Shown in pieces: positions 1 through 64,000 of a stretch of 64,000 bases of DNA (position 1 is the first letter of the stretch; each line of letters starts with the position of its first letter). The stretch comes from Crocinitomicaceae bacterium. GTDB lineage: Bacteria > Bacteroidota > Bacteroidia > Flavobacteriales_D > Crocinitomicaceae. The DNA lies in contig JAQWHI010000003.1 in assembly GCA_029249445.1 (NCBI GenBank), forward strand, positions 62,001 through 126,000, in the 5' to 3' direction. Made by a program: the position numbers and the translations under genes. The notes beneath the pieces are model-generated. The model searched no databases and had not been told where the DNA came from. It saw only the letters and a list, made by a program, of their open reading frames with translations.

Positions 1-2
1 GA

Positions 3-119
3 AGAAAATTAGCTTTACCGAATTTCAATGCAACAGTCATTGATGAAGTTTCAATTCTTATTGCGAACAATAAAAATGAATCATTTAAATTGCTCATCGA
101 TACCATTCAATTGGTCTAA
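3..119 (+). CDS. C-terminal fragment of an unidentified protein (cut by window start)
   Basis: Frame 3 is open from the left edge to a TAA at 117-119 and encodes 38 residues (RKLALPNFNATVIDE...IDTIQLV). The other two forward frames stop early, so this is probably the 3' end of a gene starting outside the window. It ends 12 nt before the photolyase ATG, so the two may be co-transcribed. I do not recognise the family from this tail, and no domain can be assigned. Confidence 0.45.
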   Translation, partial: RKLALPNFNATVIDEVSILIANNKNESFKLLIDTIQLV

Positions 120-131
120 ATAGTATACGTT

Positions 132-1421
132 ATGAAAACACCCATCTCGATTTTTTGGTTCCGCAGGGACATTCGTCTCCATGACAATACAGCGTTGAAT
201 GCTGCACTTTCGGAAAACAAAAATGTACTGCCGATCTTTATTTTCGATACGACCATATTGGAGGAACTACCGCAAGATGACGCGAGAGTATCATTTCTTC
301 ACAATTCCTTGAATTCCATTCACAACGAATTGAAAAAGCATGGCGCTTCATTGAATTGTCTATTAGGGAAGCCAATCAAGGTTTGGAAGCAACTCGCGGA
401 TACATACGACATTCAAAATGTTTATTTCAACAAAGACTACGAACCTTATGCCAGAGAACGAGACAGTGCAGTGAGTTCTTTTTTATCAGACAGAGGTATC
501 AAGGTTCTTACATTTAAAGATCAAGTGATTTTCGAGGAAGGTGAAATTGTAAAAAATGATGGAAAACCATATACGGTATACACACCGTACAAAAACAAGT
601 GGTTGACAAAATTTTCAGATCAATACCATCCAGTAAAGTTGCAAATAGATCGCTTCTGGAAAACAACTTTTGACTTCCCAAGTCTAGAAGATATAAATTT
701 TCAAGAATCAAAAATTAGCGTTCCTACTTTTGATCTATCCGTTGTAAAAACCTATACTGAAACGCGCAATTTCCCTTGGCAAAAAGGTACCAGTTCAATT
801 AGTACGCACCTGCGTTTTGGAACTGTCAGTATTCGTGAAATTGTATCGAAACAGACCCCAGGATCTACATATCTTAACGAACTCATTTGGCGGGAGTTTT
901 TCATGCAAATCCTCTATCATTTCCCAAAATCAGCTCACTCGAATTTTAAAACCAAATACGATTTTGTAGAATGGCGCAACAATAAGTTAGAATTTGATAA
1001 ATGGTGCACAGGTCAAACAGGCTACCCCATTGTTGATGCTGGGATGCGTGAATTAAATGAAACAGGTTTAATGCACAATCGTGTAAGAATGATCACCGCA
1101 GGGTTTCTTTGTAAGCATCTTTTGATTGATTGGCGCTGGGGTGAGGCCTATTTTGCTAAAAAACTGCTTGATTTTGACCTCTCCTCGAACGTTGGAAACT
1201 GGCAATGGGCAGCAGGGACAGGGTGTGACTCTGCGCCATATTTTAGAATATTCAACCCCGCTGAACAACAAAAAAAATTCGATGCCAAGTACTACTATGT
1301 GAACAAATGGGTGCCTGACTTAAATTCCTTCGACTACCCAGCGCCAATCGTCGATCACAAAGTTGCCAGAGAGCGCGCACTCACCGCATACAAGAAAGGA
1401 TTGAGCCAGATTAAAATGTAA
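132..1421 (+). CDS. phrB: Deoxyribodipyrimidine photolyase / cryptochrome family (class I)
   Basis: FAD-dependent light-driven repair of UV-induced pyrimidine dimers, acting in the cytoplasm on DNA. The 429 residues fit class I photolyases. The N-terminal Rossmann-like antenna domain begins IFWFRRDIRLHDNTAL. The C-terminal FAD-binding domain has the conserved run WRWGEAYF, SSNVGNWQWAAGTG and DSAPYFRIFNP (about residues 330-380). The family also includes cryptochromes; the intact FAD-site signature and bacterial context favour a CPD photolyase, but CPD versus (6-4) specificity cannot be settled by eye. The stop overlaps the 3' end of the convergent acetyltransferase gene by 11 bp. A photolyase fits an organism living in sunlit water, as does the proteorhodopsin at 55.8-56.6 kb. 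Confidence 0.93.
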   Translation: MKTPISIFWFRRDIRLHDNTALNAALSENKNVLPIFIFDTTILEELPQDDARVSFLHNSLNSIHNELKKHGASLNCLLGKPIKVWKQLADTYDIQNVYFNKDYEPYARERDSAVSSFLSDRGIKVLTFKDQVIFEEGEIVKNDGKPYTVYTPYKNKWLTKFSDQYHPVKLQIDRFWKTTFDFPSLEDINFQESKISVPTFDLSVVKTYTETRNFPWQKGTSSISTHLRFGTVSIREIVSKQTPGSTYLNELIWREFFMQILYHFPKSAHSNFKTKYDFVEWRNNKLEFDKWCTGQTGYPIVDAGMRELNETGLMHNRVRMITAGFLCKHLLIDWRWGEAYFAKKLLDFDLSSNVGNWQWAAGTGCDSAPYFRIFNPAEQQKKFDAKYYYVNKWVPDLNSFDYPAPIVDHKVARERALTAYKKGLSQIKM

Positions 1422-1884
1422 GCTCCATATACCGCACTGTGGGGTCTGGATTATCATAATATGCGGGTATATCATCGAAGCCTAATTTCTCGTACAAAGC
1501 ATTTGCACTCTTGAGCTTTGACACTGTATCCAAACGCATTTTGACGTATCCCAGGTTCTTTGCAATTAAAATAATTTCGTCGCACAGACGGCGGCCGAAC
1601 CCGTCTCCTTGCAATTCTGGGGAAACATACAATCGTTTCATTTCACAAATTTCATCTGTAAGTCTCCGAATTCCAACTCCCCCAGCAATTGTATCGTTCA
1701 CTTTTAAATAGATAAAACAACCGCTTGAGCCACCATACATTTCATGGAACACTTCAAACTCTTTTTTCGTGTTTTGAAAATCGAGATTCATCCCCAACCA
1801 TTGAAAATAAGCTACTGTAAGCGACTTTGCGATGGCAAAATCTGCTGAGGTAGTGCATGTATATAACATAACATTGCTCGACAT
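1411..1884 (-). CDS. GNAT family N-acetyltransferase
   Basis: Probable acetyl-CoA-dependent N-acetyltransferase of 157 residues, a usual length for a single GNAT domain. The acetyl-CoA pyrophosphate loop (motif A, LQGDGFGRRL) lies near residue 93, after a predicted beta strand MKRLYVSPE. A later stretch SANALYEKLGFDDIPAYY is the typical motif B region. The substrate cannot be predicted. The gene lies just downstream of the mlaFE-like pair on the same strand (24-nt gap after mlaF), so it may be transcribed with it. Its 3' end overlaps that of the convergent photolyase gene. A second in-frame ATG five codons in is an alternative start. Confidence 0.88.
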   Translation of the reverse strand: MSSNVMLYTCTTSADFAIAKSLTVAYFQWLGMNLDFQNTKKEFEVFHEMYGGSSGCFIYLKVNDTIAGGVGIRRLTDEICEMKRLYVSPELQGDGFGRRLCDEIILIAKNLGYVKMRLDTVSKLKSANALYEKLGFDDIPAYYDNPDPTVRYMELTF

Positions 1885-1908
1885 GAATCTTTTTTTGAAG
1901 AAATAAAA

Positions 1909-2676
1909 TTAGCTTCTCGAGGCACGCATTGATGCACGAATCTCTTTCATGAAATCAGAAGCATATACAAAATCTAGTATTTCAGGATTGTCAGTCTTGA
2001 TAATTGAAGTTCGATCTCCCTCCCACCAGTTGCGGCCGTTGTGAATAAATAAAATCGTATCACCAATTTCGATAACCGAATTCATATCGTGCGTAATAAC
2101 AACAGTAGTGATGTCATACTCATAGGTGATTTCCCTAATTAAATTGTCTATGATAATTGCCGTTTTTGGATCCAGACCTGAATTCGGCTCATCACAGAAA
2201 AGGTACTTTGGTTTCATTGAGATGGCGCGCGCGATAGCAATACGTTTTTGCATCCCTCCTGAACATTCAGCTGGAAATAAAGCATTCGTTTCATTGAGGT
2301 TCACACGGTCCAAGCAAAAATTGACTCGATCCAATTTTTCTTTCTTCGTCATGTTGGTAAACATCGTTAAGGGAAACATCACATTATCCTCGACTGTCAT
2401 TGAATCAAACAAGGCTGAACCTTGAAATAACATACCTATTTCTTTCCTTACTGAAACTTTCTCTTTGCGATCCATTTCAGTGAAATTTCGGCCATTGTAT
2501 ATTACAGAGCCTGTATCTGGATCATGCAATCCAACAACACACTTGGTCAAAACTGATTTTCCTTGACCTGACTGTCCAATAATTAAGTTCACCTTCCCTT
2601 TTTCGAAAGTTGTTGTGATGTCATGCAAAACATGATTGTCACCAAAGGTCTTATTGATTCCTTCAACTGTAATCAT
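1909..2676 (-). CDS. mlaF: ABC transporter ATP-binding protein, MlaF-like
   Basis: ATPase subunit of an Mla/MCE-type lipid transporter of the inner membrane, which moves phospholipids between inner and outer membrane. The 255 residues contain Walker A GQSGQGKS (about residue 34), Q-loop region GMLFQGSALFDSMTV (typical of MlaF/Ttg2A), signature ECSGGMQKR and Walker B YLFCDEPNSGLDP, then an H-loop THD. It overlaps the permease gene by 4 nt (ATGA), so the two are translationally coupled. The MCE-domain substrate-binding subunit usual for such systems is not in this window. Confidence 0.93.
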   Translation of the reverse strand: MITVEGINKTFGDNHVLHDITTTFEKGKVNLIIGQSGQGKSVLTKCVVGLHDPDTGSVIYNGRNFTEMDRKEKVSVRKEIGMLFQGSALFDSMTVEDNVMFPLTMFTNMTKKEKLDRVNFCLDRVNLNETNALFPAECSGGMQKRIAIARAISMKPKYLFCDEPNSGLDPKTAIIIDNLIREITYEYDITTVVITHDMNSVIEIGDTILFIHNGRNWWEGDRTSIIKTDNPEILDFVYASDFMKEIRASMRASRS

Positions 2677-3446
2677 AGAAGAATCATTTGGGTCAAGAAG
2701 AAGTTTGCGATAAGTATTGCAATGCTACTTGTAACAACTGCTTTTGTTGCCGACTTCCCTACATCAATAGCTCCTCCTTTAGAATAATAGCCATAAAACG
2801 ATGCGATGGAAACAATCAAAAAGGCAAAAACAACGCCTTTTGTCAATGCATAAACAATATCGCCAAACTCGAACCATGAACGAATACCCAAAATGTATGT
2901 TTCAGTAGATGCAAGTCCACTCATAACTAACGAGAGCCAACCACCTACAAGACTTAGGCCAATTGAGAAAATAATAAGAACAGGGAAAAAGAAAACCGAT
3001 CCTAATATCTTTGGTAAAACGAGATGCGTGAGGCTATTCACACCCATAATTTCAAGTGCATCAATTTGTTCTGTCGTTTTCATGGTTCCAATTTCAGAAG
3101 CTACATTTGAACCTACTTTGCCCGCCAAAATTAAAGACATAATTGTAGGTGAAAACTCTAAAATGGTACTTGACCTTGTGATGAATCCAATTGTATATTC
3201 AGGCAATAATGGTGAATCCATATTTGACGCCGTTTGAAGAGCAATAACTCCTCCCATAAAAACAGACATCACACCAACAATCGGTATCGAATTGATTCCA
3301 ATTCGTTGAATTTCTTCAAACAAGCGAACGCGAAAAACACTCCATTTCTCAGGACGAGAAAATACAATTCGCAGCATGATCATGTATTTGCCGATATTTC
3401 TAAGAATGATTAGCACTACTGCTAAGTTAAGTGTATTTTTTTTCAT
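2673..3446 (-). CDS. mlaE: ABC transporter permease, MlaE family
   Basis: Integral membrane permease of an MlaE/YrbE family lipid transporter, 257 residues. It shows the family pattern: an amphipathic N-terminus, GVMSVFMGGVIALQTA, the conserved AGKVGSNVASEIGTMKTTEQIDALEIMGV cytoplasmic loop (given here only as a landmark near residues 107-136) and several hydrophobic segments to the C-terminus. It is first in a two-gene unit with mlaF. The substrate is inferred from family membership. The start lies about 60 nt from the divergent SprT-like gene, so the two share a promoter region. Confidence 0.92.
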   Translation of the reverse strand: MKKNTLNLAVVLIILRNIGKYMIMLRIVFSRPEKWSVFRVRLFEEIQRIGINSIPIVGVMSVFMGGVIALQTASNMDSPLLPEYTIGFITRSSTILEFSPTIMSLILAGKVGSNVASEIGTMKTTEQIDALEIMGVNSLTHLVLPKILGSVFFFPVLIIFSIGLSLVGGWLSLVMSGLASTETYILGIRSWFEFGDIVYALTKGVVFAFLIVSIASFYGYYSKGGAIDVGKSATKAVVTSSIAILIANFFLTQMILL

Positions 3447-3471
3447 GACAATTTATTCTACATAAATTCAT

Positions 3472-3500
3472 TTGATTCGGCAATTTTATCTCTAATTTTG
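3472..3500 (+). promoter_or_regulatory. Bacteroidota-type promoter for the SprT-like gene
   Basis: TTG at 3472-3474, an 18-nt spacer and TAATTTTG at 3493-3500 match the Bacteroidota promoter pattern (TTG at -33, TAnnTTTG at -7). The inferred transcription start, a few bases after 3500, falls almost on the GTG start at 3508. Confidence 0.6.
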
Positions 3501-3507
3501 AATCCAA

Positions 3508-4125
3508 GTGAGTCGAAAAAAAGATCAATATAGAGCCGTTTTAGCGAAATATTTACACCCTCCTTTCATCGAGGTGGTTGTCAACTTATTGGTGAAGCAC
3601 CCCGTTAAATTTAAAATTGCAAAACCAAGAAAAACAAAATTAGGCGACTTTCGAGCAAATCGTGAGGGACTGCATCAAATCACTATTAATTCGGATCTCA
3701 ATCCGTATTCATTTTTGATTACGACAATTCACGAATTTGCGCACTTGGTTACATTTGAAGAACACATGCACCACGTGAAACCGCATGGTAAAGAATGGCA
3801 ACTCAACTACTCAAAAATGATCTACCCCATCATAGAGAGCGGAAACCTTCCATCTGACATTTCGAATGCACTTCTAGATTCACTAATCAGTGTCAAAGCA
3901 TCATCGTGTAGCGATCAAAATCTGTATCGTGTGCTTTTGAACTATGACAAACAAGAGGAAGGCATTCAACTCCTGGAGCAATTAGAGAGGAACAGTATCT
4001 TTCAATTGAATGGAAAGAATTTCACAAAAGGAAACCTTCGACGCACACGTTACGTATGCATTGATAACTCTAACAGTAAGCAATATCTAATCAGTGCACT
4101 TGCACAAGTGAAAAAAATAGAATGA
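3508..4125 (+). CDS. SprT-like zinc metalloprotein
   Basis: SprT/Spartan-like protein of 205 residues. The zinc-binding HExxH motif is visible as TTIHEFAHLVTF (about residues 72-83), followed by a further His-rich stretch HHVKPHGKEW that supplies the likely third ligand. Eukaryotic relatives cleave DNA-protein crosslinks; the bacterial role is not established. The start is GTG at 3508, supported by the promoter just upstream and by the lack of any other in-frame start before the conserved region. The stop overlaps the next gene by 4 nt (ATGA), suggesting coupled translation with manC, though the two functions are not obviously linked. Confidence 0.85.
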   Translation: MSRKKDQYRAVLAKYLHPPFIEVVVNLLVKHPVKFKIAKPRKTKLGDFRANREGLHQITINSDLNPYSFLITTIHEFAHLVTFEEHMHHVKPHGKEWQLNYSKMIYPIIESGNLPSDISNALLDSLISVKASSCSDQNLYRVLLNYDKQEEGIQLLEQLERNSIFQLNGKNFTKGNLRRTRYVCIDNSNSKQYLISALAQVKKIE

Positions 4126-5180
4126 AAGATAATTATAGCATAATTATGGCTGGTGGTATAGGAAGTCGTTTCTGGCCCATGTCAACACCTGAAACACCAA
4201 AACAATTTTTGGACATCCTCGGTTTGGGCAAATCATTAATTCAAATGACTTACGAACGACTGTTGCACATTTCGCCCGTCGAAAATATATATATTGTAAC
4301 GAACACCGACTATAAACAGCAGGTGCTTGATCAATTGCCAGACTTACATCCGGATCAAGTATTGACAGAACCCCAGCGCAAAAATACAGCACCTTGTATC
4401 GCATACGCAGCAGCAAAAATTCACTCTTTAAATCCAAATGCAAAGCTGATTGTGTCTCCTGCAGATCATTTAATTGTTCAAGAAGAAAACTTTGCGGAAA
4501 CAATTCGCACAGCTCTTGTGGCTGCAGGAAATGGAAGAATTGCTACAGTTGGTATTCGTCCCACCCGCCCTGACACCGGCTATGGATACATTGAATTTAA
4601 TGCTTCAATCGCGTCTACACCAAACAGTATTATTGCCGTAGACCAGTTTCGAGAGAAACCAGACTTAACCACTGCCGAGTCTTTCCTAAATGCGGGTAAC
4701 TTCTATTGGAATTCAGGTATTTTTATTTGGAAATCCGAGACTGTGTTAAAAGCACTCGAAGAGTTTCAACCTGATTTATACAACTTGTTTGCAAAAGATT
4801 TAAGTTTTTATAATTCAGCAAAGGAACAAGAAAATGTAAATCGTTGTTTTGAACAATGCGAGGATATTTCAATCGATTTTGCTGTGATGGAGCACGCCAA
4901 AAACATCGACGTAGTTCTTTCTAATTTCGATTGGTCTGACCTTGGAACTTGGGGAAGTTTAAATTCACACCTCACGCACGATAACAAAGGAAATTCGATA
5001 ATTGGTTCGAATACACACCTGTTTAATTCGGAGGATTGTATTATTAATCTGGAGGACGATACTACCGCAGTGGTAGATGGTTTGAAGGGATACATTGTAA
5101 TCCAATCTGGAAAACGCTTAATGATATTAAAAAAAGAAAATGAGCAGGCACTAAAAGAATTTGTCAAGGCGACAAAATAA
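4122..5180 (+). CDS. manC: Mannose-1-phosphate guanylyltransferase
   Basis: Makes GDP-mannose from mannose-1-phosphate and GTP for polysaccharide and glycoprotein sugars. The 352-residue protein is the short, single-domain form without the phosphomannose isomerase domain. The nucleotide-binding signature GGIGSRFWPMSTPETPKQFL is near the N-terminus. Further family blocks are TEPQRKNTAPCIAYAA, SPADHLI, GYGYIEF, EKPD and NAGNFYWNSGIFIWK, and the metal-site region NFDWSDLGTWGSL. It overlaps the SprT-like gene by 4 nt. GDP-mannose could feed cell-surface glycan synthesis along with the neuB/neuC genes, but there is no local glycosyltransferase cluster. Confidence 0.95.
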   Translation: MKDNYSIIMAGGIGSRFWPMSTPETPKQFLDILGLGKSLIQMTYERLLHISPVENIYIVTNTDYKQQVLDQLPDLHPDQVLTEPQRKNTAPCIAYAAAKIHSLNPNAKLIVSPADHLIVQEENFAETIRTALVAAGNGRIATVGIRPTRPDTGYGYIEFNASIASTPNSIIAVDQFREKPDLTTAESFLNAGNFYWNSGIFIWKSETVLKALEEFQPDLYNLFAKDLSFYNSAKEQENVNRCFEQCEDISIDFAVMEHAKNIDVVLSNFDWSDLGTWGSLNSHLTHDNKGNSIIGSNTHLFNSEDCIINLEDDTTAVVDGLKGYIVIQSGKRLMILKKENEQALKEFVKATK

Positions 5181-5204
5181 CATTACTGACCTGCTCAAAG
5201 TATA

Positions 5205-5930
5205 CTATTTTTGCGCTTTTAATTGTGCCGCTTTCCACGAGCGATACAAATCGAAATAACTTTTAGACTCCATAACTACGACGCCACCAAGCGTATCTCC
5301 GTACTTTGCAGGCAAACCACCTGTATACAATTGCATTCTTCCAATTGAGACCGAAGGAACCGATCCTGCATCTCGAGTTTTCACCCCATCAATCAGGTAA
5401 ATCATGTCTCCTTTTCGAGCCCCTCGAAATACAAGTTCTCCGTCCTCTGATTGACGCACATCGCTCGACATGCTCGTAACTAATTTTTTAATGTCAAATT
5501 TTACAGGGCTTCTTTCAATTTCTTCAGAGGTCAAGCTCAGGGTTGGTATATTTCCATCAATCAACTTTAGGCCACGATCAACAGTGATTATTACCGCTTT
5601 TTTCTCGACTGTTGATGAAACAAATGGAACTACTCCAATGTTGTCGAACCCGTCAATCGGAATATTTACGAGAATTGACGGCATTGTATCTTTGCCCTTA
5701 CGAATAATTAACTCGTACATCCCTGAAGGAATTGCACTCAGCCTAAATCGACCATCTACATCTGTTGTCGTCTGATATCGCGCTCCGTTGTCGTCGATAA
5801 ATACATGTGCGCCAAACATACCTGACTCATCTGAATTGTGCACTTCACCTATAACTTCTCCCAACGCTGTTTGGGCATAGATTGACCCCACACTTAATAA
5901 GGTTACAATTGCAAGCATTACATTTTTCAT
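5205..5930 (-). CDS. Carboxypeptidase-regulatory-like plus TonB plug domain protein without a barrel
   Basis: Predicted exported protein of 241 residues. A signal peptide covers residues 1-19 (MKNVMLAIVTLLSVGSIYA). A carboxypeptidase-D regulatory-like beta domain follows (about 22-100; GEVIGEVHNSDESGM, TDVDGRFRLSAIPSGMYEL). A region resembling the plug domain of SusC/TonB-dependent receptors comes next (about 130-225; DIYLIDG-type motif MIYLIDGVKTRD, then GGLPAKYGDTLGGVVVME). The protein stops there, with no room for the 22-strand barrel. It may be a stand-alone plug protein, known in Bacteroidota but of unclear role, or a stably truncated receptor. It is convergent with manC. Confidence 0.7.
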   Translation of the reverse strand: MKNVMLAIVTLLSVGSIYAQTALGEVIGEVHNSDESGMFGAHVFIDDNGARYQTTTDVDGRFRLSAIPSGMYELIIRKGKDTMPSILVNIPIDGFDNIGVVPFVSSTVEKKAVIITVDRGLKLIDGNIPTLSLTSEEIERSPVKFDIKKLVTSMSSDVRQSEDGELVFRGARKGDMIYLIDGVKTRDAGSVPSVSIGRMQLYTGGLPAKYGDTLGGVVVMESKSYFDLYRSWKAAQLKAQK

Positions 5931-6019
5931 ACTGTTTGATTTAATTGGTTTCTATCTAAAAGATGATGCTAACTTTCAATTTCCATAAAACATACACGTA
6001 TTGTGAAATTAAGGCCTAT

Positions 6020-6049
6020 AAAAAAGGCCACTCAATGTGAGTAGCCTTT
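6020..6049 (-). terminator. Rho-independent terminator after fabD
   Basis: Arms 6023-6034 and 6038-6049 pair with one mismatch around a short loop. On the minus strand the stem is followed by a run of T. It lies 21 bp beyond the fabD stop. Confidence 0.8.
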
Positions 6050-6070
6050 AGTGTATGTATGAAAATGGAA

Positions 6071-6964
6071 CTAATTTAGATCCGTCAATTCAGCACTAGC
6101 TGTTGGGAATTTTCGGTCTACTTTTTTGAACAGTCCTTGCAGGACTTTACCCGGACCTACTTCTACAACTTCTTCAGCTCCATCGGCAATCATTGCATGC
6201 ATTATTTGTGTCCAGCGAACAGGTGCAGTCAACTGTGCCACCAAATTCTTTTTAATTTCTGAGGGATCAATTACAGCTTTTGCTACAACATTTTGATATA
6301 CTGGGCAGGTTGGAGTATCGAATCTAGTTGCCTCAATAGCCGCAGCAAGTTCCTCTCTTGCTGGCTCCATCAAGGGCGAATGAAAAGCACCACCTACAGG
6401 AAGGATTAAAGCTCGTCGCGCTCCAGCCTCTGTTGCCAGTTCACATGCCTTTTCGACAGCGGGAACTGCTCCAGAAATAACCAATTGACCGGGACAATTG
6501 TAGTTTGCTGCAACAACAACACCATCAACTTTGGCACACAACGATTCAACGACATCATCATCCAATCCTAAAATTGCTGCCATGGTAGAAGGTTGATTTT
6601 CACATGCTGCTTGCATTGCAAGAGCGCGTTTCGAGACAAGCCTTAAACCATCCTCAAAACTCAGAGCCTTGTTTGCTACTAAGGAAGAGAACTCGCCCAA
6701 AGAATGTCCCGCGACCATGTTTGGTTTGAAGCCGTCACCCAAACAAGCTGCCAATATTGTAGAGTGCAAAAATATAGCCGGTTGTGTAACTTTGGTTTCT
6801 TTCAACTCATCCGCAGATCCTTCGAACATAATTTTTGTGATGTCAAATCCCAAAATCTCATTCGCGCGATTGAACATTTCTTTTGCTGTATCAGAATTGT
6901 CATAAAGGTCTTTACCCATCCCTGAAAATTGGGCACCTTGACCAGGAAAAACATATGCTTTCAT
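6071..6964 (-). CDS. fabD: Malonyl-CoA:ACP transacylase
   Basis: Transfers malonyl groups from CoA to acyl carrier protein to supply fatty-acid elongation. The 297 residues match the family length. The active-site serine is in VAGHSLGEFSSL (about residue 90), with the oxyanion-loop signature FPGQGAQFSGMGKD at the N-terminus and the catalytic His in GGAFHSPLM (about residue 197). It stands alone on the minus strand with its own terminator. No fab gene is adjacent. Confidence 0.96.
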   Translation of the reverse strand: MKAYVFPGQGAQFSGMGKDLYDNSDTAKEMFNRANEILGFDITKIMFEGSADELKETKVTQPAIFLHSTILAACLGDGFKPNMVAGHSLGEFSSLVANKALSFEDGLRLVSKRALAMQAACENQPSTMAAILGLDDDVVESLCAKVDGVVVAANYNCPGQLVISGAVPAVEKACELATEAGARRALILPVGGAFHSPLMEPAREELAAAIEATRFDTPTCPVYQNVVAKAVIDPSEIKKNLVAQLTAPVRWTQIMHAMIADGAEEVVEVGPGKVLQGLFKKVDRKFPTASAELTDLN

Positions 6965-7097
6965 TTCATCGTTATTTTGGCGTAAAAATAGCGAAAGTTG
7001 TGAATCAAAAACAAAAATTAAACAACACGTGTTAATGGGTGAACAGGTAAGACCATTTTTATGCGTTTCTAAACGCTACACTCAGATCAAAAACGTT

Positions 7098-7912
7098 CTA
7101 TTCGTGGAGCACTAAATACGGTAAACGCGAAAGTTTTGTCATCTCCTTTGTGATACTTTTATGAAAAAGACGATCAAAAAATGTATGTTTCCGTGCAATC
7201 ATTGCGAGCATTTGTATCTCATTTCTTTCAGTAAAAGCCAAAATACCACGCACCACATCAGTATTCAGCTCACTACAAATCTCATGTTTTAATGTTAAAA
7301 CATATTGTGCAGTTTCATGTCCTCGGAGGCTTCATCATCATTTAATGTTTCATTTGATGTGTGAACATGAACAATCTTCAATTCAGCGTCTTGTTCTGAA
7401 ATAATGTCTATGAGTGGACTGAGGAATTGGACTTGTTCCATATGATGGTAATCAGCAGCAAGAGCTACTCGTTCAATCGAATGAAAAGCACTCCCTTCAG
7501 GAACTAACAATACTGGTAATTTAACATTTTTGATGATATCCAAAGCACTGCTTCCCATCACAAACCTTTCCAATGCTGAAAGCCCTTTGGTTCCTGCTAC
7601 AACGCAATACACTTTCTCATCCAATGTAATTTGTTCTATTACAGAAGCAATAGAACCATATAAGGAACGTGAATCAAGGGAGACACTAGGAAACTGTTCT
7701 GTTAAAGAATGTTCCAAAACCTTCAATCCTTTTATAGACTCTTTTCGCAATAAATCATTCATGGATACCACTACATTTGTAGTTGCCTTCAGCTCGACAA
7801 AGGAATTCACAATGATGTAATTTACTCCCTGTATTCCAAATAATTGAATCCCATACTCAATCGCATTTTTTGCATTCCGTGAGAAGTCAGTCGCTAAAAT
7901 TATCTTTTTCAT
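7098..7912 (-). pseudogene. Universal stress protein (UspA family), frameshifted
   Basis: Tandem UspA protein split by a -1 frameshift. The first frame (7295-7912 from the preferred ATG of MKKIILATDFS) covers the N-terminal Usp domain, including VAGTKGLSALERFVMGSSALDIIKN, and most of the second. It then runs into an unrelated short tail and a stop at 7295. A second minus frame takes over at about 7320 and ends at the TAG at 7098-7100. It encodes a typical Usp C-terminus (MLAMIARKHTFFDRLFH, then LSRLPYLVLHE). Joined, the product is about 271 residues, the normal length for this family in Bacteroidota. The break lies around 7320-7335. No homopolymer is there to suggest a simple read error, so it is a real mutation or an assembly error. 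The seven codons before MKKII are probably not translated. Confidence 0.8.
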
Positions 7913-7992
7913 ACAATTACTTATTGGCTTCATCTAAAATAAAGATGTACAGCTAAAAATCGAATGAGAAAAGTCAGATTTAAAAACGACTT

Positions 7993-9222
7993 TTAACGGA
8001 CAGGTTGATGTCCATACTTTTTTGAACCAATTAAAGCGAGAGCAAATGCAGCGAATGGTAGGGCACTGACAAAGTAGTAGAGTTTATACCCGATAAACCC
8101 GTACAATGTCGCAGCCAAAATGGGAAATACTGCCATTGCCAATGAATTAATAGACTCGCTTATTCCCATAATCTCACCTTGTTTTTTCGGATTTGAATGA
8201 ATAGCAATTAGCGCATTAAATGTGGGGAAACATAGAGATAGCCCAAGATTTAGAATATAATAACAGCCGAGAAAAAGAACGAGATTTCTCGAAAGTGTCA
8301 GGCTAATCATACCAAGAGCACAGAGCAACAGTCCGATTAGTAATGTCTTAAATTCTCCAAAATATTTAACGAATCGTTTGGACAAAAATGCTTGATTAAA
8401 GGCCAAAAACGTCCCAACCGCAAACATGAAGAATCCAAGTTGATATTCATTAAATTCAAAAAGATCAATTAAAAAAAGTGCCATTGTTCCGATATAAAGT
8501 CCCATCATTGACGAAAAAATCATTTTCACTGTGAAAATCGTTTTGATTATTGGTGCTGGATTTACTGTTTTAATGCGCTCTGGAATGTATAATACATCTT
8601 TCAAAGACCTGCGTTTGTAATCTATTCGATCATCTGCAGGATGCGACTCTTTAAGCCATGTAACGATAGCAATTAAAGTACATACTGAAATAAAAATTGA
8701 CGTAAATATTGTTCCTAAATAACCCAATGGGGATGCAGCAGTTAGCCCTCCGATTCCTGGTCCGATAATCATTCCTAATCCTGCGATTCCCCCGAGGTAA
8801 CCAAAAATATAGGACTTCTCCTCCCTACTTGTAATATCAGAAACATAGGCATTAGTTACCGAAACATTTCCTCCTGTTATACCATCCAATGCACGTGAAA
8901 TTGCTATAATCACTAAAGGCAATGCCAATCCAAAAACGTGATAACTTGGGAGTGTCAATGCAATCGCAAAAATAATCCAACTCAGTAATGTCCCTCCCTG
9001 ACTAACCAAAAGTATCTTTTTTCGACCTATTGTATCCGATAATGCGCCAAGAACTGGCGCACCGATAAACTGAAAACTAGAATAAAGTGACAATAACAAA
9101 CCAAAAACCCACTTCGGTGCACCGTAACTATCAACAACAAAAGGAAGTATTGGCATTAAAATGCTAAATCCAAGTACGTTCACAAAAGTTAAAAGATATG
9201 CTGGAAGTAGTTTTTTTGACAT
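7993..9222 (-). CDS. MFS transporter, TetA/DHA1-like
   Basis: Twelve-helix major facilitator exporter of about 409 residues in the inner membrane. The loop 2-3 signature GALSDTIGRKKILL (about residues 60-73) is the classic MFS motif A. The helix 4-5 region ALDGITGGNVSVTNAYVSDIT resembles tetracycline/H+ antiporters of the TetA class. The drug or metabolite cannot be predicted, and most TetA-like chromosomal MFS genes in this phylum are not proven resistance genes. The ATG at 9222 is preferred over an upstream TTG, because a TAACTTTG promoter element (minus strand, 9226-9233) overlaps the TTG and would start transcription at or next to the ATG. Confidence 0.88.
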   Translation of the reverse strand: MSKKLLPAYLLTFVNVLGFSILMPILPFVVDSYGAPKWVFGLLLSLYSSFQFIGAPVLGALSDTIGRKKILLVSQGGTLLSWIIFAIALTLPSYHVFGLALPLVIIAISRALDGITGGNVSVTNAYVSDITSREEKSYIFGYLGGIAGLGMIIGPGIGGLTAASPLGYLGTIFTSIFISVCTLIAIVTWLKESHPADDRIDYKRRSLKDVLYIPERIKTVNPAPIIKTIFTVKMIFSSMMGLYIGTMALFLIDLFEFNEYQLGFFMFAVGTFLAFNQAFLSKRFVKYFGEFKTLLIGLLLCALGMISLTLSRNLVLFLGCYYILNLGLSLCFPTFNALIAIHSNPKKQGEIMGISESINSLAMAVFPILAATLYGFIGYKLYYFVSALPFAAFALALIGSKKYGHQPVR

Positions 9223-9225
9223 GTC

Positions 9226-9233
9226 CAAAGTTA
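9226..9233 (-). promoter_or_regulatory. -7 promoter element of the MFS gene
   Basis: TAACTTTG on the minus strand matches TAnnTTTG. The ATG of the MFS gene begins 4 nt downstream, where transcription should start, so the mRNA may be leaderless. No clear -33 TTG is visible. Confidence 0.45.
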
Positions 9234-9399
9234 GTATTATTCGAATAGTTGTATCGAACGAGGTTGAACAAACAATTTGTTTACTTTATCGCAACATTGT
9301 TAACTATTCCAATTCATTATATAAAACAATCATAACCTTAACTTAACAGGTAAAAGGCTTTCCTGATATTACTTTTGGCCTATTAACTTTTTGGAACTT

Positions 9400-9600
9400 A
9401 TGAAGCATTTGAATCAACTTCCGCACAATTTAGCAAGTGAGAACTTAGACCACTACTTTGAACTTGGAAATGAGGCAAGCGCAAACGGACAACACCAACA
9501 ATCACTTGAGTGGTTTTTTAGTGGTCGTCAAAAAGCGAAAGAATTGAACAACAAAGAGAAAGAACGGGTGTTTTCAGCGCTGATCGCAATTGCAATGTAA
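9400..9600 (+). CDS. Small TPR-like helical protein, hypothetical
   Basis: ORF of 66 residues from ATG 9400 (a TTG three codons earlier is less likely). The sequence LDHYFELGNEASANGQHQQSLEWFFSGRQKAKEL (positions only as a landmark, about residues 15-48) looks like one tetratricopeptide-type helical pair. No signal peptide or membrane segment is seen. It stands alone between a divergent MFS gene and a convergent outer-membrane gene. The amino-acid composition is that of a real soluble protein. Function unknown. Confidence 0.55.
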   Translation: MKHLNQLPHNLASENLDHYFELGNEASANGQHQQSLEWFFSGRQKAKELNNKEKERVFSALIAIAM

Positions 9601-9655
9601 TTGCGCAGCTTTACTTGCATACAAATTGATTCTTGAAATACACCAAACTGCAGAT

Positions 9656-10294
9656 TTATTTGCCCGTGAAATTCAAAACGAAGGCGGCGTAAGAACTTCT
9701 CAATTTTCCAGCAGATTCATCTTTCCTCATGTTGGTCAGTCCCTGGCTAAATCGAAACTCTGGAGACATGTAAAACACACCGAAATCGATATCTAAACCA
9801 AGAGCGACATCACCATACCATGATATTTTTGTCTCGATAGAACCCGCTGAATTATTTTCCAGTGGTATCCTCAATGCAGGACCAAAATAAAAATATGGAT
9901 TTACTTTCGATACTTTTTTTCCTAAATTATACTTTCCGTGCAACATAAAATTAAGGTTTACAGGATCAAGTTCCTTTGTTTGATTGTTGTGCTCCAAAGT
10001 TGTCGAATTGAATGATAGCTCTACTTTTTGAGAAAGGCTAAACCGCTCTTGGATTTTTAGATCTCCAAAAACACCCAATCTAAATCCTGGTCCATTGTTT
10101 ATTACTGGTGAGCACAACAGTGGTTCACCTGAAGGTGTCATGTTCGATACGAGTGAATAATCTACACCTAAGTTGAAGCCAAAGGCTGGACGAACCGTAA
10201 TTGTCGTGGATTCCTTTACAGTCTGACCTGAAGTTTGTGTAAATCCAATCCCAGCAATCGAAACACATAAGATAAATGAAAAAGTATGTGACAT
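9656..10294 (-). CDS. Outer-membrane beta-barrel protein (PorT/OmpA-barrel-like)
   Basis: Predicted exported protein of 212 residues with a signal peptide at about 1-22 (SFILCVSIAGIGFTQTSGQ). It is followed by alternating hydrophobic/polar strands with glycine and aromatic residues: NLGVDYSLV, GFRLGVFGDLKI, FMLHGKYNLGK, PYFYFGPALRI, WYGDVALGLDIDF, FYMSPEFRFSQGL. It ends SSYAAFVLNFTGK. The pattern and length fit an 8-strand porin-like barrel of the PorT family that is common in Bacteroidota. No function can be given. It lies downstream of neuC on the same strand with a gap of about 80 bp. Confidence 0.75.
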   Translation of the reverse strand: MSHTFSFILCVSIAGIGFTQTSGQTVKESTTITVRPAFGFNLGVDYSLVSNMTPSGEPLLCSPVINNGPGFRLGVFGDLKIQERFSLSQKVELSFNSTTLEHNNQTKELDPVNLNFMLHGKYNLGKKVSKVNPYFYFGPALRIPLENNSAGSIETKISWYGDVALGLDIDFGVFYMSPEFRFSQGLTNMRKDESAGKLRSSYAAFVLNFTGK

Positions 10295-10373
10295 GAGTAG
10301 AAATTTTTGTTAGACAATTTATTTCTTTAACGCATCGTGCAGTACAGTATTGCATTAGAAAAAATAAATATTT

Positions 10374-11480
10374 CTAGAAGTTCGTCTTTAATAATTCAAC
10401 AATTTTTTGGGCAGTATTTCCTTGGCCATAAGTGTGAATTGGCTTGTTGTAAGGAGTGCCTTCAATTTGCTTTACTGCTTCCAGTATCTTTTTTTGATCG
10501 AATGGAACCGTTCTGATATTGTCGCTCTCAATTCTACCTTTTTGACGGTTGCCAAGATTGATTACGTCTTTTGGAAAGAACGAAGCATCGACAAATCCTG
10601 ACGACGTATTTCCGAGCAAAAAATTGCAATATTTCATGCAAGACAAATAACCAATTGTGCCAAACGACTCTATGGAAAATGTTGCATCTGTATTGGCTGA
10701 AATAAATACATCCAGTTTACTTCTAATCATAGAACCTAAAGGATCCATATTCGGCATAGTTATAATGAGCTTGTAACGCTCTTTTAATACCTCAAGTGAA
10801 GCGATTAAATTGTCGATGTATCCTTCATTTTCAGAGAGTGATGTTGTTTCTGGATGCACAGTGATGAGTATTGAAGGAAGATTCATGTCCAAATCATATT
10901 TAGCTCTCATTTCCTCTTTGGAATAAAGTTCCATCGCCTTTAAATTGTCAATACTTAGTGCTCCAACATTGAAAATAGTAGTAGAATTACCAATAATATC
11001 ACGCACCCTATCGGCAAATATATCAGTGGTTGTAAAATGATATTTTGCCATGGATGTAATTGAGTGCCTGAATACATTGTCAATCGCTCCTTCTGTTGTT
11101 TCTCCGCCGTGTATGTGAGCTATAGGTATACAATACGGAACTGCTGCACTTACCGCAGCAAACATTTCAAACCGGTCACCTAAGGCAAAAATGAGGTCGT
11201 ATCTTTCTACCTTAAAAATATTCCCCACTTCAATTGTTGTCATCCCCATACTTTTGACAATGTCATTTGGCTGATCACCGTATATGAATTCAGGCAAAGC
11301 ATGTGCAACTTCAAATCCATCTTGAACAATAGCTGTCTTCGTCATTCCATAGGCACTTGAAACATGAGTACCAAAAGCAATGATCTGCAAATCGAATTGC
11401 TCCTCTTCCTTCAGTTTCTTCAAGAGAGGAAGATAAATACTATAGTCTGCTCGACTACTTGTTAATACACCTATTTTCAT
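10374..11480 (-). CDS. neuC: UDP-N-acetylglucosamine 2-epimerase (hydrolysing), NeuC-like
   Basis: Converts UDP-GlcNAc (or a UDP-diNAc-bacillosamine analogue) to the ManNAc-type sugar and UDP, the step before NeuB in sialic- or legionaminic-type acid synthesis. The 368 residues start at MKIGVLTSSRADYSIYLPLL. Epimerase landmarks are HIHGGETTEGAIDNVFRHSITSMAK (around 120-145), TVHPETTS and GNTSSGFVDASFF. The ATG at 11480 overlaps the neuB stop by 4 nt. The start five codons further upstream lies inside neuB and is less likely. The CMP-sugar synthetase NeuA is not adjacent. Confidence 0.9.
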   Translation of the reverse strand: MKIGVLTSSRADYSIYLPLLKKLKEEEQFDLQIIAFGTHVSSAYGMTKTAIVQDGFEVAHALPEFIYGDQPNDIVKSMGMTTIEVGNIFKVERYDLIFALGDRFEMFAAVSAAVPYCIPIAHIHGGETTEGAIDNVFRHSITSMAKYHFTTTDIFADRVRDIIGNSTTIFNVGALSIDNLKAMELYSKEEMRAKYDLDMNLPSILITVHPETTSLSENEGYIDNLIASLEVLKERYKLIITMPNMDPLGSMIRSKLDVFISANTDATFSIESFGTIGYLSCMKYCNFLLGNTSSGFVDASFFPKDVINLGNRQKGRIESDNIRTVPFDQKKILEAVKQIEGTPYNKPIHTYGQGNTAQKIVELLKTNF

Positions 11481-12493
11481 GATACGTCTGACCATTTAAA
11501 GTACGCTTCTTTATGAACATCTGAAGTAACTATTTTACCGACAATTTCATCTATTTTTGAAGGTGAAATCCCATCCCCAGGACGCTTCATAACAAGGTGT
11601 TCTATGGTAATAACGTCTCCAGAAGTTAAGCTTTGATTATAGAAAACACTTTTTCGTGCAATTTTTATGTTTTCTTTTTCTGATGGACTCACTCTCTTCA
11701 CGCCATCTCCGAGGGCTTGTTCAATATTCCTTATGCTTTGAACCATCGCCTTAAGTTCTTTGGGTTCGAGACTTGCTGCATGGTCGGGACCTACCATCCT
11801 CCGATCAAGCGTAAAATGCTTTTCAATGAGCTGTGCTCCCATTGCCACCGCCGCTATCGGAACTTCGATTCCTAGCGTGTGATCAGAATACCCTATAGCT
11901 ACATTACATTCTTCTTTGATCGTATTCATCGCCCTCAAGTTCACATCTTCCATTGGAGTTGGGTATTGCGTATTGCAGTGCAAGACAATCATATCCGAAC
12001 GTGTTGTCCCGGCTTTCTCAAGAACTTCGATGGCCTGTTTGATCTCCTCCATTGTCGACATCCCTGTAGAAATGATTTTTTTACCTGGTATCCGTGCAAT
12101 TTGGCGAATCAACGGAAAATTTGTTATTTCACCTGAAGGAATTTTAAAAATGCTTTGACCAAAACTTTCCAAAAGATCAACACTTTCCGAATCAAATGCA
12201 GTAGATAGAAACCCAATATTATTGGCTTCGCAGTGCTCAATCAAAACCTCGTGATCTTCTTTGGAAAGCTCAAGCTTTTGAACCATTTGAAGCTGAGTTT
12301 CTACCATATCCTTTGAATTCTCAATCTGGTAATTGGCTTTCTTGGCTTTAGCATCAATAATTTTTGCCGCCACAAAAGTTTGAAATTTCACATAATCTGC
12401 CTTTGCATCTGCTGCGCACTCAATCAGTCGTTTTGCGCATTCGATATCTCCATTGTGATTGACACCTGCCTCCGCTATAATGATTGTGTTCAT
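11477..12493 (-). CDS. neuB: N-acetylneuraminate (nonulosonate) synthase
   Basis: Condenses a ManNAc-type sugar with phosphoenolpyruvate to make a nine-carbon nonulosonic acid. The 338 residues show the NeuB barrel motifs AEAGVNHNGD near the N-terminus, KIPSGEITN, STGMSTMEE, HCNTQYPTP, YSDHTLG, EKHFTLDR and GPDHAASLEP. A C-terminal SAF (antifreeze-like) domain (about 275-338) contains SLTSGDVIT and KRPGDGISP. The exact product (N-acetylneuraminic, legionaminic or pseudaminic acid) cannot be read from the sequence. It is translationally coupled to neuC. Confidence 0.94.
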   Translation of the reverse strand: MNTIIIAEAGVNHNGDIECAKRLIECAADAKADYVKFQTFVAAKIIDAKAKKANYQIENSKDMVETQLQMVQKLELSKEDHEVLIEHCEANNIGFLSTAFDSESVDLLESFGQSIFKIPSGEITNFPLIRQIARIPGKKIISTGMSTMEEIKQAIEVLEKAGTTRSDMIVLHCNTQYPTPMEDVNLRAMNTIKEECNVAIGYSDHTLGIEVPIAAVAMGAQLIEKHFTLDRRMVGPDHAASLEPKELKAMVQSIRNIEQALGDGVKRVSPSEKENIKIARKSVFYNQSLTSGDVITIEHLVMKRPGDGISPSKIDEIVGKIVTSDVHKEAYFKWSDVS

Positions 12494-12783
12494 ATAAATT
12501 TTTTTATTTCATCAGAACCCCACTCGAACCGTATAGTTATTCTGTAAGATAAAAGTACTATTTTCTCCGAATCTATATTACTTTACCTCGAGGCTTTACA
12601 AGTTGTTCGACAACAAAACTAATTCGCAGAAAAAAAAGGATTCTTATCAATAAAGACGAAGTTTGAAAAGGGCAAACGCACCAAATCAATGCAAAAATTC
12701 TCGAACCAAAGAGAAAATCTTCTCTACGGATACAAACTTGGTTCCTTATGAATCGAACAAACCACAAGAAAATACGGAACCAA

Positions 12784-13584
12784 TTAAAACTCTCTCACTG
12801 CTCGCACAAAGAAAAAATCAAATATGGTATATGCAGTGCTGTTGAATTGAAGACCTGACAAGAAATTTTGTCTCCAAGCCGTTGTATTGCCGCTGCGAAT
12901 AGAGGACCAATAAGTCTTTGTTCCAAACGATCCAATTGCCGCATTTAAAGCATACATCTCATTCAACTCATGCTTTGTTGGCAATCTCCAATCTCTGAAT
13001 TTTTGAGCATCTGCAGAGTGATTTGCAGGGTCAGAAATAGCATCTTGAGCACCGTACCAAGTCGTTAAGCCTTGATCTTGTGTTTCGGCTACCAAACCGT
13101 GCTTCCCATCAGCTGAGACCCAAAAAACATAACCCCCAAGTTCTGGCCAGTATCCTACTGTATAAACAGGTGTTGCCACATTCTCAGCCATCTTTGCATG
13201 TAAAGCAAATGGTACACTCATTAATTGACTTGTTCCGGCAATGGAGTAGGAAGTACCCCCATTCGGGTCTGTCTCCGATTTAATATAAAATGGTCCATTA
13301 TTCCAATCAATGGTACTAAAATCACCAAGTATTACAGTACCTGAACCAATCTCAAGCGTCACAAGGCCATTATCATTTGAAGCAGGAGCGTGTGTTTCAA
13401 CATACAATGCAGTACCAGTGGCTGAACCTTGCAGAATACTAACTTGCATGCCTATGTTTTGATTGACTAACAAGGCATTTGATGCATCACGAACTACAGC
13501 CTGGAAAGTCATTTTCTCAGGGGCTTGTGCAAAACTTATCAAACTAAATAGTAAGGCAGTAACTAGTGTAAACGTTTTTTTCAT
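12784..13584 (-). CDS. Secreted protein with C-terminal DUF1566/Lcl-like domain
   Basis: Exported protein of 266 residues with a signal peptide (MKKTFTLVTALLFSLISFAQ). The N-terminal part (KMTFQAVVRDASNALLVNQNIGM, then VPFALHAKMAE near residue 130) is the fold found at the start of many Bacteroidota surface and tail-fibre-like proteins. The C-terminal half has DUF1566/Lcl features: DWRLPTKHELNEMY, a TYWSSI motif and a final FFVRAVREF. Lcl-type domains have been linked to adhesion. The gene follows the T9SS protein by only 6 nt, so both are probably on one transcript. Confidence 0.75.
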   Translation of the reverse strand: MKKTFTLVTALLFSLISFAQAPEKMTFQAVVRDASNALLVNQNIGMQVSILQGSATGTALYVETHAPASNDNGLVTLEIGSGTVILGDFSTIDWNNGPFYIKSETDPNGGTSYSIAGTSQLMSVPFALHAKMAENVATPVYTVGYWPELGGYVFWVSADGKHGLVAETQDQGLTTWYGAQDAISDPANHSADAQKFRDWRLPTKHELNEMYALNAAIGSFGTKTYWSSIRSGNTTAWRQNFLSGLQFNSTAYTIFDFFFVRAVREF

Positions 13585-13590
13585 AAGTAG

Positions 13591-14070
13591 TTAGTTTTTA
13601 ATAATTCTAAAAGTTTTAATAGTTAAATGGTTGTTTGTAATGGACAATAAGTAAGTATCAGAAGGGTATTGATTTAAATTGATATTTGTGATGGATTCAT
13701 CACACTCATTGCTTATCAGTGTTTTACCCGTTGAATTATACAAGTGATATGAAAGATTTTCAAAATTCATGTCTTCCACGGTCAAAACTAATTGGTCTGA
13801 AGTTGGATTTGGATAAGCATTTAACTTTAAATAAATCGCTGAAAGCTCATCAGTACCAACAGTATATATTTCATACGGTTGTTGCACTCCCTGGAGAACA
13901 GAACCAGAATTTCCAACATTTAAATCTATACTTACTTGACCTAAGGAGTAGGCTATTGATCCACCCGAACCATTTGCATTTGTCCCAGATGAAAGAATCG
14001 TTTCTTGAGCACTTAAAAAAAACGTAAATAACACAAGAGAGAAAGTAAGTAGCAGGCGAGAATCTAACAT
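13591..14070 (-). CDS. Small T9SS type A sorting domain protein
   Basis: Secreted protein of 159 residues. A signal peptide is at about 1-21 (LLLTFSLVLFTFFLSAQ). A short conserved module (SIAYSLGQVSIDLN, then VLQGVQQPYEI) follows, and then a type IX secretion C-terminal sorting domain from about residue 84 (LNAYPNPTSDQLVLTVED, LYNSTGKTLI, YLLSITNN, FRIIKN). The PNP..D signature and the KTFRIIKN-like end fit the type A sorting domain. It is exported by the Sec and T9SS machineries to the cell surface. It is upstream of, and close to, the DUF1566 gene. A minus-strand TATTTTTG (14082-14089) is a good promoter candidate. Confidence 0.85.
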   Translation of the reverse strand: MLDSRLLLTFSLVLFTFFLSAQETILSSGTNANGSGGSIAYSLGQVSIDLNVGNSGSVLQGVQQPYEIYTVGTDELSAIYLKLNAYPNPTSDQLVLTVEDMNFENLSYHLYNSTGKTLISNECDESITNINLNQYPSDTYLLSITNNHLTIKTFRIIKN

Positions 14071-14081
14071 GTTTTTATTTC

Positions 14082-14089
14082 CAAAAATA
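14082..14089 (-). promoter_or_regulatory. -7 promoter element for the T9SS/DUF1566 gene pair
   Basis: TATTTTTG on the minus strand fits TAnnTTTG and lies 12 bp upstream of the ATG at 14070. No convincing -33 TTG is visible. The rest of the 284-bp divergent intergenic region (14071-14354) shows only the lectin-gene promoter at 14327-14334. Confidence 0.4.
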
Positions 14090-14326
14090 ACTTATGTTTT
14101 TTAGTATAACTACGAAATCAAAATATATTTGAATAATGGCAGGTCGAGAGGCATTTAATTAATGGAAATCCTACAGCTTGTATAAAGAACATGTTGTTTC
14201 TCTCCTGCAAGCTCGCCTTTTTTCTTTTCCATTTTTGACCATTGAGATATGAAAATGAGATCAAACACTAATTGGTTTATTTTTTCAGGTTCCCGCGGCA
14301 GTTAATTTTCTACAAAAGAATTAATG

Positions 14327-14334
14327 TATCTTTG
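14327..14334 (+). promoter_or_regulatory. -7 promoter element for the lectin-like gene
   Basis: TATCTTTG is an exact TAnnTTTG match 20 bp upstream of the ATG at 14355, giving a leader of about 16 nt. The -33 TTG is degenerate. Confidence 0.45.
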
Positions 14335-14354
14335 CTTTTTGTATTAAGTACTAT

Positions 14355-16055
14355 ATGTCTCGTAAATTACTTTCGACCATCGTTTTTTTGTTCTGTGCTG
14401 TGCTCAGTGGTTATGGTCAGAATATTATCGTGGATGGCACAACACTGGCCAACGTTCCTGGAGGCCCTTTAAATAACTGTGCACCTGATGGTTACAGGCT
14501 TGTCGGGTCAGCACTGGGTAATGGGAATTGCGTATCATTAACGCAAACTACGTTTAGCTCAGGAGCACTTTGGGTTTGTGATGAGATGAATCTCAACCAA
14601 TCGTTCAAAGTCAATTTTCAAGCAAACTTCGGCACCATAAATTCTGGTGATGGAATTGCATTTGTCCTTAATAGTGATCCGAATAGTGATCTTGTAGGTG
14701 GCGCTGGAGGTGGAATGGGGTATTCTTTCGGAACCTTCACAGGTTGCATCCCCGCTTCAAACTGTACGATAACACCTTCTGTTGTTGTTGAGTTTGATAC
14801 ATGGGACAACTCAAATGATTCTTGGTCGAGCATTGCCCCAGCATTAGGAACAATTGACGATAACTCATGCGACCATGCGACAATTCTAACAAATGCCAAT
14901 CAAACCACAGCGGGCACAATAGCAGGACCGAATTGTTTGCTTCCTGCAGGGGCAGATGTGACTGACGGATTACCTCATGATGTCTGTATAATTTGGGATG
15001 TTGCGAACCTTGAGTATTCTGTATATTTCGACAGTTCCCTTGTATCGGTTTACAATGGTGACATTCGCTCCTTTTTCACCGGATCTCCAATTGTGCGCTG
15101 GGGATTTACAGCTGGTTCAGGTGGGGCAAATCAAAATCAAAGGGTGTGTAGCGTTGAAATGATTACGAACCCGGTTAATCCATCATGTAATTGCCAAGAG
15201 CCTGTAGTTAGCTACCTACCAGACCCTATTGAGATTTGTTCTGGAGAAACAACCTCCATAAGCCTTTCAAGCAATGTTATTGGAACAAACTACAATTGGA
15301 GTGCTGAGGAAAACATCAATGTAACGGGTGAAAGCATCTCTCTGCAAACTGGGGCATCTATTGTCGAAACATTAACAAATACATCAACTTCAGTTCAACT
15401 GGTCAATTATACAGTAACACCTTCTGTTGCATGCACAACGGGCGTAGATTTAGTTATTCCTGTTATCATTTTTCCGAATCCAAGTCTACTTGGAGAATCT
15501 GAGATTTGTATTGGTTCAACAACACAGTTAACAGGATTAGGAACGGCACATCCGACTCTACCTTGGCTTTCATCAAATCCCGCTGTTGCGACAATTACAA
15601 ATACTGGATTAGCTACTGGATTGTCTTCCGGAACAACAATGGTTACCTATAAGAACAGCAACGATTGCCAGAGGACATTAACATTAACTGTAGAGCCCTG
15701 TGGATGTTCGGATCCAAATGCATCCAATTACAATCCGTTAGCAACAATTGATGACGGATCATGTGTGTATCCCTTGCCAACTGTTAGTGCACCAAATATT
15801 TTCACCCCTAATGATGACGGCATAAATGATGTATTCTACCTCAAATCAACCAATACGGTGCGTATTGAACTGATCATTTTAAACCGTTGGGGAATTGTTT
15901 TGTATGAAGGCAGCGGCATCGACCCTGCATGGGATGGAACGTCTTCAAACGGAAATAAAGCTAACGAAGGAACCTACTTCTATAAATACATCGCAACCGG
16001 TCCGGGCGGCGACACAAAAGATGGTCAAGGGTTCGTTCAACTCATCTTATATTGA
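14355..16055 (+). CDS. Lectin-like, Ig-like surface protein with T9SS type B sorting domain
   Basis: Secreted multidomain protein of 566 residues. A signal peptide (about 1-21, MSRKLLSTIVFLFCAVLSGYG) precedes an L-type (legume-like) lectin domain (about 40-270; VNFQANFG, GDGIAFVLNSDP, VVEFDTWDNSND, HDVCIIWD). Ig-like regions follow, including a BIG2-like stretch (LSSNPAVATITNTGLATGLSSG, about 412-434). Next is the short Cys-rich Bacteroidota motif DPNASNYNPLATIDDGSC (about 456-473). The C-terminal gliding-motility-associated (type B) domain begins APNIFTPNDDGINDVF and ends with EGTYFYKY. It is probably a cell-surface carbohydrate-binding adhesin. A strong terminator follows directly. Confidence 0.87.
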   Translation: MSRKLLSTIVFLFCAVLSGYGQNIIVDGTTLANVPGGPLNNCAPDGYRLVGSALGNGNCVSLTQTTFSSGALWVCDEMNLNQSFKVNFQANFGTINSGDGIAFVLNSDPNSDLVGGAGGGMGYSFGTFTGCIPASNCTITPSVVVEFDTWDNSNDSWSSIAPALGTIDDNSCDHATILTNANQTTAGTIAGPNCLLPAGADVTDGLPHDVCIIWDVANLEYSVYFDSSLVSVYNGDIRSFFTGSPIVRWGFTAGSGGANQNQRVCSVEMITNPVNPSCNCQEPVVSYLPDPIEICSGETTSISLSSNVIGTNYNWSAEENINVTGESISLQTGASIVETLTNTSTSVQLVNYTVTPSVACTTGVDLVIPVIIFPNPSLLGESEICIGSTTQLTGLGTAHPTLPWLSSNPAVATITNTGLATGLSSGTTMVTYKNSNDCQRTLTLTVEPCGCSDPNASNYNPLATIDDGSCVYPLPTVSAPNIFTPNDDGINDVFYLKSTNTVRIELIILNRWGIVLYEGSGIDPAWDGTSSNGNKANEGTYFYKYIATGPGGDTKDGQGFVQLILY

Positions 16056-16069
16056 ACTTCCAGATTCTA

Positions 16070-16109
16070 TAAAAAAGCCCCGTATCATTATGATACGGGG
16101 CTTTTTTTT
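16070..16109 (+). terminator. Strong Rho-independent terminator after the lectin-like gene
   Basis: A near-perfect GC-rich inverted repeat (AAGCCCCGTATCAT and its complement, 2-3 nt loop) is flanked by A-run and T-run, so it could work on both strands. It begins 15 bp after the stop at 16055. Confidence 0.93.
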
Positions 16110-16518
16110 AAATGTACCCAAGGACGGACAAATATCGAACTTTTTGAAAGAGGATATCCTATTAGTTCTGAGCAATTATTTATGATCCTTATCCTCGGTT
16201 ATGAAGCATTAATTAGGTTCTGACGCATTAATTAATTTTCAAATGTTTTTCATTAAAATTTCCCTTCCTTCAAAAAGTTAAATCGCAAACAAACAAAGGC
16301 TTAGGTAAAGGAAAGGTAGAATCATTTTTATTAGACAGAAGAACTCGCCATATTATTATGGGTAGTTCTAGATATTTTCTTCAGCAAAATAATTATTTTT
16401 GGGATCTCATATCTAACCGTTAGATTATAAAACAACTGCTGATAAAAGCCCCAGTTGTGAAACCGAGGCAATCTTACAAGTATAGGGTGGAAGCCCCAAT
16501 ACAAGGGTCTTTAATAAA
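16110..16518. other. Gene-free stretch before the tRNA pair
   Basis: No ORF with coding character and no known RNA was recognised. It holds two direct copies of CATTAATTA (about 16208-16238) and a few short weak inverted repeats (for example AGAACT...AGTTCT around 16348-16372). Nothing here can be assigned a function. Confidence 0.4.
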
Positions 16519-16549
16519 ATAAAGCCCCTCCATTACTGGAGAGGCTTTA
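16519..16549 (-). terminator. Terminator of the tRNA-Gly/tRNA-Leu unit
   Basis: AAAGCCCCTCC and GGAGAGGCTTT pair with one mismatch. On the minus strand the stem is followed by TTTATTTTATT. It lies directly after the 3' end of tRNA-Leu. Confidence 0.8.
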
Positions 16550-16550
16550 G

Positions 16551-16634
16551 TACTCGAGACGGGACTTGAACCCGTACGCCCCGAAGAGCACAGGATTTTA
16601 AGTCCGGCGTGTCTACCAATTCCACCACTCGAGC
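16551..16634 (-). tRNA. tRNA-Leu (anticodon TAA)
   Basis: An 84-nt class II tRNA on the minus strand. The acceptor arm GCTCGAG pairs with CTCGAGT (last pair G-T). The D-loop is TGGTGGAATTGGTAGACAC, the anticodon loop CTTAAAA carries TAA, the variable arm is long and the T-arm is GGGTTCAAGTCCC. The CCA end is not encoded. The anticodon stem CCGGA/TCCTG contains one C-T mismatch where close relatives would be expected to pair. It reads TTA and TTG codons. Confidence 0.92.
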
Positions 16635-16637
16635 AAT

Positions 16638-16660
16638 TGTTTGTTCGGACTGAACAAACA
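16638..16660 (-). other. Hairpin just 5' of tRNA-Leu
   Basis: A perfect 9-bp inverted repeat (TGTTTGTTC / GAACAAACA, 5-nt loop) is 3 nt from the 5' end of tRNA-Leu, between the two tRNAs. It may help processing of a joint precursor. It has no T-run, so it is not a typical terminator. Confidence 0.45.
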
Positions 16661-16777
16661 GGTAGTCTTAATCAGCGCCATCCTATACGCTTTAACATTA
16701 ATTATTCCCTGAGACAGCTGCCGCTGATCTCCGCAGGAAGTTTCTTTCAAAAGGCAGCTTTACTGCGTTTTGTATTG

Positions 16778-16849
16778 AGCGGGCGATGAGATTCGAACTC
16801 ACGACCCTAACCTTGGCAAGGTTATGCTCTACCCCTGAGCTACGCCCGC
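16778..16849 (-). tRNA. tRNA-Gly (anticodon GCC)
   Basis: A 72-nt tRNA on the minus strand. The acceptor arm is GCGGGCG/CGCCCGC with discriminator T. The D-arm is GCTCAGGGGTAGAGC, the anticodon stem TAACC/GGTTA encloses loop TTGCCAA and the T-arm is GTGAGTTCGAATCTCAT. CCA is not encoded. It is upstream of tRNA-Leu on the same strand and probably co-transcribed. Confidence 0.95.
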
Positions 16850-16954
16850 TTGTCTTGTCATTGACAATTATTTCATTTACACTGCAGCGTTCTGCAGCGG
16901 GCGACAAATATATAGAGTATTTACAAAATACGAAAACCCAAATAGAAAAAAGTA

Positions 16955-19603
16955 CTAACCTCCAATCAATTTCTTAATCTCATTGAGCTTCATTAAGGCT
17001 TCAACAGGTGTCAGTGTATTGATATCGATATTCACTAACTCCTCCCTAATCTGCTCTAAAACAGGATCATTCAATTGGAAAAAACTCAATTGCATATCTT
17101 CCAACTCTGCACTTCGTTCCGATTTAACTTTTTTCGTTTTTTTATTTCCACCAGTGCCATTTTCGACCAATTCATGGGAAGTCTCCAATTGAGAAAGCAT
17201 ACTTTCTGCACGCTTTAAAACTTGAATCGGCATTCCTGCCAATTTTGCTACATGAATTCCAAAGGAATGTGCACTACCTCCCGCAACAAGCTTGCGCAAA
17301 AATAAAATCTTCTTCCCAACCTCTTTCACAGAGACATTGAAATTTTTAATGCGCTCAAACCGATTGGTCATCTCATTCAATTCGTGGTAATGCGTAGCAA
17401 ATAATGTTTTTCCTTTGTTTTGAGGATGCTCATGGATGTATTCAGCTATCGCCCAAGCGATAGAAATTCCATCGTAGGTGCTTGTACCCCTACCAATCTC
17501 GTCCAATAAAATCAATGAACGATTTGAGAGGTTGTTCAAAATACTGGACGTTTCATTCATCTCTACCATAAATGTTGACTCTCCTGACGAAATGTTGTCA
17601 GATGCACCAACACGTGTAAAAACCTTATCAACCAAGCCAAGCGATGCGCAAGCAGCGGGCACAAAGCACCCCATCTGAGCCATTAAGGAAATTAAAGCCG
17701 TTTGACGCAACAATGCACTCTTACCCGACATGTTCGGTCCAGTAATCATCATAATTTGTTGTTTGTCATTGTCCAAATACACTGAATTGGAAACGTACTC
17801 CTCTCCGATGCCCATCTGGCTCTCAATCACAGGATGTCGCCCATCTTTTATATCGATGGCATAAGATTCATTCACCTTCGGTTTTACATAATTATTCGAT
17901 TTTGCAATTTCTGCAAAAGACAGCAAACAGTCCAGTTGGGCAATCAAAAATGCATTGTATTGTATGGGCTGAATATAATCCGTCATTCCAATGACAAGAT
18001 CATGATACAGCTTCGATTCAAGCGAATGAATCTTCTCTTCAGCACCTAAAATTTTTGCTTCATATTCTTTCAGTTCCTCTGTGATGTAACGTTCTGCATT
18101 GACAAGGGTCTGCTTTCTAACCCACTCCTCTGGAACTTTGTCTTTATGGGTGTTGCGCACCTCAATATAATATCCAAAAACGTTATTGAATGCAATTTTC
18201 AAACTGGTGATTCCCGTTCGTTCGCTTTCACGCTCTTGAATTCCCTGTAAATAGTCTTTTCCTGAAAATGCGATCCCGCGCAACTCATCCAATTCCTTGT
18301 TAAAACCATCTGCAATCACTTTGCCTTTGCTAATCATCAGTGCCGGATCTTCGTGAAGCATCTGATCAACCATTTTAAGCAAACCATCACAGGTATCAAT
18401 TTGTTCAGCAACGCGACTTAAAACAGCATTTTTCTGCCGACCAATCAATTCTTTTATCGGCTTCATTTGAAGCAGCGTTCGCTTCAACTGTATGACCTCT
18501 TTTGGATTAATCTTTCCCACAGCAACTTTTGAAATGAGCCGCTCCAAATCATTGATTTCACTCAGATGGTCGCCAAGCGCAATACCTACCTCGTTATCTT
18601 GGTACAATGCTTCAACTGCATCCAAACGATCTTGAATTGGTTTTAAATCTTTCAATGGCAAAACCGTCCAACGCTTAATCATACGCCCGCCCATTGGGGT
18701 TTTTGTCTGGTCCAATACATCAATAAGCGTTGTCGCATTTTCATGCGGTGAACTGACCAATTCCAGATTGCGAATGGTAAAACGATCAAGCCACACATAT
18801 TTTTCTTCCTCAATTCTCGAAATTGAAGTGATATGTCCCAAACGATCGTGCTGATTTTCTGATAAGTAATGAACAGCAGCACCTGCCGCAATAATTCCTT
18901 CATACAATGCTTCAACTCCAAAACCTTTCAAGGTTTTTGTGCCAAATTGTTTATTGAGACTCTCAGTGGCATATTCCTCAGAATAAATCCAATCTTCCAA
19001 TCGAAATGAATAGTGCTTATTTCCAAATAAGGCATCATAATCTGATGCATTCTTTTTGTTGTAAATGATTTCAGTAGGATCGAATCCTTGAATTAATTTT
19101 TCAACATATTCATTGGTACCTTGTGCCACTAAAAACTCACCCGTTGACACATCTAAAAATGAAATTCCAGTCTCTTTTTTTCCAAAATGAATGGAACACA
19201 GGAAGTTGTTTTTTTTTGTATCTAAAACTTGATCATTGAATGAAACTCCTGGTGTCACTAGCTCAGTAACGCCGCGTTTCACAATCTTTTTCGTCATTTT
19301 AGGGTCTTCCAACTGATCACAAATTGCTACCCGGTGCCCTGCTCTGACGAGTTTGGGTAAATAGGTATCCATCGAATGATGCGGAAAACCCGCCAATTCA
19401 ACTTCTGAAGATGACCCCGCTCCCCTTTTGGTTAGCACAATCCCCAATACCTTAGCTGCAACAACGGCATCTTGACCAAATGTTTCATAAAAATCGCCAA
19501 CACGAAAAAGCAGCAATGCCTGAGGATGCTTCGCTTTAATCTGGTTGTATTGTTTCATTAGAGGAGTTTCCTTTACCTCTTTTTTAGGGCTTGTCTTCGC
19601 CAA
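16955..19603 (-). CDS. mutS: DNA mismatch repair protein MutS
   Basis: Recognises mispaired bases and starts mismatch repair with MutL. The N-terminal mismatch-binding domain shows [16 protein letters not shown], with the intercalating F-x-E motif. The C-terminal ATPase shows Walker [15 protein letters not shown], then [32 protein letters not shown] and [11 protein letters not shown] start the gene at the TTG at 19603, just before the conserved [17 protein letters not shown], giving 882 residues. The longer ORF back to 19729 adds a non-homologous, hydrophobic tail and would overlap the divergent methyltransferase start at 19690. The ATG at 19558 (MKQYNQ) is another option. mutL is not adjacent. 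Confidence 0.96.
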
Positions 19604-19689
19604 GTCGTTTGATTTTATGATTTTTGTAAGATAAAAATAAAGTCGCCAAGCGATTTCAACAAATATACACTTCAGTTGTTTTCCACAAA

Positions 19690-20232
19690 ATGAATAAAAA
19701 ATTAAAACTTTGGGAATTAAATCGTGCAACGGATCAAGAGTTCAAGTCACAAGAAAAATACCCCATTACAGTTGTCTTAGACAGTATCCGAAGCCTAACA
19801 AATGTTGGTGCATTCTTCAGAACCTGTGATGCCTTCAATGTGGATAAGATTTATTTGTGTGGAATTACTGCAGCTCCACCTCATCGAGAAATTCAAAAAA
19901 CAGCACTCGGGGCAACGGATTCAATGAATTGGGAGCACAGAGATTCAATTGTTGAAGTAATTTCTGAACTTAAAGCATCTGGAAAGAAAATTTGTTCAAT
20001 TGAGCAAACAGAAAAAACAACACTCCTTCAAAATGTTTCAGATTTACCAAAAAATCACTTCGTGTTGGTGTTTGGAAATGAAGTGAATGGTGTTGATCAA
20101 GAAGTGATCAACCTTTCAGACCATATCATTGAAATCCCACAATTTGGGACAAAGCACAGCTTGAATGTTTCCGTTTGTGCAGGAATTGTTATTTGGGAAT
20201 TTGCAAAAAAATCCATTAATCACACCTCGTGA
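19690..20232 (+). CDS. TrmH/SpoU-family RNA 2'-O-methyltransferase
   Basis: S-adenosylmethionine-dependent 2'-O-ribose methyltransferase of the SPOUT superfamily acting on tRNA or rRNA. The 180 residues contain all three SpoU motifs: N-V-G-A-F-F-R-T (motif 1, about residue 37), [10 protein letters not shown] (motif 2, about 119) and [19 protein letters not shown] (motif 3, about 147), which form the knotted cofactor site. The lack of an N-terminal substrate-binding domain fits TrmL/TrmH-like small members. The target nucleotide is not certain. It is divergent from mutS. Confidence 0.9.
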
Positions 20233-20399
20233 ACAAGAGTTTTAGCATAGATTAACAGTCTTTAAAAGCATCATAAAAACCTCCCCATTCATAGAGCAGA
20301 GACCAAACCCAAACTTTCATTCATTCTTTTTGTGCCAAGGCATCGATCTGAAAAATAAAATCATAGAATAGAATGATCAATAAATCGAATAATCCTCAT

Positions 20400-20407
20400 T
20401 AAATTTG
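20400..20407 (+). promoter_or_regulatory. -7 promoter element for the ferredoxin-NADP reductase gene
   Basis: TAAATTTG matches TAnnTTTG. It overlaps an upstream in-frame GTG at 20407, which argues for the ATG at 20428 as the true start. Confidence 0.45.
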
Positions 20408-20427
20408 TGCACTCAAAATCAAATGAA

Positions 20428-21438
20428 ATGATTAAAACCGATATCATCATCATCGGAGCAGGACCCGTAGGTCTATTTACAGTATTTGAAGCAGGACTAC
20501 TCAAATTGCGCTGCCACCTTATTGACTCACTTGCTCAACCTGGAGGTCAATGTTCAGAAATCTATCCCAAAAAACCGATTTTTGATATTCCTGGGTTCCC
20601 TGAAATTTTGGCTGGCGACCTTGTTGATAATCTTGTAAAACAAGCTGCGCCATTTAACCCAGGATTCACGCTTGGAGAAGCTGCTGTCAATATTGAAAAA
20701 ATATCGGAAAACGAATTTATCGTAACAACCAACAAAGGAACGAAACACTCTGCTCCAATCGTGATGATTGCAGGAGGGCTTGGTGTCTTTGAGCCTCGTA
20801 AACCTCCTATCGAAGGATTAGAGAACTTCGAAGATAAAGGTGTTGAATACATTATCAAAGATCCCGAGTTCTACCAAAGCAAACGTTGCGTAATTGCTGG
20901 AGGCGGAGACTCAGCACTGGATTGGGCAATCTATTTAGCGAAAAACAACATTGCTTCTGAGGTTTCCCTGGTCCATAGACGTGCTTCTTTTAGAGGTCAT
21001 TTGGACTCTGTGCAACAAATTATGGACTTGGCAGATGAAGGAAAAGTAAATTTAATTACTGAAGCTGAAGTAGTTGGAATTGACGGAAATGGCAGTGTGT
21101 CAAATGTGACCATCAAACACAAAACACAAGGCGAAATCGTAAAAGATACAGACCATTTCATCCCTCTATTCGGCTTGAAACCGAGTCTCGGACCAATTGC
21201 AGATTGGGGTCTAGAAATTGAGAAAAATGCAATCAAAGTGAATACACTTGATTATTCAACGAATACTCCGGGAATCTACGCAATCGGGGATGTGAATACA
21301 TACACGAACAAACTCAAATTGATCCTGTGTGGATTCCATGAAGGTACACTTGCAGTTCAGTCCGCATTTGCTCGAATTCATCCGGACAAGAAAAACGTAT
21401 TAAAATACACAACGGTGAATGGCGTAAATGGATTCTAG
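20428..21438 (+). CDS. Ferredoxin-NADP+ reductase, thioredoxin-reductase type
   Basis: FAD- and NADPH-binding reductase of the TrxR-like ferredoxin-NADP+ reductase family, which passes electrons between NADPH and ferredoxin. The 336 residues have an FAD site IIIGAGPVGLFTVFEAG near the N-terminus, GQCSEIYPKKPIFDIPG (about 38-54), an NADPH site CVIAGGGDSALDWAIYLA (about 155) and the terminal FAD motif GIYAIGDVNTYTNKLKLI. There is no CxxC redox pair as in true thioredoxin reductase; family members use flavin alone. The start is the ATG at 20428, not the GTG 21 bp upstream. Confidence 0.88.
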   Translation: MIKTDIIIIGAGPVGLFTVFEAGLLKLRCHLIDSLAQPGGQCSEIYPKKPIFDIPGFPEILAGDLVDNLVKQAAPFNPGFTLGEAAVNIEKISENEFIVTTNKGTKHSAPIVMIAGGLGVFEPRKPPIEGLENFEDKGVEYIIKDPEFYQSKRCVIAGGGDSALDWAIYLAKNNIASEVSLVHRRASFRGHLDSVQQIMDLADEGKVNLITEAEVVGIDGNGSVSNVTIKHKTQGEIVKDTDHFIPLFGLKPSLGPIADWGLEIEKNAIKVNTLDYSTNTPGIYAIGDVNTYTNKLKLILCGFHEGTLAVQSAFARIHPDKKNVLKYTTVNGVNGF

Positions 21439-21485
21439 GCGATAGATTCCTATTCCAAGCAATTCAATTTGTCTATCTTTAAACC

Positions 21486-22856
21486 ATGAACAGAAAGACA
21501 ATTAATGCAGTAATCATTTTGGGAGTCATCTCCGTTGCGAGTATATTGTTCATTCAGCTTGCTTCAATCAACCGAACTGAAGGACTTCAGAAAAAAAACA
21601 TTGAAATCCTCAAAAAAAATATAAAAATCCAAGAGCGGGAAGACAGTTTAAGCTTGGTTCATTTTACAGAGCAAACTCATCTTGCTTTGACCAATGTTTT
21701 GCACAGGATTACAATAATGAATGCGGACAGTTCTGATCTTTACGAATCTGTAAAACGCTTAGAACCCAACTATTTTACGGTTGATTTCAATGAAGATATA
21801 GACGCTTACCAACTCGAAACATGGCTCAAGCGCGAACTGTACAACAACAATCTTTATTACAATTTTCAATTTGGAATCTACGACTGCTTCAATGACTCCA
21901 TCTCATTTTATCCGATGGTTCGCTACAATGGGGCCGAATTTGAATCAGACACAACACTCGTTCTAAAAACACCTAGACTGCAATGGAAGCGAGACGGACA
22001 TTATTTCACTGTTTATTTTCCTACCGTCAAACTGCGTAAAAATTTGAGAACGAAATCAGTCGAACCACAGACCTATTCGCCGTACATCTACTTAATGATT
22101 ATTGTAATTTCCACGCTTGTGTTTTTTGGTTTTTCGGTGCTTGTAATTATTCGTCAAAAAAGACTCTCGGAAGTCAAAACAGACTTTATTAACAACATGA
22201 CGCATGAGCTAAAAACACCAATTTCGTCCATTGGACTTTGCAGTGAAATGATCATGAAAACCGACAGCAACCTTGATCCCAAAAAAATTCAAAAATACGC
22301 AGGTTTAATATTCAAAGAAAACAAACGATTGGAGCACCAAGTTGAACGTGTTTTAAATATCGCAAAAATGGACAAGCACGATGTCATTTTGGAAAAAGAA
22401 GCGTTTAATATTCACGAGTTCCTTGAAGAACTCAAACACAATTTTGATTTCAACCAAAATGAAACGGGAAAGTGTATCAATTTGCAATTAAACGCCCAGA
22501 GTGACGAAATTACCGTTGACCCAGTGCACATCTCAAACGTACTACACAATTTAGTTGATAATGCTATTAAATACTGCACAGATACACCTCAAATTGTAAT
22601 AAAAACAGAACAAGATGCCAAATACTTTGTGATTGAAGTTACTGACAATGGAATTGGTATCAAACGAGAAAATCTAAAAATGATTTTCGATAAATTCTAT
22701 CGGGTACCCACAGGAAATTTACATGATGTAAAAGGGTTCGGACTTGGATTGTATTATGTAAAGACAATAATTGACGGACATAAAGGACAAATATCCGTTA
22801 AAAGTGCAATTGGCGCAGGAACAACGTTTCGACTAAAACTGCCCCTTCAAACATAA
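21486..22856 (+). CDS. Sensor histidine kinase (orphan)
   Basis: Membrane-bound two-component sensor of 456 residues. TM1 is at about 8-26, a periplasmic sensor region at about 27-203 with no domain I recognise, and TM2 at about 204-226. The HisKA dimerisation helix carries the phospho-accepting His in NNMTHELKTPISSIGL (about residue 241). The HATPase domain has the N box NLVDNAIKYC, G1 DNGIGIKRENL, F box FDKFYRV and G2 GFGLGLYYVK. The architecture resembles RprX-like kinases of Bacteroidota. No response regulator is adjacent, so its partner is elsewhere. It is convergent with a small secreted protein gene (4-bp gap). Confidence 0.92.
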   Translation: MNRKTINAVIILGVISVASILFIQLASINRTEGLQKKNIEILKKNIKIQEREDSLSLVHFTEQTHLALTNVLHRITIMNADSSDLYESVKRLEPNYFTVDFNEDIDAYQLETWLKRELYNNNLYYNFQFGIYDCFNDSISFYPMVRYNGAEFESDTTLVLKTPRLQWKRDGHYFTVYFPTVKLRKNLRTKSVEPQTYSPYIYLMIIVISTLVFFGFSVLVIIRQKRLSEVKTDFINNMTHELKTPISSIGLCSEMIMKTDSNLDPKKIQKYAGLIFKENKRLEHQVERVLNIAKMDKHDVILEKEAFNIHEFLEELKHNFDFNQNETGKCINLQLNAQSDEITVDPVHISNVLHNLVDNAIKYCTDTPQIVIKTEQDAKYFVIEVTDNGIGIKRENLKMIFDKFYRVPTGNLHDVKGFGLGLYYVKTIIDGHKGQISVKSAIGAGTTFRLKLPLQT

Positions 22857-22860
22857 AGAT

Positions 22861-23250
22861 TCATCGTTTGATTTTACTCAATTCTGCTATTGGCTGCGGA
22901 TACATTCCATCTCGTGAGAGCTTTTTCCCCCGTTTGTAAACCATGATGCGCTCCGTTGCAAGCTGACCATCAATCTTAACATCTAATAAATAGTACTTTT
23001 TTGCGATAAAAAGCACTTCATATGTGCCACTCGTGAGGTATTGACCAATTCGAATATGAAGCTTCGACTTTTCGATTTCTATCCGAATAGACGCCCCTGA
23101 AACAAACATCATATCTTCTGAGGATTCCATACAGTAACCAGGTATCACTCCCTCATAAGCCCCAAAGTACTTGCGCTTCAAATCTGACTTTCTCTGACCA
23201 AAGGTAAAAACAGGAAGAAGAAGCAATACGAAAATGATATACTTACCCAT
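22861..23250 (-). CDS. Small secreted protein of unknown function
   Basis: Predicted exported protein of 129 residues from the ATG at 23250 (MGKYIIFVLLLLPVFTFGQ is a clean signal peptide). Longer versions start 25 codons upstream, but the extra residues bury the signal sequence. The mature part is rich in beta-forming and basic residues (RKYFGAYEGVIPGY, LHIRIGQYLTSGTYEV, YLLDVKIDG, IMVYKRGKKLSRDGMYPQ). I do not recognise a domain. It is convergent with the histidine kinase and divergent from thyA. Possible roles cannot be inferred from context. Confidence 0.65.
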   Translation of the reverse strand: MGKYIIFVLLLLPVFTFGQRKSDLKRKYFGAYEGVIPGYCMESSEDMMFVSGASIRIEIEKSKLHIRIGQYLTSGTYEVLFIAKKYYLLDVKIDGQLATERIMVYKRGKKLSRDGMYPQPIAELSKIKR

Positions 23251-23362
23251 AGAACTAAGATAACAAATTAAAATGGAAGCCATCAAAACGCATTTCGATG
23301 ATAATTTATTAACCATTCGCACCACTTACGAACATTCACTTCTAATTATCCCTGAAAAAAAT

Positions 23363-23370
23363 TAAATTCG
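23363..23370 (+). promoter_or_regulatory. -7 promoter element for thyA
   Basis: TAAATTCG (TAnnTTCG variant of the Bacteroidota -7 box) lies 25 bp before the thyA ATG. Confidence 0.35.
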
Positions 23371-23395
23371 AGTCGGTTAAAAATGAAAAAACAGC

Positions 23396-24190
23396 ATGAA
23401 GCAATATCACGATCTATTAAGGCATATTCTCGACAATGGAACAAAAAAAGAGGACCGCACAGGAACAGGAACAACATCTGTTTTTGGATATCAAATGCGC
23501 TTTAACCTCAACGATGGGTTTCCATGTGTGACTACAAAGAAACTGCACCTAAGATCAATAATTCATGAACTTCTTTGGTTTATTGATGGAGATACGAACA
23601 TCAAATATCTAAAGGACAACAACGTCCGAATCTGGGATGAATGGGCCGACGAAGATGGAAACCTTGGCCCCGTATATGGACATCAATGGCGTTCTTGGCC
23701 TGATGGAAAAGGTGGGACAATAGATCAAATAACCAAATTGGTACATGCATTGAAAAACAATCCTGACTCAAGAAGACATATTGTTTCCGCTTGGAACGTA
23801 GCTGACGTTGACAATATGGCACTTCCTCCATGCCATACTCTTTTTCAATTCTATGTGGCTGATGGTAAATTGAGTTGTCAATTGTACCAACGAAGTGCCG
23901 ACACATTTTTAGGTGTTCCCTTTAACATTGCGTCATATGCATTGTTTACAATGATGCTTGCACAAGTCTGCGATTTGAAGCTGGGTGATTTTGTACACAC
24001 TTTTGGAGATGCTCACATCTACAGCAACCACCTGGAACAGGTCGACCTCCAATTGAGTAGAGATTTCCGACCATTACCAACTATGAAAATCAATCCTAAC
24101 GTAAAAGATATTTTTAGTTTTAAATATGATGATTTCGAACTTATCAATTATGATCCACACCCGCACATTAAGGGTGTTGTGGCTGTTTAG
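23396..24190 (+). CDS. thyA: Thymidylate synthase
   Basis: Makes dTMP from dUMP using methylenetetrahydrofolate. The 264 residues match the E. coli-type enzyme. Visible motifs are [13 protein letters not shown] (about residue 18), the catalytic Cys in [12 protein letters not shown] (about residue 146), [18 protein letters not shown] and [13 protein letters not shown]-type block [12 protein letters not shown]. It is first in a three-gene unit with a CapA-like gene and folA. The latter recycles the dihydrofolate that ThyA produces, a logical pairing. Confidence 0.97.
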
Positions 24191-25532
24191 CTCATGCTTC
24201 CTTTCCCCCATACTCGTTGTTGCGCAAAATAATGAAGTTTCCTTATTGTTTGTGGGCGATGTCATGCAACATGATGGTCAAATTGAAGCTGCATACAACG
24301 CAACAAATAACAGTTATGAATACGAAGACGGTTTTAAGTTTGTAAAGCCAATTATCAACACTTTCGACATTGCAATAGCAAACCTTGAAGTAACACTTGC
24401 AGGAAAACCCTACCGAGGTTACCCCCAATTTTCAGCTCCAGATGAACTGGCAGAAACATTGATCAATTCAGGATTCAATGTCATCTTAACATCCAATAAT
24501 CACTCATGCGACCGCGGAGAAAATGGAGTTATTCGCACGCTAGATCGCTTGGATGAATTGGGAGTAAGACATACTGGCACTTTTAGAAGTCAAGCTGAAC
24601 GGGACGAAAAATACCCACTCATGATTGAAGCAAACGACATGAAAATTGCAATGCTGAACTATACATACGGGACAAATGGACTTGAAGTGAACAAACCGCT
24701 CATCATCAACTACATTGACAGCACAATTATAAAGTCAGACATTAAAAAAGCAAAAGAACGTGGGGCAGACTATATCATCTGTAATATGCACTGGGGATTA
24801 GAATATAAGTTTCTCCCTAACAGCTACCAAAAAACATACGAGGCAATGTGCTACAGAAATGGCGTTGACATGGTGATCGGAGGACACCCTCACGTAGTGC
24901 AACCAATAGTGAGAAAGAAAATAAACAATGCTGACAAGTTAACTGTCTGGTCACTCGGGAACTTTGTATCCAACATGCAAACACGACCTACAAGAGGCGG
25001 ACTAATGGTTGGCGCTACGATTAAAAAAGAAGGGCAACAAATTGCAATTAAAAACGTTGAACATTACCTCGTTTATGTACTCAAGAAAAAGGAAGGTGAA
25101 GTCACTCAATATTACATACTCCCTGACTTTGAATACAATACAATAAGGAACTCTTTTTTAGATGAAAAAAATACAACTCATTACAAGAATTTCTTTGAGG
25201 ATAGCCGCAAGCTCTTCACAAAGCATAACCGTGGATCATCAGAAATAATAATTGAGAAAACTTCCGATATAGGAAAACTTTACACAAAGCTATTGAGTAT
25301 GTACTATTCTGTCGCACTGTCGTCAACAAATGATGATCTATTGCTAGACGATCAACTGGCACCATACCTCCACGAGACGATTGATACTAAGGGAAATAAC
25401 ACAATTCTTTCGGGAGTCTGTGATACAAAATCACAAGCATTGGGCAATGCTCAATTTATGAAAGACTGTGGAATGCATGATTTAAAATTGGTAAAAGTAA
25501 CACCTGGAACAATTGAAGTAATAAACGAATGA
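24150..25532 (+). CDS. CapA-family (PGA_cap) metallophosphatase-like protein
   Basis: Predicted secreted protein of about 460 residues of the CapA/PGA_cap calcineurin-like superfamily. Some relatives act in poly-gamma-glutamate capsule anchoring; the role here is unproven. After a likely signal peptide ([21 protein letters not shown]), metal-site blocks are [45 protein letters not shown] and GGHPHVVQP. An extra C-terminal 130 residues have no domain I know and end in a sequence like a short alpha-beta repeat (about 415-455). The start is inside the 3' end of thyA (overlap about 40 bp), and the stop overlaps folA by 4 nt (ATGA). An ATG at 24126 is also possible. Confidence 0.85.
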
Positions 25533-26035
25533 AAGCAGCACTAATCGTAGCAATGGATCTGGAGAGAGGCATCGGGAAAAATAACGACTTGATGTGGCAC
25601 CTTCCCAATGACATGAAATTCTTTAAAGAAACGACTCAAAATCAAATTGTCGTTATGGGTAGGAAAAATTTTGAATCAATCCCCAAACGATTTCGGCCGC
25701 TTCCCAATAGAGAAAACATTGTTCTTACTCGAAACACAAACTTTTCTGCTGAAGGATGCAAGGTATTTCATACTTTGAATGCATGCATTGATCAACTGAG
25801 TGATGTAACGGACAAAAAAGTATTCATCATTGGAGGGGGAGAAATTTACAAGCTTGCCTTAGATGCCGGAATTGTAGATGAAATGTATATAACACATGTT
25901 AATAAAACCTATGGAGCGGACACCTTTTTTCCCGAGTTTAATTTAAAATCATGGAATGTAGAGACACTACAAAAACAAGAAATCAACGACACACACAAAG
26001 CCAGTTTTACTACTATAAAGTACACGAAACGTTGA
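25529..26035 (+). CDS. folA: Dihydrofolate reductase
   Basis: Reduces dihydrofolate to tetrahydrofolate with NADPH; target of trimethoprim. The 168 residues have LIVAMDLERGIGKNNDLMWHLPNDMKFFK (landmark about 4-32; the acidic Asp in the LPNDMK motif is the catalytic carboxylate), VVMGRKNFESIP, IVLTRN and VFIIGGGEIYKLAL. It overlaps the upstream CapA-like gene by 4 nt and so is translated with it. In the same unit as thyA. Confidence 0.96.
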   Translation: MKAALIVAMDLERGIGKNNDLMWHLPNDMKFFKETTQNQIVVMGRKNFESIPKRFRPLPNRENIVLTRNTNFSAEGCKVFHTLNACIDQLSDVTDKKVFIIGGGEIYKLALDAGIVDEMYITHVNKTYGADTFFPEFNLKSWNVETLQKQEINDTHKASFTTIKYTKR

Positions 26036-26106
26036 GCTAAAAAAGGTAGTTTGTATATCGAAAATAGTACAATTGAATTATTAATATCCCCTCACGCACG
26101 AAAGAA

Positions 26107-28212
26107 ATGAAAGTCTGTATTGCCGAGAAACCAAGTGTTGCAAAAGATATCGCCGAAGTGCTTGGCGCAAAGATTCGCAACGATGGTTACTATGAAGGTA
26201 ACGGTTATCAGGTGACGTGGACTTTTGGTCATTTATGCACACTCAAAGAACCTCACGATTATAAAGAAAATTGGAAGTACTGGAAACTGGAAGATCTTCC
26301 AATCGTACCCGATAATTTTGGAATTAAACTCATTCAGAATCAAGGTGTCGAAAAGCAATTCAATACGATTGCACGACTCGTCCAAAATTGTGAGGAGGTG
26401 ATCAATTGCGGGGATGCTGGACAAGAGGGAGAATTGATTCAACGTTGGGTGTTACTGAAAGCAAAATGCAACGTACCCATGAAACGCTTGTGGATTTCTT
26501 CATTGACCGAAGAAGCCATAAAAGAAGGATTCGCAAAACTCCATGACGCAACGAAATACGACAACCTCTATGCTGCCGGAAGTGCACGTGCAATTGGAGA
26601 TTGGATGCTTGGAATCAATGGAACTCGTCTGTTTACAAAAAAGTTTGGGAGAGGAAAATCGACACTTTCAATTGGGAGGGTGCAAACTCCAACACTCGCG
26701 ATGATTGTGCAGCGTTACAAAGAAATCGAATCCTTTAATGTACAGGAATATTGGGAGCTAAAAACAAATTATAAAACTCAGGAATTTAATTGTCAAATCC
26801 CTAGATTAAAATCAGAAGAAAAAGCAAAAAACGGCCTAGAATACCTCAAGGACAAAGAATTTGAAATAACATTTTTCGAGCAAAAAGAAGGCAAAGAAGG
26901 CAATCGAAGACTCTATGATTTAACTTCTTTGCAAGTTGATTCAAACAAAAAACATGGCTATTCAGCAGATGAAACACTAAAACTTATTCAAGGACTTTAC
27001 GAAAAAAAGTTAGTAACCTACCCGAGGGTCGATACAACCTATTTAACGGAAGACCTACATCCCAAAATCCCGAACATACTAAAGGGGCTTCAATACTACA
27101 CCAGATACACCCAAGAACTTCTTGAAAAACCAATCCCAAAATCAAAGACAGTTTTTGACGATAAAAAGGTTACAGATCACCATGCCATCATTCCAACAGG
27201 AGTGGTCTCTTCTGGGATTACCTCTGCTGAACAACATATCTATGACTTAATTGTTCGAAGGTTCATTTCTGTATTTTATCCTCCATGTATTGTTTCCAAC
27301 TCAACCGTTACAGGGAAAGTAGGTGATCTTCAATTCAAAGCAACAGGGAAACAAATCCTAAAACTTGGTTGGAGAAAACTCTACACGTCCGCAAACAAGA
27401 ATGAAGAAAAGAATGAAGAAAAAATAATGCCTCATTTCGACGAAGGAGAAAAAGGACCGCATGAACCATCAATCCATAAAGGAAAAACATCCCCTCCCAA
27501 ACAATTTACTGAAGCCACGTTACTGCGGGCCATGGAAACTGCGGGAAAACATGTCGAAGATGATGAGATGCGCGAACTAATGAAAGACAATGGGATTGGA
27601 CGCCCATCAACTCGAGCAAACATAATTGAAACCTTATTCCGAAGAAAGTACATTGAAAAAAAACGAAAAAATCTAATCGCTACACCAACAGGTATTGCGC
27701 TCATTGATACGATTCAAAATGAGCTGTTAAAAAGCGCTGAACTCACGGGCGATTGGGAAAGAAAAATTCGTTTGATTGAAAAAGGAGAATACAACTTAGA
27801 CGTTTTCAAGCAAGAATTATATTCAATGGTTCGAGCGATCACTGATGAGGTGATTTTCAACACGCACCGTCCAATGCAATTTTTCAACACAGCAGAAAAG
27901 AAGACCGCAATACCTAAAAAACGTATAAAAAAAACAATCTCTTTTGATGAGACGGATTGTCCTAAATGCAACTCAAATAAATTAATGAAAGGCAACACGG
28001 CAATTGGATGCGCAAACTTTAAAGTGTGTGGCTTTAAGGTTCCTTTTGAACTAATGGGCAAAAAACTTAGTGACAACCAGCTGAACGATCTGATTAAAAA
28101 GAAAAAAACAAACTGGATTAAAGGGATTACAAACCCGAAGGATCAGCAAAAAATTGAAGGACGATTTATTATGGATGCACAGTTTAATGTCGCTTTCGAT
28201 CAAAAACCATAA
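26107..28212 (+). CDS. topB: Type IA DNA topoisomerase (topoisomerase III)
   Basis: Relaxes and decatenates DNA by single-strand passage. The 701 residues have an N-terminal Toprim domain (CIAEKPSVAKDIAEVLGA; GDAGQEGELIQRWV at about 100-113), the topo IA core with the catalytic Tyr in KKLVTYPRVDTTYL (about residue 308) and RPSTRANIIETLF. A C-terminal zinc-finger-like segment (about 610-650; CPKCNSNKL, GCANFKVCGF) ends the protein. The length and single zinc finger fit TopB rather than TopA. Housekeeping copies of this type are common in Bacteroidota; no conjugation genes are nearby. Monocistronic. Confidence 0.92.
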   Translation: MKVCIAEKPSVAKDIAEVLGAKIRNDGYYEGNGYQVTWTFGHLCTLKEPHDYKENWKYWKLEDLPIVPDNFGIKLIQNQGVEKQFNTIARLVQNCEEVINCGDAGQEGELIQRWVLLKAKCNVPMKRLWISSLTEEAIKEGFAKLHDATKYDNLYAAGSARAIGDWMLGINGTRLFTKKFGRGKSTLSIGRVQTPTLAMIVQRYKEIESFNVQEYWELKTNYKTQEFNCQIPRLKSEEKAKNGLEYLKDKEFEITFFEQKEGKEGNRRLYDLTSLQVDSNKKHGYSADETLKLIQGLYEKKLVTYPRVDTTYLTEDLHPKIPNILKGLQYYTRYTQELLEKPIPKSKTVFDDKKVTDHHAIIPTGVVSSGITSAEQHIYDLIVRRFISVFYPPCIVSNSTVTGKVGDLQFKATGKQILKLGWRKLYTSANKNEEKNEEKIMPHFDEGEKGPHEPSIHKGKTSPPKQFTEATLLRAMETAGKHVEDDEMRELMKDNGIGRPSTRANIIETLFRRKYIEKKRKNLIATPTGIALIDTIQNELLKSAELTGDWERKIRLIEKGEYNLDVFKQELYSMVRAITDEVIFNTHRPMQFFNTAEKKTAIPKKRIKKTISFDETDCPKCNSNKLMKGNTAIGCANFKVCGFKVPFELMGKKLSDNQLNDLIKKKKTNWIKGITNPKDQQKIEGRFIMDAQFNVAFDQKP

Positions 28213-28412
28213 AACAACAGAATATAATTCAGATTGTAATCAATCGAAATACTCGCGCATCCAGAACCTTAAACCCACCAAATATTTCTTTTGAAAATCC
28301 AATTAATCGCTGCGTTAAGTTATCGAGTAACTTCTTGTTTCACTCGGCGAAATATATATTCATATTTCACAACAAACTCTACACTTTACACCCCAAACTA
28401 CCATAGATTTGC

Positions 28413-28420
28413 TAATTTTG
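28413..28420 (+). promoter_or_regulatory. -7 promoter element for purM
   Basis: TAATTTTG is an exact TAnnTTTG match, 16 bp before the purM ATG. The remaining 224-bp upstream region shows nothing else. Confidence 0.4.
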
Positions 28421-28436
28421 CATCTTACGTTTTATT

Positions 28437-29600
28437 ATGGCAGATACAAGATATAATCTACGTGGCGTTTCAGCAGGAAAAGAAGATGTTCACAACGCAA
28501 TCAAAAACGTTGACAAGGGATTGTTCCCACAAGCGTTTTGTAAAATCGTTCCGGACCATTTAAGCGGAGATGAGGACTATTGCGTGGTAATGCACGCAGA
28601 TGGTGCAGGAACAAAATCCTCGCTTGCCTACATGTACTGGAAGGAAACCAACGATATTTCAGTTTGGAAGGGGATTGCACAAGATGCCCTGATCATGAAC
28701 ATCGATGATCTCCTCTGTGTAGGAGCAACCGACAATATCCTTTTGTCATCTACCATTGGGCGTAATAAAAATCTTGTTCCGGGTGATGTAATTTCAGCAA
28801 TAATCAATGGTACTGAAGAGATTTTAACAGACCTGAGGGCGCAAGGTATTGGGATTCACTCAACAGGAGGAGAAACTGCTGATGTTGGTGATTTAGTAAG
28901 AACAATTATTGTGGATTCAACTGTTGTTTGTAGAATGAAGCGCTCCGACGTAATTTCGAATCATAACATTCAGGATGGTGATGTAATTGTAGGATTGGCC
29001 TCATTTGGGCAATCAACATACGAAACTGAATACAACGGCGGAATGGGCAGCAACGGTTTAACGTCTGCTCGACACGATGTGTTCAAAAAAGAGTTAGCGG
29101 AAAAATATCCTGAAAGTTTTGATCCCTCTGTTCCAAGTAATTTGGTATACTCCGGTTCAAAATCATTGACGGAAGATGTGAATGCTCCGATCAATGCTGG
29201 AAAACTAGTACTTTCGCCAACGAGAACCTACGCTCCCGTTATCAAACAAATCCTTGATACACATAGAAATGATATTCATGGAATGGTCCATTGTTCTGGC
29301 GGTGCTCAAACAAAAGTGCTCCATTTTGTAGAAAATGTTCACGTCATCAAAGACAATTTATTTGAGATTCCTCCATTGTTCGAGTTGATTCAAAAAGAAT
29401 CAAGTACGGACTGGAAAGAAATGTACAAAGTCTTCAATATGGGTCACCGGATGGAAATATATGTCCCTGAGCAAGTCGCAAATGAGATTATTGCAATTTC
29501 AAAATCTTTCAATATCGAGGCGAAAATTGTTGGACGTGTAGAAGCGAGCGAGGGTAAAAAATTAACGATTAATTCACCATACGGTGAGTTCATATACTAA
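28437..29600 (+). CDS. purM: Phosphoribosylformylglycinamidine cyclo-ligase (AIR synthase)
   Basis: Closes the imidazole ring in purine synthesis (FGAM + ATP to AIR). The 387 residues are of the longer Bacteroidota form. Visible blocks are MHADGAGTKSSLAYM (about 57-71), ALIMNIDDLLCVGATDN (about 93-109), HSTGGETADVGDLVRT (about 141-156), MVHCSGGAQTKVL and a terminal VFNMGHRMEIYV (a Bacteroidota variant of the usual NMGxGM motif). It is followed after 3 nt by prfA. Confidence 0.93.
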   Translation: MADTRYNLRGVSAGKEDVHNAIKNVDKGLFPQAFCKIVPDHLSGDEDYCVVMHADGAGTKSSLAYMYWKETNDISVWKGIAQDALIMNIDDLLCVGATDNILLSSTIGRNKNLVPGDVISAIINGTEEILTDLRAQGIGIHSTGGETADVGDLVRTIIVDSTVVCRMKRSDVISNHNIQDGDVIVGLASFGQSTYETEYNGGMGSNGLTSARHDVFKKELAEKYPESFDPSVPSNLVYSGSKSLTEDVNAPINAGKLVLSPTRTYAPVIKQILDTHRNDIHGMVHCSGGAQTKVLHFVENVHVIKDNLFEIPPLFELIQKESSTDWKEMYKVFNMGHRMEIYVPEQVANEIIAISKSFNIEAKIVGRVEASEGKKLTINSPYGEFIY

Positions 29601-29603
29601 GAA

Positions 29604-30683
29604 ATGAACGATTTACTGCAAAAACTTGAAGCCATCAATATCCGATTCATTGAGGTTGGAACATTAATTGTCGATCCAGATATCATCGCGGACATGAACC
29701 GCTATGTGAAATTAAACAAGGAATACAAAGATCTTGAAGAAATTGTTGCAGTATACAAAGATTACAAAAGTCTAATCGACAACCTCAACAGCTCAAAAGA
29801 ATTGTTGAAGGAAGAGACAGATCCAGAGATGCGCGAAATGGCAAAAGCTGAAATTGACACCCTAGAAACACAGCGGCCAGAAATGGAAGAAACAGTGCGA
29901 ATGATGCTAATTCCGAAAGATCCAGAAGACGAAAAGAGTGCAATTATGGAATTGCGTGCTGGAACTGGAGGCGATGAAGCATGTATCTTTGTTGAGGATT
30001 GCTTTCGAATGTACACGATGTTCTTTAAGGAGCGTGGTTGGAGCTATGAGGTCGTAAACACGAATGAAGGAACCGTGAAAGGATACAAGGAAATCACAAT
30101 GAACATTGATGCCGCTGCGGCATATGGTGTGCTAAAATTCGAATCAGGTGTCCACCGCGTTCAACGTGTGCCCGAAACAGAATCTCAAGGTCGTGTTCAC
30201 ACATCAGCGATCACCGTTGCTGTACTTCCGGAAGCTGAAGAAGTAGATTTCGACCTCAATATGGCAGATGTAAGGCGTGATACCTACCGTGCATCTGGTG
30301 CAGGTGGACAACATGTCAATAAAACAGAATCAGCGATCCGGTTAACACACATTCCAACTGGAGTTGTAGCCGAATGTCAAGATGGACGATCACAGCACAA
30401 GAACTTTGAAAAAGCAATATCAATGCTTCGCTCAAGACTGTATCAGATTGAGTTGGATAAAATACAAGCTGAACGTGCAGATCACCGTAAATCACTCGTA
30501 TCTACAGGGGATCGATCGGCAAAGATTAGAACATACAATTACCCACAAGGACGAATAACGGATCATCGAATCAATAAAACATTGTACAAACTTGACGCCT
30601 TTATGAATGGTGATATTCAAGAAATGATTGATGCACTGAAGATGGCTGAAAATGCAGAAAAACTGCAGGGAGAAAACGAATGA
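29604..30683 (+). CDS. prfA: Peptide chain release factor 1
   Basis: Recognises UAA and UAG stop codons and releases the peptide. The 359 residues have the [22 protein letters not shown] catalytic block (the GGQ motif at about 233-235, residue numbers approximate), the segment that carries the codon-reading loop around [18 protein letters not shown], and the helical N-terminal domain that begins [12 protein letters not shown]. It is sandwiched between purM and pyrF with very short gaps, so these three form an operon. Confidence 0.97.
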
Positions 30684-30705
30684 AAATTGCAGAACGGAAA
30701 TAAAC

Positions 30706-31524
30706 ATGACTAGAGCAGCACTTATCGAACAAATCAAACTGAAACGTTCTTTCCTTTGCGTTGGACTTGATACTGATCTTACAAAAATACCTGAGTATTT
30801 TTTACAGAAAGAAGATCCTATTTTTGAGTTCAACAAGGCGATAATTGATGCTACCAAAGACTTTTGCGTAGCCTACAAACCAAATACTGCATTTTATGAA
30901 TGTCACGGCCCAAAAGGCTGGGAATCATTAAAGAAAACCTTGGAATATATCCCGAAAGACATTTTTACAATTGCCGATGCAAAACGTGGAGATATTGGGA
31001 ATACATCACGCTACTATGCGGATACCTTTTTTAATCATCTAAGTGCTGACGCTGTTACCGTAGCACCGTATATGGGAGAAGATAGCGTGACACCTTTTTT
31101 TGAATTTAAAAACAAATGGGTGATCTTGCTTGCATTGACTTCGAACAAGGGAGCATTGGACTTTCAGTTCACAATAGATGCAAACAATGAAGAACTCTAC
31201 AAAAAAGTACTTCAGAAATCTCAAGATTGGGGAACTGAAGAAAATCTAATGTACGTTGTCGGAGCCACGCGAGCAGAGGGTATTGGAGAAGTGCGTAAAA
31301 TTGCTCCTAAACATTTTTTCTTGGTTCCAGGTGTTGGGGCACAAGGCGGTTCTCTTGAAGATGTTGCCAAACATGGCTGGAATGATGATTGTGGTTTACT
31401 GGTGAACTCATCACGTGGCATAATATATGCATCCCAAGGAAAAGACTTTTCAGAAAAAGCACAAAAAGCAGCGCGAAAATTGCAACAAAAAATGGCAAAT
31501 ATACTCGACGCAAAAGGGTTTTAA
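30706..31524 (+). CDS. pyrF: Orotidine 5'-phosphate decarboxylase
   Basis: Last step of UMP synthesis. The protein has 272 residues from the ATG at 30706 ([25 protein letters not shown]). The longer ORF back to 30652 overlaps prfA and adds a non-homologous tail. The active site [15 protein letters not shown] (with Lys and Asp acting in proton transfer) is at about residue 88. Other blocks are [36 protein letters not shown] and a PGVGAQGG phosphate loop. It belongs to the larger PyrF-type subfamily, about 270 residues, found in Bacteroidota. Confidence 0.95.
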
Positions 31525-31528
31525 ATAC

Positions 31529-31550
31529 GCTGCCAATTGGAGCTTTTTTT
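31529..31550 (+). terminator. Possible terminator after pyrF
   Basis: A short stem (GCT + CC / GG + AGC with one bulge, loop AATT) is followed directly by a run of seven T just after the pyrF stop. Stem is weak, so this is tentative. Confidence 0.45.
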
Positions 31551-31690
31551 AGTAATCAAAACTACCGTCAAAGGGCAAATTAAGAAACATGAATTATCAA
31601 AATATCTCAACCCGCATTCCCTTATCAATTTCTTTGAGACCTTAATTTTAAATACTACCTTTAGCTGCTTACAAACAAAGACATTTCTTA

Positions 31691-34363
31691 ATGTGGCAAA
31701 CTATTGCTAATATTCTACTAAGAAATCGATTTATCATCATCGGTGCTCTTACTCTATTAACTACGTTTTTCGGTTATCATGCCGCAACAGGTTTAGAGTT
31801 GGACAACAAGTACGGAATTCTTCTTCCCAATAATGCTGATGCAAAAATAGACTACGACAAATTCAAAGAGCTCTTTGGAGAAGATGGTGGCTCGCTTATT
31901 ATTTCAATCGAGACTGACTCGCTTTACACGGAAACAAACTTCTCGAAGTGGAAAGAATTGGGAGACTCTATTCTTCAAATGGATGGAATAAAAGCGGTAA
32001 TTTCTGAAGCTACTCTATTCTCAGTTCACAACAATCGTGAGAAACAAAAATTTGAAGCGCATCGTATTTTTTCAGATACTAAGTTTGAAGAAAAGTCAAT
32101 TGACTCAATCAGAACGGAAATCAGAAACAACCCTCTTTACAAAGGATTGCTCTATAACGAGAAAGGGAACGTATCTCTAATGATGGTTCAAGTAGATGAG
32201 AACTTCATTACGGACCAAAAGAAAGCAAATGTTGTATTAGATGTTGAAAAATTAGCATCGTCGTACGAGCAATATTTCGGCAGTCCTCGATACGCCGGAA
32301 TGCCCCATATGCGGGTGGTTATAGGTAAGCGAGTACTCAAGGAAATGTATATTTTCATTGCACTACTGCTTTTGATGACTTCGCTCCTGATGTATTTCTT
32401 TTTTCGATCTTTCCGAGTGGTATTTATTTGTAACCTTGTTGTGGCGATTGCCGTGGTATGGTCGATGGGCACAATTGGAGCGCTTAACTTCAACATTACA
32501 ATCATTATGGCGCTTATACCGCCGCTCATGATTGTAATCGGTGTTCCAAACTGCATTTTCCTTCTAACGAAATACCATCAAGAGGTCAAACAGCACGGAA
32601 ATAAAGCCAAAGCATTAACTCGTGTAATCAGAAAAATTGGTACTGCTACTTTCCTAACCAACCTAACAACCTCGCTTGGATTTTTGATGTTTGTAACTAC
32701 GAACTCAACAAAACTGATGCAATTTGGAATCACGGCATCGATAAACATTATGATGGTGTTCATTTTATCAATGACGATATTGCCAATTATCGTTTCTTTT
32801 TCAAAGACACCCAAACAAAGACATCTAAAGCATCTTGAAAGAAAACTTGCTGTTGGTCTGCTAGACAGCCTTGTAAATATCGTGCTCTATCACAGAAAAT
32901 GGGTTTATATTACAACAGCCGCAGTAATTATCTTATCTGTTGTTGGTTTAACTAAAATTACAGCTACAGGGAATCTGTCGAGTGACCTGCCAAAAGACCA
33001 TCCAATACTCAAAGACATGAATTTTATGCAAGCTGAGTTCGGCGGTATTATTCCATTTGAAGTTCTAATTGACTACAAAGAAAAATCACGTCTAAATAAA
33101 AAGTCAACCTGGTATGCCATAGAATCAGCTCAGAATATTTTTAAAAATGACACTTTATTCTCGAAATCACTTTCATATGTTGATGCGTTAAAGGCGGCAA
33201 ACATGGCTTATTTTGATAACGATTCAAGTCAATATCGAATAATAACGAGACGTAACCATTTGGCTAAAATAAAAAGGTACCTGGATAGCTCTTACATCCA
33301 AGATGCGAAAGGTGTTGGCATATCAATCACAGAACTTGTGGATACGTCAAATCATATTCTTCGGATAAGATGTCAAATGAAAGATCTTGGCTCATATGAG
33401 GTTAGCGATAAAGTTGAAAATATTAAAACACGGATTGACTCAATATTTAATCCCAATCGGACATCTATTGAAAAGTACTACTCGAAGTACTCAAAAAGAA
33501 AAAATCCAAAATACATTGACTCTATTCTTTTAAACAACAACGCAATTGCCAATTGTCTCTCAGAAAAATATATCAATAACAATAAAGATCAACTGGAGTA
33601 TGACATGAGCCCGGAAGAATTCTTAAGAGCAGAATACAAGGGAAAGAACTTCAAATCCAACTTGCGTGAGGCAATTGATAATGAATACTTCGATATAACC
33701 TTCACGGGTACATCCATCGTCGCATCTGAAGGAACAAAGTATATGGTCATTAACCTTTTCACAAGTTTACTTTTTGCCATTCTTGCGATTGCCATCTTAA
33801 TGGCGATCCTTTTCAGATCTTGGAGGATGGTACTGGTTTCTTTGATGCCAAACTTTATACCATTGTTATTTACCGCAGGAATTATGGGGTGGTTCGGAAT
33901 CGCTCTAAAACCATCGACCCTATTGGTATTCTCAATTGCATTTGGTATTTCTGTTGACGATACCATACATTATTTAGCAAAATATCGCCAGGAGCTAAAG
34001 GCCCAACAATGGGATCTGAAAAAGTGCGCAATTATGGCCGTTAGAGAAGCAGGGCTCGGAATGTTCTACACGTCAATCATTCTGTTCTGCGGATTTATAA
34101 TGTTCTCTTTCTCTCAATTTGGTGGAACAAAAGCTCTTGGTTTACTCGTGTCATTGACATTATTAGTAGCAATGATTACCAATCTATTGCTCCTCCCATC
34201 ACTACTCCTTTCCTTGGAAAGAAGAATTACAACAAAATCATTTGAAGAGCCTTATTTTGATGCTTACGCAGAAGAGTCAGATATCGACTGGGAGCATTTG
34301 GATGTTGAGGAAAATCCAGATCACCCTATCGCTAAGAATAAAAGTAAAGATCCAACAACATGA
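31691..34363 (+). CDS. RND/MMPL-type transporter
   Basis: Large inner-membrane protein of 890 residues with the duplicated RND layout: TM1 (about 11-31), a periplasmic domain, TM2-6 (about 213-370), TM7 (about 403-420), a second large periplasmic domain, and TM8-12 (about 675-850). A conserved GISVDDTIHYLAKYR-type motif (about residue 755) and the related second copy are typical of the MMPL/SSD class that includes hopanoid and lipid exporters. The acidic C-terminal tail is soluble. It overlaps the polyprenyl synthase gene by 4 nt, so the cargo may be a lipid, but this is inference. Confidence 0.85.
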   Translation: MWQTIANILLRNRFIIIGALTLLTTFFGYHAATGLELDNKYGILLPNNADAKIDYDKFKELFGEDGGSLIISIETDSLYTETNFSKWKELGDSILQMDGIKAVISEATLFSVHNNREKQKFEAHRIFSDTKFEEKSIDSIRTEIRNNPLYKGLLYNEKGNVSLMMVQVDENFITDQKKANVVLDVEKLASSYEQYFGSPRYAGMPHMRVVIGKRVLKEMYIFIALLLLMTSLLMYFFFRSFRVVFICNLVVAIAVVWSMGTIGALNFNITIIMALIPPLMIVIGVPNCIFLLTKYHQEVKQHGNKAKALTRVIRKIGTATFLTNLTTSLGFLMFVTTNSTKLMQFGITASINIMMVFILSMTILPIIVSFSKTPKQRHLKHLERKLAVGLLDSLVNIVLYHRKWVYITTAAVIILSVVGLTKITATGNLSSDLPKDHPILKDMNFMQAEFGGIIPFEVLIDYKEKSRLNKKSTWYAIESAQNIFKNDTLFSKSLSYVDALKAANMAYFDNDSSQYRIITRRNHLAKIKRYLDSSYIQDAKGVGISITELVDTSNHILRIRCQMKDLGSYEVSDKVENIKTRIDSIFNPNRTSIEKYYSKYSKRKNPKYIDSILLNNNAIANCLSEKYINNNKDQLEYDMSPEEFLRAEYKGKNFKSNLREAIDNEYFDITFTGTSIVASEGTKYMVINLFTSLLFAILAIAILMAILFRSWRMVLVSLMPNFIPLLFTAGIMGWFGIALKPSTLLVFSIAFGISVDDTIHYLAKYRQELKAQQWDLKKCAIMAVREAGLGMFYTSIILFCGFIMFSFSQFGGTKALGLLVSLTLLVAMITNLLLLPSLLLSLERRITTKSFEEPYFDAYAEESDIDWEHLDVEENPDHPIAKNKSKDPTT

Positions 34364-35328
34364 ATGCTTTAAAATCGTATACTGAATTTATTGATTTTGA
34401 GTTGGGCAAGATGAACTTTCCAAACTCCCCTGTCGAACTTTATGATCCGTTACGCTATTTCATGACTCTTGGAGGAAAACGAATACGACCGATTTTAACC
34501 CTTCTTGGGAATGAAATGTTTGGAGGTTCCAAACAAACTGCAATTCCTCAGGCGCTCTCTATGGAAGTCTTTCACAATTTCTCGCTGATCCATGACGACA
34601 TTATGGATGCCGCTCCTGTGCGACGAAAACAGCCAACAGTTCATGAAAAGTGGAATCCAAATATTGCAATCTTATCTGGAGATGTACTATTGATAAAAGC
34701 CTATCAATTATTGAGTGAATCGTCCCCGGAAATACTCCCTGAAGTGCTAAATCTATTCAATACGACAGCTGTTGAAGTATGTGAAGGCCAACAAATGGAT
34801 ATGAATTTCGAATCTCGCCATGACGTAACTATTTCGGAATACATCGAAATGATTCGTCTAAAAACTTCAGTATTGCTTGGAGCCTCCCTAAAAATGGGAG
34901 CTTTGGTTGCTAGAGCATCAGAAGAAAATCAACAATATATTTACGATTTTGGACAAAATATTGGTATTGCATTTCAAATTCAGGATGATATTCTTGACCT
35001 GTATGCTGATCCGGATAAATTTGGAAAACAAGTGGGTGGAGATGTGATTGCGAATAAAAAAACATTACTTTACCTCACGGCAGTAAGCAAAGTAACACTA
35101 GAGCAAAAAGAAATTCTTAAACAACTCCACAACGAACAAGACATCGGATTAAAAGTAAAACGTACGAGAGAATTGTTTGACCACCTGCAAGTGCGTCAGG
35201 CTTGTAAACAAATGATGCACAACTATTATGATACAGCAATGAATTCGCTTGAGAAAATTGCTATAAATGACAAACACAAAGCAACTCTGATCGCACTGGC
35301 TGAATTCTTAATTCAAAGAGACAACTAA
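34360..35328 (+). CDS. ispB: Polyprenyl diphosphate synthase
   Basis: Trans-prenyltransferase that extends farnesyl or geranylgeranyl diphosphate with IPP, probably to make the menaquinone side chain. The 322 residues show the first Asp-rich motif LIHDDIMDAAPVRRKQPTVH (about 78-97) and the second FQIQDDILDLYADPDKFGK (about 206-224), plus the GGKRIRP motif (about 36). The residues before the first DDxxD set chain length but cannot be read reliably here. Translationally coupled to the RND/MMPL gene. Confidence 0.94.
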   Translation: MNALKSYTEFIDFELGKMNFPNSPVELYDPLRYFMTLGGKRIRPILTLLGNEMFGGSKQTAIPQALSMEVFHNFSLIHDDIMDAAPVRRKQPTVHEKWNPNIAILSGDVLLIKAYQLLSESSPEILPEVLNLFNTTAVEVCEGQQMDMNFESRHDVTISEYIEMIRLKTSVLLGASLKMGALVARASEENQQYIYDFGQNIGIAFQIQDDILDLYADPDKFGKQVGGDVIANKKTLLYLTAVSKVTLEQKEILKQLHNEQDIGLKVKRTRELFDHLQVRQACKQMMHNYYDTAMNSLEKIAINDKHKATLIALAEFLIQRDN

Positions 35329-35498
35329 TCATACTGAGCAGCTGACGAACAGAACAAACAAACTTTATCTTTTGACAAAAATTAAATCGTCAAGCTTCCT
35401 TGCAACTGTTTTTTTAGGCAAAAATAGTGTGAGATGTTTTGAATGGTGAATTCTTTCATAATTGTATTTGGAACACCATTTCAATGAGCTCTTAAAAA

Positions 35499-36842
35499 CT
35501 AAAATTTGGGTTTATAAGGCAAGGAGTAGTGCCCTACCAACGCATGACGCTCAAATGAAAGCAACCAAACGTGAAGTGTTTCTCCATCTTCACTCAAATG
35601 TAGCAATGGACCATCGATTCCTATTTCGTGGCTATCAAGCCATTTTCCCTCCTCATCCAATAGTACCCCAAAATAAGGGTTTGAGCGACTACTTTGAGAT
35701 TCATGTGCAACAACGTCTTCATAAAACGGATGGTTTCCAATACCCATTGAATATTGATTTCCAGAGTTCGCCTCAGTAACACTTAATTTTGGCAAACTAT
35801 CGAGCTTTAACCCTCCGAAAATAAATTGTGTTTGCTCTCCATTCTCTCGCTCAAAAATAAAATGCAATTCATCAAGAACTTCACCACGATTTTCTGACAA
35901 GCAGCGCTCAACTTTCTTGAGTATTTTAAATCGTCCTAATTGTGTTTTTCGCGGTTCACGGCGGTTGTAAAATCCCGGACTAGAAAATGTTGCAAATCGA
36001 GCAGAATCAGTTTGGAAATCAGCAATCTTTGTATACGTTTTGGGATAAATTATCTCAATCTCTTTCTTCTTGCGCTCACCGCGAATTGGATACATCGAGT
36101 CATTGAGGCTTTCTGTTATAAAAGTAACATCCCATTTTTCCTGAATCGTCCGAATGTTATTTAAATCTAGAACTTTGCTTGGTGGTGTTTTCCAATGCTC
36201 TAAATACTCCCGATAATTCTTGAAATCTTGTGTATTCCTCCTCTCGAACAATTCTTTATAGAGGTTCTTTGGAAAGTTAAACCAGCCATGATAGAACACT
36301 TTGTCTTTACCATCTTCTTCAGCATAAAAAAACAACTCCCAAAGGTACGACTCCAAACAATTCCTAGCGATATCGACTCGAGTAATTGACTCACCATTTA
36401 CCACAGCTCCGTTAAAAACAGCATCTAAATTAGTACCTACCCATTTCACTTGATTCCTATTCCACTCTTGGTTTACGATTGAAATTAATGACATGTAACT
36501 ATTATCTTTCGCATACTCAGGAACTGTAGGCATAAACTCCATTAAATGTATCGCATTCAAAAAGACCGTATCATCATCTTTGTTTGTAGGGTGAATTAAT
36601 AGATCAAAACTATTAATCCCTTCGATAAACTGAATGGATTCCATAACAGACGTTGTGTACTTTTTGTGTCGTACCATTACATCTGGATTATCAGGGTAAT
36701 CCAAATCTGAAAGCTCAGTCAATTGAGCAATAAAAGGAGACTTATTACTGGATAAATACTTATCCGAGCTTTTCTCATTTTTAACATCAGATACACAGCC
36801 AAAAGCAATAAAGAAACAAATAAACTTGACGAATAATTTCAT
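35499..36842 (-). CDS. Lipoprotein of unknown function
   Basis: Exported lipoprotein of 447 residues. The N-terminus MKLFVKFICFFIAFGCVSDVK has a lipobox (IAFGC) with the lipidated Cys at about residue 16. The rest is soluble and acidic or polar, with aromatic-rich stretches such as WELFFYAEEDGKDKVFYHGWF and GNHPFYEDVV. No domain is recognised. It stands alone between ispB (convergent) and a broken sigma gene (divergent). Homologues, if any, are probably restricted to related Flavobacteriales; this is a guess. Confidence 0.7.
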   Translation of the reverse strand: MKLFVKFICFFIAFGCVSDVKNEKSSDKYLSSNKSPFIAQLTELSDLDYPDNPDVMVRHKKYTTSVMESIQFIEGINSFDLLIHPTNKDDDTVFLNAIHLMEFMPTVPEYAKDNSYMSLISIVNQEWNRNQVKWVGTNLDAVFNGAVVNGESITRVDIARNCLESYLWELFFYAEEDGKDKVFYHGWFNFPKNLYKELFERRNTQDFKNYREYLEHWKTPPSKVLDLNNIRTIQEKWDVTFITESLNDSMYPIRGERKKKEIEIIYPKTYTKIADFQTDSARFATFSSPGFYNRREPRKTQLGRFKILKKVERCLSENRGEVLDELHFIFERENGEQTQFIFGGLKLDSLPKLSVTEANSGNQYSMGIGNHPFYEDVVAHESQSSRSNPYFGVLLDEEGKWLDSHEIGIDGPLLHLSEDGETLHVWLLSFERHALVGHYSLPYKPKF

Positions 36843-36909
36843 TCTTTAAAAGTACAAAAAGTGATGCGGTGTCGCGCAATACAAGCAATAATTGTAAATT
36901 GCCACTAAG

Positions 36910-37201
36910 ATGAACTTAGAGGATCTATTATTTCTTGAACTTTACATGAAAAATAAGGATGAAGCTTTTCTCTATCTCATAGAAAAATATGCAACTCAGA
37001 TCTTTTAATACATGCATGAATATCGTACGACATTTCGAGGATGCGGAGGATGTCACGCAAGAAGTATTTACAAGCGTCTACACCTCCCTTGAGAATTTTA
37101 ATGGTACATCAAAGCTATCGACTTGGATTTACGGTATTGCATTGAACAAATCCAAAGAATTTTTACGAAAAAAACAAGACAAAAACGTTCGGGATATATG
37201 A
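36910..37201 (+). pseudogene. ECF sigma factor fragment, frameshifted and truncated
   Basis: A 5' frame from ATG 36910 gives MNLEDLLFLELYMK and LYLIEKYATQIF and stops at the TAA at 37006. Dropping one T of the four-T run at 37003-37006 joins it to the next frame, which reads NTCMNIVRHFEDAEDVTQEVF, then LENFNGTSKLSTWIYGIALNK. This is a textbook sigma-70 region 2 of the ECF type. The reading then ends at a TGA (37199-37201). No region 4 (promoter -35 recognition) can be found in any frame downstream, so the gene is truncated as well as shifted. It is most likely a decaying pseudogene. A programmed frameshift is discussed in the findings. Confidence 0.75.
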
Positions 37202-37365
37202 TGCAATGGGACAATGACATTTAACTTCTTTGATCAAGTTGCAGCCTATTGCAACAAGAATCAAAAAATAAAGCTCCGTAAATTGATATTTAAGCACCTA
37301 AGCGCACTTCATCCAAAAGGAAGATCGAAAAAACACCCAAAACGCTAGAGTTGCTCACAATTCTG

Positions 37366-38610
37366 TTATTGTTTCTTTTGCCGATTCCCATTCGCCTTTT
37401 TTTTACCATGAAATCGTTTCTTATTACGGTGATTACCATTGCGTTTTTTATGCACACTCTTATCACTCCAAACAGGGCCCTCGCCAAGTTCCTTCGGTGG
37501 CTGTAGCTTTTCAATTTTCATTTCAATCAACTGCTCAATCTTGCGAAACTTATACATGTCTTTCTCATTGACAAGTGTAAACGCCTCGCCTTTGGTATTT
37601 GCTCTAGCCGTTCTGCCCACACGGTGAACATAATCCTCAGCATCATGAGGCACATCAAAGTTGATGACCATATTGATTTCCTTGATATCAATACCGCGAC
37701 TCATTACATCTGTTGCAACCAAAATTCGAACACGTCTTGCCCTAAATTTCCGCAATAGCTCCTCACGATCTGCTTGTTCTAAATTAGATGAAATACCTGA
37801 TGCCGGAAATCCAGCACGCCGAAGGTGCCTAGAAATATCAGAAACCTTATTCTTCGTCGATGTAAATATGATAATGCTCTCGTAGTCCTTGCGCTCAGAA
37901 AGAATATGCGTAATGACTTTTATTTTTTGTTCATCGTGTGCCATATAGACCCTCTGAGTGACTCCAGCTGCCGGTTTTGAAATTGACAATGCAATTTCTT
38001 TTGGGTTGCGCATAGTTCGTTTTGCCAGATGTTTAATGTCTTCCGGCATGGTGGCACTAAACATTAAGTTTTGACGTTCTTTGGGAAGGTATGAAATAAT
38101 TGTTTTCAAATCATCAGAAAACCCCATATCAAGCATTCGATCCGCCTCATCCAATACGAGATGCTTCAAACTATTTAACTTCACATAACCCAATTTCAAG
38201 TGTGAGATCAACTTGCCTGGTGTCGCAACAATAATATCAACACCCTCGGTCAAGGCACGTTTCTGCTCTTCCCATTCTTTCCCGCCACCGCCACCATAAA
38301 CAGCAATAGATCCAACAGAAACAAAATAAGAAAGCCCTTGGATCTGCTTCTCAATTTGCACTGCCAGTTCTCTTGTTGGAACAACCACAAGCGTATCAAT
38401 GCTTGAATCTTGCTTGCCGACCAGTTTATTCAAAATAGGAAGAACAAAAGCTCCAGTTTTCCCGGTGCCAGTTTGTGCACAAGCGATTAAGTCATTATTA
38501 TCTAAAACAATTGGTATTGCTTTTTCTTGAATTGGCGTCGCTTTTTCAAACCCCATATAGGAGAGGGCTTCTAAAAGTTCTGGCTCAAGGTTAAGGTCCG
38601 TAAATTTCAT
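37366..38610 (-). CDS. DEAD-box RNA helicase
   Basis: ATP-dependent RNA unwinding enzyme of 414 residues (start at the ATG at 38610, MKFTDLNLEPE; the longer ORF adds a hydrophobic non-homologous N-terminus). Motifs in order: Q motif GFEKATPIQEKAIP, motif I AQTGTGKT, Ia PTRELAVQIEKQ, Ib TPGKLISHL, II VLDEADRMLDMGF, III SAT, IV IIFTSTKNK, V ATDVMSRGIDI and VI HRVGRTAR. The C-terminal tail is basic (KKRNGNHRNKKRFHG), typical of RhlE/DbpA-like enzymes and likely to aid RNA binding. Monocistronic. Confidence 0.95.
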   Translation of the reverse strand: MKFTDLNLEPELLEALSYMGFEKATPIQEKAIPIVLDNNDLIACAQTGTGKTGAFVLPILNKLVGKQDSSIDTLVVVPTRELAVQIEKQIQGLSYFVSVGSIAVYGGGGGKEWEEQKRALTEGVDIIVATPGKLISHLKLGYVKLNSLKHLVLDEADRMLDMGFSDDLKTIISYLPKERQNLMFSATMPEDIKHLAKRTMRNPKEIALSISKPAAGVTQRVYMAHDEQKIKVITHILSERKDYESIIIFTSTKNKVSDISRHLRRAGFPASGISSNLEQADREELLRKFRARRVRILVATDVMSRGIDIKEINMVINFDVPHDAEDYVHRVGRTARANTKGEAFTLVNEKDMYKFRKIEQLIEMKIEKLQPPKELGEGPVWSDKSVHKKRNGNHRNKKRFHGKKKANGNRQKKQ

Positions 38611-38700
38611 CGAAGTGAAGATAACTAATAGAATTGATCTTAAAGAGATAAAAATAAAATGTTGTACATATAAAGTTGTTAATCCAAAAACAATGGGTAG

Positions 38701-38732
38701 AAAAAAAACCCGCGGAAATAATTCCACGGGTA
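38701..38732 (-). terminator. Terminator at the end of the dcw cluster
   Basis: ACCCGCGGAA and TTCCACGGGT pair with one mismatch. On the minus strand the hairpin is followed by a run of T. It lies 36 bp after the YqeY-like stop and ends the long dcw transcript. Confidence 0.8.
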
Positions 38733-38767
38733 TGACTATTTATTCTTGGGATCCTTTAAATGTATTG

Positions 38768-39214
38768 TTAATTCATCAAAAGCGCCTTGACCGCATTTGC
38801 GATCATTTTTCCATCAGCTTTTCCAGCAAGCTTGCCGCTGAGCATTCCCATAACCTTACCCATGTCCTGAGGGCCTGTTGCGCCAGTTGCATCAATAGCC
38901 ACTTGGGCCTCTGTTTTAACTTCTTCTTCTGTCATCATTTCAGGCATGTATGTAGCAATTACTTCAGCTTGAAATTTTTCATCTGCAGCAAGATCTTCGC
39001 GATTCTCATTCATATACAACTCGTACGTTTCTTTGCGCTGCTTGTGAAGTTTCATTATAATTTTTATCGCTGTTTCATCCGAAACATCGCCATTTCCAGA
39101 GGTAGCCTCCAACAACAATTTCGATTTTATATCTCTCAATGCTGCGAGCTTTTCTTTTTCTCTAGCCAACATCGCCTTTTTGATATCAGCATTTATCGTT
39201 TCTAAAAACCCCAT
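38768..39214 (-). CDS. GatB/YqeY domain protein
   Basis: Small YqeY-family protein of 148 residues, related to the C-terminal tRNA-binding domain of GatB. It shows AMLAREKEKLAALRDIKSKLL (about 14-34), IIMKLHKQRKETYELY and a C-terminal GATGPQDMGKVMGMLSGKLAGKADGKM block, all typical. The molecular role is not established; a link to tRNA has been suggested. Its ATG overlaps the ftsZ stop by 1 nt (TAATG), so it is the last gene of the dcw cluster. Confidence 0.92.
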   Translation of the reverse strand: MGFLETINADIKKAMLAREKEKLAALRDIKSKLLLEATSGNGDVSDETAIKIIMKLHKQRKETYELYMNENREDLAADEKFQAEVIATYMPEMMTEEEVKTEAQVAIDATGATGPQDMGKVMGMLSGKLAGKADGKMIANAVKALLMN

Positions 39215-40791
39215 TAATCTACATTATCGTGTAAAAAAGAATTATTTCCATTCAATGAAGTCCCATTTTCATCACTCGAGATACTAAAACGACTCGCATT
39301 GTCCTCCTCACTTGGTGCAGACTGATCCAATTGAATGTTTCTTCGAACGTATGCAGGCTCATTTTCCAAATCTTGTATCCCTTCTACTTTCTTGAGACGC
39401 TGCGTATATTCTTGAATTTTCGACAAACGTTCTTGAGATCGTATCTGTTGTTCTTTCTGAGATACTGTTTTTTTCATACTTGTTGCCTCAAGATTAACCG
39501 CATCCATATCATCTTCTAAAGTATATCTCTTAATCTCCTCTGATGGCTCTTTGGCACCCGAAACATCGGTAACGTTCCAATCCAGCTCCATTTCTTTTTG
39601 CTCATCGCCCCCGGCATCAATTGCCCATGATTCTTGCTTGTTTTGCGGAGTGGCAAGCTCGTCCGTTGACTTCAAGAAAGGCTCATCATCTGTTTCCTCG
39701 GCTACAACCTCTCTTGCATTCTCCCAAGTACTGGTTTGAGTCGGTGTTCGCAAGGGAGTTTTAACTTCACTTTTCTTATCTTCTTCGAGCGTGGTAACGT
39801 TTCTTACTGGAGCCTTTTCAAAACCCGTAATTGGAGAGGAATGAAAACCAGTAGCAATTACCGTTACGCTCAGTTTGTCTCCGAGAGTTTCATCTTTTGC
39901 ATGTCCAAAAATAACATCAGCCGTTGAACCCGCAGCATCTTGGATATAATCTGTAATCTCAGTGATCTCATCCATCAATACCTCTCGATCTCCATAAGTA
40001 ATATTAAGCAGAACGTATTCAGCACCACTAATATCGTTATCGTTTAACAATGGAGATTCTAGTGCTTGTTCAACCGCTTTTAATGCTCTATTGTCACCTT
40101 CAGCTGCTGAACTACCCATAATGGCTACACCACTATTGCGCATTACAGTATTCACATCATTAAAGTCTACGTTAATGGCACCGGTTACTGCGATAACCTC
40201 GGCAATACCTCTAGCAGCCGTTGCCACAATATTGTCGGCTTGATTAAATGCTTCACCAATAGAAAGATTTCCCGTAATTTCTCTCAATCTTTCATTATTA
40301 ATTACAAGCAGCGTATCCACATTTTCACGCATTGATTCCAATCCTTCCTCTGCCTGTATACGTCGTTTTCTTCCTTCAAAATTGAAAGGAACAGTTACAA
40401 TTCCTACCGTTAAGATTCCGAGTTCTTTGGCTACCTGAGCAATTACGGGTGCTGCTCCCGTTCCAGTTCCGCCACCCATTCCGGCAGTTACAAACACCAT
40501 TTTGGCATCTTTACTCAATAACTCTCTAATTTCATCAATATTCTCAACAGCAGCGTTCTTACCGATTTCCGGTAGAGAACCAGCACCACGCCCTTCGGTT
40601 AATGAGGGACCGAGTTGAATTTTATGAGGTACAGGTGATATGTCTAAAGCTTGTAAGTCTGTATTACAAACAATGAAATCAACTCCTTTTATCCCCTCAC
40701 TATACATATGATTTACAGCATTTCCGCCGCCGCCGCCAACACCAATCACTTTAATAATCGATGCTTCATCTTTCGGTAATTCAAAATCCAT
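39214..40791 (-). CDS. ftsZ: Cell division protein FtsZ
   Basis: Tubulin-like GTPase that forms the division ring. The 525 residues have [16 protein letters not shown] near the N-terminus, the tubulin signature [15 protein letters not shown] (about 105-120), T-loop region and NFDFNDV-like block [13 protein letters not shown] long, acidic, disordered linker of about 150 residues (about 320-480) leads to the conserved C-terminal peptide NSFLHDNVD typical of Bacteroidota FtsZ. It follows ftsA after an 84-bp gap. Confidence 0.98.
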
Positions 40792-40875
40792 TTTCTATGT
40801 TTTTTATTGTCTTTGTACTAATTTCTCCACTGAATCTCTTCTCAATAACAATTGGAAGAACTAATTCTCTATCAT

Positions 40876-42165
40876 CTAATCCTCATCAACAAACCAAGTC
40901 TTGCCTCTTTTAATCATTGAATCAAAGAAAGATCCTCTTGTCTTGTTGGAATGTGTCTTTACATCTCCTGAACCTGCCACTTCTGATTCAGAATTGGTTC
41001 TTGCCATTCTTTCTAAATCTTCAAATCCTTTGTGCACGAGACCGATACCAGTCGCATACATAGGACTTTTTATTGCCTCATTATTTGTGTTGGCCAAATG
41101 CTCCGTTGGATAACCTATCCGAGAATCCATTCCCGTAATGTATTCGAACAATTGAGTTGTGTGCTTCAACTGAGCTCCCCCACCCGTTACAACAATCCCA
41201 CCGATTAGCTTTTTATCAAATCCTGAGTTTCGAATTTCATAGTGCACAAGGTCAATAATTTCCTCCATTCTTGCTTGGATAATACTCGCCAAGTTTCTCA
41301 GAGTAATCTCTTTTGGAGCACGACCACGCAATCCTGGAATTGCCACAACTTCGTTTTCCTGACTCTCACTTGCCAATGCCGAACCAAATTTTTGCTTTAA
41401 TTTCTCAGCCTGACGCTTCATAATTGCGCAACCCTCTTTTATGTCTTCAGTAATAACGTTACCCCCGAAAGGAATCACCGCAGTATGTCGGATTATTCCC
41501 TCATGGAAGATAGCAACATCGGTTGTTCCTCCACCTATATCCACTAGCACTACGCCGGCTTCCTTTTCTTCCTCAGTTAATACTGCATCTGCAGATGCAA
41601 TTGGTTCAAGAATTATATCCTTCACTTTCAGCCCTGTACGTTCTACACACTTGTGAATATTCAATGACGCACCTATATTTCCAGTAATTATGTGGAAATT
41701 TGCTTCCAACCGAACACCAGACATTCCAATTGGATCTTTAATCCCTTGTTCGTTGTCAATGATATATTCTTGTGGAAGAACCGTAATAATTTGCTCACCG
41801 GGAGGCATAGCCATTTTGTACATATCATCAACCAATCGATTGATATCACTCTGAGAAATCTCCGTTTCAATATTTGATCGCGTATAAATTCCTCTATGCT
41901 GAATGCTCTTTATATGCTGTCCGGCAATACCAACATTGACAGACTTTATGTCTAGTTCACCCTCAATTCGTTCCTCTGCTTCCTTAACAGCACCATCAAT
42001 AGATTGGATTGTCTTTTCGATATTCGAAACCATTCCACGCATCACTCCCAATGACTCCGTTTTTCCCATGGACAAAATTTCAATTTTTCCATGCTCATTT
42101 TTGCGGCCTACAAAGCATGCGATCTTTGTTGTTCCAATGTCTAATCCAACTATAATTTTACCCAT
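40876..42165 (-). CDS. ftsA: Cell division protein FtsA
   Basis: Actin-like ATPase that links FtsZ to the membrane. The protein has 429 residues from the ATG at 42165 (MGKIIVGLDIGTTKIACFVG). Blocks are the phosphate-1 motif IVGLDIGTTK, VVLVDIGGGTTDVAIF (phosphate-2, about 200-215) and GGIVVTGGGAQLK (adenosine motif, about 310-322). The C-terminus KTWFVDED with nearby basic and hydrophobic residues is a candidate membrane-binding helix. It overlaps ftsQ by 8 nt and comes before ftsZ. Confidence 0.96.
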   Translation of the reverse strand: MGKIIVGLDIGTTKIACFVGRKNEHGKIEILSMGKTESLGVMRGMVSNIEKTIQSIDGAVKEAEERIEGELDIKSVNVGIAGQHIKSIQHRGIYTRSNIETEISQSDINRLVDDMYKMAMPPGEQIITVLPQEYIIDNEQGIKDPIGMSGVRLEANFHIITGNIGASLNIHKCVERTGLKVKDIILEPIASADAVLTEEEKEAGVVLVDIGGGTTDVAIFHEGIIRHTAVIPFGGNVITEDIKEGCAIMKRQAEKLKQKFGSALASESQENEVVAIPGLRGRAPKEITLRNLASIIQARMEEIIDLVHYEIRNSGFDKKLIGGIVVTGGGAQLKHTTQLFEYITGMDSRIGYPTEHLANTNNEAIKSPMYATGIGLVHKGFEDLERMARTNSESEVAGSGDVKTHSNKTRGSFFDSMIKRGKTWFVDED

Positions 42166-42967
42166 TGATCTCATTTTTCCGTTTGCAAACTATTTGACCC
42201 TCGTACTTTAAACTGATTTCAGAGTACGTACCCCATCCTTCGTAAGGCATCCCTTCTTTGTAAAATACGTTTAGCTTCTCGAACTTCTTTGAAACTTGCG
42301 TTTCCGAATAAGCAGAACCAAAAACTATCTTTTGATCCCCAACCAGTGGTATTAGCACAAAGTCGCCGTTCTTTTTTAAGTGAATCTGACCGATCAACGA
42401 ACGGAATAAGGGATCATTACAAACATAATCGGAAATCCTATAAATATCATCTAACTTTCGAATACTTTTCAAGGAATCGTTGTTGATAATTTCTGACACC
42501 GATTCTTGCCCAAAACGATCTGGTATTTCGCCTGTCACAACAAGTGATCTAGCTACATGCTGACTTGATATGTCCATCGTATTTCCTGCATCATCTAGGT
42601 AATAGGTTTGCCCCCATTTGTTGTAGATTCTAGCAATGGGTTTTCGCATATCAATATCAATTTTCCATTGACTACCGATCATTGAATATACTTTTACATC
42701 TTTCACCTGAGAGATCGATGTTAAATACTTCTCAATTGCCTCCGCATCCAGCTGCTCTTTACGCTGTCCTTCAAAAATTAAAGCCTCAAAACGCAACAAT
42801 TCGAGAACCTCACTCTCAGTAATAAAAACATGCTCATCGTCAACATGAATGGAGACATCAGGCGCTGGTAAAAGCAATGCATCTTGCGCCTGCTGCGTTA
42901 AATAAAGTGCCGCAATCAGGCCAACACCCAAAACAAATCCTATAGCTATTTTTAACCACCTTTTCAT
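42158..42967 (-). CDS. ftsQ: Cell division protein FtsQ-like
   Basis: Bitopic membrane protein of the divisome. The 269 residues have a short cytoplasmic N-terminus (MKRWLK), one TM helix (about 7-24, IAIGFVLGVGLIAALYL) and a periplasmic POTRA/FtsQ domain. The domain shows the pattern KYLTSISQVKDVKVYSMIGSQWKIDIDMRKPIARIYNK (landmark only, about 86-123) seen in other FtsQ proteins. Assignment rests on this topology and on the dcw position between murC and ftsA. Overlaps both neighbours. Confidence 0.88.
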   Translation of the reverse strand: MKRWLKIAIGFVLGVGLIAALYLTQQAQDALLLPAPDVSIHVDDEHVFITESEVLELLRFEALIFEGQRKEQLDAEAIEKYLTSISQVKDVKVYSMIGSQWKIDIDMRKPIARIYNKWGQTYYLDDAGNTMDISSQHVARSLVVTGEIPDRFGQESVSEIINNDSLKSIRKLDDIYRISDYVCNDPLFRSLIGQIHLKKNGDFVLIPLVGDQKIVFGSAYSETQVSKKFEKLNVFYKEGMPYEGWGTYSEISLKYEGQIVCKRKNEING

Positions 42968-44334
42968 TCTGTAAATGCTTTTTTCAATTGCGGAACAATC
43001 CGATCTATATCTCCAGCGCCAATACTTAACAATACTCCCGAGGATTTATTTGCAAGGTAATTCACCGCATCTATTGGATTCGCCAATCGCTTTTCTGTGA
43101 CCTTTATCTGTTCGAGTAAAGCTGCACTTGTAATGCCTGGCAATGGTTCCTCACGTGCAGGATAAATTGGAAGCAATATCACTTCATCAAGTTGACTCAA
43201 TTCACGCACAAATTCATCAAAAAAGTCTCGTGTCCTCGAAAACAAATGTGGTTGAAAAACTCCCGTTATTTTTTGATTTGGGTATAGTAATCGTACTGAG
43301 GAAACTAGGGCACAGATTTCTGTTGGGTGATGTGCATAATCATCAATATAAATGAAGTCATTCGTTCGAATGTGGTATTCAAACCTGCGTTTTACACCCG
43401 CAAATGTTTTGAGCCCATGCCGAATCACATCTTCAGTTAACCCCAGTCCCTTACACAAAGCGATACATGCAATTGCATTCTCTGCATTGTGCAACCCAGG
43501 AATACCCAATTCCACTTCCGTCCAACAACCAGAGGGTGTATCCAAATCGAAGAAAAAGCGCCCTTCTTCAAATCGAGGATTAAATCCTCTGTAATCCGCA
43601 GGGATATCAAGCCCATAGGTAACTTCATTTTTATGATTTATTCTTACACTGCTATGACGCACCAGAAAACCATTGACGTCGATACGCTCTACATATTCTT
43701 TGAATCCATCAAAAAAATGATCGTTACTTCCATAGATATCCAAATGATCTGCATCCGTAGAGGTAATAATTGAAGCAAAAGGATTCAATTGTAAAAAAGA
43801 TCGATCAAACTCGTCCGCCTCAACAACGGTAAGATCACTTTCTCCACGAATGAAATTAGATTGAAAATTGGTGCTTATACCTCCTAAAAATGCATTACAC
43901 TTCAAGCTAGACTCATTCAATAAGTGGGCAAGAATCGTACTTGTGGTCGTTTTCCCATGTGTTCCAGCAACCCCTAAAGCCTTTGAGTCTCTCGTAATCA
44001 TTCCGAGTACTTCCGCCCGCTTCAATACCGTATATTTCGAATGTCGAACATGCATGAGTTCCCCGAAATTTGAGGGAATTGCCGGAGTATAAACGACTAG
44101 AGTTCTGGTAACGTCCTCATAAGGTGTGGGGATATTCGAGCCAAAATCACTGTAGTGAATTTCAATACCCTCCGACTCTAATTGTGCTGTGAATGTTGTT
44201 TTTGTTTTGTCATACCCTCCAACAGACCAGCCCTGACCATTAAAATAACGAGCCAATGCAGACATGCCAATTCCCCCAACACCTATAAAATAAGCGCGAT
44301 CAAATTGATTGATATTTATTGTACTTCCACTCAA
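42964..44334 (-). CDS. murC: UDP-N-acetylmuramate-L-alanine ligase
   Basis: Adds L-Ala to UDP-MurNAc, the first step of peptide addition in murein synthesis. The 456 residues have the Mur ligase ATP site GVAGTHGKTTTSTILAHLL (about 117-135), the N-terminal Rossmann region YFIGVGGIGMSALARYF and DDYAHHPTEI (about 338-347). It overlaps murG and ftsQ by 4 nt each. Confidence 0.97.
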   Translation of the reverse strand: MSGSTININQFDRAYFIGVGGIGMSALARYFNGQGWSVGGYDKTKTTFTAQLESEGIEIHYSDFGSNIPTPYEDVTRTLVVYTPAIPSNFGELMHVRHSKYTVLKRAEVLGMITRDSKALGVAGTHGKTTTSTILAHLLNESSLKCNAFLGGISTNFQSNFIRGESDLTVVEADEFDRSFLQLNPFASIITSTDADHLDIYGSNDHFFDGFKEYVERIDVNGFLVRHSSVRINHKNEVTYGLDIPADYRGFNPRFEEGRFFFDLDTPSGCWTEVELGIPGLHNAENAIACIALCKGLGLTEDVIRHGLKTFAGVKRRFEYHIRTNDFIYIDDYAHHPTEICALVSSVRLLYPNQKITGVFQPHLFSRTRDFFDEFVRELSQLDEVILLPIYPAREEPLPGITSAALLEQIKVTEKRLANPIDAVNYLANKSSGVLLSIGAGDIDRIVPQLKKAFTE

Positions 44335-45431
44335 CTATTTGTGATTTTTTCTAGTGCATCTACAATGTCAGAAGTTGCATTTGGCTTTCCTAAAACTGCG
44401 ATGTTTTGCTTTAAGTCATTCTGCGCCAACTCATCATTTATTAACGCGAAGGCAGTTGAAATTAGATCTTTTTTTGCATCAACATCTCGAACGAGAATAG
44501 CTGCATTCTTATTCACCAATGCCATTGCGTTTACTGTTTGATGGTCCTCGGAAACGTTCGGAGAAGGAACCAATATTGTTGGCTTTTTAACCAGACACAA
44601 TTCCGAAACAGAACTCGCCCCAGCACGAGAAATAATTAAATCTGCCATTGCATATGCCAAATCCATTTTCATTACAAATTGAGTTAATTTGACATTCCCC
44701 ATATCAACCCCATTTAATTCTTTTTGTAATTTTTCATAATAGAGCTTGCCACATTGCCAAAGGACTTGAACACCGGAATCGGTCAATACTTCTAATTGTT
44801 CAACAACACTATCGTTTAAAGTTTTTGCCCCTAAACTTCCTCCAATAATTAATACTATTTTCTTGGTAGGATCAAAGCCATATTCTTTACACCCCTCCTC
44901 TTTTTTACCTTCAATTGCTACCGCTGAATTACGACATGGATTCCCAGTTACAATGATACGATCAGTAGGAAAAAACTTCTCCATGCCTTCGTAACCACAG
45001 CAAATAACATTTGCTCGTTTCGATAATAATTTATTGGTCTTACCTGCAAAAGCATTCTGCTCTTGCAGCGCTGTAGGATATCTCATTAGGGAAGCTGCCA
45101 TTAAGGTCGGACCACTTGCATAGCCGCCAACACCAACAACAAGCTCTGGATTGAATCTTTTAATTATTGTTCGTGCTTTCAAAACACTTTTAATTATTTT
45201 AAACGGCAACAGAAAGTTCGAAACCGAAAGCTTACGCTTTAAACCGACAATTTCTAGTCCCACAATTTCGTATCCAGCAGCTGGAACTTTCTCCATTTCC
45301 ATTTTTCCTGACGCACCAACAAATAGTATTTCGGCATCTGGATTTCTCCTCTTAATTTCATCAGCAATTGCAATAGCAGGAAAAATATGTCCTCCTGTAC
45401 CCCCTCCTGATATTAAAGCTCTTTTGATCAT
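44331..45431 (-). CDS. murG: UDP-N-acetylglucosamine transferase MurG
   Basis: Adds GlcNAc to lipid I on the inner face of the membrane to make lipid II. The 366 residues have the GGGTGGHIFPAIAIADEI donor-site loop (about 9-26), GVGGYASGPTLMAA (about 99-112), QEQNAFAGKTNKLL, IGGSLGAKTLN and the SRAGASSVSELCLVKKP acceptor block (about 270). Starts 6 nt after ftsW. Confidence 0.97.
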   Translation of the reverse strand: MIKRALISGGGTGGHIFPAIAIADEIKRRNPDAEILFVGASGKMEMEKVPAAGYEIVGLEIVGLKRKLSVSNFLLPFKIIKSVLKARTIIKRFNPELVVGVGGYASGPTLMAASLMRYPTALQEQNAFAGKTNKLLSKRANVICCGYEGMEKFFPTDRIIVTGNPCRNSAVAIEGKKEEGCKEYGFDPTKKIVLIIGGSLGAKTLNDSVVEQLEVLTDSGVQVLWQCGKLYYEKLQKELNGVDMGNVKLTQFVMKMDLAYAMADLIISRAGASSVSELCLVKKPTILVPSPNVSEDHQTVNAMALVNKNAAILVRDVDAKKDLISTAFALINDELAQNDLKQNIAVLGKPNATSDIVDALEKITNS

Positions 45432-45437
45432 ATGCTA

Positions 45438-46616
45438 TTACTTTACTAAAACTTGATCATCCAATAGATCTTCACTATTTCTTGATTTCATCTGCCTATT
45501 CGAAATACTTAATACAATCCCGAGTGCGAGACACGTCATAATCAAAGCAGAACCACCCATTGCTAGTAATGGCATATTTTGCCCGGTAACAGGAAACATC
45601 CCCGTGCAAACAAGCATATTTACTGCGGCTTGACCAAGCAATAAAATTCCAATACCAATGCAAAGGTAAGTCTCAAATAGCTTATCTGAACTCAGCCCAA
45701 TTCGTATAATTCGGAACAGCAAAATCAGATAGAGTAAGACGAGTAATATTGCAGACAATAGACCAAATTCTTCAACAAAACTCGAATAATAAAAATCCGC
45801 ATAAGCTTCAGGAGTATACTCCTTTAACTCACCATCTCCAACTCCTTTTCCAAATATTGACCCGTTATATATGGCTAAAGAGGCATTAATTGCCTGGGCA
45901 TTCTCTTGAACATTTTCCTCATCATTAATTTTATTTAGGACACGGTTCTCCCATGTTTCATAACGTGGTAATAAATTTAAATCTGGAGCTGCTTTATGCA
46001 TCAACACAATAAACAGAAATAAAGCAATTCCTCCACCAATCAGACTTAAAATTTTTAATAATGGGACACGCCCAAGAAACAGGAGCGTCAATGATATAGA
46101 GAACAAAATGGCTGCAGTTGAAAAGTTATCCTTAACGATCAATCCACAAATTATGACAATTGGAGCAACAATTGGCCAAAACCCATTGCGCCAATCATTG
46201 AGTTCATTCTTCTTTTTTACCAACAAACGTGAAACATAAATTACCAATGCCAACTTGGCGAAATCAGAAGATTGAAATGTTAAACCAACAAAAGGAATCT
46301 GAACCCAACGCCCGGCATCGTTCACTCTTGTACCGAAGAAGAATGTAAAAATAAGCAAAGCAACAGCTAGATAAAAGCCAAACTTGGCGAGCTGTGAAAT
46401 GTACTTTGGGTCTTTCTTGTGCACCCAAAACATGACACCCAAACCAATAAGTACATACATCAAATGCTTGAATAAATACTTAAATGGTGTTCCTCCCTCG
46501 ATTTTAACAAGAATCGGCACAAAACTGTATACGCTCACCAAAGAAAAAGCCAACATAATAAGGGTGATAATCCAAATCACTCGATCTCCTTGCAAATATT
46601 TAAGTACGCTACTCAT
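45438..46616 (-). CDS. ftsW: Lipid II polymerase/flippase-type SEDS protein FtsW
   Basis: Septal SEDS-family glycosyltransferase, a membrane protein of 392 residues with about 10 hydrophobic segments. Family landmarks are GRWVQIPFVGLTFQSSDFAKLALVIYVSRL (about residues 107-136), LPRYETWENRVLN and GQNMPLLAMGGSALI near the C-terminus, with a conserved LL-type segment between. It is cytosolic at both ends. It follows murD by 50 bp and precedes murG. Confidence 0.95.
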   Translation of the reverse strand: MSSVLKYLQGDRVIWIITLIMLAFSLVSVYSFVPILVKIEGGTPFKYLFKHLMYVLIGLGVMFWVHKKDPKYISQLAKFGFYLAVALLIFTFFFGTRVNDAGRWVQIPFVGLTFQSSDFAKLALVIYVSRLLVKKKNELNDWRNGFWPIVAPIVIICGLIVKDNFSTAAILFSISLTLLFLGRVPLLKILSLIGGGIALFLFIVLMHKAAPDLNLLPRYETWENRVLNKINDEENVQENAQAINASLAIYNGSIFGKGVGDGELKEYTPEAYADFYYSSFVEEFGLLSAILLVLLYLILLFRIIRIGLSSDKLFETYLCIGIGILLLGQAAVNMLVCTGMFPVTGQNMPLLAMGGSALIMTCLALGIVLSISNRQMKSRNSEDLLDDQVLVK

Positions 46617-46666
46617 TAATCATTGAAATAATAAATTCATTCTGGCTCTTCGTCCATCGACAAATA

Positions 46667-48019
46667 TTAAAGCGATCTAACGGCTTTTTTAAATGCATTT
46701 CCACGCTCCTCATAATTCTCGAATAGATCAAAGCTGGCGCATGCTGGCGATAAAAGCACCGATTCATCTTTGCTTGCCAAACGATATCCATATGCTACAG
46801 CTTCTAGTGCTGACCCTGCTTCATAAAGCTCTATATCCAACTCTGCAAATGCTTCCATGATTTTATTGTTGTCTTTTCCAAGACAAACAATGGCTTTTAC
46901 CTTATCTTTTACCAATTCGAACAACTCAGAATAATCATTCCCTTTATCAACACCTCCAACAATCCAAACAGTTGGTTTATCCATACTTTCAAGGGCGAAC
47001 CAAGTCGAGTTTACATTTGTTGCTTTCGAATCGTTAATAAATTCGATTCCGTGCACCTTGGCCACGAATTCAAGTCGGTGTTCTACGTTGACAAAGTCAG
47101 AAAGACTTTCACGAACCACTTCCTTTCTAATTTCTAAGATGCGTGACGTAATACCTGACGCCAGCGAATTTTGGGCATTGTGCTTGCCTTTGAGGGCTAA
47201 ATCATGAATTGACATAGTGAATTGTTGTTTATTTGTGTTGATTATTATTTGTTGATTGTCGTTTAAATATCCTCCCTGATCGAATTCTTTGGTGAGGGAA
47301 AAGGGCGCTTTTTTGGCCTTGATATCGCTTGTATTAACATAACTTGAGATTATTGGATCATCAAAGTTGTAAATGAACCAATCGTCTTCAGTCTGGTTTT
47401 GAATGATCCTGAACTTTGACGCTGAATAGTTTTCCATCTTATTGTCATAGCGGTCCAAATGATCAGGTGTAATATTTAATAAAACAGCTATATCTGCTTT
47501 AAATTCGTACATATCATCCAACTGAAAAGAACTCAATTCCAGTACAAACCAATCATAAGCATTCTCAGCAACCTGTTTGGCGTAGCTATCTCCAATATTT
47601 CCGGCCAGACCAACATTAAGTCCGGCATTTTTTAAAATATGATGTGTCAACAATGCGCTTGTTGTTTTACCATTGCTACCAGTAATACAAATGGTCTTTG
47701 CAGTCGAATAGTAACCGGCGAACTCTATCTCAGAAATGACTTTGATTCCAGCTTCTCTAGCCGCAACAACTGCAGCTACTTTGGGTGATATTCCGGGAGA
47801 TTTCACAATCAAATCTGCTCTCAATAGTTCATCAACAGAGTGTTTATTTTCTTCCCAATTGACTTCTAAATCAACTAAAGACACTTTAAATTTTTCACTA
47901 ATCGCACCAAAATCAGAGACAAAGACTGTCCACCCATACTTCTTAGCAAGAATAGCTGTTCCGATACCACTTTCACCAGCTCCCAAGATTACGATATGTC
48001 CAGATTGAATCTTTTTCAA
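46667..48019 (-). CDS. murD: UDP-N-acetylmuramoylalanine-D-glutamate ligase
   Basis: Adds D-Glu to UDP-MurNAc-L-Ala. The protein has about 450 residues. It shows IVILGAGESGIGTAILAKK at the N-terminus, the ATP loop CITGSNGKTTSALLTHHIL (about 110) and NITPDHLDRYDN plus FINDSKATNVNSTWFALES. The open frame runs back to an ATG at 48079, but that would overlap mraY by 58 bp and add residues absent from the family. A TTG at 48019, just after the mraY stop, is preferred. Sequence evidence for the exact start is moderate. Confidence 0.93.
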   Translation of the reverse strand: MKKIQSGHIVILGAGESGIGTAILAKKYGWTVFVSDFGAISEKFKVSLVDLEVNWEENKHSVDELLRADLIVKSPGISPKVAAVVAAREAGIKVISEIEFAGYYSTAKTICITGSNGKTTSALLTHHILKNAGLNVGLAGNIGDSYAKQVAENAYDWFVLELSSFQLDDMYEFKADIAVLLNITPDHLDRYDNKMENYSASKFRIIQNQTEDDWFIYNFDDPIISSYVNTSDIKAKKAPFSLTKEFDQGGYLNDNQQIIINTNKQQFTMSIHDLALKGKHNAQNSLASGITSRILEIRKEVVRESLSDFVNVEHRLEFVAKVHGIEFINDSKATNVNSTWFALESMDKPTVWIVGGVDKGNDYSELFELVKDKVKAIVCLGKDNNKIMEAFAELDIELYEAGSALEAVAYGYRLASKDESVLLSPACASFDLFENYEERGNAFKKAVRSL

Positions 48020-48021
48020 TG

Positions 48022-49269
48022 TTATCGAACTTTCAATGTTACTATGGTGATTACCGCCAAGAGAATTGCTATGATCCAAAATCGAGCAACAATTTTTGCT
48101 TCATGCATTCCCTTTTTCTGATAATGGTGATGAAGAGGCGCCATTCGGAAAATACGCCTTCCTTCGCCCGTTTTTTTCTTCGTGTACTTGAACCAACCGA
48201 CCTGCATAATCACAGAAAGGTTCTCAATTAGAAATACACCACAAAGAATTGGAATTAAAAGTTCTTTGCGTATAGCGATTGCAAATACGGCAATAATGCC
48301 TCCCAATGCCAAACTTCCCGTATCCCCCATAAAGACTTGTGCCGGAAAAGAATTGTACCACAAAAACCCAACACATGCACCTACAAATGCCGAGATGAAA
48401 ATTACCAGTTCCTCAGCATCTGGGATGTACATTACATCGAGATAATCGGCGAAATGAACATTTGTCGATACATAGGCTAAAATGGCGAGTGAAATTCCAA
48501 CAATAGCAGAAGTGCCGGTTGCCAATCCATCCAATCCATCGGTCATGTTTGCACCATTGGAAACTGCGATAACAATAAAAATGACAACAGGAATAAATAA
48601 AAGCCATCCCCACGTTCCCATCCAATCTCCTACAAGCCAATTGTAGTTGAACTCATTGTTGCTTACAAATGGGATTGTAGTCGTCATGTCATCAGTTTCA
48701 ATCCATTTGGAATCATCCGAATCATCTTCATTGATGTGCATTTTGGTTACAAACTTTTCGCTATGTTGTAACTTGTAATCTGCATCTACTTTTTTATGTA
48801 CGACTACATCTGGATGGAAATATAAAATACAACCTACAATCAATCCGACACCGATTTGTCCTACAATTTTAAACCTACCAGCAAGCCCTTCCTTATTTTT
48901 TTTAAATACCTTGATGTAATCATCTATAAATCCGATTGTACCCAACCATACGGTCGCAATTAACATCGTGATTACGTAAATGCTATCCAATCGGGCAAAT
49001 AATAAAGTTGGAATTAAAATTGCGGCTAAAATGATCAGTCCTCCCATCGTTGGTGTACCTTGCTTCGCCAATTGTCCCTCCAAACCTAGGTCGCGAACCG
49101 TTTCCCCAATTTGCTGCTTTTGCAACAAACCGATCAATCGTTTTCCAAAAACCATGGAAACAATTAACGATGTCATTAGAGCCATAGCTGCCCTGAATGA
49201 AATGTAATCAAACAACCCTGCACCAGGGAAGTCAAAATCGTTCAAATATTGGAATAAGTAATACAACAT
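48022..49269 (-). CDS. mraY: Phospho-MurNAc-pentapeptide transferase MraY
   Basis: Integral membrane enzyme that makes lipid I from UDP-MurNAc-pentapeptide and undecaprenyl phosphate. The 415 residues are longer than E. coli MraY (360) because of a periplasmic or cytosolic insertion at about 155-210 (rich in Asp, Lys and Ser), common in Bacteroidota. Motifs: [69 protein letters not shown] and the [14 protein letters not shown] end. Overlaps murE by 1 nt. Confidence 0.97.
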
Positions 49270-50729
49270 TATTTATTGAGTTTTTTAAATAGTTCCTTAA
49301 TCGTATTCAAATCATCGAAATCATGGCGAACACCATTGATATCTTGGTACTTCTCATGGCCTTTTCCGGCAATCAGAATGATATCATTCGTTTCTGCCAT
49401 AGATACAGCGGTCTTTATTGCTTGCATTCGGTCAACAATAGAAAGTGTTTTTTTATAGTTTGCGGCATCAACGCCCGCCATCATTTCATTTATAATAGAA
49501 TTTGGATCTTCAGACCTCGGATTGTCTGAGGTAAGAATCACTTTGTCGGATCGATCACATGCAATTTTAGCCATCATTGGTCTTTTACTTCGATCACGGT
49601 CTCCTCCGCATCCCACGACAGTGAAGACCGTTTCATTCTTGGTTCGAATGTTCTCGATTGTCTTCAATACATTGTCCAGCGCATCTGGGGTATGCGCGTA
49701 ATCAACAATCGCAATTACTCCACTGGTACTACGTATATGTTCAAACCGCCCATCAACTGATTTTAATTCACTAAGCGCGGTCAAAACTTCTGTTTCATCA
49801 TCACCCAACTCCTGCGCAATTCCATACACAGCTATCAGATTGTATGCATTAAAATCTCCTACCAAACGGGTCCAAAGCTCCTTTCCATTGATGTTTAACA
49901 CCAAACCTGAGAATTGATTCTCCAAAACTTTTGCCGTATAGTCCCCCATCGATTTTAGAGCGTACGACCGTTTTTTCGCTTTTGTATTTTGAAGCATGAT
50001 CTCTCCATTCTTATCATCAACATTTGTCAATGCAAAAGCTGTTTTTGGCAATCGGTCAAAAAACGTCTTCTTAACATCAATGTATTCTTTGAATGTCTTG
50101 TGATAATCTAGGTGGTCATGAGTAATATTGGTAAAAGCACCTCCCTTAAATGTTAGATCAAGAACTCTCTTTTGATGAATCGCATGTGAACTTACTTCCA
50201 TAAAGCAATGGGAGATGCCCTGTTCAACCATCTCCTTTAGCAATCGATTCAATACAATCGGATCTGGCGTGGTATGTGTTGAAAGAATATCTCGGTCTCC
50301 AATCTTATTGACCACTGTGGAAATTAAACCACATGAATATCCAAGTCTCGAGTATAAATTAAATAGAAGCGTGGTGATTGTTGTCTTTCCATTGGTGCCA
50401 GTAACGCCGATAAGATTCAATTTTTTTGAAGGTTCATCAAAAAAGTTTCCCGCCATTATTGCCAAAGCGCTCTGTGTATCACTAACAACGATTAATTGGA
50501 CTGATTCAGGAACTTCAACTACTCTTTCAGCAATTATTACAGTGCAACCCGCATCGCAAACTTCTGGAATAAAATCATGACCATCACGTGCAACACCTTG
50601 AATCGCAAAGAATACAGAATTTGATTTTGCTTGACGTGAATCAAATGTCAAAAAATCAACAGACACATCAGTTGTTCCATGCACTTCAACAATGTTTACG
50701 CCGTACAAAATATCTTTCAACACCTGCAT
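49269..50729 (-). CDS. murE: UDP-MurNAc-L-alanyl-D-glutamate ligase, meso-DAP adding
   Basis: Adds the third amino acid of the stem peptide. The 486 residues have the ATP site [19 protein letters not shown] (about 112-130), HAIHQKRV and [13 protein letters not shown]. The [11 protein letters not shown] motif (about 405-415) marks enzymes specific for meso-diaminopimelate, so the wall is DAP-type. Starts on the last base of the ftsI stop codon (1-nt overlap) and ends on mraY. Confidence 0.97.
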
Positions 50730-52846
50730 TAGTTCAACTTTATTTGAATAGATTTTCCTCTCACCACTTCCTCTCCAGGATTCAGAGACTGGTGAGTGAC
50801 CATCCCATAACCCTCAATTTTTGCTTTCAGACCCGTGCGCTCAAGAAGAAAAACCGCATCTTTAGCTGTCATCCCAATAACATTTGGAACTGTTTTCTTC
50901 CCTACATATCGCTCCAATAAATCAACGTGACCTGTTTTGGTCTTTGTATTGACCCAGGTCGTCTGCTTCTCCATTCGATATGGAATATTCAGAACCCGAT
51001 AAGATTGTGTTAAATCATAACTGTTGCCATCCATAGAGATTGGTAATTCAGTTTTTGTCTCCCCCTCTACATTCACCGGTTTGTGATACTTTAGACTTGA
51101 GGCATACACCTTATTTGCAATCGCTGTAAATACAGTTCCAGAAACCACCGCACCGTATATATTTTTTGTTGGAGCTGAAACTACCACGATGCAAGAATAT
51201 ATCGGGTCTTGCGCAGGGAAGTAACCAACAAAGGAGGCTTGATATTTTTTCTCAGAAGTAGAACTATTTTTCTCATCAAGAATATGAGCGGTTCCAGTTT
51301 TGCCTGCGATATCAAAATATGCAGATCCAATTGTTTTGCCTGTCCCCCGCTTTACAACCCCCTCGAGACATTTATGTAAGTCTTTAATTGTACGTTCTGT
51401 ACATATTTTTGGGATCATTACATCCTTTTCAAATTTCTCGATAAGTTCATTACCTCGATACACTTCCTCAACAAATTGAGGCTTTAATAATTCACCATTG
51501 TTTGCCACAGCGTTGTAAAAAGCCAACGTTTGTAATGGCGTTTGTTGAAACTCATATCCAACGGCCATCCATGGTAAAGAAAGACCCGACCAAGAAGGAT
51601 CTCCTGGCTCATACATTACTGGGGCGGCTTCACCAGATAAGGCAATACCGAGCTTTTTATCCAAGCCGAACTTTTTCAGTCTTCGAATAAATGCATCTGG
51701 ATTTGATCGGTAGGCACTATTGATGATTTCAGTAAAGACATTAGATGATTTCTCAAATGCTTTTTGAATTGTGATTTCACCATAACCATTCCCATAATTC
51801 GAATCTGTCATTGACCTACCATAGAAGGTGTATTTACCTTTAGCGTTGACTTTATCTGTCAATCGAACCTTACCATCTTCCAATGCTGCCATCAATGACG
51901 CCAATTTAAAAGTTGATCCCGGCACCTCTTTTTCTCCGATTGCCTGATTGAATGATTCATAATACACCCCATCATCACCTTTCCTCAAGTTTACCATTGC
52001 TTTTATGAATCCTGTCTTGACATCCATTACAATCACACATCCTTTCTCGGCGCTTTGCGATTTCAATTGATTGAGCAACTCTGTATGAGCGACATCTTGA
52101 ATATCAACATCAAGAGACGTTACCACTGTAGCACCTTCTACTGCCTCTTTGGTTATAGGACCTATTTTCTTCCATCCAGTAGAAATCTTCTGCTCAATCT
52201 CCTCTCCCGGCTCTCCAACTAAATAGGAGTCAAAAGCACCCTCAATACCTACCTTTTTCCACTCCTTCGATTGCTCAATCCAGTCGACATAACCCAATGT
52301 TCTTCGCAATAATTCACCGTATGGGCGCTTACGTTCAATATTTTCTTCGGTATCAATGAGCCCTCCTTTGAAACGCCCAAGTTTAAAGATTGGCATTTCG
52401 TGTAACTTTTTGCGCTCTTCATTTGTGGCTTTCTTGTGAATCAACAAATAACGTGAACCACGAGCGCGCGCAGTTCTTATCCTCCCTTCATATTCGATAG
52501 CTGACCTATTTGGGAACAATGCACTCAACTCCTGACAAAGCTGACCCAAATCACCATCAAACACATTCTGGTCGACAACAGTGGGGTCCATGTAGATGTT
52601 ATAATAAGAAACTGAAGTAACTAAAGGAATGTGGTTAGCATCCAATATTTGACCTCTCCTTGGCGTGCGCTGGACAGTTCGAGTAGGCATCTTCTTTTTT
52701 CCATCCATTGAAGACATAAACATTGGAGTACCATCTTCAAACTGAATACTAACCGTTTTGAAAATAACAACCAACATTAAAACAACAAACCCGAAATAAA
52801 TCAAGTAAGCCCTCCAGTATATGTCCTTATTTTCAGTCATTTTCAT
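50729..52846 (-). CDS. ftsI: Peptidoglycan transpeptidase FtsI/PBP3 with PASTA domain
   Basis: Septal class B penicillin-binding protein. The 705 residues have one TM helix (about 12-32), a PBP dimer/pedestal region, and the transpeptidase core with SxxK in VPGSTFKLASLM (Ser about 311), SxN in EKSSNVFTEI and KTG in DIAGKTGTAHIL. A single C-terminal PASTA domain (about 650-703; VPNVIGMTAKDAVFLLE, then GEEVVRGKSIQIKLN) ends the protein, which is common in Bacteroidota but not in E. coli FtsI. PASTA domains may bind lipid II or peptidoglycan. Overlaps ftsL by 14 nt. Confidence 0.95.
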   Translation of the reverse strand: MKMTENKDIYWRAYLIYFGFVVLMLVVIFKTVSIQFEDGTPMFMSSMDGKKKMPTRTVQRTPRRGQILDANHIPLVTSVSYYNIYMDPTVVDQNVFDGDLGQLCQELSALFPNRSAIEYEGRIRTARARGSRYLLIHKKATNEERKKLHEMPIFKLGRFKGGLIDTEENIERKRPYGELLRRTLGYVDWIEQSKEWKKVGIEGAFDSYLVGEPGEEIEQKISTGWKKIGPITKEAVEGATVVTSLDVDIQDVAHTELLNQLKSQSAEKGCVIVMDVKTGFIKAMVNLRKGDDGVYYESFNQAIGEKEVPGSTFKLASLMAALEDGKVRLTDKVNAKGKYTFYGRSMTDSNYGNGYGEITIQKAFEKSSNVFTEIINSAYRSNPDAFIRRLKKFGLDKKLGIALSGEAAPVMYEPGDPSWSGLSLPWMAVGYEFQQTPLQTLAFYNAVANNGELLKPQFVEEVYRGNELIEKFEKDVMIPKICTERTIKDLHKCLEGVVKRGTGKTIGSAYFDIAGKTGTAHILDEKNSSTSEKKYQASFVGYFPAQDPIYSCIVVVSAPTKNIYGAVVSGTVFTAIANKVYASSLKYHKPVNVEGETKTELPISMDGNSYDLTQSYRVLNIPYRMEKQTTWVNTKTKTGHVDLLERYVGKKTVPNVIGMTAKDAVFLLERTGLKAKIEGYGMVTHQSLNPGEEVVRGKSIQIKLN

Positions 52847-53243
52847 CCTTATTTACCCGAATCACCTTTGTTGGGTTAACCGTTTCTTTTAGTCCTTTCG
52901 ACTCCAATTGCTCTATCAAACGAGCCCTTCTAGTCTCTTCCTCCAGCCTCGCTTTTGCCTCGAAATAATCAGAGGTTGCTTCATCGAGCTGCTCTTGTGT
53001 TGAAACAACATCTTTCGATAGTTGTTTTCCATAATAGCCCTTCCCGACCACAAGGAGCAGAAGTAGAATAATGAAGAAGATAAAATTCAAATTTCCCAAC
53101 ATGAATTCCTTCGTAAAAAAATCACCATTCAAAACTTGCACAACAGCATTTGACCTGCGTGGCTTCACAGATTTCTTCTTCTTTTTCTTCTCAGCTGCTT
53201 CTTTCTGATCTAGCTGAGCTCTGTCTAAAAACTCATTCTCCAT
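52833..53243 (-). CDS. ftsL: FtsL-like divisome protein
   Basis: Small bitopic membrane protein of 136 residues. A Lys-rich cytosolic N-terminus (about 1-45, including KKKKKKSVKPRRS) precedes one TM helix (about 51-68, FIFFIILLLLLVVGKGYYG). A periplasmic coiled-coil of about 50 residues (QEQLDEATSDYFEAKARLEEETRR) follows. Sequence identity is poor across the FtsL family; assignment rests on topology and on position between rsmH and ftsI. Overlaps both neighbours. Confidence 0.85.
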   Translation of the reverse strand: MENEFLDRAQLDQKEAAEKKKKKKSVKPRRSNAVVQVLNGDFFTKEFMLGNLNFIFFIILLLLLVVGKGYYGKQLSKDVVSTQEQLDEATSDYFEAKARLEEETRRARLIEQLESKGLKETVNPTKVIRVNKDEND

Positions 53244-54150
53244 TTCTCTCAGCTATTCTTAATTTGGCGCTTCGTGCGCGACTATTCATTTCAATCTCGC
53301 CTTCAGAAGCCACAATCGGTTTCCTTGTAACTTCATTAAAAGGCTTTAATACATTCCCGAAAAAATCTTTCTTAAGCTTCCCATCGATCGACCCCCGCTT
53401 CATGTAATTTTTAACCATTCGGTCTTCGAGTGAATGATAAGACATCACAACCAAACGACCCCGAGGTTTTAATACACTCTCAGTTGCCTTGAGAAAGTCC
53501 TCTAAGACAACCATTTCATTGTTTACCTCAATACGAACTGCCTGAAAAACTTGTGCAAAATATTTATGCTCTTTGAACTTAGGAGCACACGGAGTTACTA
53601 CATCCAAAAGTTTTTGCGTTGTTTTTATCTTTCCATTCAAACGAGCGCTCACAATTGCATTCACTAAACGTCTCGCATTTGGGATTTCACCATAGTTCCT
53701 AAACATGTATAACAGTGCATTCTCATCGTAATCATTAATTACATCTGCTGCTGTTAATTCACCACTTTGATTCATACGCATATCAAGACTGGCCTCGCCA
53801 CGGATAGAGAAGCCACGTTCCTGTTCATCGAATTGATGGGAGGACACACCTAAGTCTGCCAAAACTCCATCCACCTTGTCTACTCCCATTAAGCGCAAGT
53901 GGTTTGCGATGTACGCAAAATTTGCAGCAATAAAACTGAAATTAGGTGCCTCCCAGGCGTTCTTCCTTGCGTCAGGATCTTGATCGAAGACAATCAATCG
54001 ACCGTGTTGATTTAGTTTTTTGAAAATTTCAGACGAATGTCCACCACCCCCAAATGTAACGTCAACATAAATACCATCCCGCCTGATGTCAAGAGCATTT
54101 AGACACTCTTCAAGCATAACTGGAATATGATAATCTGAATTATTCGTCAT
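53233..54150 (-). CDS. rsmH: 16S rRNA (cytosine-1402-N4)-methyltransferase
   Basis: SAM-dependent methyltransferase acting on the ribosomal decoding centre. The 305 residues have HIPVMLEECLNAL near the start, the SAM loop VDVTFGGGGHSSEIFKKL (about 28-45), LADLGVSSHQFDEQERGFSIRG and a C-terminal SYHSLEDRMVKNYMKRG block. It overlaps mraZ by 11 nt and ftsL by 11 nt. Confidence 0.97.
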   Translation of the reverse strand: MTNNSDYHIPVMLEECLNALDIRRDGIYVDVTFGGGGHSSEIFKKLNQHGRLIVFDQDPDARKNAWEAPNFSFIAANFAYIANHLRLMGVDKVDGVLADLGVSSHQFDEQERGFSIRGEASLDMRMNQSGELTAADVINDYDENALLYMFRNYGEIPNARRLVNAIVSARLNGKIKTTQKLLDVVTPCAPKFKEHKYFAQVFQAVRIEVNNEMVVLEDFLKATESVLKPRGRLVVMSYHSLEDRMVKNYMKRGSIDGKLKKDFFGNVLKPFNEVTRKPIVASEGEIEMNSRARSAKLRIAERNGE

Positions 54151-54598
54151 GTTCTAAGTCTCCCATTACTTCATCCGCTAAATCAGCAAAATCCGTCATG
54201 GAGCCTTCGATCATTTCGAAGTACTTCGACTTGTCCCATATCTCAATGCGATCGTTATATGCGATCAGCATTACTTCCTGTTTCAACCCAACTCGATCCA
54301 TATGACCAACAGGAACAAGCGCACGGCCAGCCTTGTCTAGGCTAACCAACTTTGCTCCCTGATGGAACAGTCGATAAAACATTCTGTTTTTAGGTTTAAA
54401 AAGATTCATTTTAGAAAGCTTCTCACTAACCTTCTCCCACTCGTGAAGTGGAAAAAGTGTTAAGCAATCCTCAAATCCTTTATTCAACATGAAATCTCGT
54501 TGAGCCGCAGGAGGAAGCTGCTTCCGTAAACCGGAAGGGAACATAAAACGCCCTTTCGCGTCCAATTTCACTTCAAATTCTCCTACTAGTCCTGCCAT
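54140..54598 (-). CDS. mraZ: Transcriptional regulator MraZ
   Basis: DNA-binding AbrB/SpoVT-fold regulator that controls the dcw cluster. The 152 residues have two repeated beta domains: FEVKLDAKGRFMFPSGLRKQL (about 8-28) and VSLDKAGRALVPVGHM (about 82-97), each with the DxKGR-like motif. MraZ forms ring-shaped oligomers that bind direct repeats spaced about 10 bp. Such repeats (GTGGTAA) lie in its own promoter, so it is probably self-repressed. First gene of the cluster. Confidence 0.96.
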   Translation of the reverse strand: MAGLVGEFEVKLDAKGRFMFPSGLRKQLPPAAQRDFMLNKGFEDCLTLFPLHEWEKVSEKLSKMNLFKPKNRMFYRLFHQGAKLVSLDKAGRALVPVGHMDRVGLKQEVMLIAYNDRIEIWDKSKYFEMIEGSMTDFADLADEVMGDLEHDE

Positions 54599-54620
54599 GA
54601 CGATTAATAATGGGATAAAA

Positions 54621-54651
54621 ATAAAGTAATCTTACCACTTTTTACCACCAA
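54621..54651 (-). promoter_or_regulatory. mraZ promoter with two GTGGTAA boxes in the spacer
   Basis: On the minus strand a TTTG (complement of 54649-54652) is followed by a 20-nt spacer and a TACTTTAT (-7 region, 54621-54628). Two direct copies of GTGGTAA (54632-54638 and 54642-54648), 10 bp apart, fill the spacer. They match the AAAGTGGTN3-type repeats reported for MraZ in Mycoplasma. Binding here would block the promoter, fitting autorepression. Confidence 0.6.
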
Positions 54652-54753
54652 ATTTCACATTGTTCATAAATATAAACGTAATTCCAACCGCAAGGTTACA
54701 ATAAAAAACACTTAAAACCCAATTATATTGGTATTTGTAACGATCAAATATTA

Positions 54754-54769
54754 GTGGTATATAGTGGTA
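54754..54769 (+). promoter_or_regulatory. Second GTGGTA box pair, upstream of the EamA gene
   Basis: Two direct GTGGTA copies (54754-54759 and 54764-54769), 10 bp apart and on the plus strand, partly overlap a TAAATTTG (-7-like) at 54768-54775. They are oriented opposite to the boxes before mraZ. Confidence 0.5.
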
Positions 54770-54773
54770 AATT

Positions 54774-54819
54774 TGATTGAATTTGTTGAAAACTCTCGAG
54801 TTTTCAACAAATTCAATCA
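54774..54819. repeat. Perfect 22-bp inverted repeat before the EamA gene
   Basis: Arms 54774-54795 and 54798-54819 are exact reverse complements with a 2-nt loop. There is no T-run, and no gene ends here, so it is not a terminator. It ends 37 bp before the EamA ATG. It could be an operator, a cruciform or an mRNA leader hairpin. Confidence 0.9.
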
Positions 54820-54844
54820 GCCTGTTCGAGATAAATATTTGATG

Positions 54845-54852
54845 TAACTTCG
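54845..54852 (+). promoter_or_regulatory. -7 promoter element of the EamA gene
   Basis: TAACTTCG (TAnnTTCG variant) is 4 bp before the ATG at 54857; transcription would start almost on the ATG. The -33 TTC at 54825-54827 is degenerate but with a 17-nt spacer. Confidence 0.4.
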
Positions 54853-54856
54853 CGCC

Positions 54857-55780
54857 ATGAATTTGACGTACCAGAACTGGATTTTACTATTTTTTCTGTC
54901 TTTTGTTTGGGGGAGCTCTTTTATTTTAATGAAACTTGGAATGTTCACTTCAACGGGGGCTGCAATTTTCTCAGACACACAGGTAGCAGCGCTCAGGATG
55001 CTGCTTGCCAGCCTCACGCTGCTGCCATTTGCGATACGTAAATTTCACCTATTGAAATCACTCAGAAACCTCCGACTGCTCTCAATAGTAGGCCTCGCAG
55101 GAAACTTCTTACCAGCATTCCTCTTTACCTACGCAGAAACAGAACTCCCGTCGGGATATGCGGGAATGCTCAATAGCTTCACACCTATATTCGCACTTAT
55201 AATTGGCTGGGGGATCTTCAAAAGTAAGTTAACAAACTACCAACTAATTGGCGTATTCATTGGCACCACTGGCATCGTTCTACTTACCTTGTCAGGATCA
55301 GCTCCCAAAGGAGGTGCTTCATGGCTCCATATTGGTGCGATTGTTCTGGCTACACTCTGCTATGCAATAAGCCTCAACACCATAAAATACACTCTGAATC
55401 ATATAAAAAGTATAGAAATTACCTCCCTTTCATTCGCAATCACTCTTCCTATTAGCATCGCGATAACATTTGTAACAGACATTCCACAAACACTGCTTGA
55501 AACGCCAAATGCCTTTCAAGGATTCAGTTTTATTGCAATCTTGAGCGTCATCGGAACTGCATTGGCTGTTGTACTTTTCACAAAACTAATTTCAAATTCA
55601 TCCATACTATTTGCTAGTAGTGTTACGTATTTAATTCCCTTAGTGGCTTTGCTTATTGGATTGGTATTTGACGAACCAATCAACATCTATCAGATCACAT
55701 CAATGATTCTTGTTTTGTGCGGAATATTTATGGCTAATGTTTTGACAAACCGAAAATCATCACAGCGTATCAAAAAATAG
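54857..55780 (+). CDS. EamA/DMT family transporter
   Basis: Inner-membrane transporter of 307 residues with ten predicted helices in two EamA repeats (about 5-140 and 150-295). Landmarks are LSFVWGSSFILMKLGM near the N-terminus and VTYLIPLVALLIGLVFDEP in the second repeat. Family members export amino acids and other metabolites. The substrate is unknown. It is divergent from mraZ, close to putative MraZ boxes and to a perfect inverted repeat, and convergent with proteorhodopsin through a shared terminator. Confidence 0.9.
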   Translation: MNLTYQNWILLFFLSFVWGSSFILMKLGMFTSTGAAIFSDTQVAALRMLLASLTLLPFAIRKFHLLKSLRNLRLLSIVGLAGNFLPAFLFTYAETELPSGYAGMLNSFTPIFALIIGWGIFKSKLTNYQLIGVFIGTTGIVLLTLSGSAPKGGASWLHIGAIVLATLCYAISLNTIKYTLNHIKSIEITSLSFAITLPISIAITFVTDIPQTLLETPNAFQGFSFIAILSVIGTALAVVLFTKLISNSSILFASSVTYLIPLVALLIGLVFDEPINIYQITSMILVLCGIFMANVLTNRKSSQRIKK

Positions 55781-55826
55781 AAAAAAAAGAAGGGGAATGC
55801 TCTCGAGCATTCCCCTTCTTTTTTTA
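55779..55826. terminator. Bidirectional terminator between EamA and proteorhodopsin
   Basis: A perfect GC-rich hairpin (AAGGGGAATGCTC and its complement, short loop) is flanked by A-run and T-run. It serves both convergent genes. Confidence 0.93.
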
Positions 55827-55837
55827 TTTGAAAGCGT

Positions 55838-56590
55838 TTACTTTTCTTCTGCTGTAGAAGAAATTGCAAGGCTATAAACAACAAGACCAAATCCAATTTT
55901 GTTTATTGCATCGGCGATGTTGTAGAATAAATCAACTTTAGTTGAATCCCATTCGAGTGCTGTATTCAACCAACCTCCAGGCATACACATGTATCCTATT
56001 GGATAAATTGCCCATCCTACTAAGACGAACCACGCAAGAATACGAACGCTTTTCTTGATGTTCGCATTGTTCGAATTCTCTGCAAGAGTAGCAACTTCTC
56101 CGAACCAGGCAGCATACAAAATATAAATATATCCGAGTGTAGAAAGAACACCGTACATCACTGAGTGTGTTGTTGCCTCGTCAAGCGTTCCACCCTCGTA
56201 AGCTGGGTTGTACGCCTCTCCGATGTAACCAAAAACAAGCATCCAAACTGAAGCAATGATTAACTTCCAAAGAAGTCCCTTCTTCGCTCCTGCCACCTTG
56301 GTTAGCAAGTAGAACTCAACACACATCAATGGAACTGTAAGTGTCCAATCAATGTAACGCAGAGCAGTAGGATTTTCCCCTGTCTCTGCATAAAAATCGC
56401 GCATGTAGTAATAGTGCACAGCGGCGATAAAAGTAATAAGGCCAGAGACAAGCAGAGAAGTTTTCCATTTGTCACTTACACGACTTCGTTCAAAAAAGAA
56501 GAAGACTGAAGCAGCCATCATTGCCATGTAGCCAATAAAGAATGTGAAAGCTACTGGATCCGTCCCGGGATCGGTAATTAGTGATAACAT
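55838..56590 (-). CDS. Proteorhodopsin, light-driven proton pump
   Basis: Seven-helix retinal protein of 250 residues in the inner membrane. Helix C reads RYIDWTLTVPLMCVEFY: Asp81 (Schiff-base counterion), Thr85 and Glu92 form the DTE motif of outward proton pumps. Met89 is at the spectral-tuning position (L or Q in other forms), which predicts green absorption as in other Bacteroidota. Lys231 in helix G (AINKIGFG) binds retinal, with Asp227 as second counterion. His59 matches the conserved helix-B His. It is not an NDQ sodium pump. The gene is alone: no blh (retinal-forming) or carotenoid gene is within the window, so retinal must come from elsewhere. Confidence 0.95.
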   Translation of the reverse strand: MLSLITDPGTDPVAFTFFIGYMAMMAASVFFFFERSRVSDKWKTSLLVSGLITFIAAVHYYYMRDFYAETGENPTALRYIDWTLTVPLMCVEFYLLTKVAGAKKGLLWKLIIASVWMLVFGYIGEAYNPAYEGGTLDEATTHSVMYGVLSTLGYIYILYAAWFGEVATLAENSNNANIKKSVRILAWFVLVGWAIYPIGYMCMPGGWLNTALEWDSTKVDLFYNIADAINKIGFGLVVYSLAISSTAEEK

Positions 56591-56735
56591 ATTTATTAGT
56601 TTAAGTTAATACTGCTTTGGATACTTTCTCGTAAAACATCCAAAACCTATCGCAATATAATAACTTTTGTTTAAGATTACGAATTAATCATTAAACAAAC
56701 AGGCTTCTCTTACTGACTATTAGGCTGTTAAATTC

Positions 56736-56764
56736 CTGAAATGCTTTTTAAATAGGCATTTCAG
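56736..56764. repeat. 9-bp perfect inverted repeat upstream of proteorhodopsin
   Basis: CTGAAATGC (56736-56744) and GCATTTCAG (56756-56764) enclose an 11-nt loop. The site is about 150 bp upstream of the rhodopsin ATG and has no T-run on either side. Confidence 0.55.
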
Positions 56765-56883
56765 AGCGAAATACAACTTTTCAACTCTCTGTTTAAGGAT
56801 ACATTAAAAAAAAGTAATTGACACGAAAAAAATGGAAAAATCCGAATATTTCCTCACCAATAAAGGACAAAAAAAAGCTTGTT

Positions 56884-56897
56884 TTGATAAAAATCAA
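56884..56897. promoter_or_regulatory. FNR/CRP-type palindrome
   Basis: TTGAT-AAAA-ATCAA is an exact match to the FNR consensus TTGAT-N4-ATCAA, and the symmetry extends two bases on each side. It lies about 294 bp from the rhodopsin ATG and 205 bp from the rplU ATG. In an AT-rich background a chance match is possible. Confidence 0.4.
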
Positions 56898-57029
56898 AAA
56901 ACTTGCCTTCGTGAATCGATTGTTTTTGAATATTCCTCGATGTGAATAGACCAATGCAATCAAAAGCAAATTTTAGGTTTTAGGCCAATAAAAATAGGAG
57001 CCAAATTGAATCATTTCGTCATGATAACA

Positions 57030-57059
57030 TTGTATTATAAATAAATAACACTATCTTTG
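57030..57059 (+). promoter_or_regulatory. Promoter of the rplU-rpmA operon
   Basis: TTG (57030-57032), 19-nt spacer and TATCTTTG (57052-57059) fit the Bacteroidota consensus very well. A leader of about 38 nt follows. Confidence 0.7.
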
Positions 57060-57101
57060 TCGTCCGAATTTTCGGATAATTAAATTAATATAACAGGCTA
57101 T

Positions 57102-57542
57102 ATGTACGCAATAGTGGAGATAGCAGGGCAGCAATTCAAAGTGCAAAAAGATCAAAAGATCTTTGTCCACCGTTTAAATGCAGAAGAAGGGAAGAAAGTT
57201 GATTTCGACAAAGTCCTACTTTTAGAGAACGGAGGCAAAGTAACTCTTGGCGCCCCGGCTATAAAAGGTGCAAAAGTTTCAGCAAAAGTTGAAAAGCACG
57301 TCAAAGGTGATAAAGTAATCGTTTTTAGAAAAAAACGAAGAAAAGGCTATAAAAAGAAAAATGGACACCGCCAAAGCTTTACCTCACTTACCATAAGTGA
57401 TATTAAAGTAGGAGGAGGAAAAGCAAGCGCTGAGAAAGTTGAAAAGGCTCCAGCAAAAAAAGCAGCTCCAAAAGCAGCAGCTAAAGCTCCAGCAAAAAAG
57501 GCAGCACCTAAGAAAAAGGCAGCACCTAAGAAGGAAGATTAA
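57102..57542 (+). CDS. rplU: 50S ribosomal protein L21
   Basis: Binds 23S rRNA in the large subunit. The 146 residues contain a normal L21 domain (about 1-103; [20 protein letters not shown], then [17 protein letters not shown]). A C-terminal Ala/Lys/Pro-rich tail of about 37 residues ([11 protein letters not shown] repeats) is like that of histone H1 and is absent from E. coli L21. The tail is coded by small direct repeats of GCAGCACCTAAGAA. It is first of the rplU-rpmA pair. Confidence 0.97.
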
Positions 57543-57583
57543 CAGAAACAACCCGTCTGTGACGGATATAAATATTAAATACG

Positions 57584-57853
57584 ATGGCACATAAGAAAGG
57601 AGTCGGTAGTTCAAAAAACGGTCGTGAATCAGAAAGTAAACGATTGGGAGTGAAGATTTTTGGAGGACAAGCAGCTATAGCTGGTAATATCATCGTTCGC
57701 CAAAGAGGAACGCAGCACCACCCAGGAGAGAATGTAGGAATCGGGAAGGACCATACCTTATTCGCTTTGACTGACGGTGTAGTTGAATTCCGTAAAAAAA
57801 GAAACAATCGTTCGTTTGTTTCAGTAGTCCCATTTGAGACTGCCGAAGCGTAA
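57584..57853 (+). CDS. rpmA: 50S ribosomal protein L27
   Basis: Large-subunit protein near the peptidyl transferase centre. The 89 residues have [22 protein letters not shown] at the N-terminus, with no extra leader before it, then [21 protein letters not shown] and the DHTLFAL block. It follows rplU by 41 bp and ends at a terminator. Confidence 0.98.
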
Positions 57854-57870
57854 TTGATAATTCTATTGTT

Positions 57871-57904
57871 AAAGCGTCTTGGTTCTACTAAGGCGCTTTT
57901 TTTA
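57871..57904 (+). terminator. Terminator after rpmA
   Basis: Arms AAAGCGTCTTGG (57871-57882) and CTAAGGCGCTTT (57888-57899) form a 12-bp stem with two G-T pairs, followed by a T-run. Confidence 0.9.
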
Positions 57905-58051
57905 TGCGTATTATATTGAAGATACCAATCTATCAATAACCAAAGTCAAATTTCTGAGAAGAAAATAGAATACCCCAAGAAAATGTAAAGTCGGAAACTA
58001 TTCCGAACACAAAATATTTCTAACTTCGCAACATTATTCAACAAGATAAAA

Positions 58052-59320
58052 ATGCTCGAAATACAACGTATTCGTAACGATAAAAACAGCATTATTGAAG
58101 GACTGAAAAAACGTCACTTTAATGCTGAATCAATTATTGATGAATTACTCTCAATAGATGAGAAATGGAGAATCTACAAAAGCCAAATGGAAACAACTGC
58201 TTCTGAATTGAATCAGTTGTCTAAAGAAATTGGCATCCTATTTCGGGAAGGTAAAGCTGATGAAGCGAACGCAATAAAAGGACAAACAGCTGAACTCAAA
58301 GCAAGAGAAGCCGATCTTAAAGAAAAAGTAGAAGCATTTGAGGCGCAAATCCAAGAACGAATGTACCAATTGCCCAACGTACCGAATGAGTTGGTGAAAG
58401 CTGGAAAAAGCGAAGAAGACAACGAAATGGTCGAAGCACATGGTGAACCAGTTCAGTTTAACTTTACCCCCCTGCCTCACTGGGAACTCGCTACTAAATT
58501 AAATCTAATTGACTTTGAGCTAGGAGTAAAAATTACAGGTGCGGGCTTTCCAGTTTATATCGGAAAAGGTGCAAAACTTCAACGAGCATTAATCGGATTT
58601 TTCCTTGAGGAGGCAGCAGCGGCAGGTTACGCAGAGCATCAGGTACCGCATGTAGTAAATGAAACCTCTGGATATGGTACAGGACAGCTCCCTGATAAAG
58701 AAGGGCAAATGTATCACATCGGAGATGACGATTTATATCTGATCCCAACTGGAGAAGTTCCGCTAACGAACATGTATCGCGGAGCCATGTTTCCAGATGA
58801 CAACTTTTCGATTAAACTTACTGGGCATACACCATGCTTCAGAAGAGAAGCCGGATCTTATGGTGCCCATGTTCGCGGATTGAATCGACTTCATCAATTC
58901 GATAAAGTAGAAATTGTTCGTATCGAGCATCCTTCAAATTCAGAAAGAGCATTGAACGAAATGCTTGACCATGTAAAGGGCTTGTTACAAAAATTGGGGC
59001 TTCAATATCGTGTACTTCGATTGTGTGGAGGAGATACCGGATTCGCAGCCGCAATGACTTATGACTTTGAAGTGTTTTCAGCAGCACAAGAAAAATGGCT
59101 TGAGGTCAGCTCTGTATCTCGATTCGATACATTTCAATCTACGCGATTAAAATTACGCTTCAAGAATGCAGACAAAAAAAGCCAGTTGTGCCATACACTT
59201 AATGGTTCAGCGCTTGCATTACCAAGAATTATGGCGGCCATTCTTGAAAACCACCAGACAGAAGAAGGTATAATTATCCCAAATGCACTTCACAAATACA
59301 CTGGATTTAAAACGATATAG
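58052..59320 (+). CDS. serS: Seryl-tRNA synthetase
   Basis: Charges tRNA-Ser. The 422 residues have an N-terminal antiparallel coiled-coil arm that grips the tRNA long arm (about 30-110; EKWRIYKSQMETTASELNQL...), then the class II catalytic core. Motif 2 region: TPCFRREAGSYGAHVRGLNRLHQFDKVE (landmark about 270-297). Motif 3: LNGSALALPRIMAAILENHQ (about 386-405). LIPTGEVPLTN precedes them. A TAACTTCG (-7-like) at 58021-58028 is a promoter candidate. Monocistronic. Confidence 0.97.
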   Translation: MLEIQRIRNDKNSIIEGLKKRHFNAESIIDELLSIDEKWRIYKSQMETTASELNQLSKEIGILFREGKADEANAIKGQTAELKAREADLKEKVEAFEAQIQERMYQLPNVPNELVKAGKSEEDNEMVEAHGEPVQFNFTPLPHWELATKLNLIDFELGVKITGAGFPVYIGKGAKLQRALIGFFLEEAAAAGYAEHQVPHVVNETSGYGTGQLPDKEGQMYHIGDDDLYLIPTGEVPLTNMYRGAMFPDDNFSIKLTGHTPCFRREAGSYGAHVRGLNRLHQFDKVEIVRIEHPSNSERALNEMLDHVKGLLQKLGLQYRVLRLCGGDTGFAAAMTYDFEVFSAAQEKWLEVSSVSRFDTFQSTRLKLRFKNADKKSQLCHTLNGSALALPRIMAAILENHQTEEGIIIPNALHKYTGFKTI

Positions 59321-59432
59321 TTGTGTAGTTTTTGGAACACCCGAACAATTCGTATGATTGAAAAAAACAATCATCTTATCGTTTGGTTATTTTTTATTTC
59401 ATCATAGAAATTCGTCAATATCTGTATTTAAA

Positions 59433-59440
59433 TACCTTTG
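59433..59440 (+). promoter_or_regulatory. -7 promoter element of the Moco operon
   Basis: TACCTTTG fits TAnnTTTG. It lies 19 bp before the moeA ATG at 59460 and inside the longer reading frame that begins at 59358, supporting the shorter start. Confidence 0.5.
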
Positions 59441-59459
59441 TCTAAAAGTGCAGAGGTTT

Positions 59460-60629
59460 ATGATAAGTGTCAAAGAGGCTCAAAGTAAAATACAAGAAAA
59501 TAGCCGTATTCTCAATTCTGTCTCCAAGAGTGTAGAAAATGCATTGGATCAAGTTTTATCGGAAGACGTTAAATCTCCAATTCATATGCCTCCATTTTCT
59601 CAATCTGCAATGGATGGCTATGCTATTGGATCACAAGGGAACACTTTCAAACTCGTAGGTGAAATTCAGGCTGGAGCAGACTCATCTGGTATGACACTAA
59701 AAAGTAATGAGGCCGTGCGCATATTCACGGGTGCAATGATTCCTAATGGCACCTTTGCAGTCGCAAAACAAGAAATTGTTGAGAAAAATAAAACAGAAAT
59801 TCGAATCACCGAAAAGCAAAAACATTTACAGAACATACGACCACTCGGTGAGCAGATAAAAAAAGGGGACATCGCACTCCCTAAAGGAACCGTTATTACT
59901 CCGGGAACAGCAGGATTCCTCTACACATTGGGAGTCAACCAGGTCTCCGTAACAAAAAAACCTAATATCATTATTCTGTCAACAGGAAATGAACTTGTTC
60001 CGCCCGGACAAGAACTAAGTCCAGGAAAAATATATGAATCCAATACCTATACACTAAAAACAGCACTCAAGAAATTTAGAATTCAAGTCACAATTAAAAC
60101 TATTGAAGACAACTACGAGGCAACAAAAAAATCCATCCAAGAAAGTTTGAATGAATGTGACATACTCATAACAACCGGTGGAATCTCTGTTGGAGATTAT
60201 GACTTTGTCGGAAAAGCAATGGAGGAGGTCGGAGTAGAATCGATTTTTTATAAAATAAAACAAAAACCTGGAAAACCCATTTTCTTTGGTAAGCGCAATT
60301 CTACGGTCGTTTTTGGACTTCCTGGAAACCCTGCAGCAGCCCTTTCGTGTTTTTATTTATATGTCACCCCAGGAATCAGAAAAATGTGTGGAATTTCAGA
60401 TGTATCTCTTGAAAAAAGAACCCTGAAATTGACTTCTGATTATACAAAATCAAAAAATTTGACCCATTTTTTAAAGGCAAAATGTTACGGCGATAAAGTC
60501 GCAATATTAGGCGCACAGAGCTCTGCAATGCTCAGCTCATTTGCAAGTGCAAACTGTCTTGCGTGCCTTCCCGAAGGTCAATCTGAATGGAAAAAAGGTG
60601 ACGCAATCGAGGTCTATATTTTACCCTAA
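59460..60629 (+). CDS. moeA: Molybdopterin molybdenumtransferase MoeA
   Basis: Inserts molybdate into adenylylated molybdopterin. The protein has 389 residues from the ATG at 59460 (MISVKEAQSKIQENSRIL). Blocks are HMPPFSQSAMDGYAI (about 41-55), RIFTGAMIPNGTFAV (about 86-100), LSTGNELVPPGQEL (about 175-188), TTGGISVGDYDFV (about 236-248) and FFGKRNSTVVFGLPGNPAAALSCFYLYV (about 275-302). The 102 bp before the ATG is likely promoter and leader. First gene of the Moco cluster. Confidence 0.95.
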   Translation: MISVKEAQSKIQENSRILNSVSKSVENALDQVLSEDVKSPIHMPPFSQSAMDGYAIGSQGNTFKLVGEIQAGADSSGMTLKSNEAVRIFTGAMIPNGTFAVAKQEIVEKNKTEIRITEKQKHLQNIRPLGEQIKKGDIALPKGTVITPGTAGFLYTLGVNQVSVTKKPNIIILSTGNELVPPGQELSPGKIYESNTYTLKTALKKFRIQVTIKTIEDNYEATKKSIQESLNECDILITTGGISVGDYDFVGKAMEEVGVESIFYKIKQKPGKPIFFGKRNSTVVFGLPGNPAAALSCFYLYVTPGIRKMCGISDVSLEKRTLKLTSDYTKSKNLTHFLKAKCYGDKVAILGAQSSAMLSSFASANCLACLPEGQSEWKKGDAIEVYILP

Positions 60630-60679
60630 AATTTACTCGAGACTTACATTAATATTAAAAAATATTTTCTGATTGGATT

Positions 60680-60708
60680 TTGTATTGTACATTTAAGCGT
60701 TATCTTTT
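60680..60708 (+). promoter_or_regulatory. Promoter before the ModE-like gene
   Basis: TTG (60680-60682), an 18-nt spacer and TATCTTTT (60701-60708, one mismatch to TAnnTTTG). The -7 element is inside the ModE-like palindrome, so a bound regulator would block it. Confidence 0.5.
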
Positions 60709-60723
60709 TAAAGATATAACGCT
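60696..60723. promoter_or_regulatory. ModE-like operator CGTTAT-N12-ATAACG
   Basis: AGCGTTAT (60696-60703) and ATAACGCT (60716-60723) are exact reverse complements separated by 12 nt. The core CGTTAT-N12-ATAACG has the same half-sites and spacing as the E. coli ModE operator upstream of modA (from memory). The right arm abuts the ATG of the ModE-like gene at 60724. Confidence 0.65.
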
Positions 60724-61071
60724 ATGAGCAAGGTGCCCAAATACAAAATCAAAAGCCGCATTTGGATTACAACAGATGAGGGAACCTTCCTTGGTGCTGG
60801 TCGAATAACCCTTCTTGAAGCAATTGAAACCTATGGATCAATTTCAAAAGCGGCAAAATCAATGAAGATGTCTTACAAAAAAGCTTGGGGACTTGTCAAT
60901 TCGATAAATAGTCAAAGTAAAGAGCCCATTGTGCGACCAATAACAGGAGGGAAAAATGGAGGAGGATCATCGGTTAGTGAAGCAGGGAAAAAAGCAATTT
61001 TACTTTTCAAGAAATTAGATGAAGAAAATAGAATGTTGCTGGATGAAAAAAATAAAAATTTAGACTTTTGA
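60724..61071 (+). CDS. ModE-like winged helix-turn-helix regulator (no MOP domain)
   Basis: DNA-binding protein of 115 residues related to the N-terminal domain of ModE (LysR-like winged HTH). ITLLEAIETYGSISKAAKSMKMSYKKAWGLV (about residues 27-57) is the HTH, followed by the wing, with GGKNGGGSSVSEAGKKAI typical of ModE. E. coli ModE has two C-terminal MOP domains that bind molybdate; these are missing, so it either does not sense molybdate or does so through a partner. It lies inside the Moco cluster, and its stop overlaps the mobA start (TTGA). Confidence 0.9.
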   Translation: MSKVPKYKIKSRIWITTDEGTFLGAGRITLLEAIETYGSISKAAKSMKMSYKKAWGLVNSINSQSKEPIVRPITGGKNGGGSSVSEAGKKAILLFKKLDEENRMLLDEKNKNLDF

Positions 61072-61634
61072 GGATAACGGGAGTCATATTGGCAGGGGGA
61101 AAAAGTTCACGTATGGGCACTGATAAAGGTCTTCTCGAGCTCAATGGACAACTATTAATTCAATATGCAATTGATACCCTGAAATCGATAGGGCTTGAAA
61201 TTATAATTATCTCAAACAATTCGGATTACGAGCAGTTCGGTTTTCCTGTTTATCCAGATATAATTCCAGATAAAGGGCCGATTGGAGGAGTTTATACTGC
61301 ACTCTCATACTCCTCAACCGAAAAGAACTTAATTGTTAGTTGTGACACCCCATTTCTCTCAAAAAAATTATTGAATTATTTAATAGATGCAGCAAAAAAC
61401 AGCAGTATTGCAATTGCTGAGTTTGAAGGAAGGGAGCATCCATTAATTGGAATATATAGCAAACACAGTCGTGATACTTTTAAATTATACTTAGATAGAA
61501 ATGATCTTAAGCTTCAAAATGCGAACAAAGCATTGAATGCAGATGTTGTCTCTCTCACTATGCACCCAGAAGTTAAGTCGATAATGTTCAGCAACCTAAA
61601 TACAACAGAGGAATTTAAACGTTTGGAATTATGA
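61068..61634 (+). CDS. mobA: Molybdenum cofactor guanylyltransferase MobA
   Basis: Adds GMP to Moco to make the MGD form. The 188 residues have the NTP-binding loop ILAGGKSSRMGTDKGLLELNGQ (N-terminus, about 7-28, cited as a landmark), IPDKGPIGGVYTAL (about 65-78) and VSCDTPFLSKKLLNYL (about 88-103). The start is a TTG at 61068 overlapping the previous stop; no closer ATG is available. Its presence implies bis-MGD enzymes such as DMSO-reductase-family proteins elsewhere in the genome. Confidence 0.92.
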   Translation: MRITGVILAGGKSSRMGTDKGLLELNGQLLIQYAIDTLKSIGLEIIIISNNSDYEQFGFPVYPDIIPDKGPIGGVYTALSYSSTEKNLIVSCDTPFLSKKLLNYLIDAAKNSSIAIAEFEGREHPLIGIYSKHSRDTFKLYLDRNDLKLQNANKALNADVVSLTMHPEVKSIMFSNLNTTEEFKRLEL

Positions 61635-61870
61635 TTGTTGATGTTCATTACTTTGGAATGATTTCCGATCGGTTGGGAAGGTCAACAGAACAGCATACTT
61701 TTGACAACTCATCAAAAGAAATCAACTTGCGTTCTTATTTTGAACACCGTTTCCCCGAACTAAAGGAAATGAGTTTTAAAATTGCTATTAACCAGGAGCT
61801 AAGAGATGTACTTTACTCCAAAGAATCAATTCATGAAATTGCGTTATTGCCCCCATTTGCTGGTGGCTAA
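61631..61870 (+). CDS. moaD: Molybdopterin synthase sulfur carrier subunit MoaD
   Basis: Ubiquitin-like sulfur carrier of 79 residues. It ends in LLPPFAGG, the Gly-Gly tail that is adenylated by MoeB and converted to thiocarboxylate. The remainder shows the beta-grasp pattern (VDVHYFGMISDRLG, ...LRSYFEHRFPELK). Its start overlaps mobA by 4 nt. Confidence 0.94.
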   Translation: MIVDVHYFGMISDRLGRSTEQHTFDNSSKEINLRSYFEHRFPELKEMSFKIAINQELRDVLYSKESIHEIALLPPFAGG

Positions 61871-61878
61871 AAAAAGTT

Positions 61879-62979
61879 ATGCTAAGTCAAATAGAACAGG
61901 ATACATACAGCCGACATTTACTTTTAGATGAAATTGGTGTCGAAGGCCAGATCAAACTCAAACACGCACGAGTTTTAGTAATTGGCGCTGGAGGATTGGG
62001 ATGTCCTGTGCTCCAGTATTTATGTGCGGCAGGAGTTGGGACAATTGGAATCTCAGACCATGATGTTGTTGAAACCTCAAACCTACACAGACAGATTCTA
62101 TTTGGAACCTCATCAATAGGAAAATCAAAAGCACTCGAAGCAAAAAAACGATTACTAGAAATGAATCCATCCGTTGAAATCAACTCTTACACAGACGGTA
62201 CAACTATTCATTCAATTGAAACACAACTATCAAAATACGATTGGATTGTCGACTGCACAGACAATTACCAGACGAGATACTTAATAAACGATGCATGTGT
62301 ACTGTACAACAAAACACTCATCTACGCTGCTATCTATAAGTTCGAAGGTCAAGTTTCGGTATTCAACCACAATCAAGGACCAACCTACCGTTGTATATAT
62401 CCTGAACGACCAAGTGCATCAGCAACAACAAACTGCTCAGAAAGCGGAGTCCTTGGTGTCTTGCCAGGCATGATTGGTACACTTCAAGCCAATGAAGTCT
62501 TAAAACTTATTCTAGAAATCGGAAGTCCGCTGAGCGGTAAACTCCTTCTTTTTAATGCATTAAATAACAAATCAAATGTATTTACTATTTCGAAAACGAA
62601 CCCTGAAATATACGAACACATTAAAATAAATGGGCTCAACGCTGAGGCCTACAAAATACATTGTAAAACAATGAATACCAAACGTATTACTCTTGTTGAT
62701 TTTTTAAAAAATCCTTCTTCATTTGAACAGATTATCGATGTTCGAGAGTACCATGAAACACCCGATATGAGTGATCTATCGACACTTCATATCCCATTGT
62801 CTGATTTTGAAAGTCAAATCCATAAGATCAACCCTACGAAAAAAACGCTCGTTTTTTGTCAAAAAGGAATTCGAAGTCAAATGGCAATAGACGTTTTACA
62901 ACAAAATGGATCATTTAATGCTTTGTATAATCTCAGTGGAGGCGTTTATCTCTACCAAAAACAAAAAAGTACATTATGA
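61879..62979 (+). CDS. moeB: MoeB/ThiF-family adenylyltransferase with rhodanese domain
   Basis: Activates MoaD by adenylation and probably transfers sulfur. The 366 residues have an E1-like domain (about 1-240): RHLLLDEIGVEGQIKLKHARVLVIGAGGLGCPV, DHDVVETSNLHRQILF, DCTDNYQTRYLINDAC, then TTNCSESGVLGVLPGMIG (landmarks only). The Zn-binding CxxC pairs of E. coli MoeB are not preserved (TYRC in place of CYRC, and no second pair). A rhodanese-like C-terminal domain (about 275-366) has the active-site loop FCQKGIRSQ. The fusion supplies the sulfur-transfer step in one protein. Confidence 0.9.
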   Translation: MLSQIEQDTYSRHLLLDEIGVEGQIKLKHARVLVIGAGGLGCPVLQYLCAAGVGTIGISDHDVVETSNLHRQILFGTSSIGKSKALEAKKRLLEMNPSVEINSYTDGTTIHSIETQLSKYDWIVDCTDNYQTRYLINDACVLYNKTLIYAAIYKFEGQVSVFNHNQGPTYRCIYPERPSASATTNCSESGVLGVLPGMIGTLQANEVLKLILEIGSPLSGKLLLFNALNNKSNVFTISKTNPEIYEHIKINGLNAEAYKIHCKTMNTKRITLVDFLKNPSSFEQIIDVREYHETPDMSDLSTLHIPLSDFESQIHKINPTKKTLVFCQKGIRSQMAIDVLQQNGSFNALYNLSGGVYLYQKQKSTL

Positions 62980-63404
62980 AAAACTGCTTCAGAGAAGGCT
63001 CTATTGCTTCTGATTTTATCGCTACTTCAATTGCACACCACCAAGTAAAAACAAACATTGGCGCGCATCAAATATTTTTAGGACAAGTACGAGCTGACCA
63101 AGTTGATGAAAAAGAGGTTAGGGCAATAGAATATTCTGCACATGAGGAAATGGCCAATAAAGCCTTTCATGTCATCCGTGAAGGCACCTTTGAAAAATTT
63201 GACTTGACCTGTATGCATATTTATCACAGTATTGGTGAAGTGAAAGCCGGAGAAATTTGTTTGTTTGTGTTCGTATCCTCCAAACATAGGAAAGAAGTAC
63301 AACGTGCAATTGAATTTGTAGTTGAGGCGATAAAGGAGAAGGTCCCTATATTCGGGAAAGAACTCTTTGAGGATGGAAGCTATGTACATAAAGTAAATAC
63401 TTAA
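62976..63404 (+). CDS. moaE: Molybdopterin synthase catalytic subunit MoaE
   Basis: Large subunit that turns precursor Z (cPMP) into molybdopterin using MoaD thiocarboxylate. The 142 residues show FLGQVRADQVDEKEVRAIEYSAHEEMA (about 30-56), HIYHSIGEVKAGEICLFVFVSS and the Lys-rich KHRKEVQRAIEFVVEAIKEKVPIFGKELFEDG active-site block (about 108-138). Overlaps moeB by 4 nt. Confidence 0.94.
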   Translation: MKNCFREGSIASDFIATSIAHHQVKTNIGAHQIFLGQVRADQVDEKEVRAIEYSAHEEMANKAFHVIREGTFEKFDLTCMHIYHSIGEVKAGEICLFVFVSSKHRKEVQRAIEFVVEAIKEKVPIFGKELFEDGSYVHKVNT

Positions 63405-63408
63405 GGAG

Positions 63409-64000
63409 ATGGTAGAGATTACTCAAAAAAATACTACACTCCGAACCGCAATCGCTCAGGCAATTGTTCAAGTCAGCTCTGAAAAAACAATTCACGCAAT
63501 CACAAATGATGCTGTTCCGAAAGGGAACGTATTCGAAATGGCAAAAACTGCGGGATTGTTTGCCGTAAAGAAGACATCCGATATAATTCCAGACTGCCAT
63601 CCTTTGCCTATAGAATATACAGGTGTTGACTATGAAATTGATGGACTCCAAATTAAAATCCGAATTGAAGTCAAGACAATCTATAGAACCGGTGTAGAAG
63701 TTGAAGCAATGCATGGCGCTAGTGTAATTGCCCTAACTATGTACGACATGCTCAAACCAATTGACAAGGGAATTGAGATTCAAAATGTGAAACTTATAGC
63801 GAAGAAAGGAGGTAAATCCGACTTCAAAGACCGATTCAGAAAAGACTTAAGAGCTGCAGTATTTGTTTGTTCAGATACAATTGCAGCAGGTCAAAAAGAG
63901 GACAAAGCAGGAAAAGCAATTATTAAAAAATTAGAAGAATCCTCGGTCTCAATAGCGCAATACCACGTAATACCAGATGAAATCGAGGAAATACAAGCAG
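63409..64000 (+). CDS. moaC: MoaC-MoaB/MogA fusion (partial at window end)
   Basis: The frame from ATG 63409 stays open to the window edge (197 complete codons). Residues about 1-145 are cyclic pyranopterin monophosphate synthase MoaC: MAKTAGLFAVKKTSDIIPDCHPLPIEYTG and VEVEAMHGASVIALTMYDMLKPID (landmarks). From about residue 150 the sequence becomes MoaB/MogA-like (RAAVFVCSDTIAAGQKEDKAGKAIIKKLEE), the domain that adenylates molybdopterin before MoeA. So it is a bifunctional MoaCB protein. It starts 4 nt after moaE. A GGAG is adjacent to the ATG. Confidence 0.9.
   Translation, partial: MVEITQKNTTLRTAIAQAIVQVSSEKTIHAITNDAVPKGNVFEMAKTAGLFAVKKTSDIIPDCHPLPIEYTGVDYEIDGLQIKIRIEVKTIYRTGVEVEAMHGASVIALTMYDMLKPIDKGIEIQNVKLIAKKGGKSDFKDRFRKDLRAAVFVCSDTIAAGQKEDKAGKAIIKKLEESSVSIAQYHVIPDEIEEIQA

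What the first reader, a model, noticed from the sequence alone, without database searches (positions are those of the whole stretch)
60680..61071. ModE-like palindrome over the promoter of a ModE homologue that lacks molybdate-binding domains
The palindrome CGTTAT-N12-ATAACG (60698-60721) has the same half-sites and spacing as the E. coli ModE operator at modA as I remember it. It overlaps a good Bacteroidota -7 box (TATCTTTT) and abuts the ATG of a 115-residue ModE-type HTH protein. This suggests autoregulation by a regulator lacking the MOP domains that sense molybdate, so the signal may be different or supplied by another protein. By my rough estimate an exact 12-base match of this type is expected well under once in 64 kb of AT-rich DNA. 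It may be a conserved but undescribed Moco regulon in Bacteroidota.
Basis: partly seen in the sequence, partly recalled or inferred. Interest (0 to 1): 0.72.

Follow-up and report, generated by a model that had tools for sequence, protein, structure and literature searches.

The report
Self-controlled molybdenum-cofactor operon in Bacteroidota
A small DNA-binding protein related to the E. coli molybdenum regulator, but without its metal-sensing half, appears to sit on an E. coli-type binding site at the start of its own molybdenum-cofactor operon, and in the relatives examined the protein and the site are kept or lost together.

Summary
The palindrome is real: CGTTAT-N12-ATAACG at 60698-60721, with 8-bp arms reaching 60696-60723, ending at the ATG of a 115-aa ModE-type winged-helix protein. 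E. coli K-12 modA carries the same half-sites and spacing. In the own genome the gene heads a Moco operon (modE*-mobA-moaD-moeB-moaE-moaCB-moaA, moeA just upstream). The site recurs at all 17 modE* genes found in 34 genus genomes. In 7 genus genomes with moeA next to mobA but no modE*, it is absent. A matrix from 29 sites, mostly Flavobacteriales, finds sites in 21 of 27 loci titled as other orders (0 of 27 reversed). Outside the genus it also marks moeA, TauE/SafE and TonB-receptor genes. The -7 box probably lies just upstream (TACATTTA), not inside the palindrome. I infer an autorepressor acting at the transcription start. No MOP domain or ModA was detected in the genome, so the signal is unknown. 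DNA-binding-domain-only ModE proteins are known (Desulfovibrio, C. jejuni); what I did not find in an open-licence library is a Bacteroidota regulon with the E. coli-type operator and autogenous control of Moco synthesis. Binding and repression were not tested.

The parts
60688..60695 (+). TACATTTA, probable Bacteroidota -7 box directly 5' of the operator
   Evidence: TAnnTTT starting 7-16 nt before the operator in 26 of 80 non-identical site-start pairs against 15 of 320 control windows, Fisher p=1e-10, not corrected for relatedness. Its role as a promoter box is inferred; the -7 consensus is recalled.
60696..60723 (.). operator: AGCGTTAT-N12-ATAACGCT; E. coli ModE-type core CGTTAT-N12-ATAACG at 60698-60721
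   Evidence: Same half-sites and spacing as E. coli modA. Conserved at orthologues.
60724..61071 (+). modE*: 115-aa ModE-type winged-helix DNA-binding protein without MOP domains
   Evidence: TIGR00637 E=3.6e-23; PDB 2ijl 1.5e-14 and 1b9m 1.9e-12 by sequence; AlphaFold2 mean pLDDT 89.9; Foldseek best hit E. coli ModE, TMq 0.76.
59460..60629 (+). moeA, molybdopterin molybdotransferase, upstream of the operator
   Evidence: Pfam MoeA_N, MoCF_biosynth, MoeA_C (searched from 59454; the ATG at 59460 is read from the ORF).
61068..61634 (+). mobA, overlaps the end of modE*
   Evidence: PF12804 3.4e-37; MobA NCBIfam 4.8e-43, under its cut-off.
61631..61870 (+). moaD, 79 aa ending in GG
   Evidence: ORF; PF02597 E=0.0048, below Pfam's cut-off; C-terminal GG, and a moaD match next to mobA in 19 of the 21 loci (not in L083, L085).
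61879..62979 (+). moeB with C-terminal rhodanese domain
   Evidence: ThiF 7.6e-80, Rhodanese 8.8e-5.
62976..63404 (+). moaE
   Evidence: PF02391 4.8e-25.
63409..64000 (+). moaCB, continues past the window; moaA follows outside it (L005 5340-6341)
   Evidence: MoaC 3.5e-45; rest of the operon read in L005.

Best explanation
modE* encodes a dimeric winged-helix repressor that is only the DNA-binding half of ModE. It binds the 24-28 bp operator that begins just downstream of the -7 box and ends at its own start codon, so it covers the transcription start and blocks RNA polymerase. Because modE* is the first gene after the operator, the protein sets the level of the whole Moco biosynthesis operon by negative feedback on itself. 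Shown here by computation: the site, its E. coli-type half-sites and spacing, the ModE fold, the gene order, conservation at orthologues, and joint presence or absence of gene and site. Inferred: that the genes are one transcript, that ModE* binds the site, that binding represses, that it is a dimer. Open: the signal. No MOP-domain protein was detected in the genome, so the likeliest possibilities are plain level-setting without a ligand, or release through a partner protein or a Moco intermediate. In other Bacteroidota the same operator also precedes moeA, TauE/SafE-family carriers and TonB-dependent receptors, which suggests a wider molybdenum regulon there.
For: Exact palindrome abutting the ATG. 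Same element at E. coli modA. ModE-type fold and sequence, with SYK.AW around the recognition helix shared with E. coli ModE (the helix's role is recalled). Site at the start of all 17 modE* genes found in the genus, 18 of 21 in the first relatives set. In the moeA-mobA interval (18 loci) or upstream of mobA (2 loci), 20 of 20 modE* loci hold a stretch matching 10-12 of 12 fixed bases, while 7 of 7 intervals without modE* score 6-9 and are only 7-32 bp long. Interval length differs, so as a control random 450-nt stretches of modE*-less loci reach 10 of 12 in 7 of 400 and 11 in 0 of 400; and the whole fetched loci of those seven genomes hold no matrix site of 14 bits or more (best 13.6). On a moaCB tree of 28 rows presence of modE* needs 6 changes, at least 3 forced by well-supported branches, so gene and site seem to have come or gone together more than once. 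In the genus, exact CGTTRT-N12-ATARCG occurs at 35 places in 34 genomes, 14 of them modE* starts; the other 21 are at the level of the reversed pattern (28 forward matches), and of 16 of those 21 examined 14 lie inside long ORFs. Matrix sites of at least 16 bits: 21 of 27 loci of other orders, 0 of 27 reversed; 18 of 29 in a class search, 0 of 29 reversed. Position: median 6.5 nt from operator end to start codon over 80 pairs, -7 box just upstream.
Against: No binding or expression data. 11 of the 29 class-search loci and 9 of 68 Bacteroidota or unassigned loci (five Runella, both Bacteroidales-titled ones among them) show no site of at least 16 bits in the DNA held. L079 is weak, L083 has a site only at the next gene, and L085 lies outside a Moco locus with none. 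Ten genus genomes have moaA above cut-off and no modE* found, so regulation looks dispensable. In the genus, modA loci carry no site (8 loci). Training sites and conserved loci are related, so the counts are not independent events. In a 2700-nt stretch 10 of 12 is not rare by chance (50 of 400), which weakens L080's and L083's long intervals taken alone.
Confidence: 0.78

Rival explanations
1. ModE* is an activator or dual regulator: bound at the site it raises transcription of the Moco operon, as E. coli ModE is recorded as a dual regulator.
For: E. coli modE is annotated as a dual regulator. The proteins are homologous.
Against: The site lies between the -7 box and the start codon, median 6.5 nt before it, a place where a bound protein is expected to block rather than recruit polymerase. 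That inference depends on the promoter being where I put it.
Confidence: 0.12
2. The palindrome works as an RNA hairpin in the leader that hides the start codon, with no DNA-binding protein involved.
For: The 41-nt RNA folds better than its shuffles (z=-3.0). At one spacer pair (positions 8 and 17 of the 24-mer) 2 of 29 sites have C-G in place of T-A.
Against: With 71 nt z is -1.0, -1.5 and -0.7 in the three genomes tried. All six arm pairs are standard in only 19 of 29 sites, and within those six pairs changes break the pair or leave G-U, none compensatory. The conserved letters equal the E. coli ModE DNA element. The site is gone where the regulator gene is absent.
Confidence: 0.04
3. ModE* senses molybdate or tungstate through a separate MOP (molbindin) protein or an unrecognised pocket of its own.
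For: C. jejuni ModE lacks the metal-binding domain and is proposed to be the DNA-binding subunit of a complex (passage of PMC7011364, citing Taveirne 2009). In Desulfovibrio separate MOP-containing proteins occur and the sensing mechanism was called unclear (PMC545781 passages).
Against: No PF03459 hit in this genome and 1 of 34 in the genus, while the same search rings in 12 of 14 control genomes. Among 19 aligned homologues no Cys or His is invariant. The genome is 94% complete, and the second TOBE family (PF08402) was not searched.
Confidence: 0.3
4. The site is the operator of another regulator, and the neighbouring modE* is incidental.
For: Nothing specific; binding was not tested.
Against: Joint presence and absence of modE* and site, the E. 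coli ModE-type letters, and no excess of sites away from modE* in the genus.
Confidence: 0.04

Closest known systems
E. coli ModE and its modA operator
   Same: DNA-binding domain fold and sequence; half-sites and N12 spacing; link to molybdenum.
   Different: No MOP domains; heads a Moco biosynthesis operon and not modABC; site at its own start codon; no ModA detected in this genome.
DNA-binding-domain-only ModE of Desulfovibrio (PMC545781, passages)
   Same: Single ModE DNA-binding domain tied to molybdenum genes; sensing unexplained.
   Different: Predicted operator there is CGGTCACG-N14-CGTGACCG upstream of molybdate transport operons; here the operator is E. coli-type and lies on the Moco operon.
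C. jejuni ModE, Cj1507c (Taveirne 2009, known to me here only through the passage of PMC7011364)
   Same: Lacks the metal-binding domain; reported repressor.
   Different: Targets there are the transporters modABC and tunABC; autogenous control of Moco synthesis is not mentioned in that passage.
Agrobacterium putative ModE, PDB 2ijl
   Same: One domain, chain of 135 aa, TM-scores 0.75 and 0.79 to the model.
   Different: Another phylum; its operator is not known to me.

Membership tests
ModE (full-length molybdate-responsive regulator) | N-terminal winged-helix domain homologous to ModE | tested here: met
   TIGR00637 3.6e-23, though 81.5 bits is under the curated 98.5; PDB hits; fold.
ModE (full-length molybdate-responsive regulator) | C-terminal tandem MOP (TOBE) molybdate-binding domains | tested here: not met
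   115 aa, no MOP hit; E. coli ModE aligns only over its first part.
ModE (full-length molybdate-responsive regulator) | Binding element CGnTAT-N12-ATAnCG | tested here: met
   The element is present and conserved; binding itself was not tested.
ModE (full-length molybdate-responsive regulator) | Controls modABC | tested here: not met
   No ModA found in the own genome; no site at 8 modA loci of the genus. Elsewhere a ModA-type gene lies second after a site in L144.
ModE (full-length molybdate-responsive regulator) | Molybdate-dependent DNA binding | not testable with these tools
   Needs gel shift or reporter.
DNA-binding-domain-only ModE-like regulators | Single ModE-type DNA-binding domain | tested here: met
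DNA-binding-domain-only ModE-like regulators | Gene tied to molybdenum genes | tested here: met
   20 of 21 loci (own included) have moe/moa genes beside it.
DNA-binding-domain-only ModE-like regulators | Acts as a repressor | not testable with these tools
   Inferred from site position only.

The most novel reading that the evidence does not exclude
A Bacteroidota-wide molybdenum regulon run by a sensor-less ModE: the same E. coli-type operator controls Moco synthesis, TauE/SafE-family carriers and TonB-dependent receptors. That would imply energised outer-membrane uptake of molybdate or a molybdophore, and a repressor that reads a cytoplasmic Moco intermediate, a partner protein or simply its own amount in place of molybdate.
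Probability: 0.3. Interest if true: 0.68.

Novelty: new variant of a known kind. Interest (0 to 1): 0.5.

Why it matters
Molybdenum control in Bacteroidota seems little described in the papers I could search. Here is a regulator-operator pair that keeps the E. coli ModE specificity across phyla while the sensing half is absent, and that sits on cofactor synthesis rather than metal uptake. It makes a definite question testable: what does a MOP-less ModE respond to. The same operator also points to candidate molybdenum-uptake genes (TonB receptors, TauE/SafE carriers) in other Bacteroidota.

Tried and rejected
Site at modA in the genus: 8 modA loci (about 1.5 kb each side) scanned, best 9.2 bits, no operator. 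Operator near the own genome's one PF00384 enzyme: none of at least 13 bits in 16 kb. Wider regulon inside the genus: the 21 exact matches away from modE* are no more than the reversed pattern gives; 16 of the 21 had DNA at hand and 14 of these lie inside long ORFs. The two that do not are L030 and the window's second near-match (6970-6993, 14.7 bits), see Noticed in passing.

A strict pattern over 395 class genomes found 1 genome only, too strict to be useful; it did not hit the own genome either. The 16-base E. coli consensus alone separates less well than the matrix: at least 14 of 16 in 33 of 68 Bacteroidota or unassigned loci against 4 of 68 reversed, and in 6 of 29 against 0 of 29 in the class search. 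RNA hairpin considered and rejected. Full-length ModE loci of the phylum (the 30 best-scoring) also carry some such sites: 12 of 30 with at least 14 bits, 0 of 30 reversed; I read these as probably green sulphur bacteria, an inference from genome size and numbers. Twelve loci titled as other phyla: 1 of 12 with a site, at 16.0 bits. Papers PMC7435645, PMC6147048, PMC10609526: term passages looked at, nothing on the ModE protein (the hits were the word 'mode' or other terms); PMC7759655 gave only a citation and PMC4139814 the general ModE mechanism and a citation. Studholme and Pau 2003 was not held; only its title was seen, in the reference list of PMC545781. The 27 hold-out loci were picked by record title after I had seen the scan; L100, titled Chitinophaga pinensis, was among the training loci and is not in the 27.

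Full report
What is there. The window holds CGTTAT-N12-ATAACG at 60698-60721, the only exact copy in the window and in the 2.33 Mb genome (4 more places at one mismatch, against 9 for the reversed pattern). The arms are really 8 bp, AGCGTTAT...ATAACGCT (60696-60723), and the next base starts the ATG of a 115-residue ORF. By base composition the exact 12-base form is expected 0.007 times in 64 kb, an after-the-fact number. At two mismatches the window has nothing unusual (3 found, 2.04 expected). The E. coli K-12 modA upstream region, fetched as a check, has an exact match with the same spacing.

The protein. TIGR00637 (ModE DNA-binding domain) matches residues 23-109 with E=3.6e-23, but 81.5 bits is under the curated 98.5. 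No Pfam family passes its cut-off. By sequence the nearest solved structures are 2ijl (a putative ModE from Agrobacterium, one domain) and E. coli ModE. An AlphaFold2 model (mean pLDDT 89.9) has E. coli ModE as best Foldseek hit (TMq 0.76) and 2ijl at 0.75/0.79. It has no MOP domain. Among 19 aligned homologues the invariant residues contain no Cys or His.

The operon. Downstream lie mobA, moaD, moeB-rhodanese, moaE, moaCB and, past the window, moaA; moeA is just upstream. Moe/moa genes surround modE* in 20 of 21 loci including the own genome. That they form one transcript is inferred from spacing. The own genome has no PF03459 (TOBE/MOP) hit, against 12 of 14 control genomes, no ModA, no PF02738 enzyme and one PF00384 enzyme, whose neighbours read like fdhD and a NuoF-type subunit of a formate dehydrogenase (ORFs; names recalled). 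The genome is about 94% complete, so single absences are not proof; genus-wide, PF03459 occurs in 1 of 34 and ModA in 7 of 34.

Conservation. Of 99 genomes searched, 21 have modE* (17 of the 34 genus genomes, own included). A loose form of the palindrome lies at the start of 18 of these 21 genes, all 17 in the genus. The aligned proteins are 37-58% identical to the query; the flanks listed differ by eye, which I did not measure. Over 29 distinct sites the half-sites are nearly fixed, with an E. coli-like interior.

Natural control. In seven genus genomes moeA and mobA are neighbours without modE*. The gap is 7-32 bp and its best score to the fixed palindrome is 6-9 of 12. In 20 modE* loci the best score is 10-12 of 12 (18 with moeA in view, 2 without). 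The modE* intervals are longer (334-2643 bp), so chance was checked: random 450-nt stretches of the modE*-less loci reach 10 of 12 in 7 of 400 and 11 in none, while 2700-nt stretches reach 10 in 50 of 400. The whole fetched loci of the seven genomes have no matrix site of 14 bits or more, best 13.6. Six more loci fetched around a moaA had no mobA in view and could not be judged; two of them are from one genome and one is from a genome that has modE* elsewhere. On a moaCB tree (28 rows, 12 of 25 inner branches open, two long branches) presence of modE* needs 6 changes, at least 3 forced by well-supported branches; one of the 8 rows without modE* is a locus that could not be judged for the site. 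Ten genus genomes have moaA over the cut-off and no modE* found, so the regulator looks dispensable.

Regulon size. In the genus, exact CGTTRT-N12-ATARCG occurs at 35 distinct places in 34 genomes, 14 of them modE* starts. The other 21 are no more than the reversed-pattern control gives (28 forward matches); 16 of the 21 were looked at and 14 lie inside long ORFs. So I see one clear target in this genus, the Moco operon itself, plus one weak candidate in the window (before fabD, below). Outside the genus a matrix from the 29 sites finds more. In named genome contigs (the best 80 of 403 relatives) 59 of 68 Bacteroidota or unassigned loci have a site of at least 16 bits, 0 of 68 reversed; this includes training loci. 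Of the 27 loci titled as Cytophagales, Chitinophagales or Sphingobacteriales genera or families that gave no training site, 21 have one, against 0 of 27 reversed (chosen by title after the scan; L100, titled Chitinophaga, was a training locus). In a class search (63 of 395 genomes with modE*) the 29 best-scoring loci other than the own one give 18 of 29 against 0 of 29; some of these genomes may recur among the named contigs. Of 88 distinct sites, 82 have a recognised gene starting within 140 nt or overlapping them: modE* 38, TonB-dependent receptor 15, moeA 10, TauE/SafE 10, unknown 5, hemerythrin-domain protein beside moaA 2, Oxidored_molyb 1, MauG 1 (families of example proteins). These count sites, and some receptor genes have two.

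Promoter geometry. Over 80 non-identical site-start pairs (start codons chosen by script, a few sites counted on both strands) the operator ends a median 6.5 nt before the start codon. TAnnTTT begins 7-16 nt before the operator in 26 of 80, against 15 of 320 control windows (Fisher p=1e-10, not corrected for relatedness). Here that is TACATTTA at 60688-60695. With the -7 box directly upstream, the start of transcription would fall in the operator, which fits repression by blocking.

RNA alternative. The leader can form a hairpin, but only the shortest fragment beats its shuffles clearly, and the changes in the six arm pairs across 29 sites are not compensatory (one spacer pair shows C-G for T-A in 2 of 29).

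What is known. PMC545781 (passages) gives the E. coli ModE consensus ATCGNTATATA-N6-TATATANCGAT, reports DNA-binding-domain-only ModE in two Desulfovibrio species and D. psychrophila, predicts a different operator for the two Desulfovibrio, and calls the sensing unclear. PMC7011364 (passages) says that C. jejuni ModE lacks the metal-binding domain and represses modABC and tunABC, citing Taveirne 2009, which I did not see. Ten searches of an open-licence library listed no account of this Bacteroidota regulon; the library lacks most subscription journals, and 'ModE' cannot be told from 'mode'.

Verdict. It is filed as a DNA-binding-domain-only ModE-like regulator, not as ModE proper, because the MOP domains and modABC control were tested and not found here. 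Binding, repression and the signal remain to be shown.

Noticed in passing
window 6970-6993, upstream of 6071-6964 minus strand: A weaker site (CGTTATTTTGGCGTAAAAATAGCG, 14.7 bits) lies outside ORFs, 5 nt before the ATG of fabD (TIGR00128, 4e-98), the same spacing as at modE*. It may be a second target or chance; conservation at fabD was not tested.
   Followed up: partly
L107 7241 and 7331, L111, L115, L121, L124 (Emticicia and Cytophagaceae titles): Two operator copies 88-90 bp apart at the start of a TonB-dependent receptor gene divergent from a TauE/SafE-type gene; a candidate outer-membrane molybdenum uptake pair.
   Followed up: partly
L083, L109, L142, L218, L228 and others, next to modE*: A TauE/SafE-family carrier gene (about 245 aa) with its own operator lies beside modE* in a number of loci (10 sites) and may be an oxyanion carrier.
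   Followed up: partly
L131 6445-7062, L149 6428-7027, L163 6392-7045: About 200-aa protein with an N-terminal hydrophobic stretch, no NCBIfam hit for the three and no Pfam hit for the first two, right after modE* and an operator of 29-32 bits.
   Followed up: partly
L100 761-784 and L101 573-596: A second operator in front of a hemerythrin-domain protein gene followed by moaA, about 5 kb from the modE* operator.
   Followed up: no
L101 6001-6285 (same gene in L081): modE* with an internal deletion over the wing (94 aa), beside a still recognisable operator (24.9 bits).
   Followed up: no
window 55838-56590, minus strand: Bacteriorhodopsin-family gene (PF01036, 1e-40), a putative light-driven pump.
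   Followed up: no
L211 7893-8890 (G007): moaA is matched in two overlapping pieces, a frameshift or assembly error.
   Followed up: no
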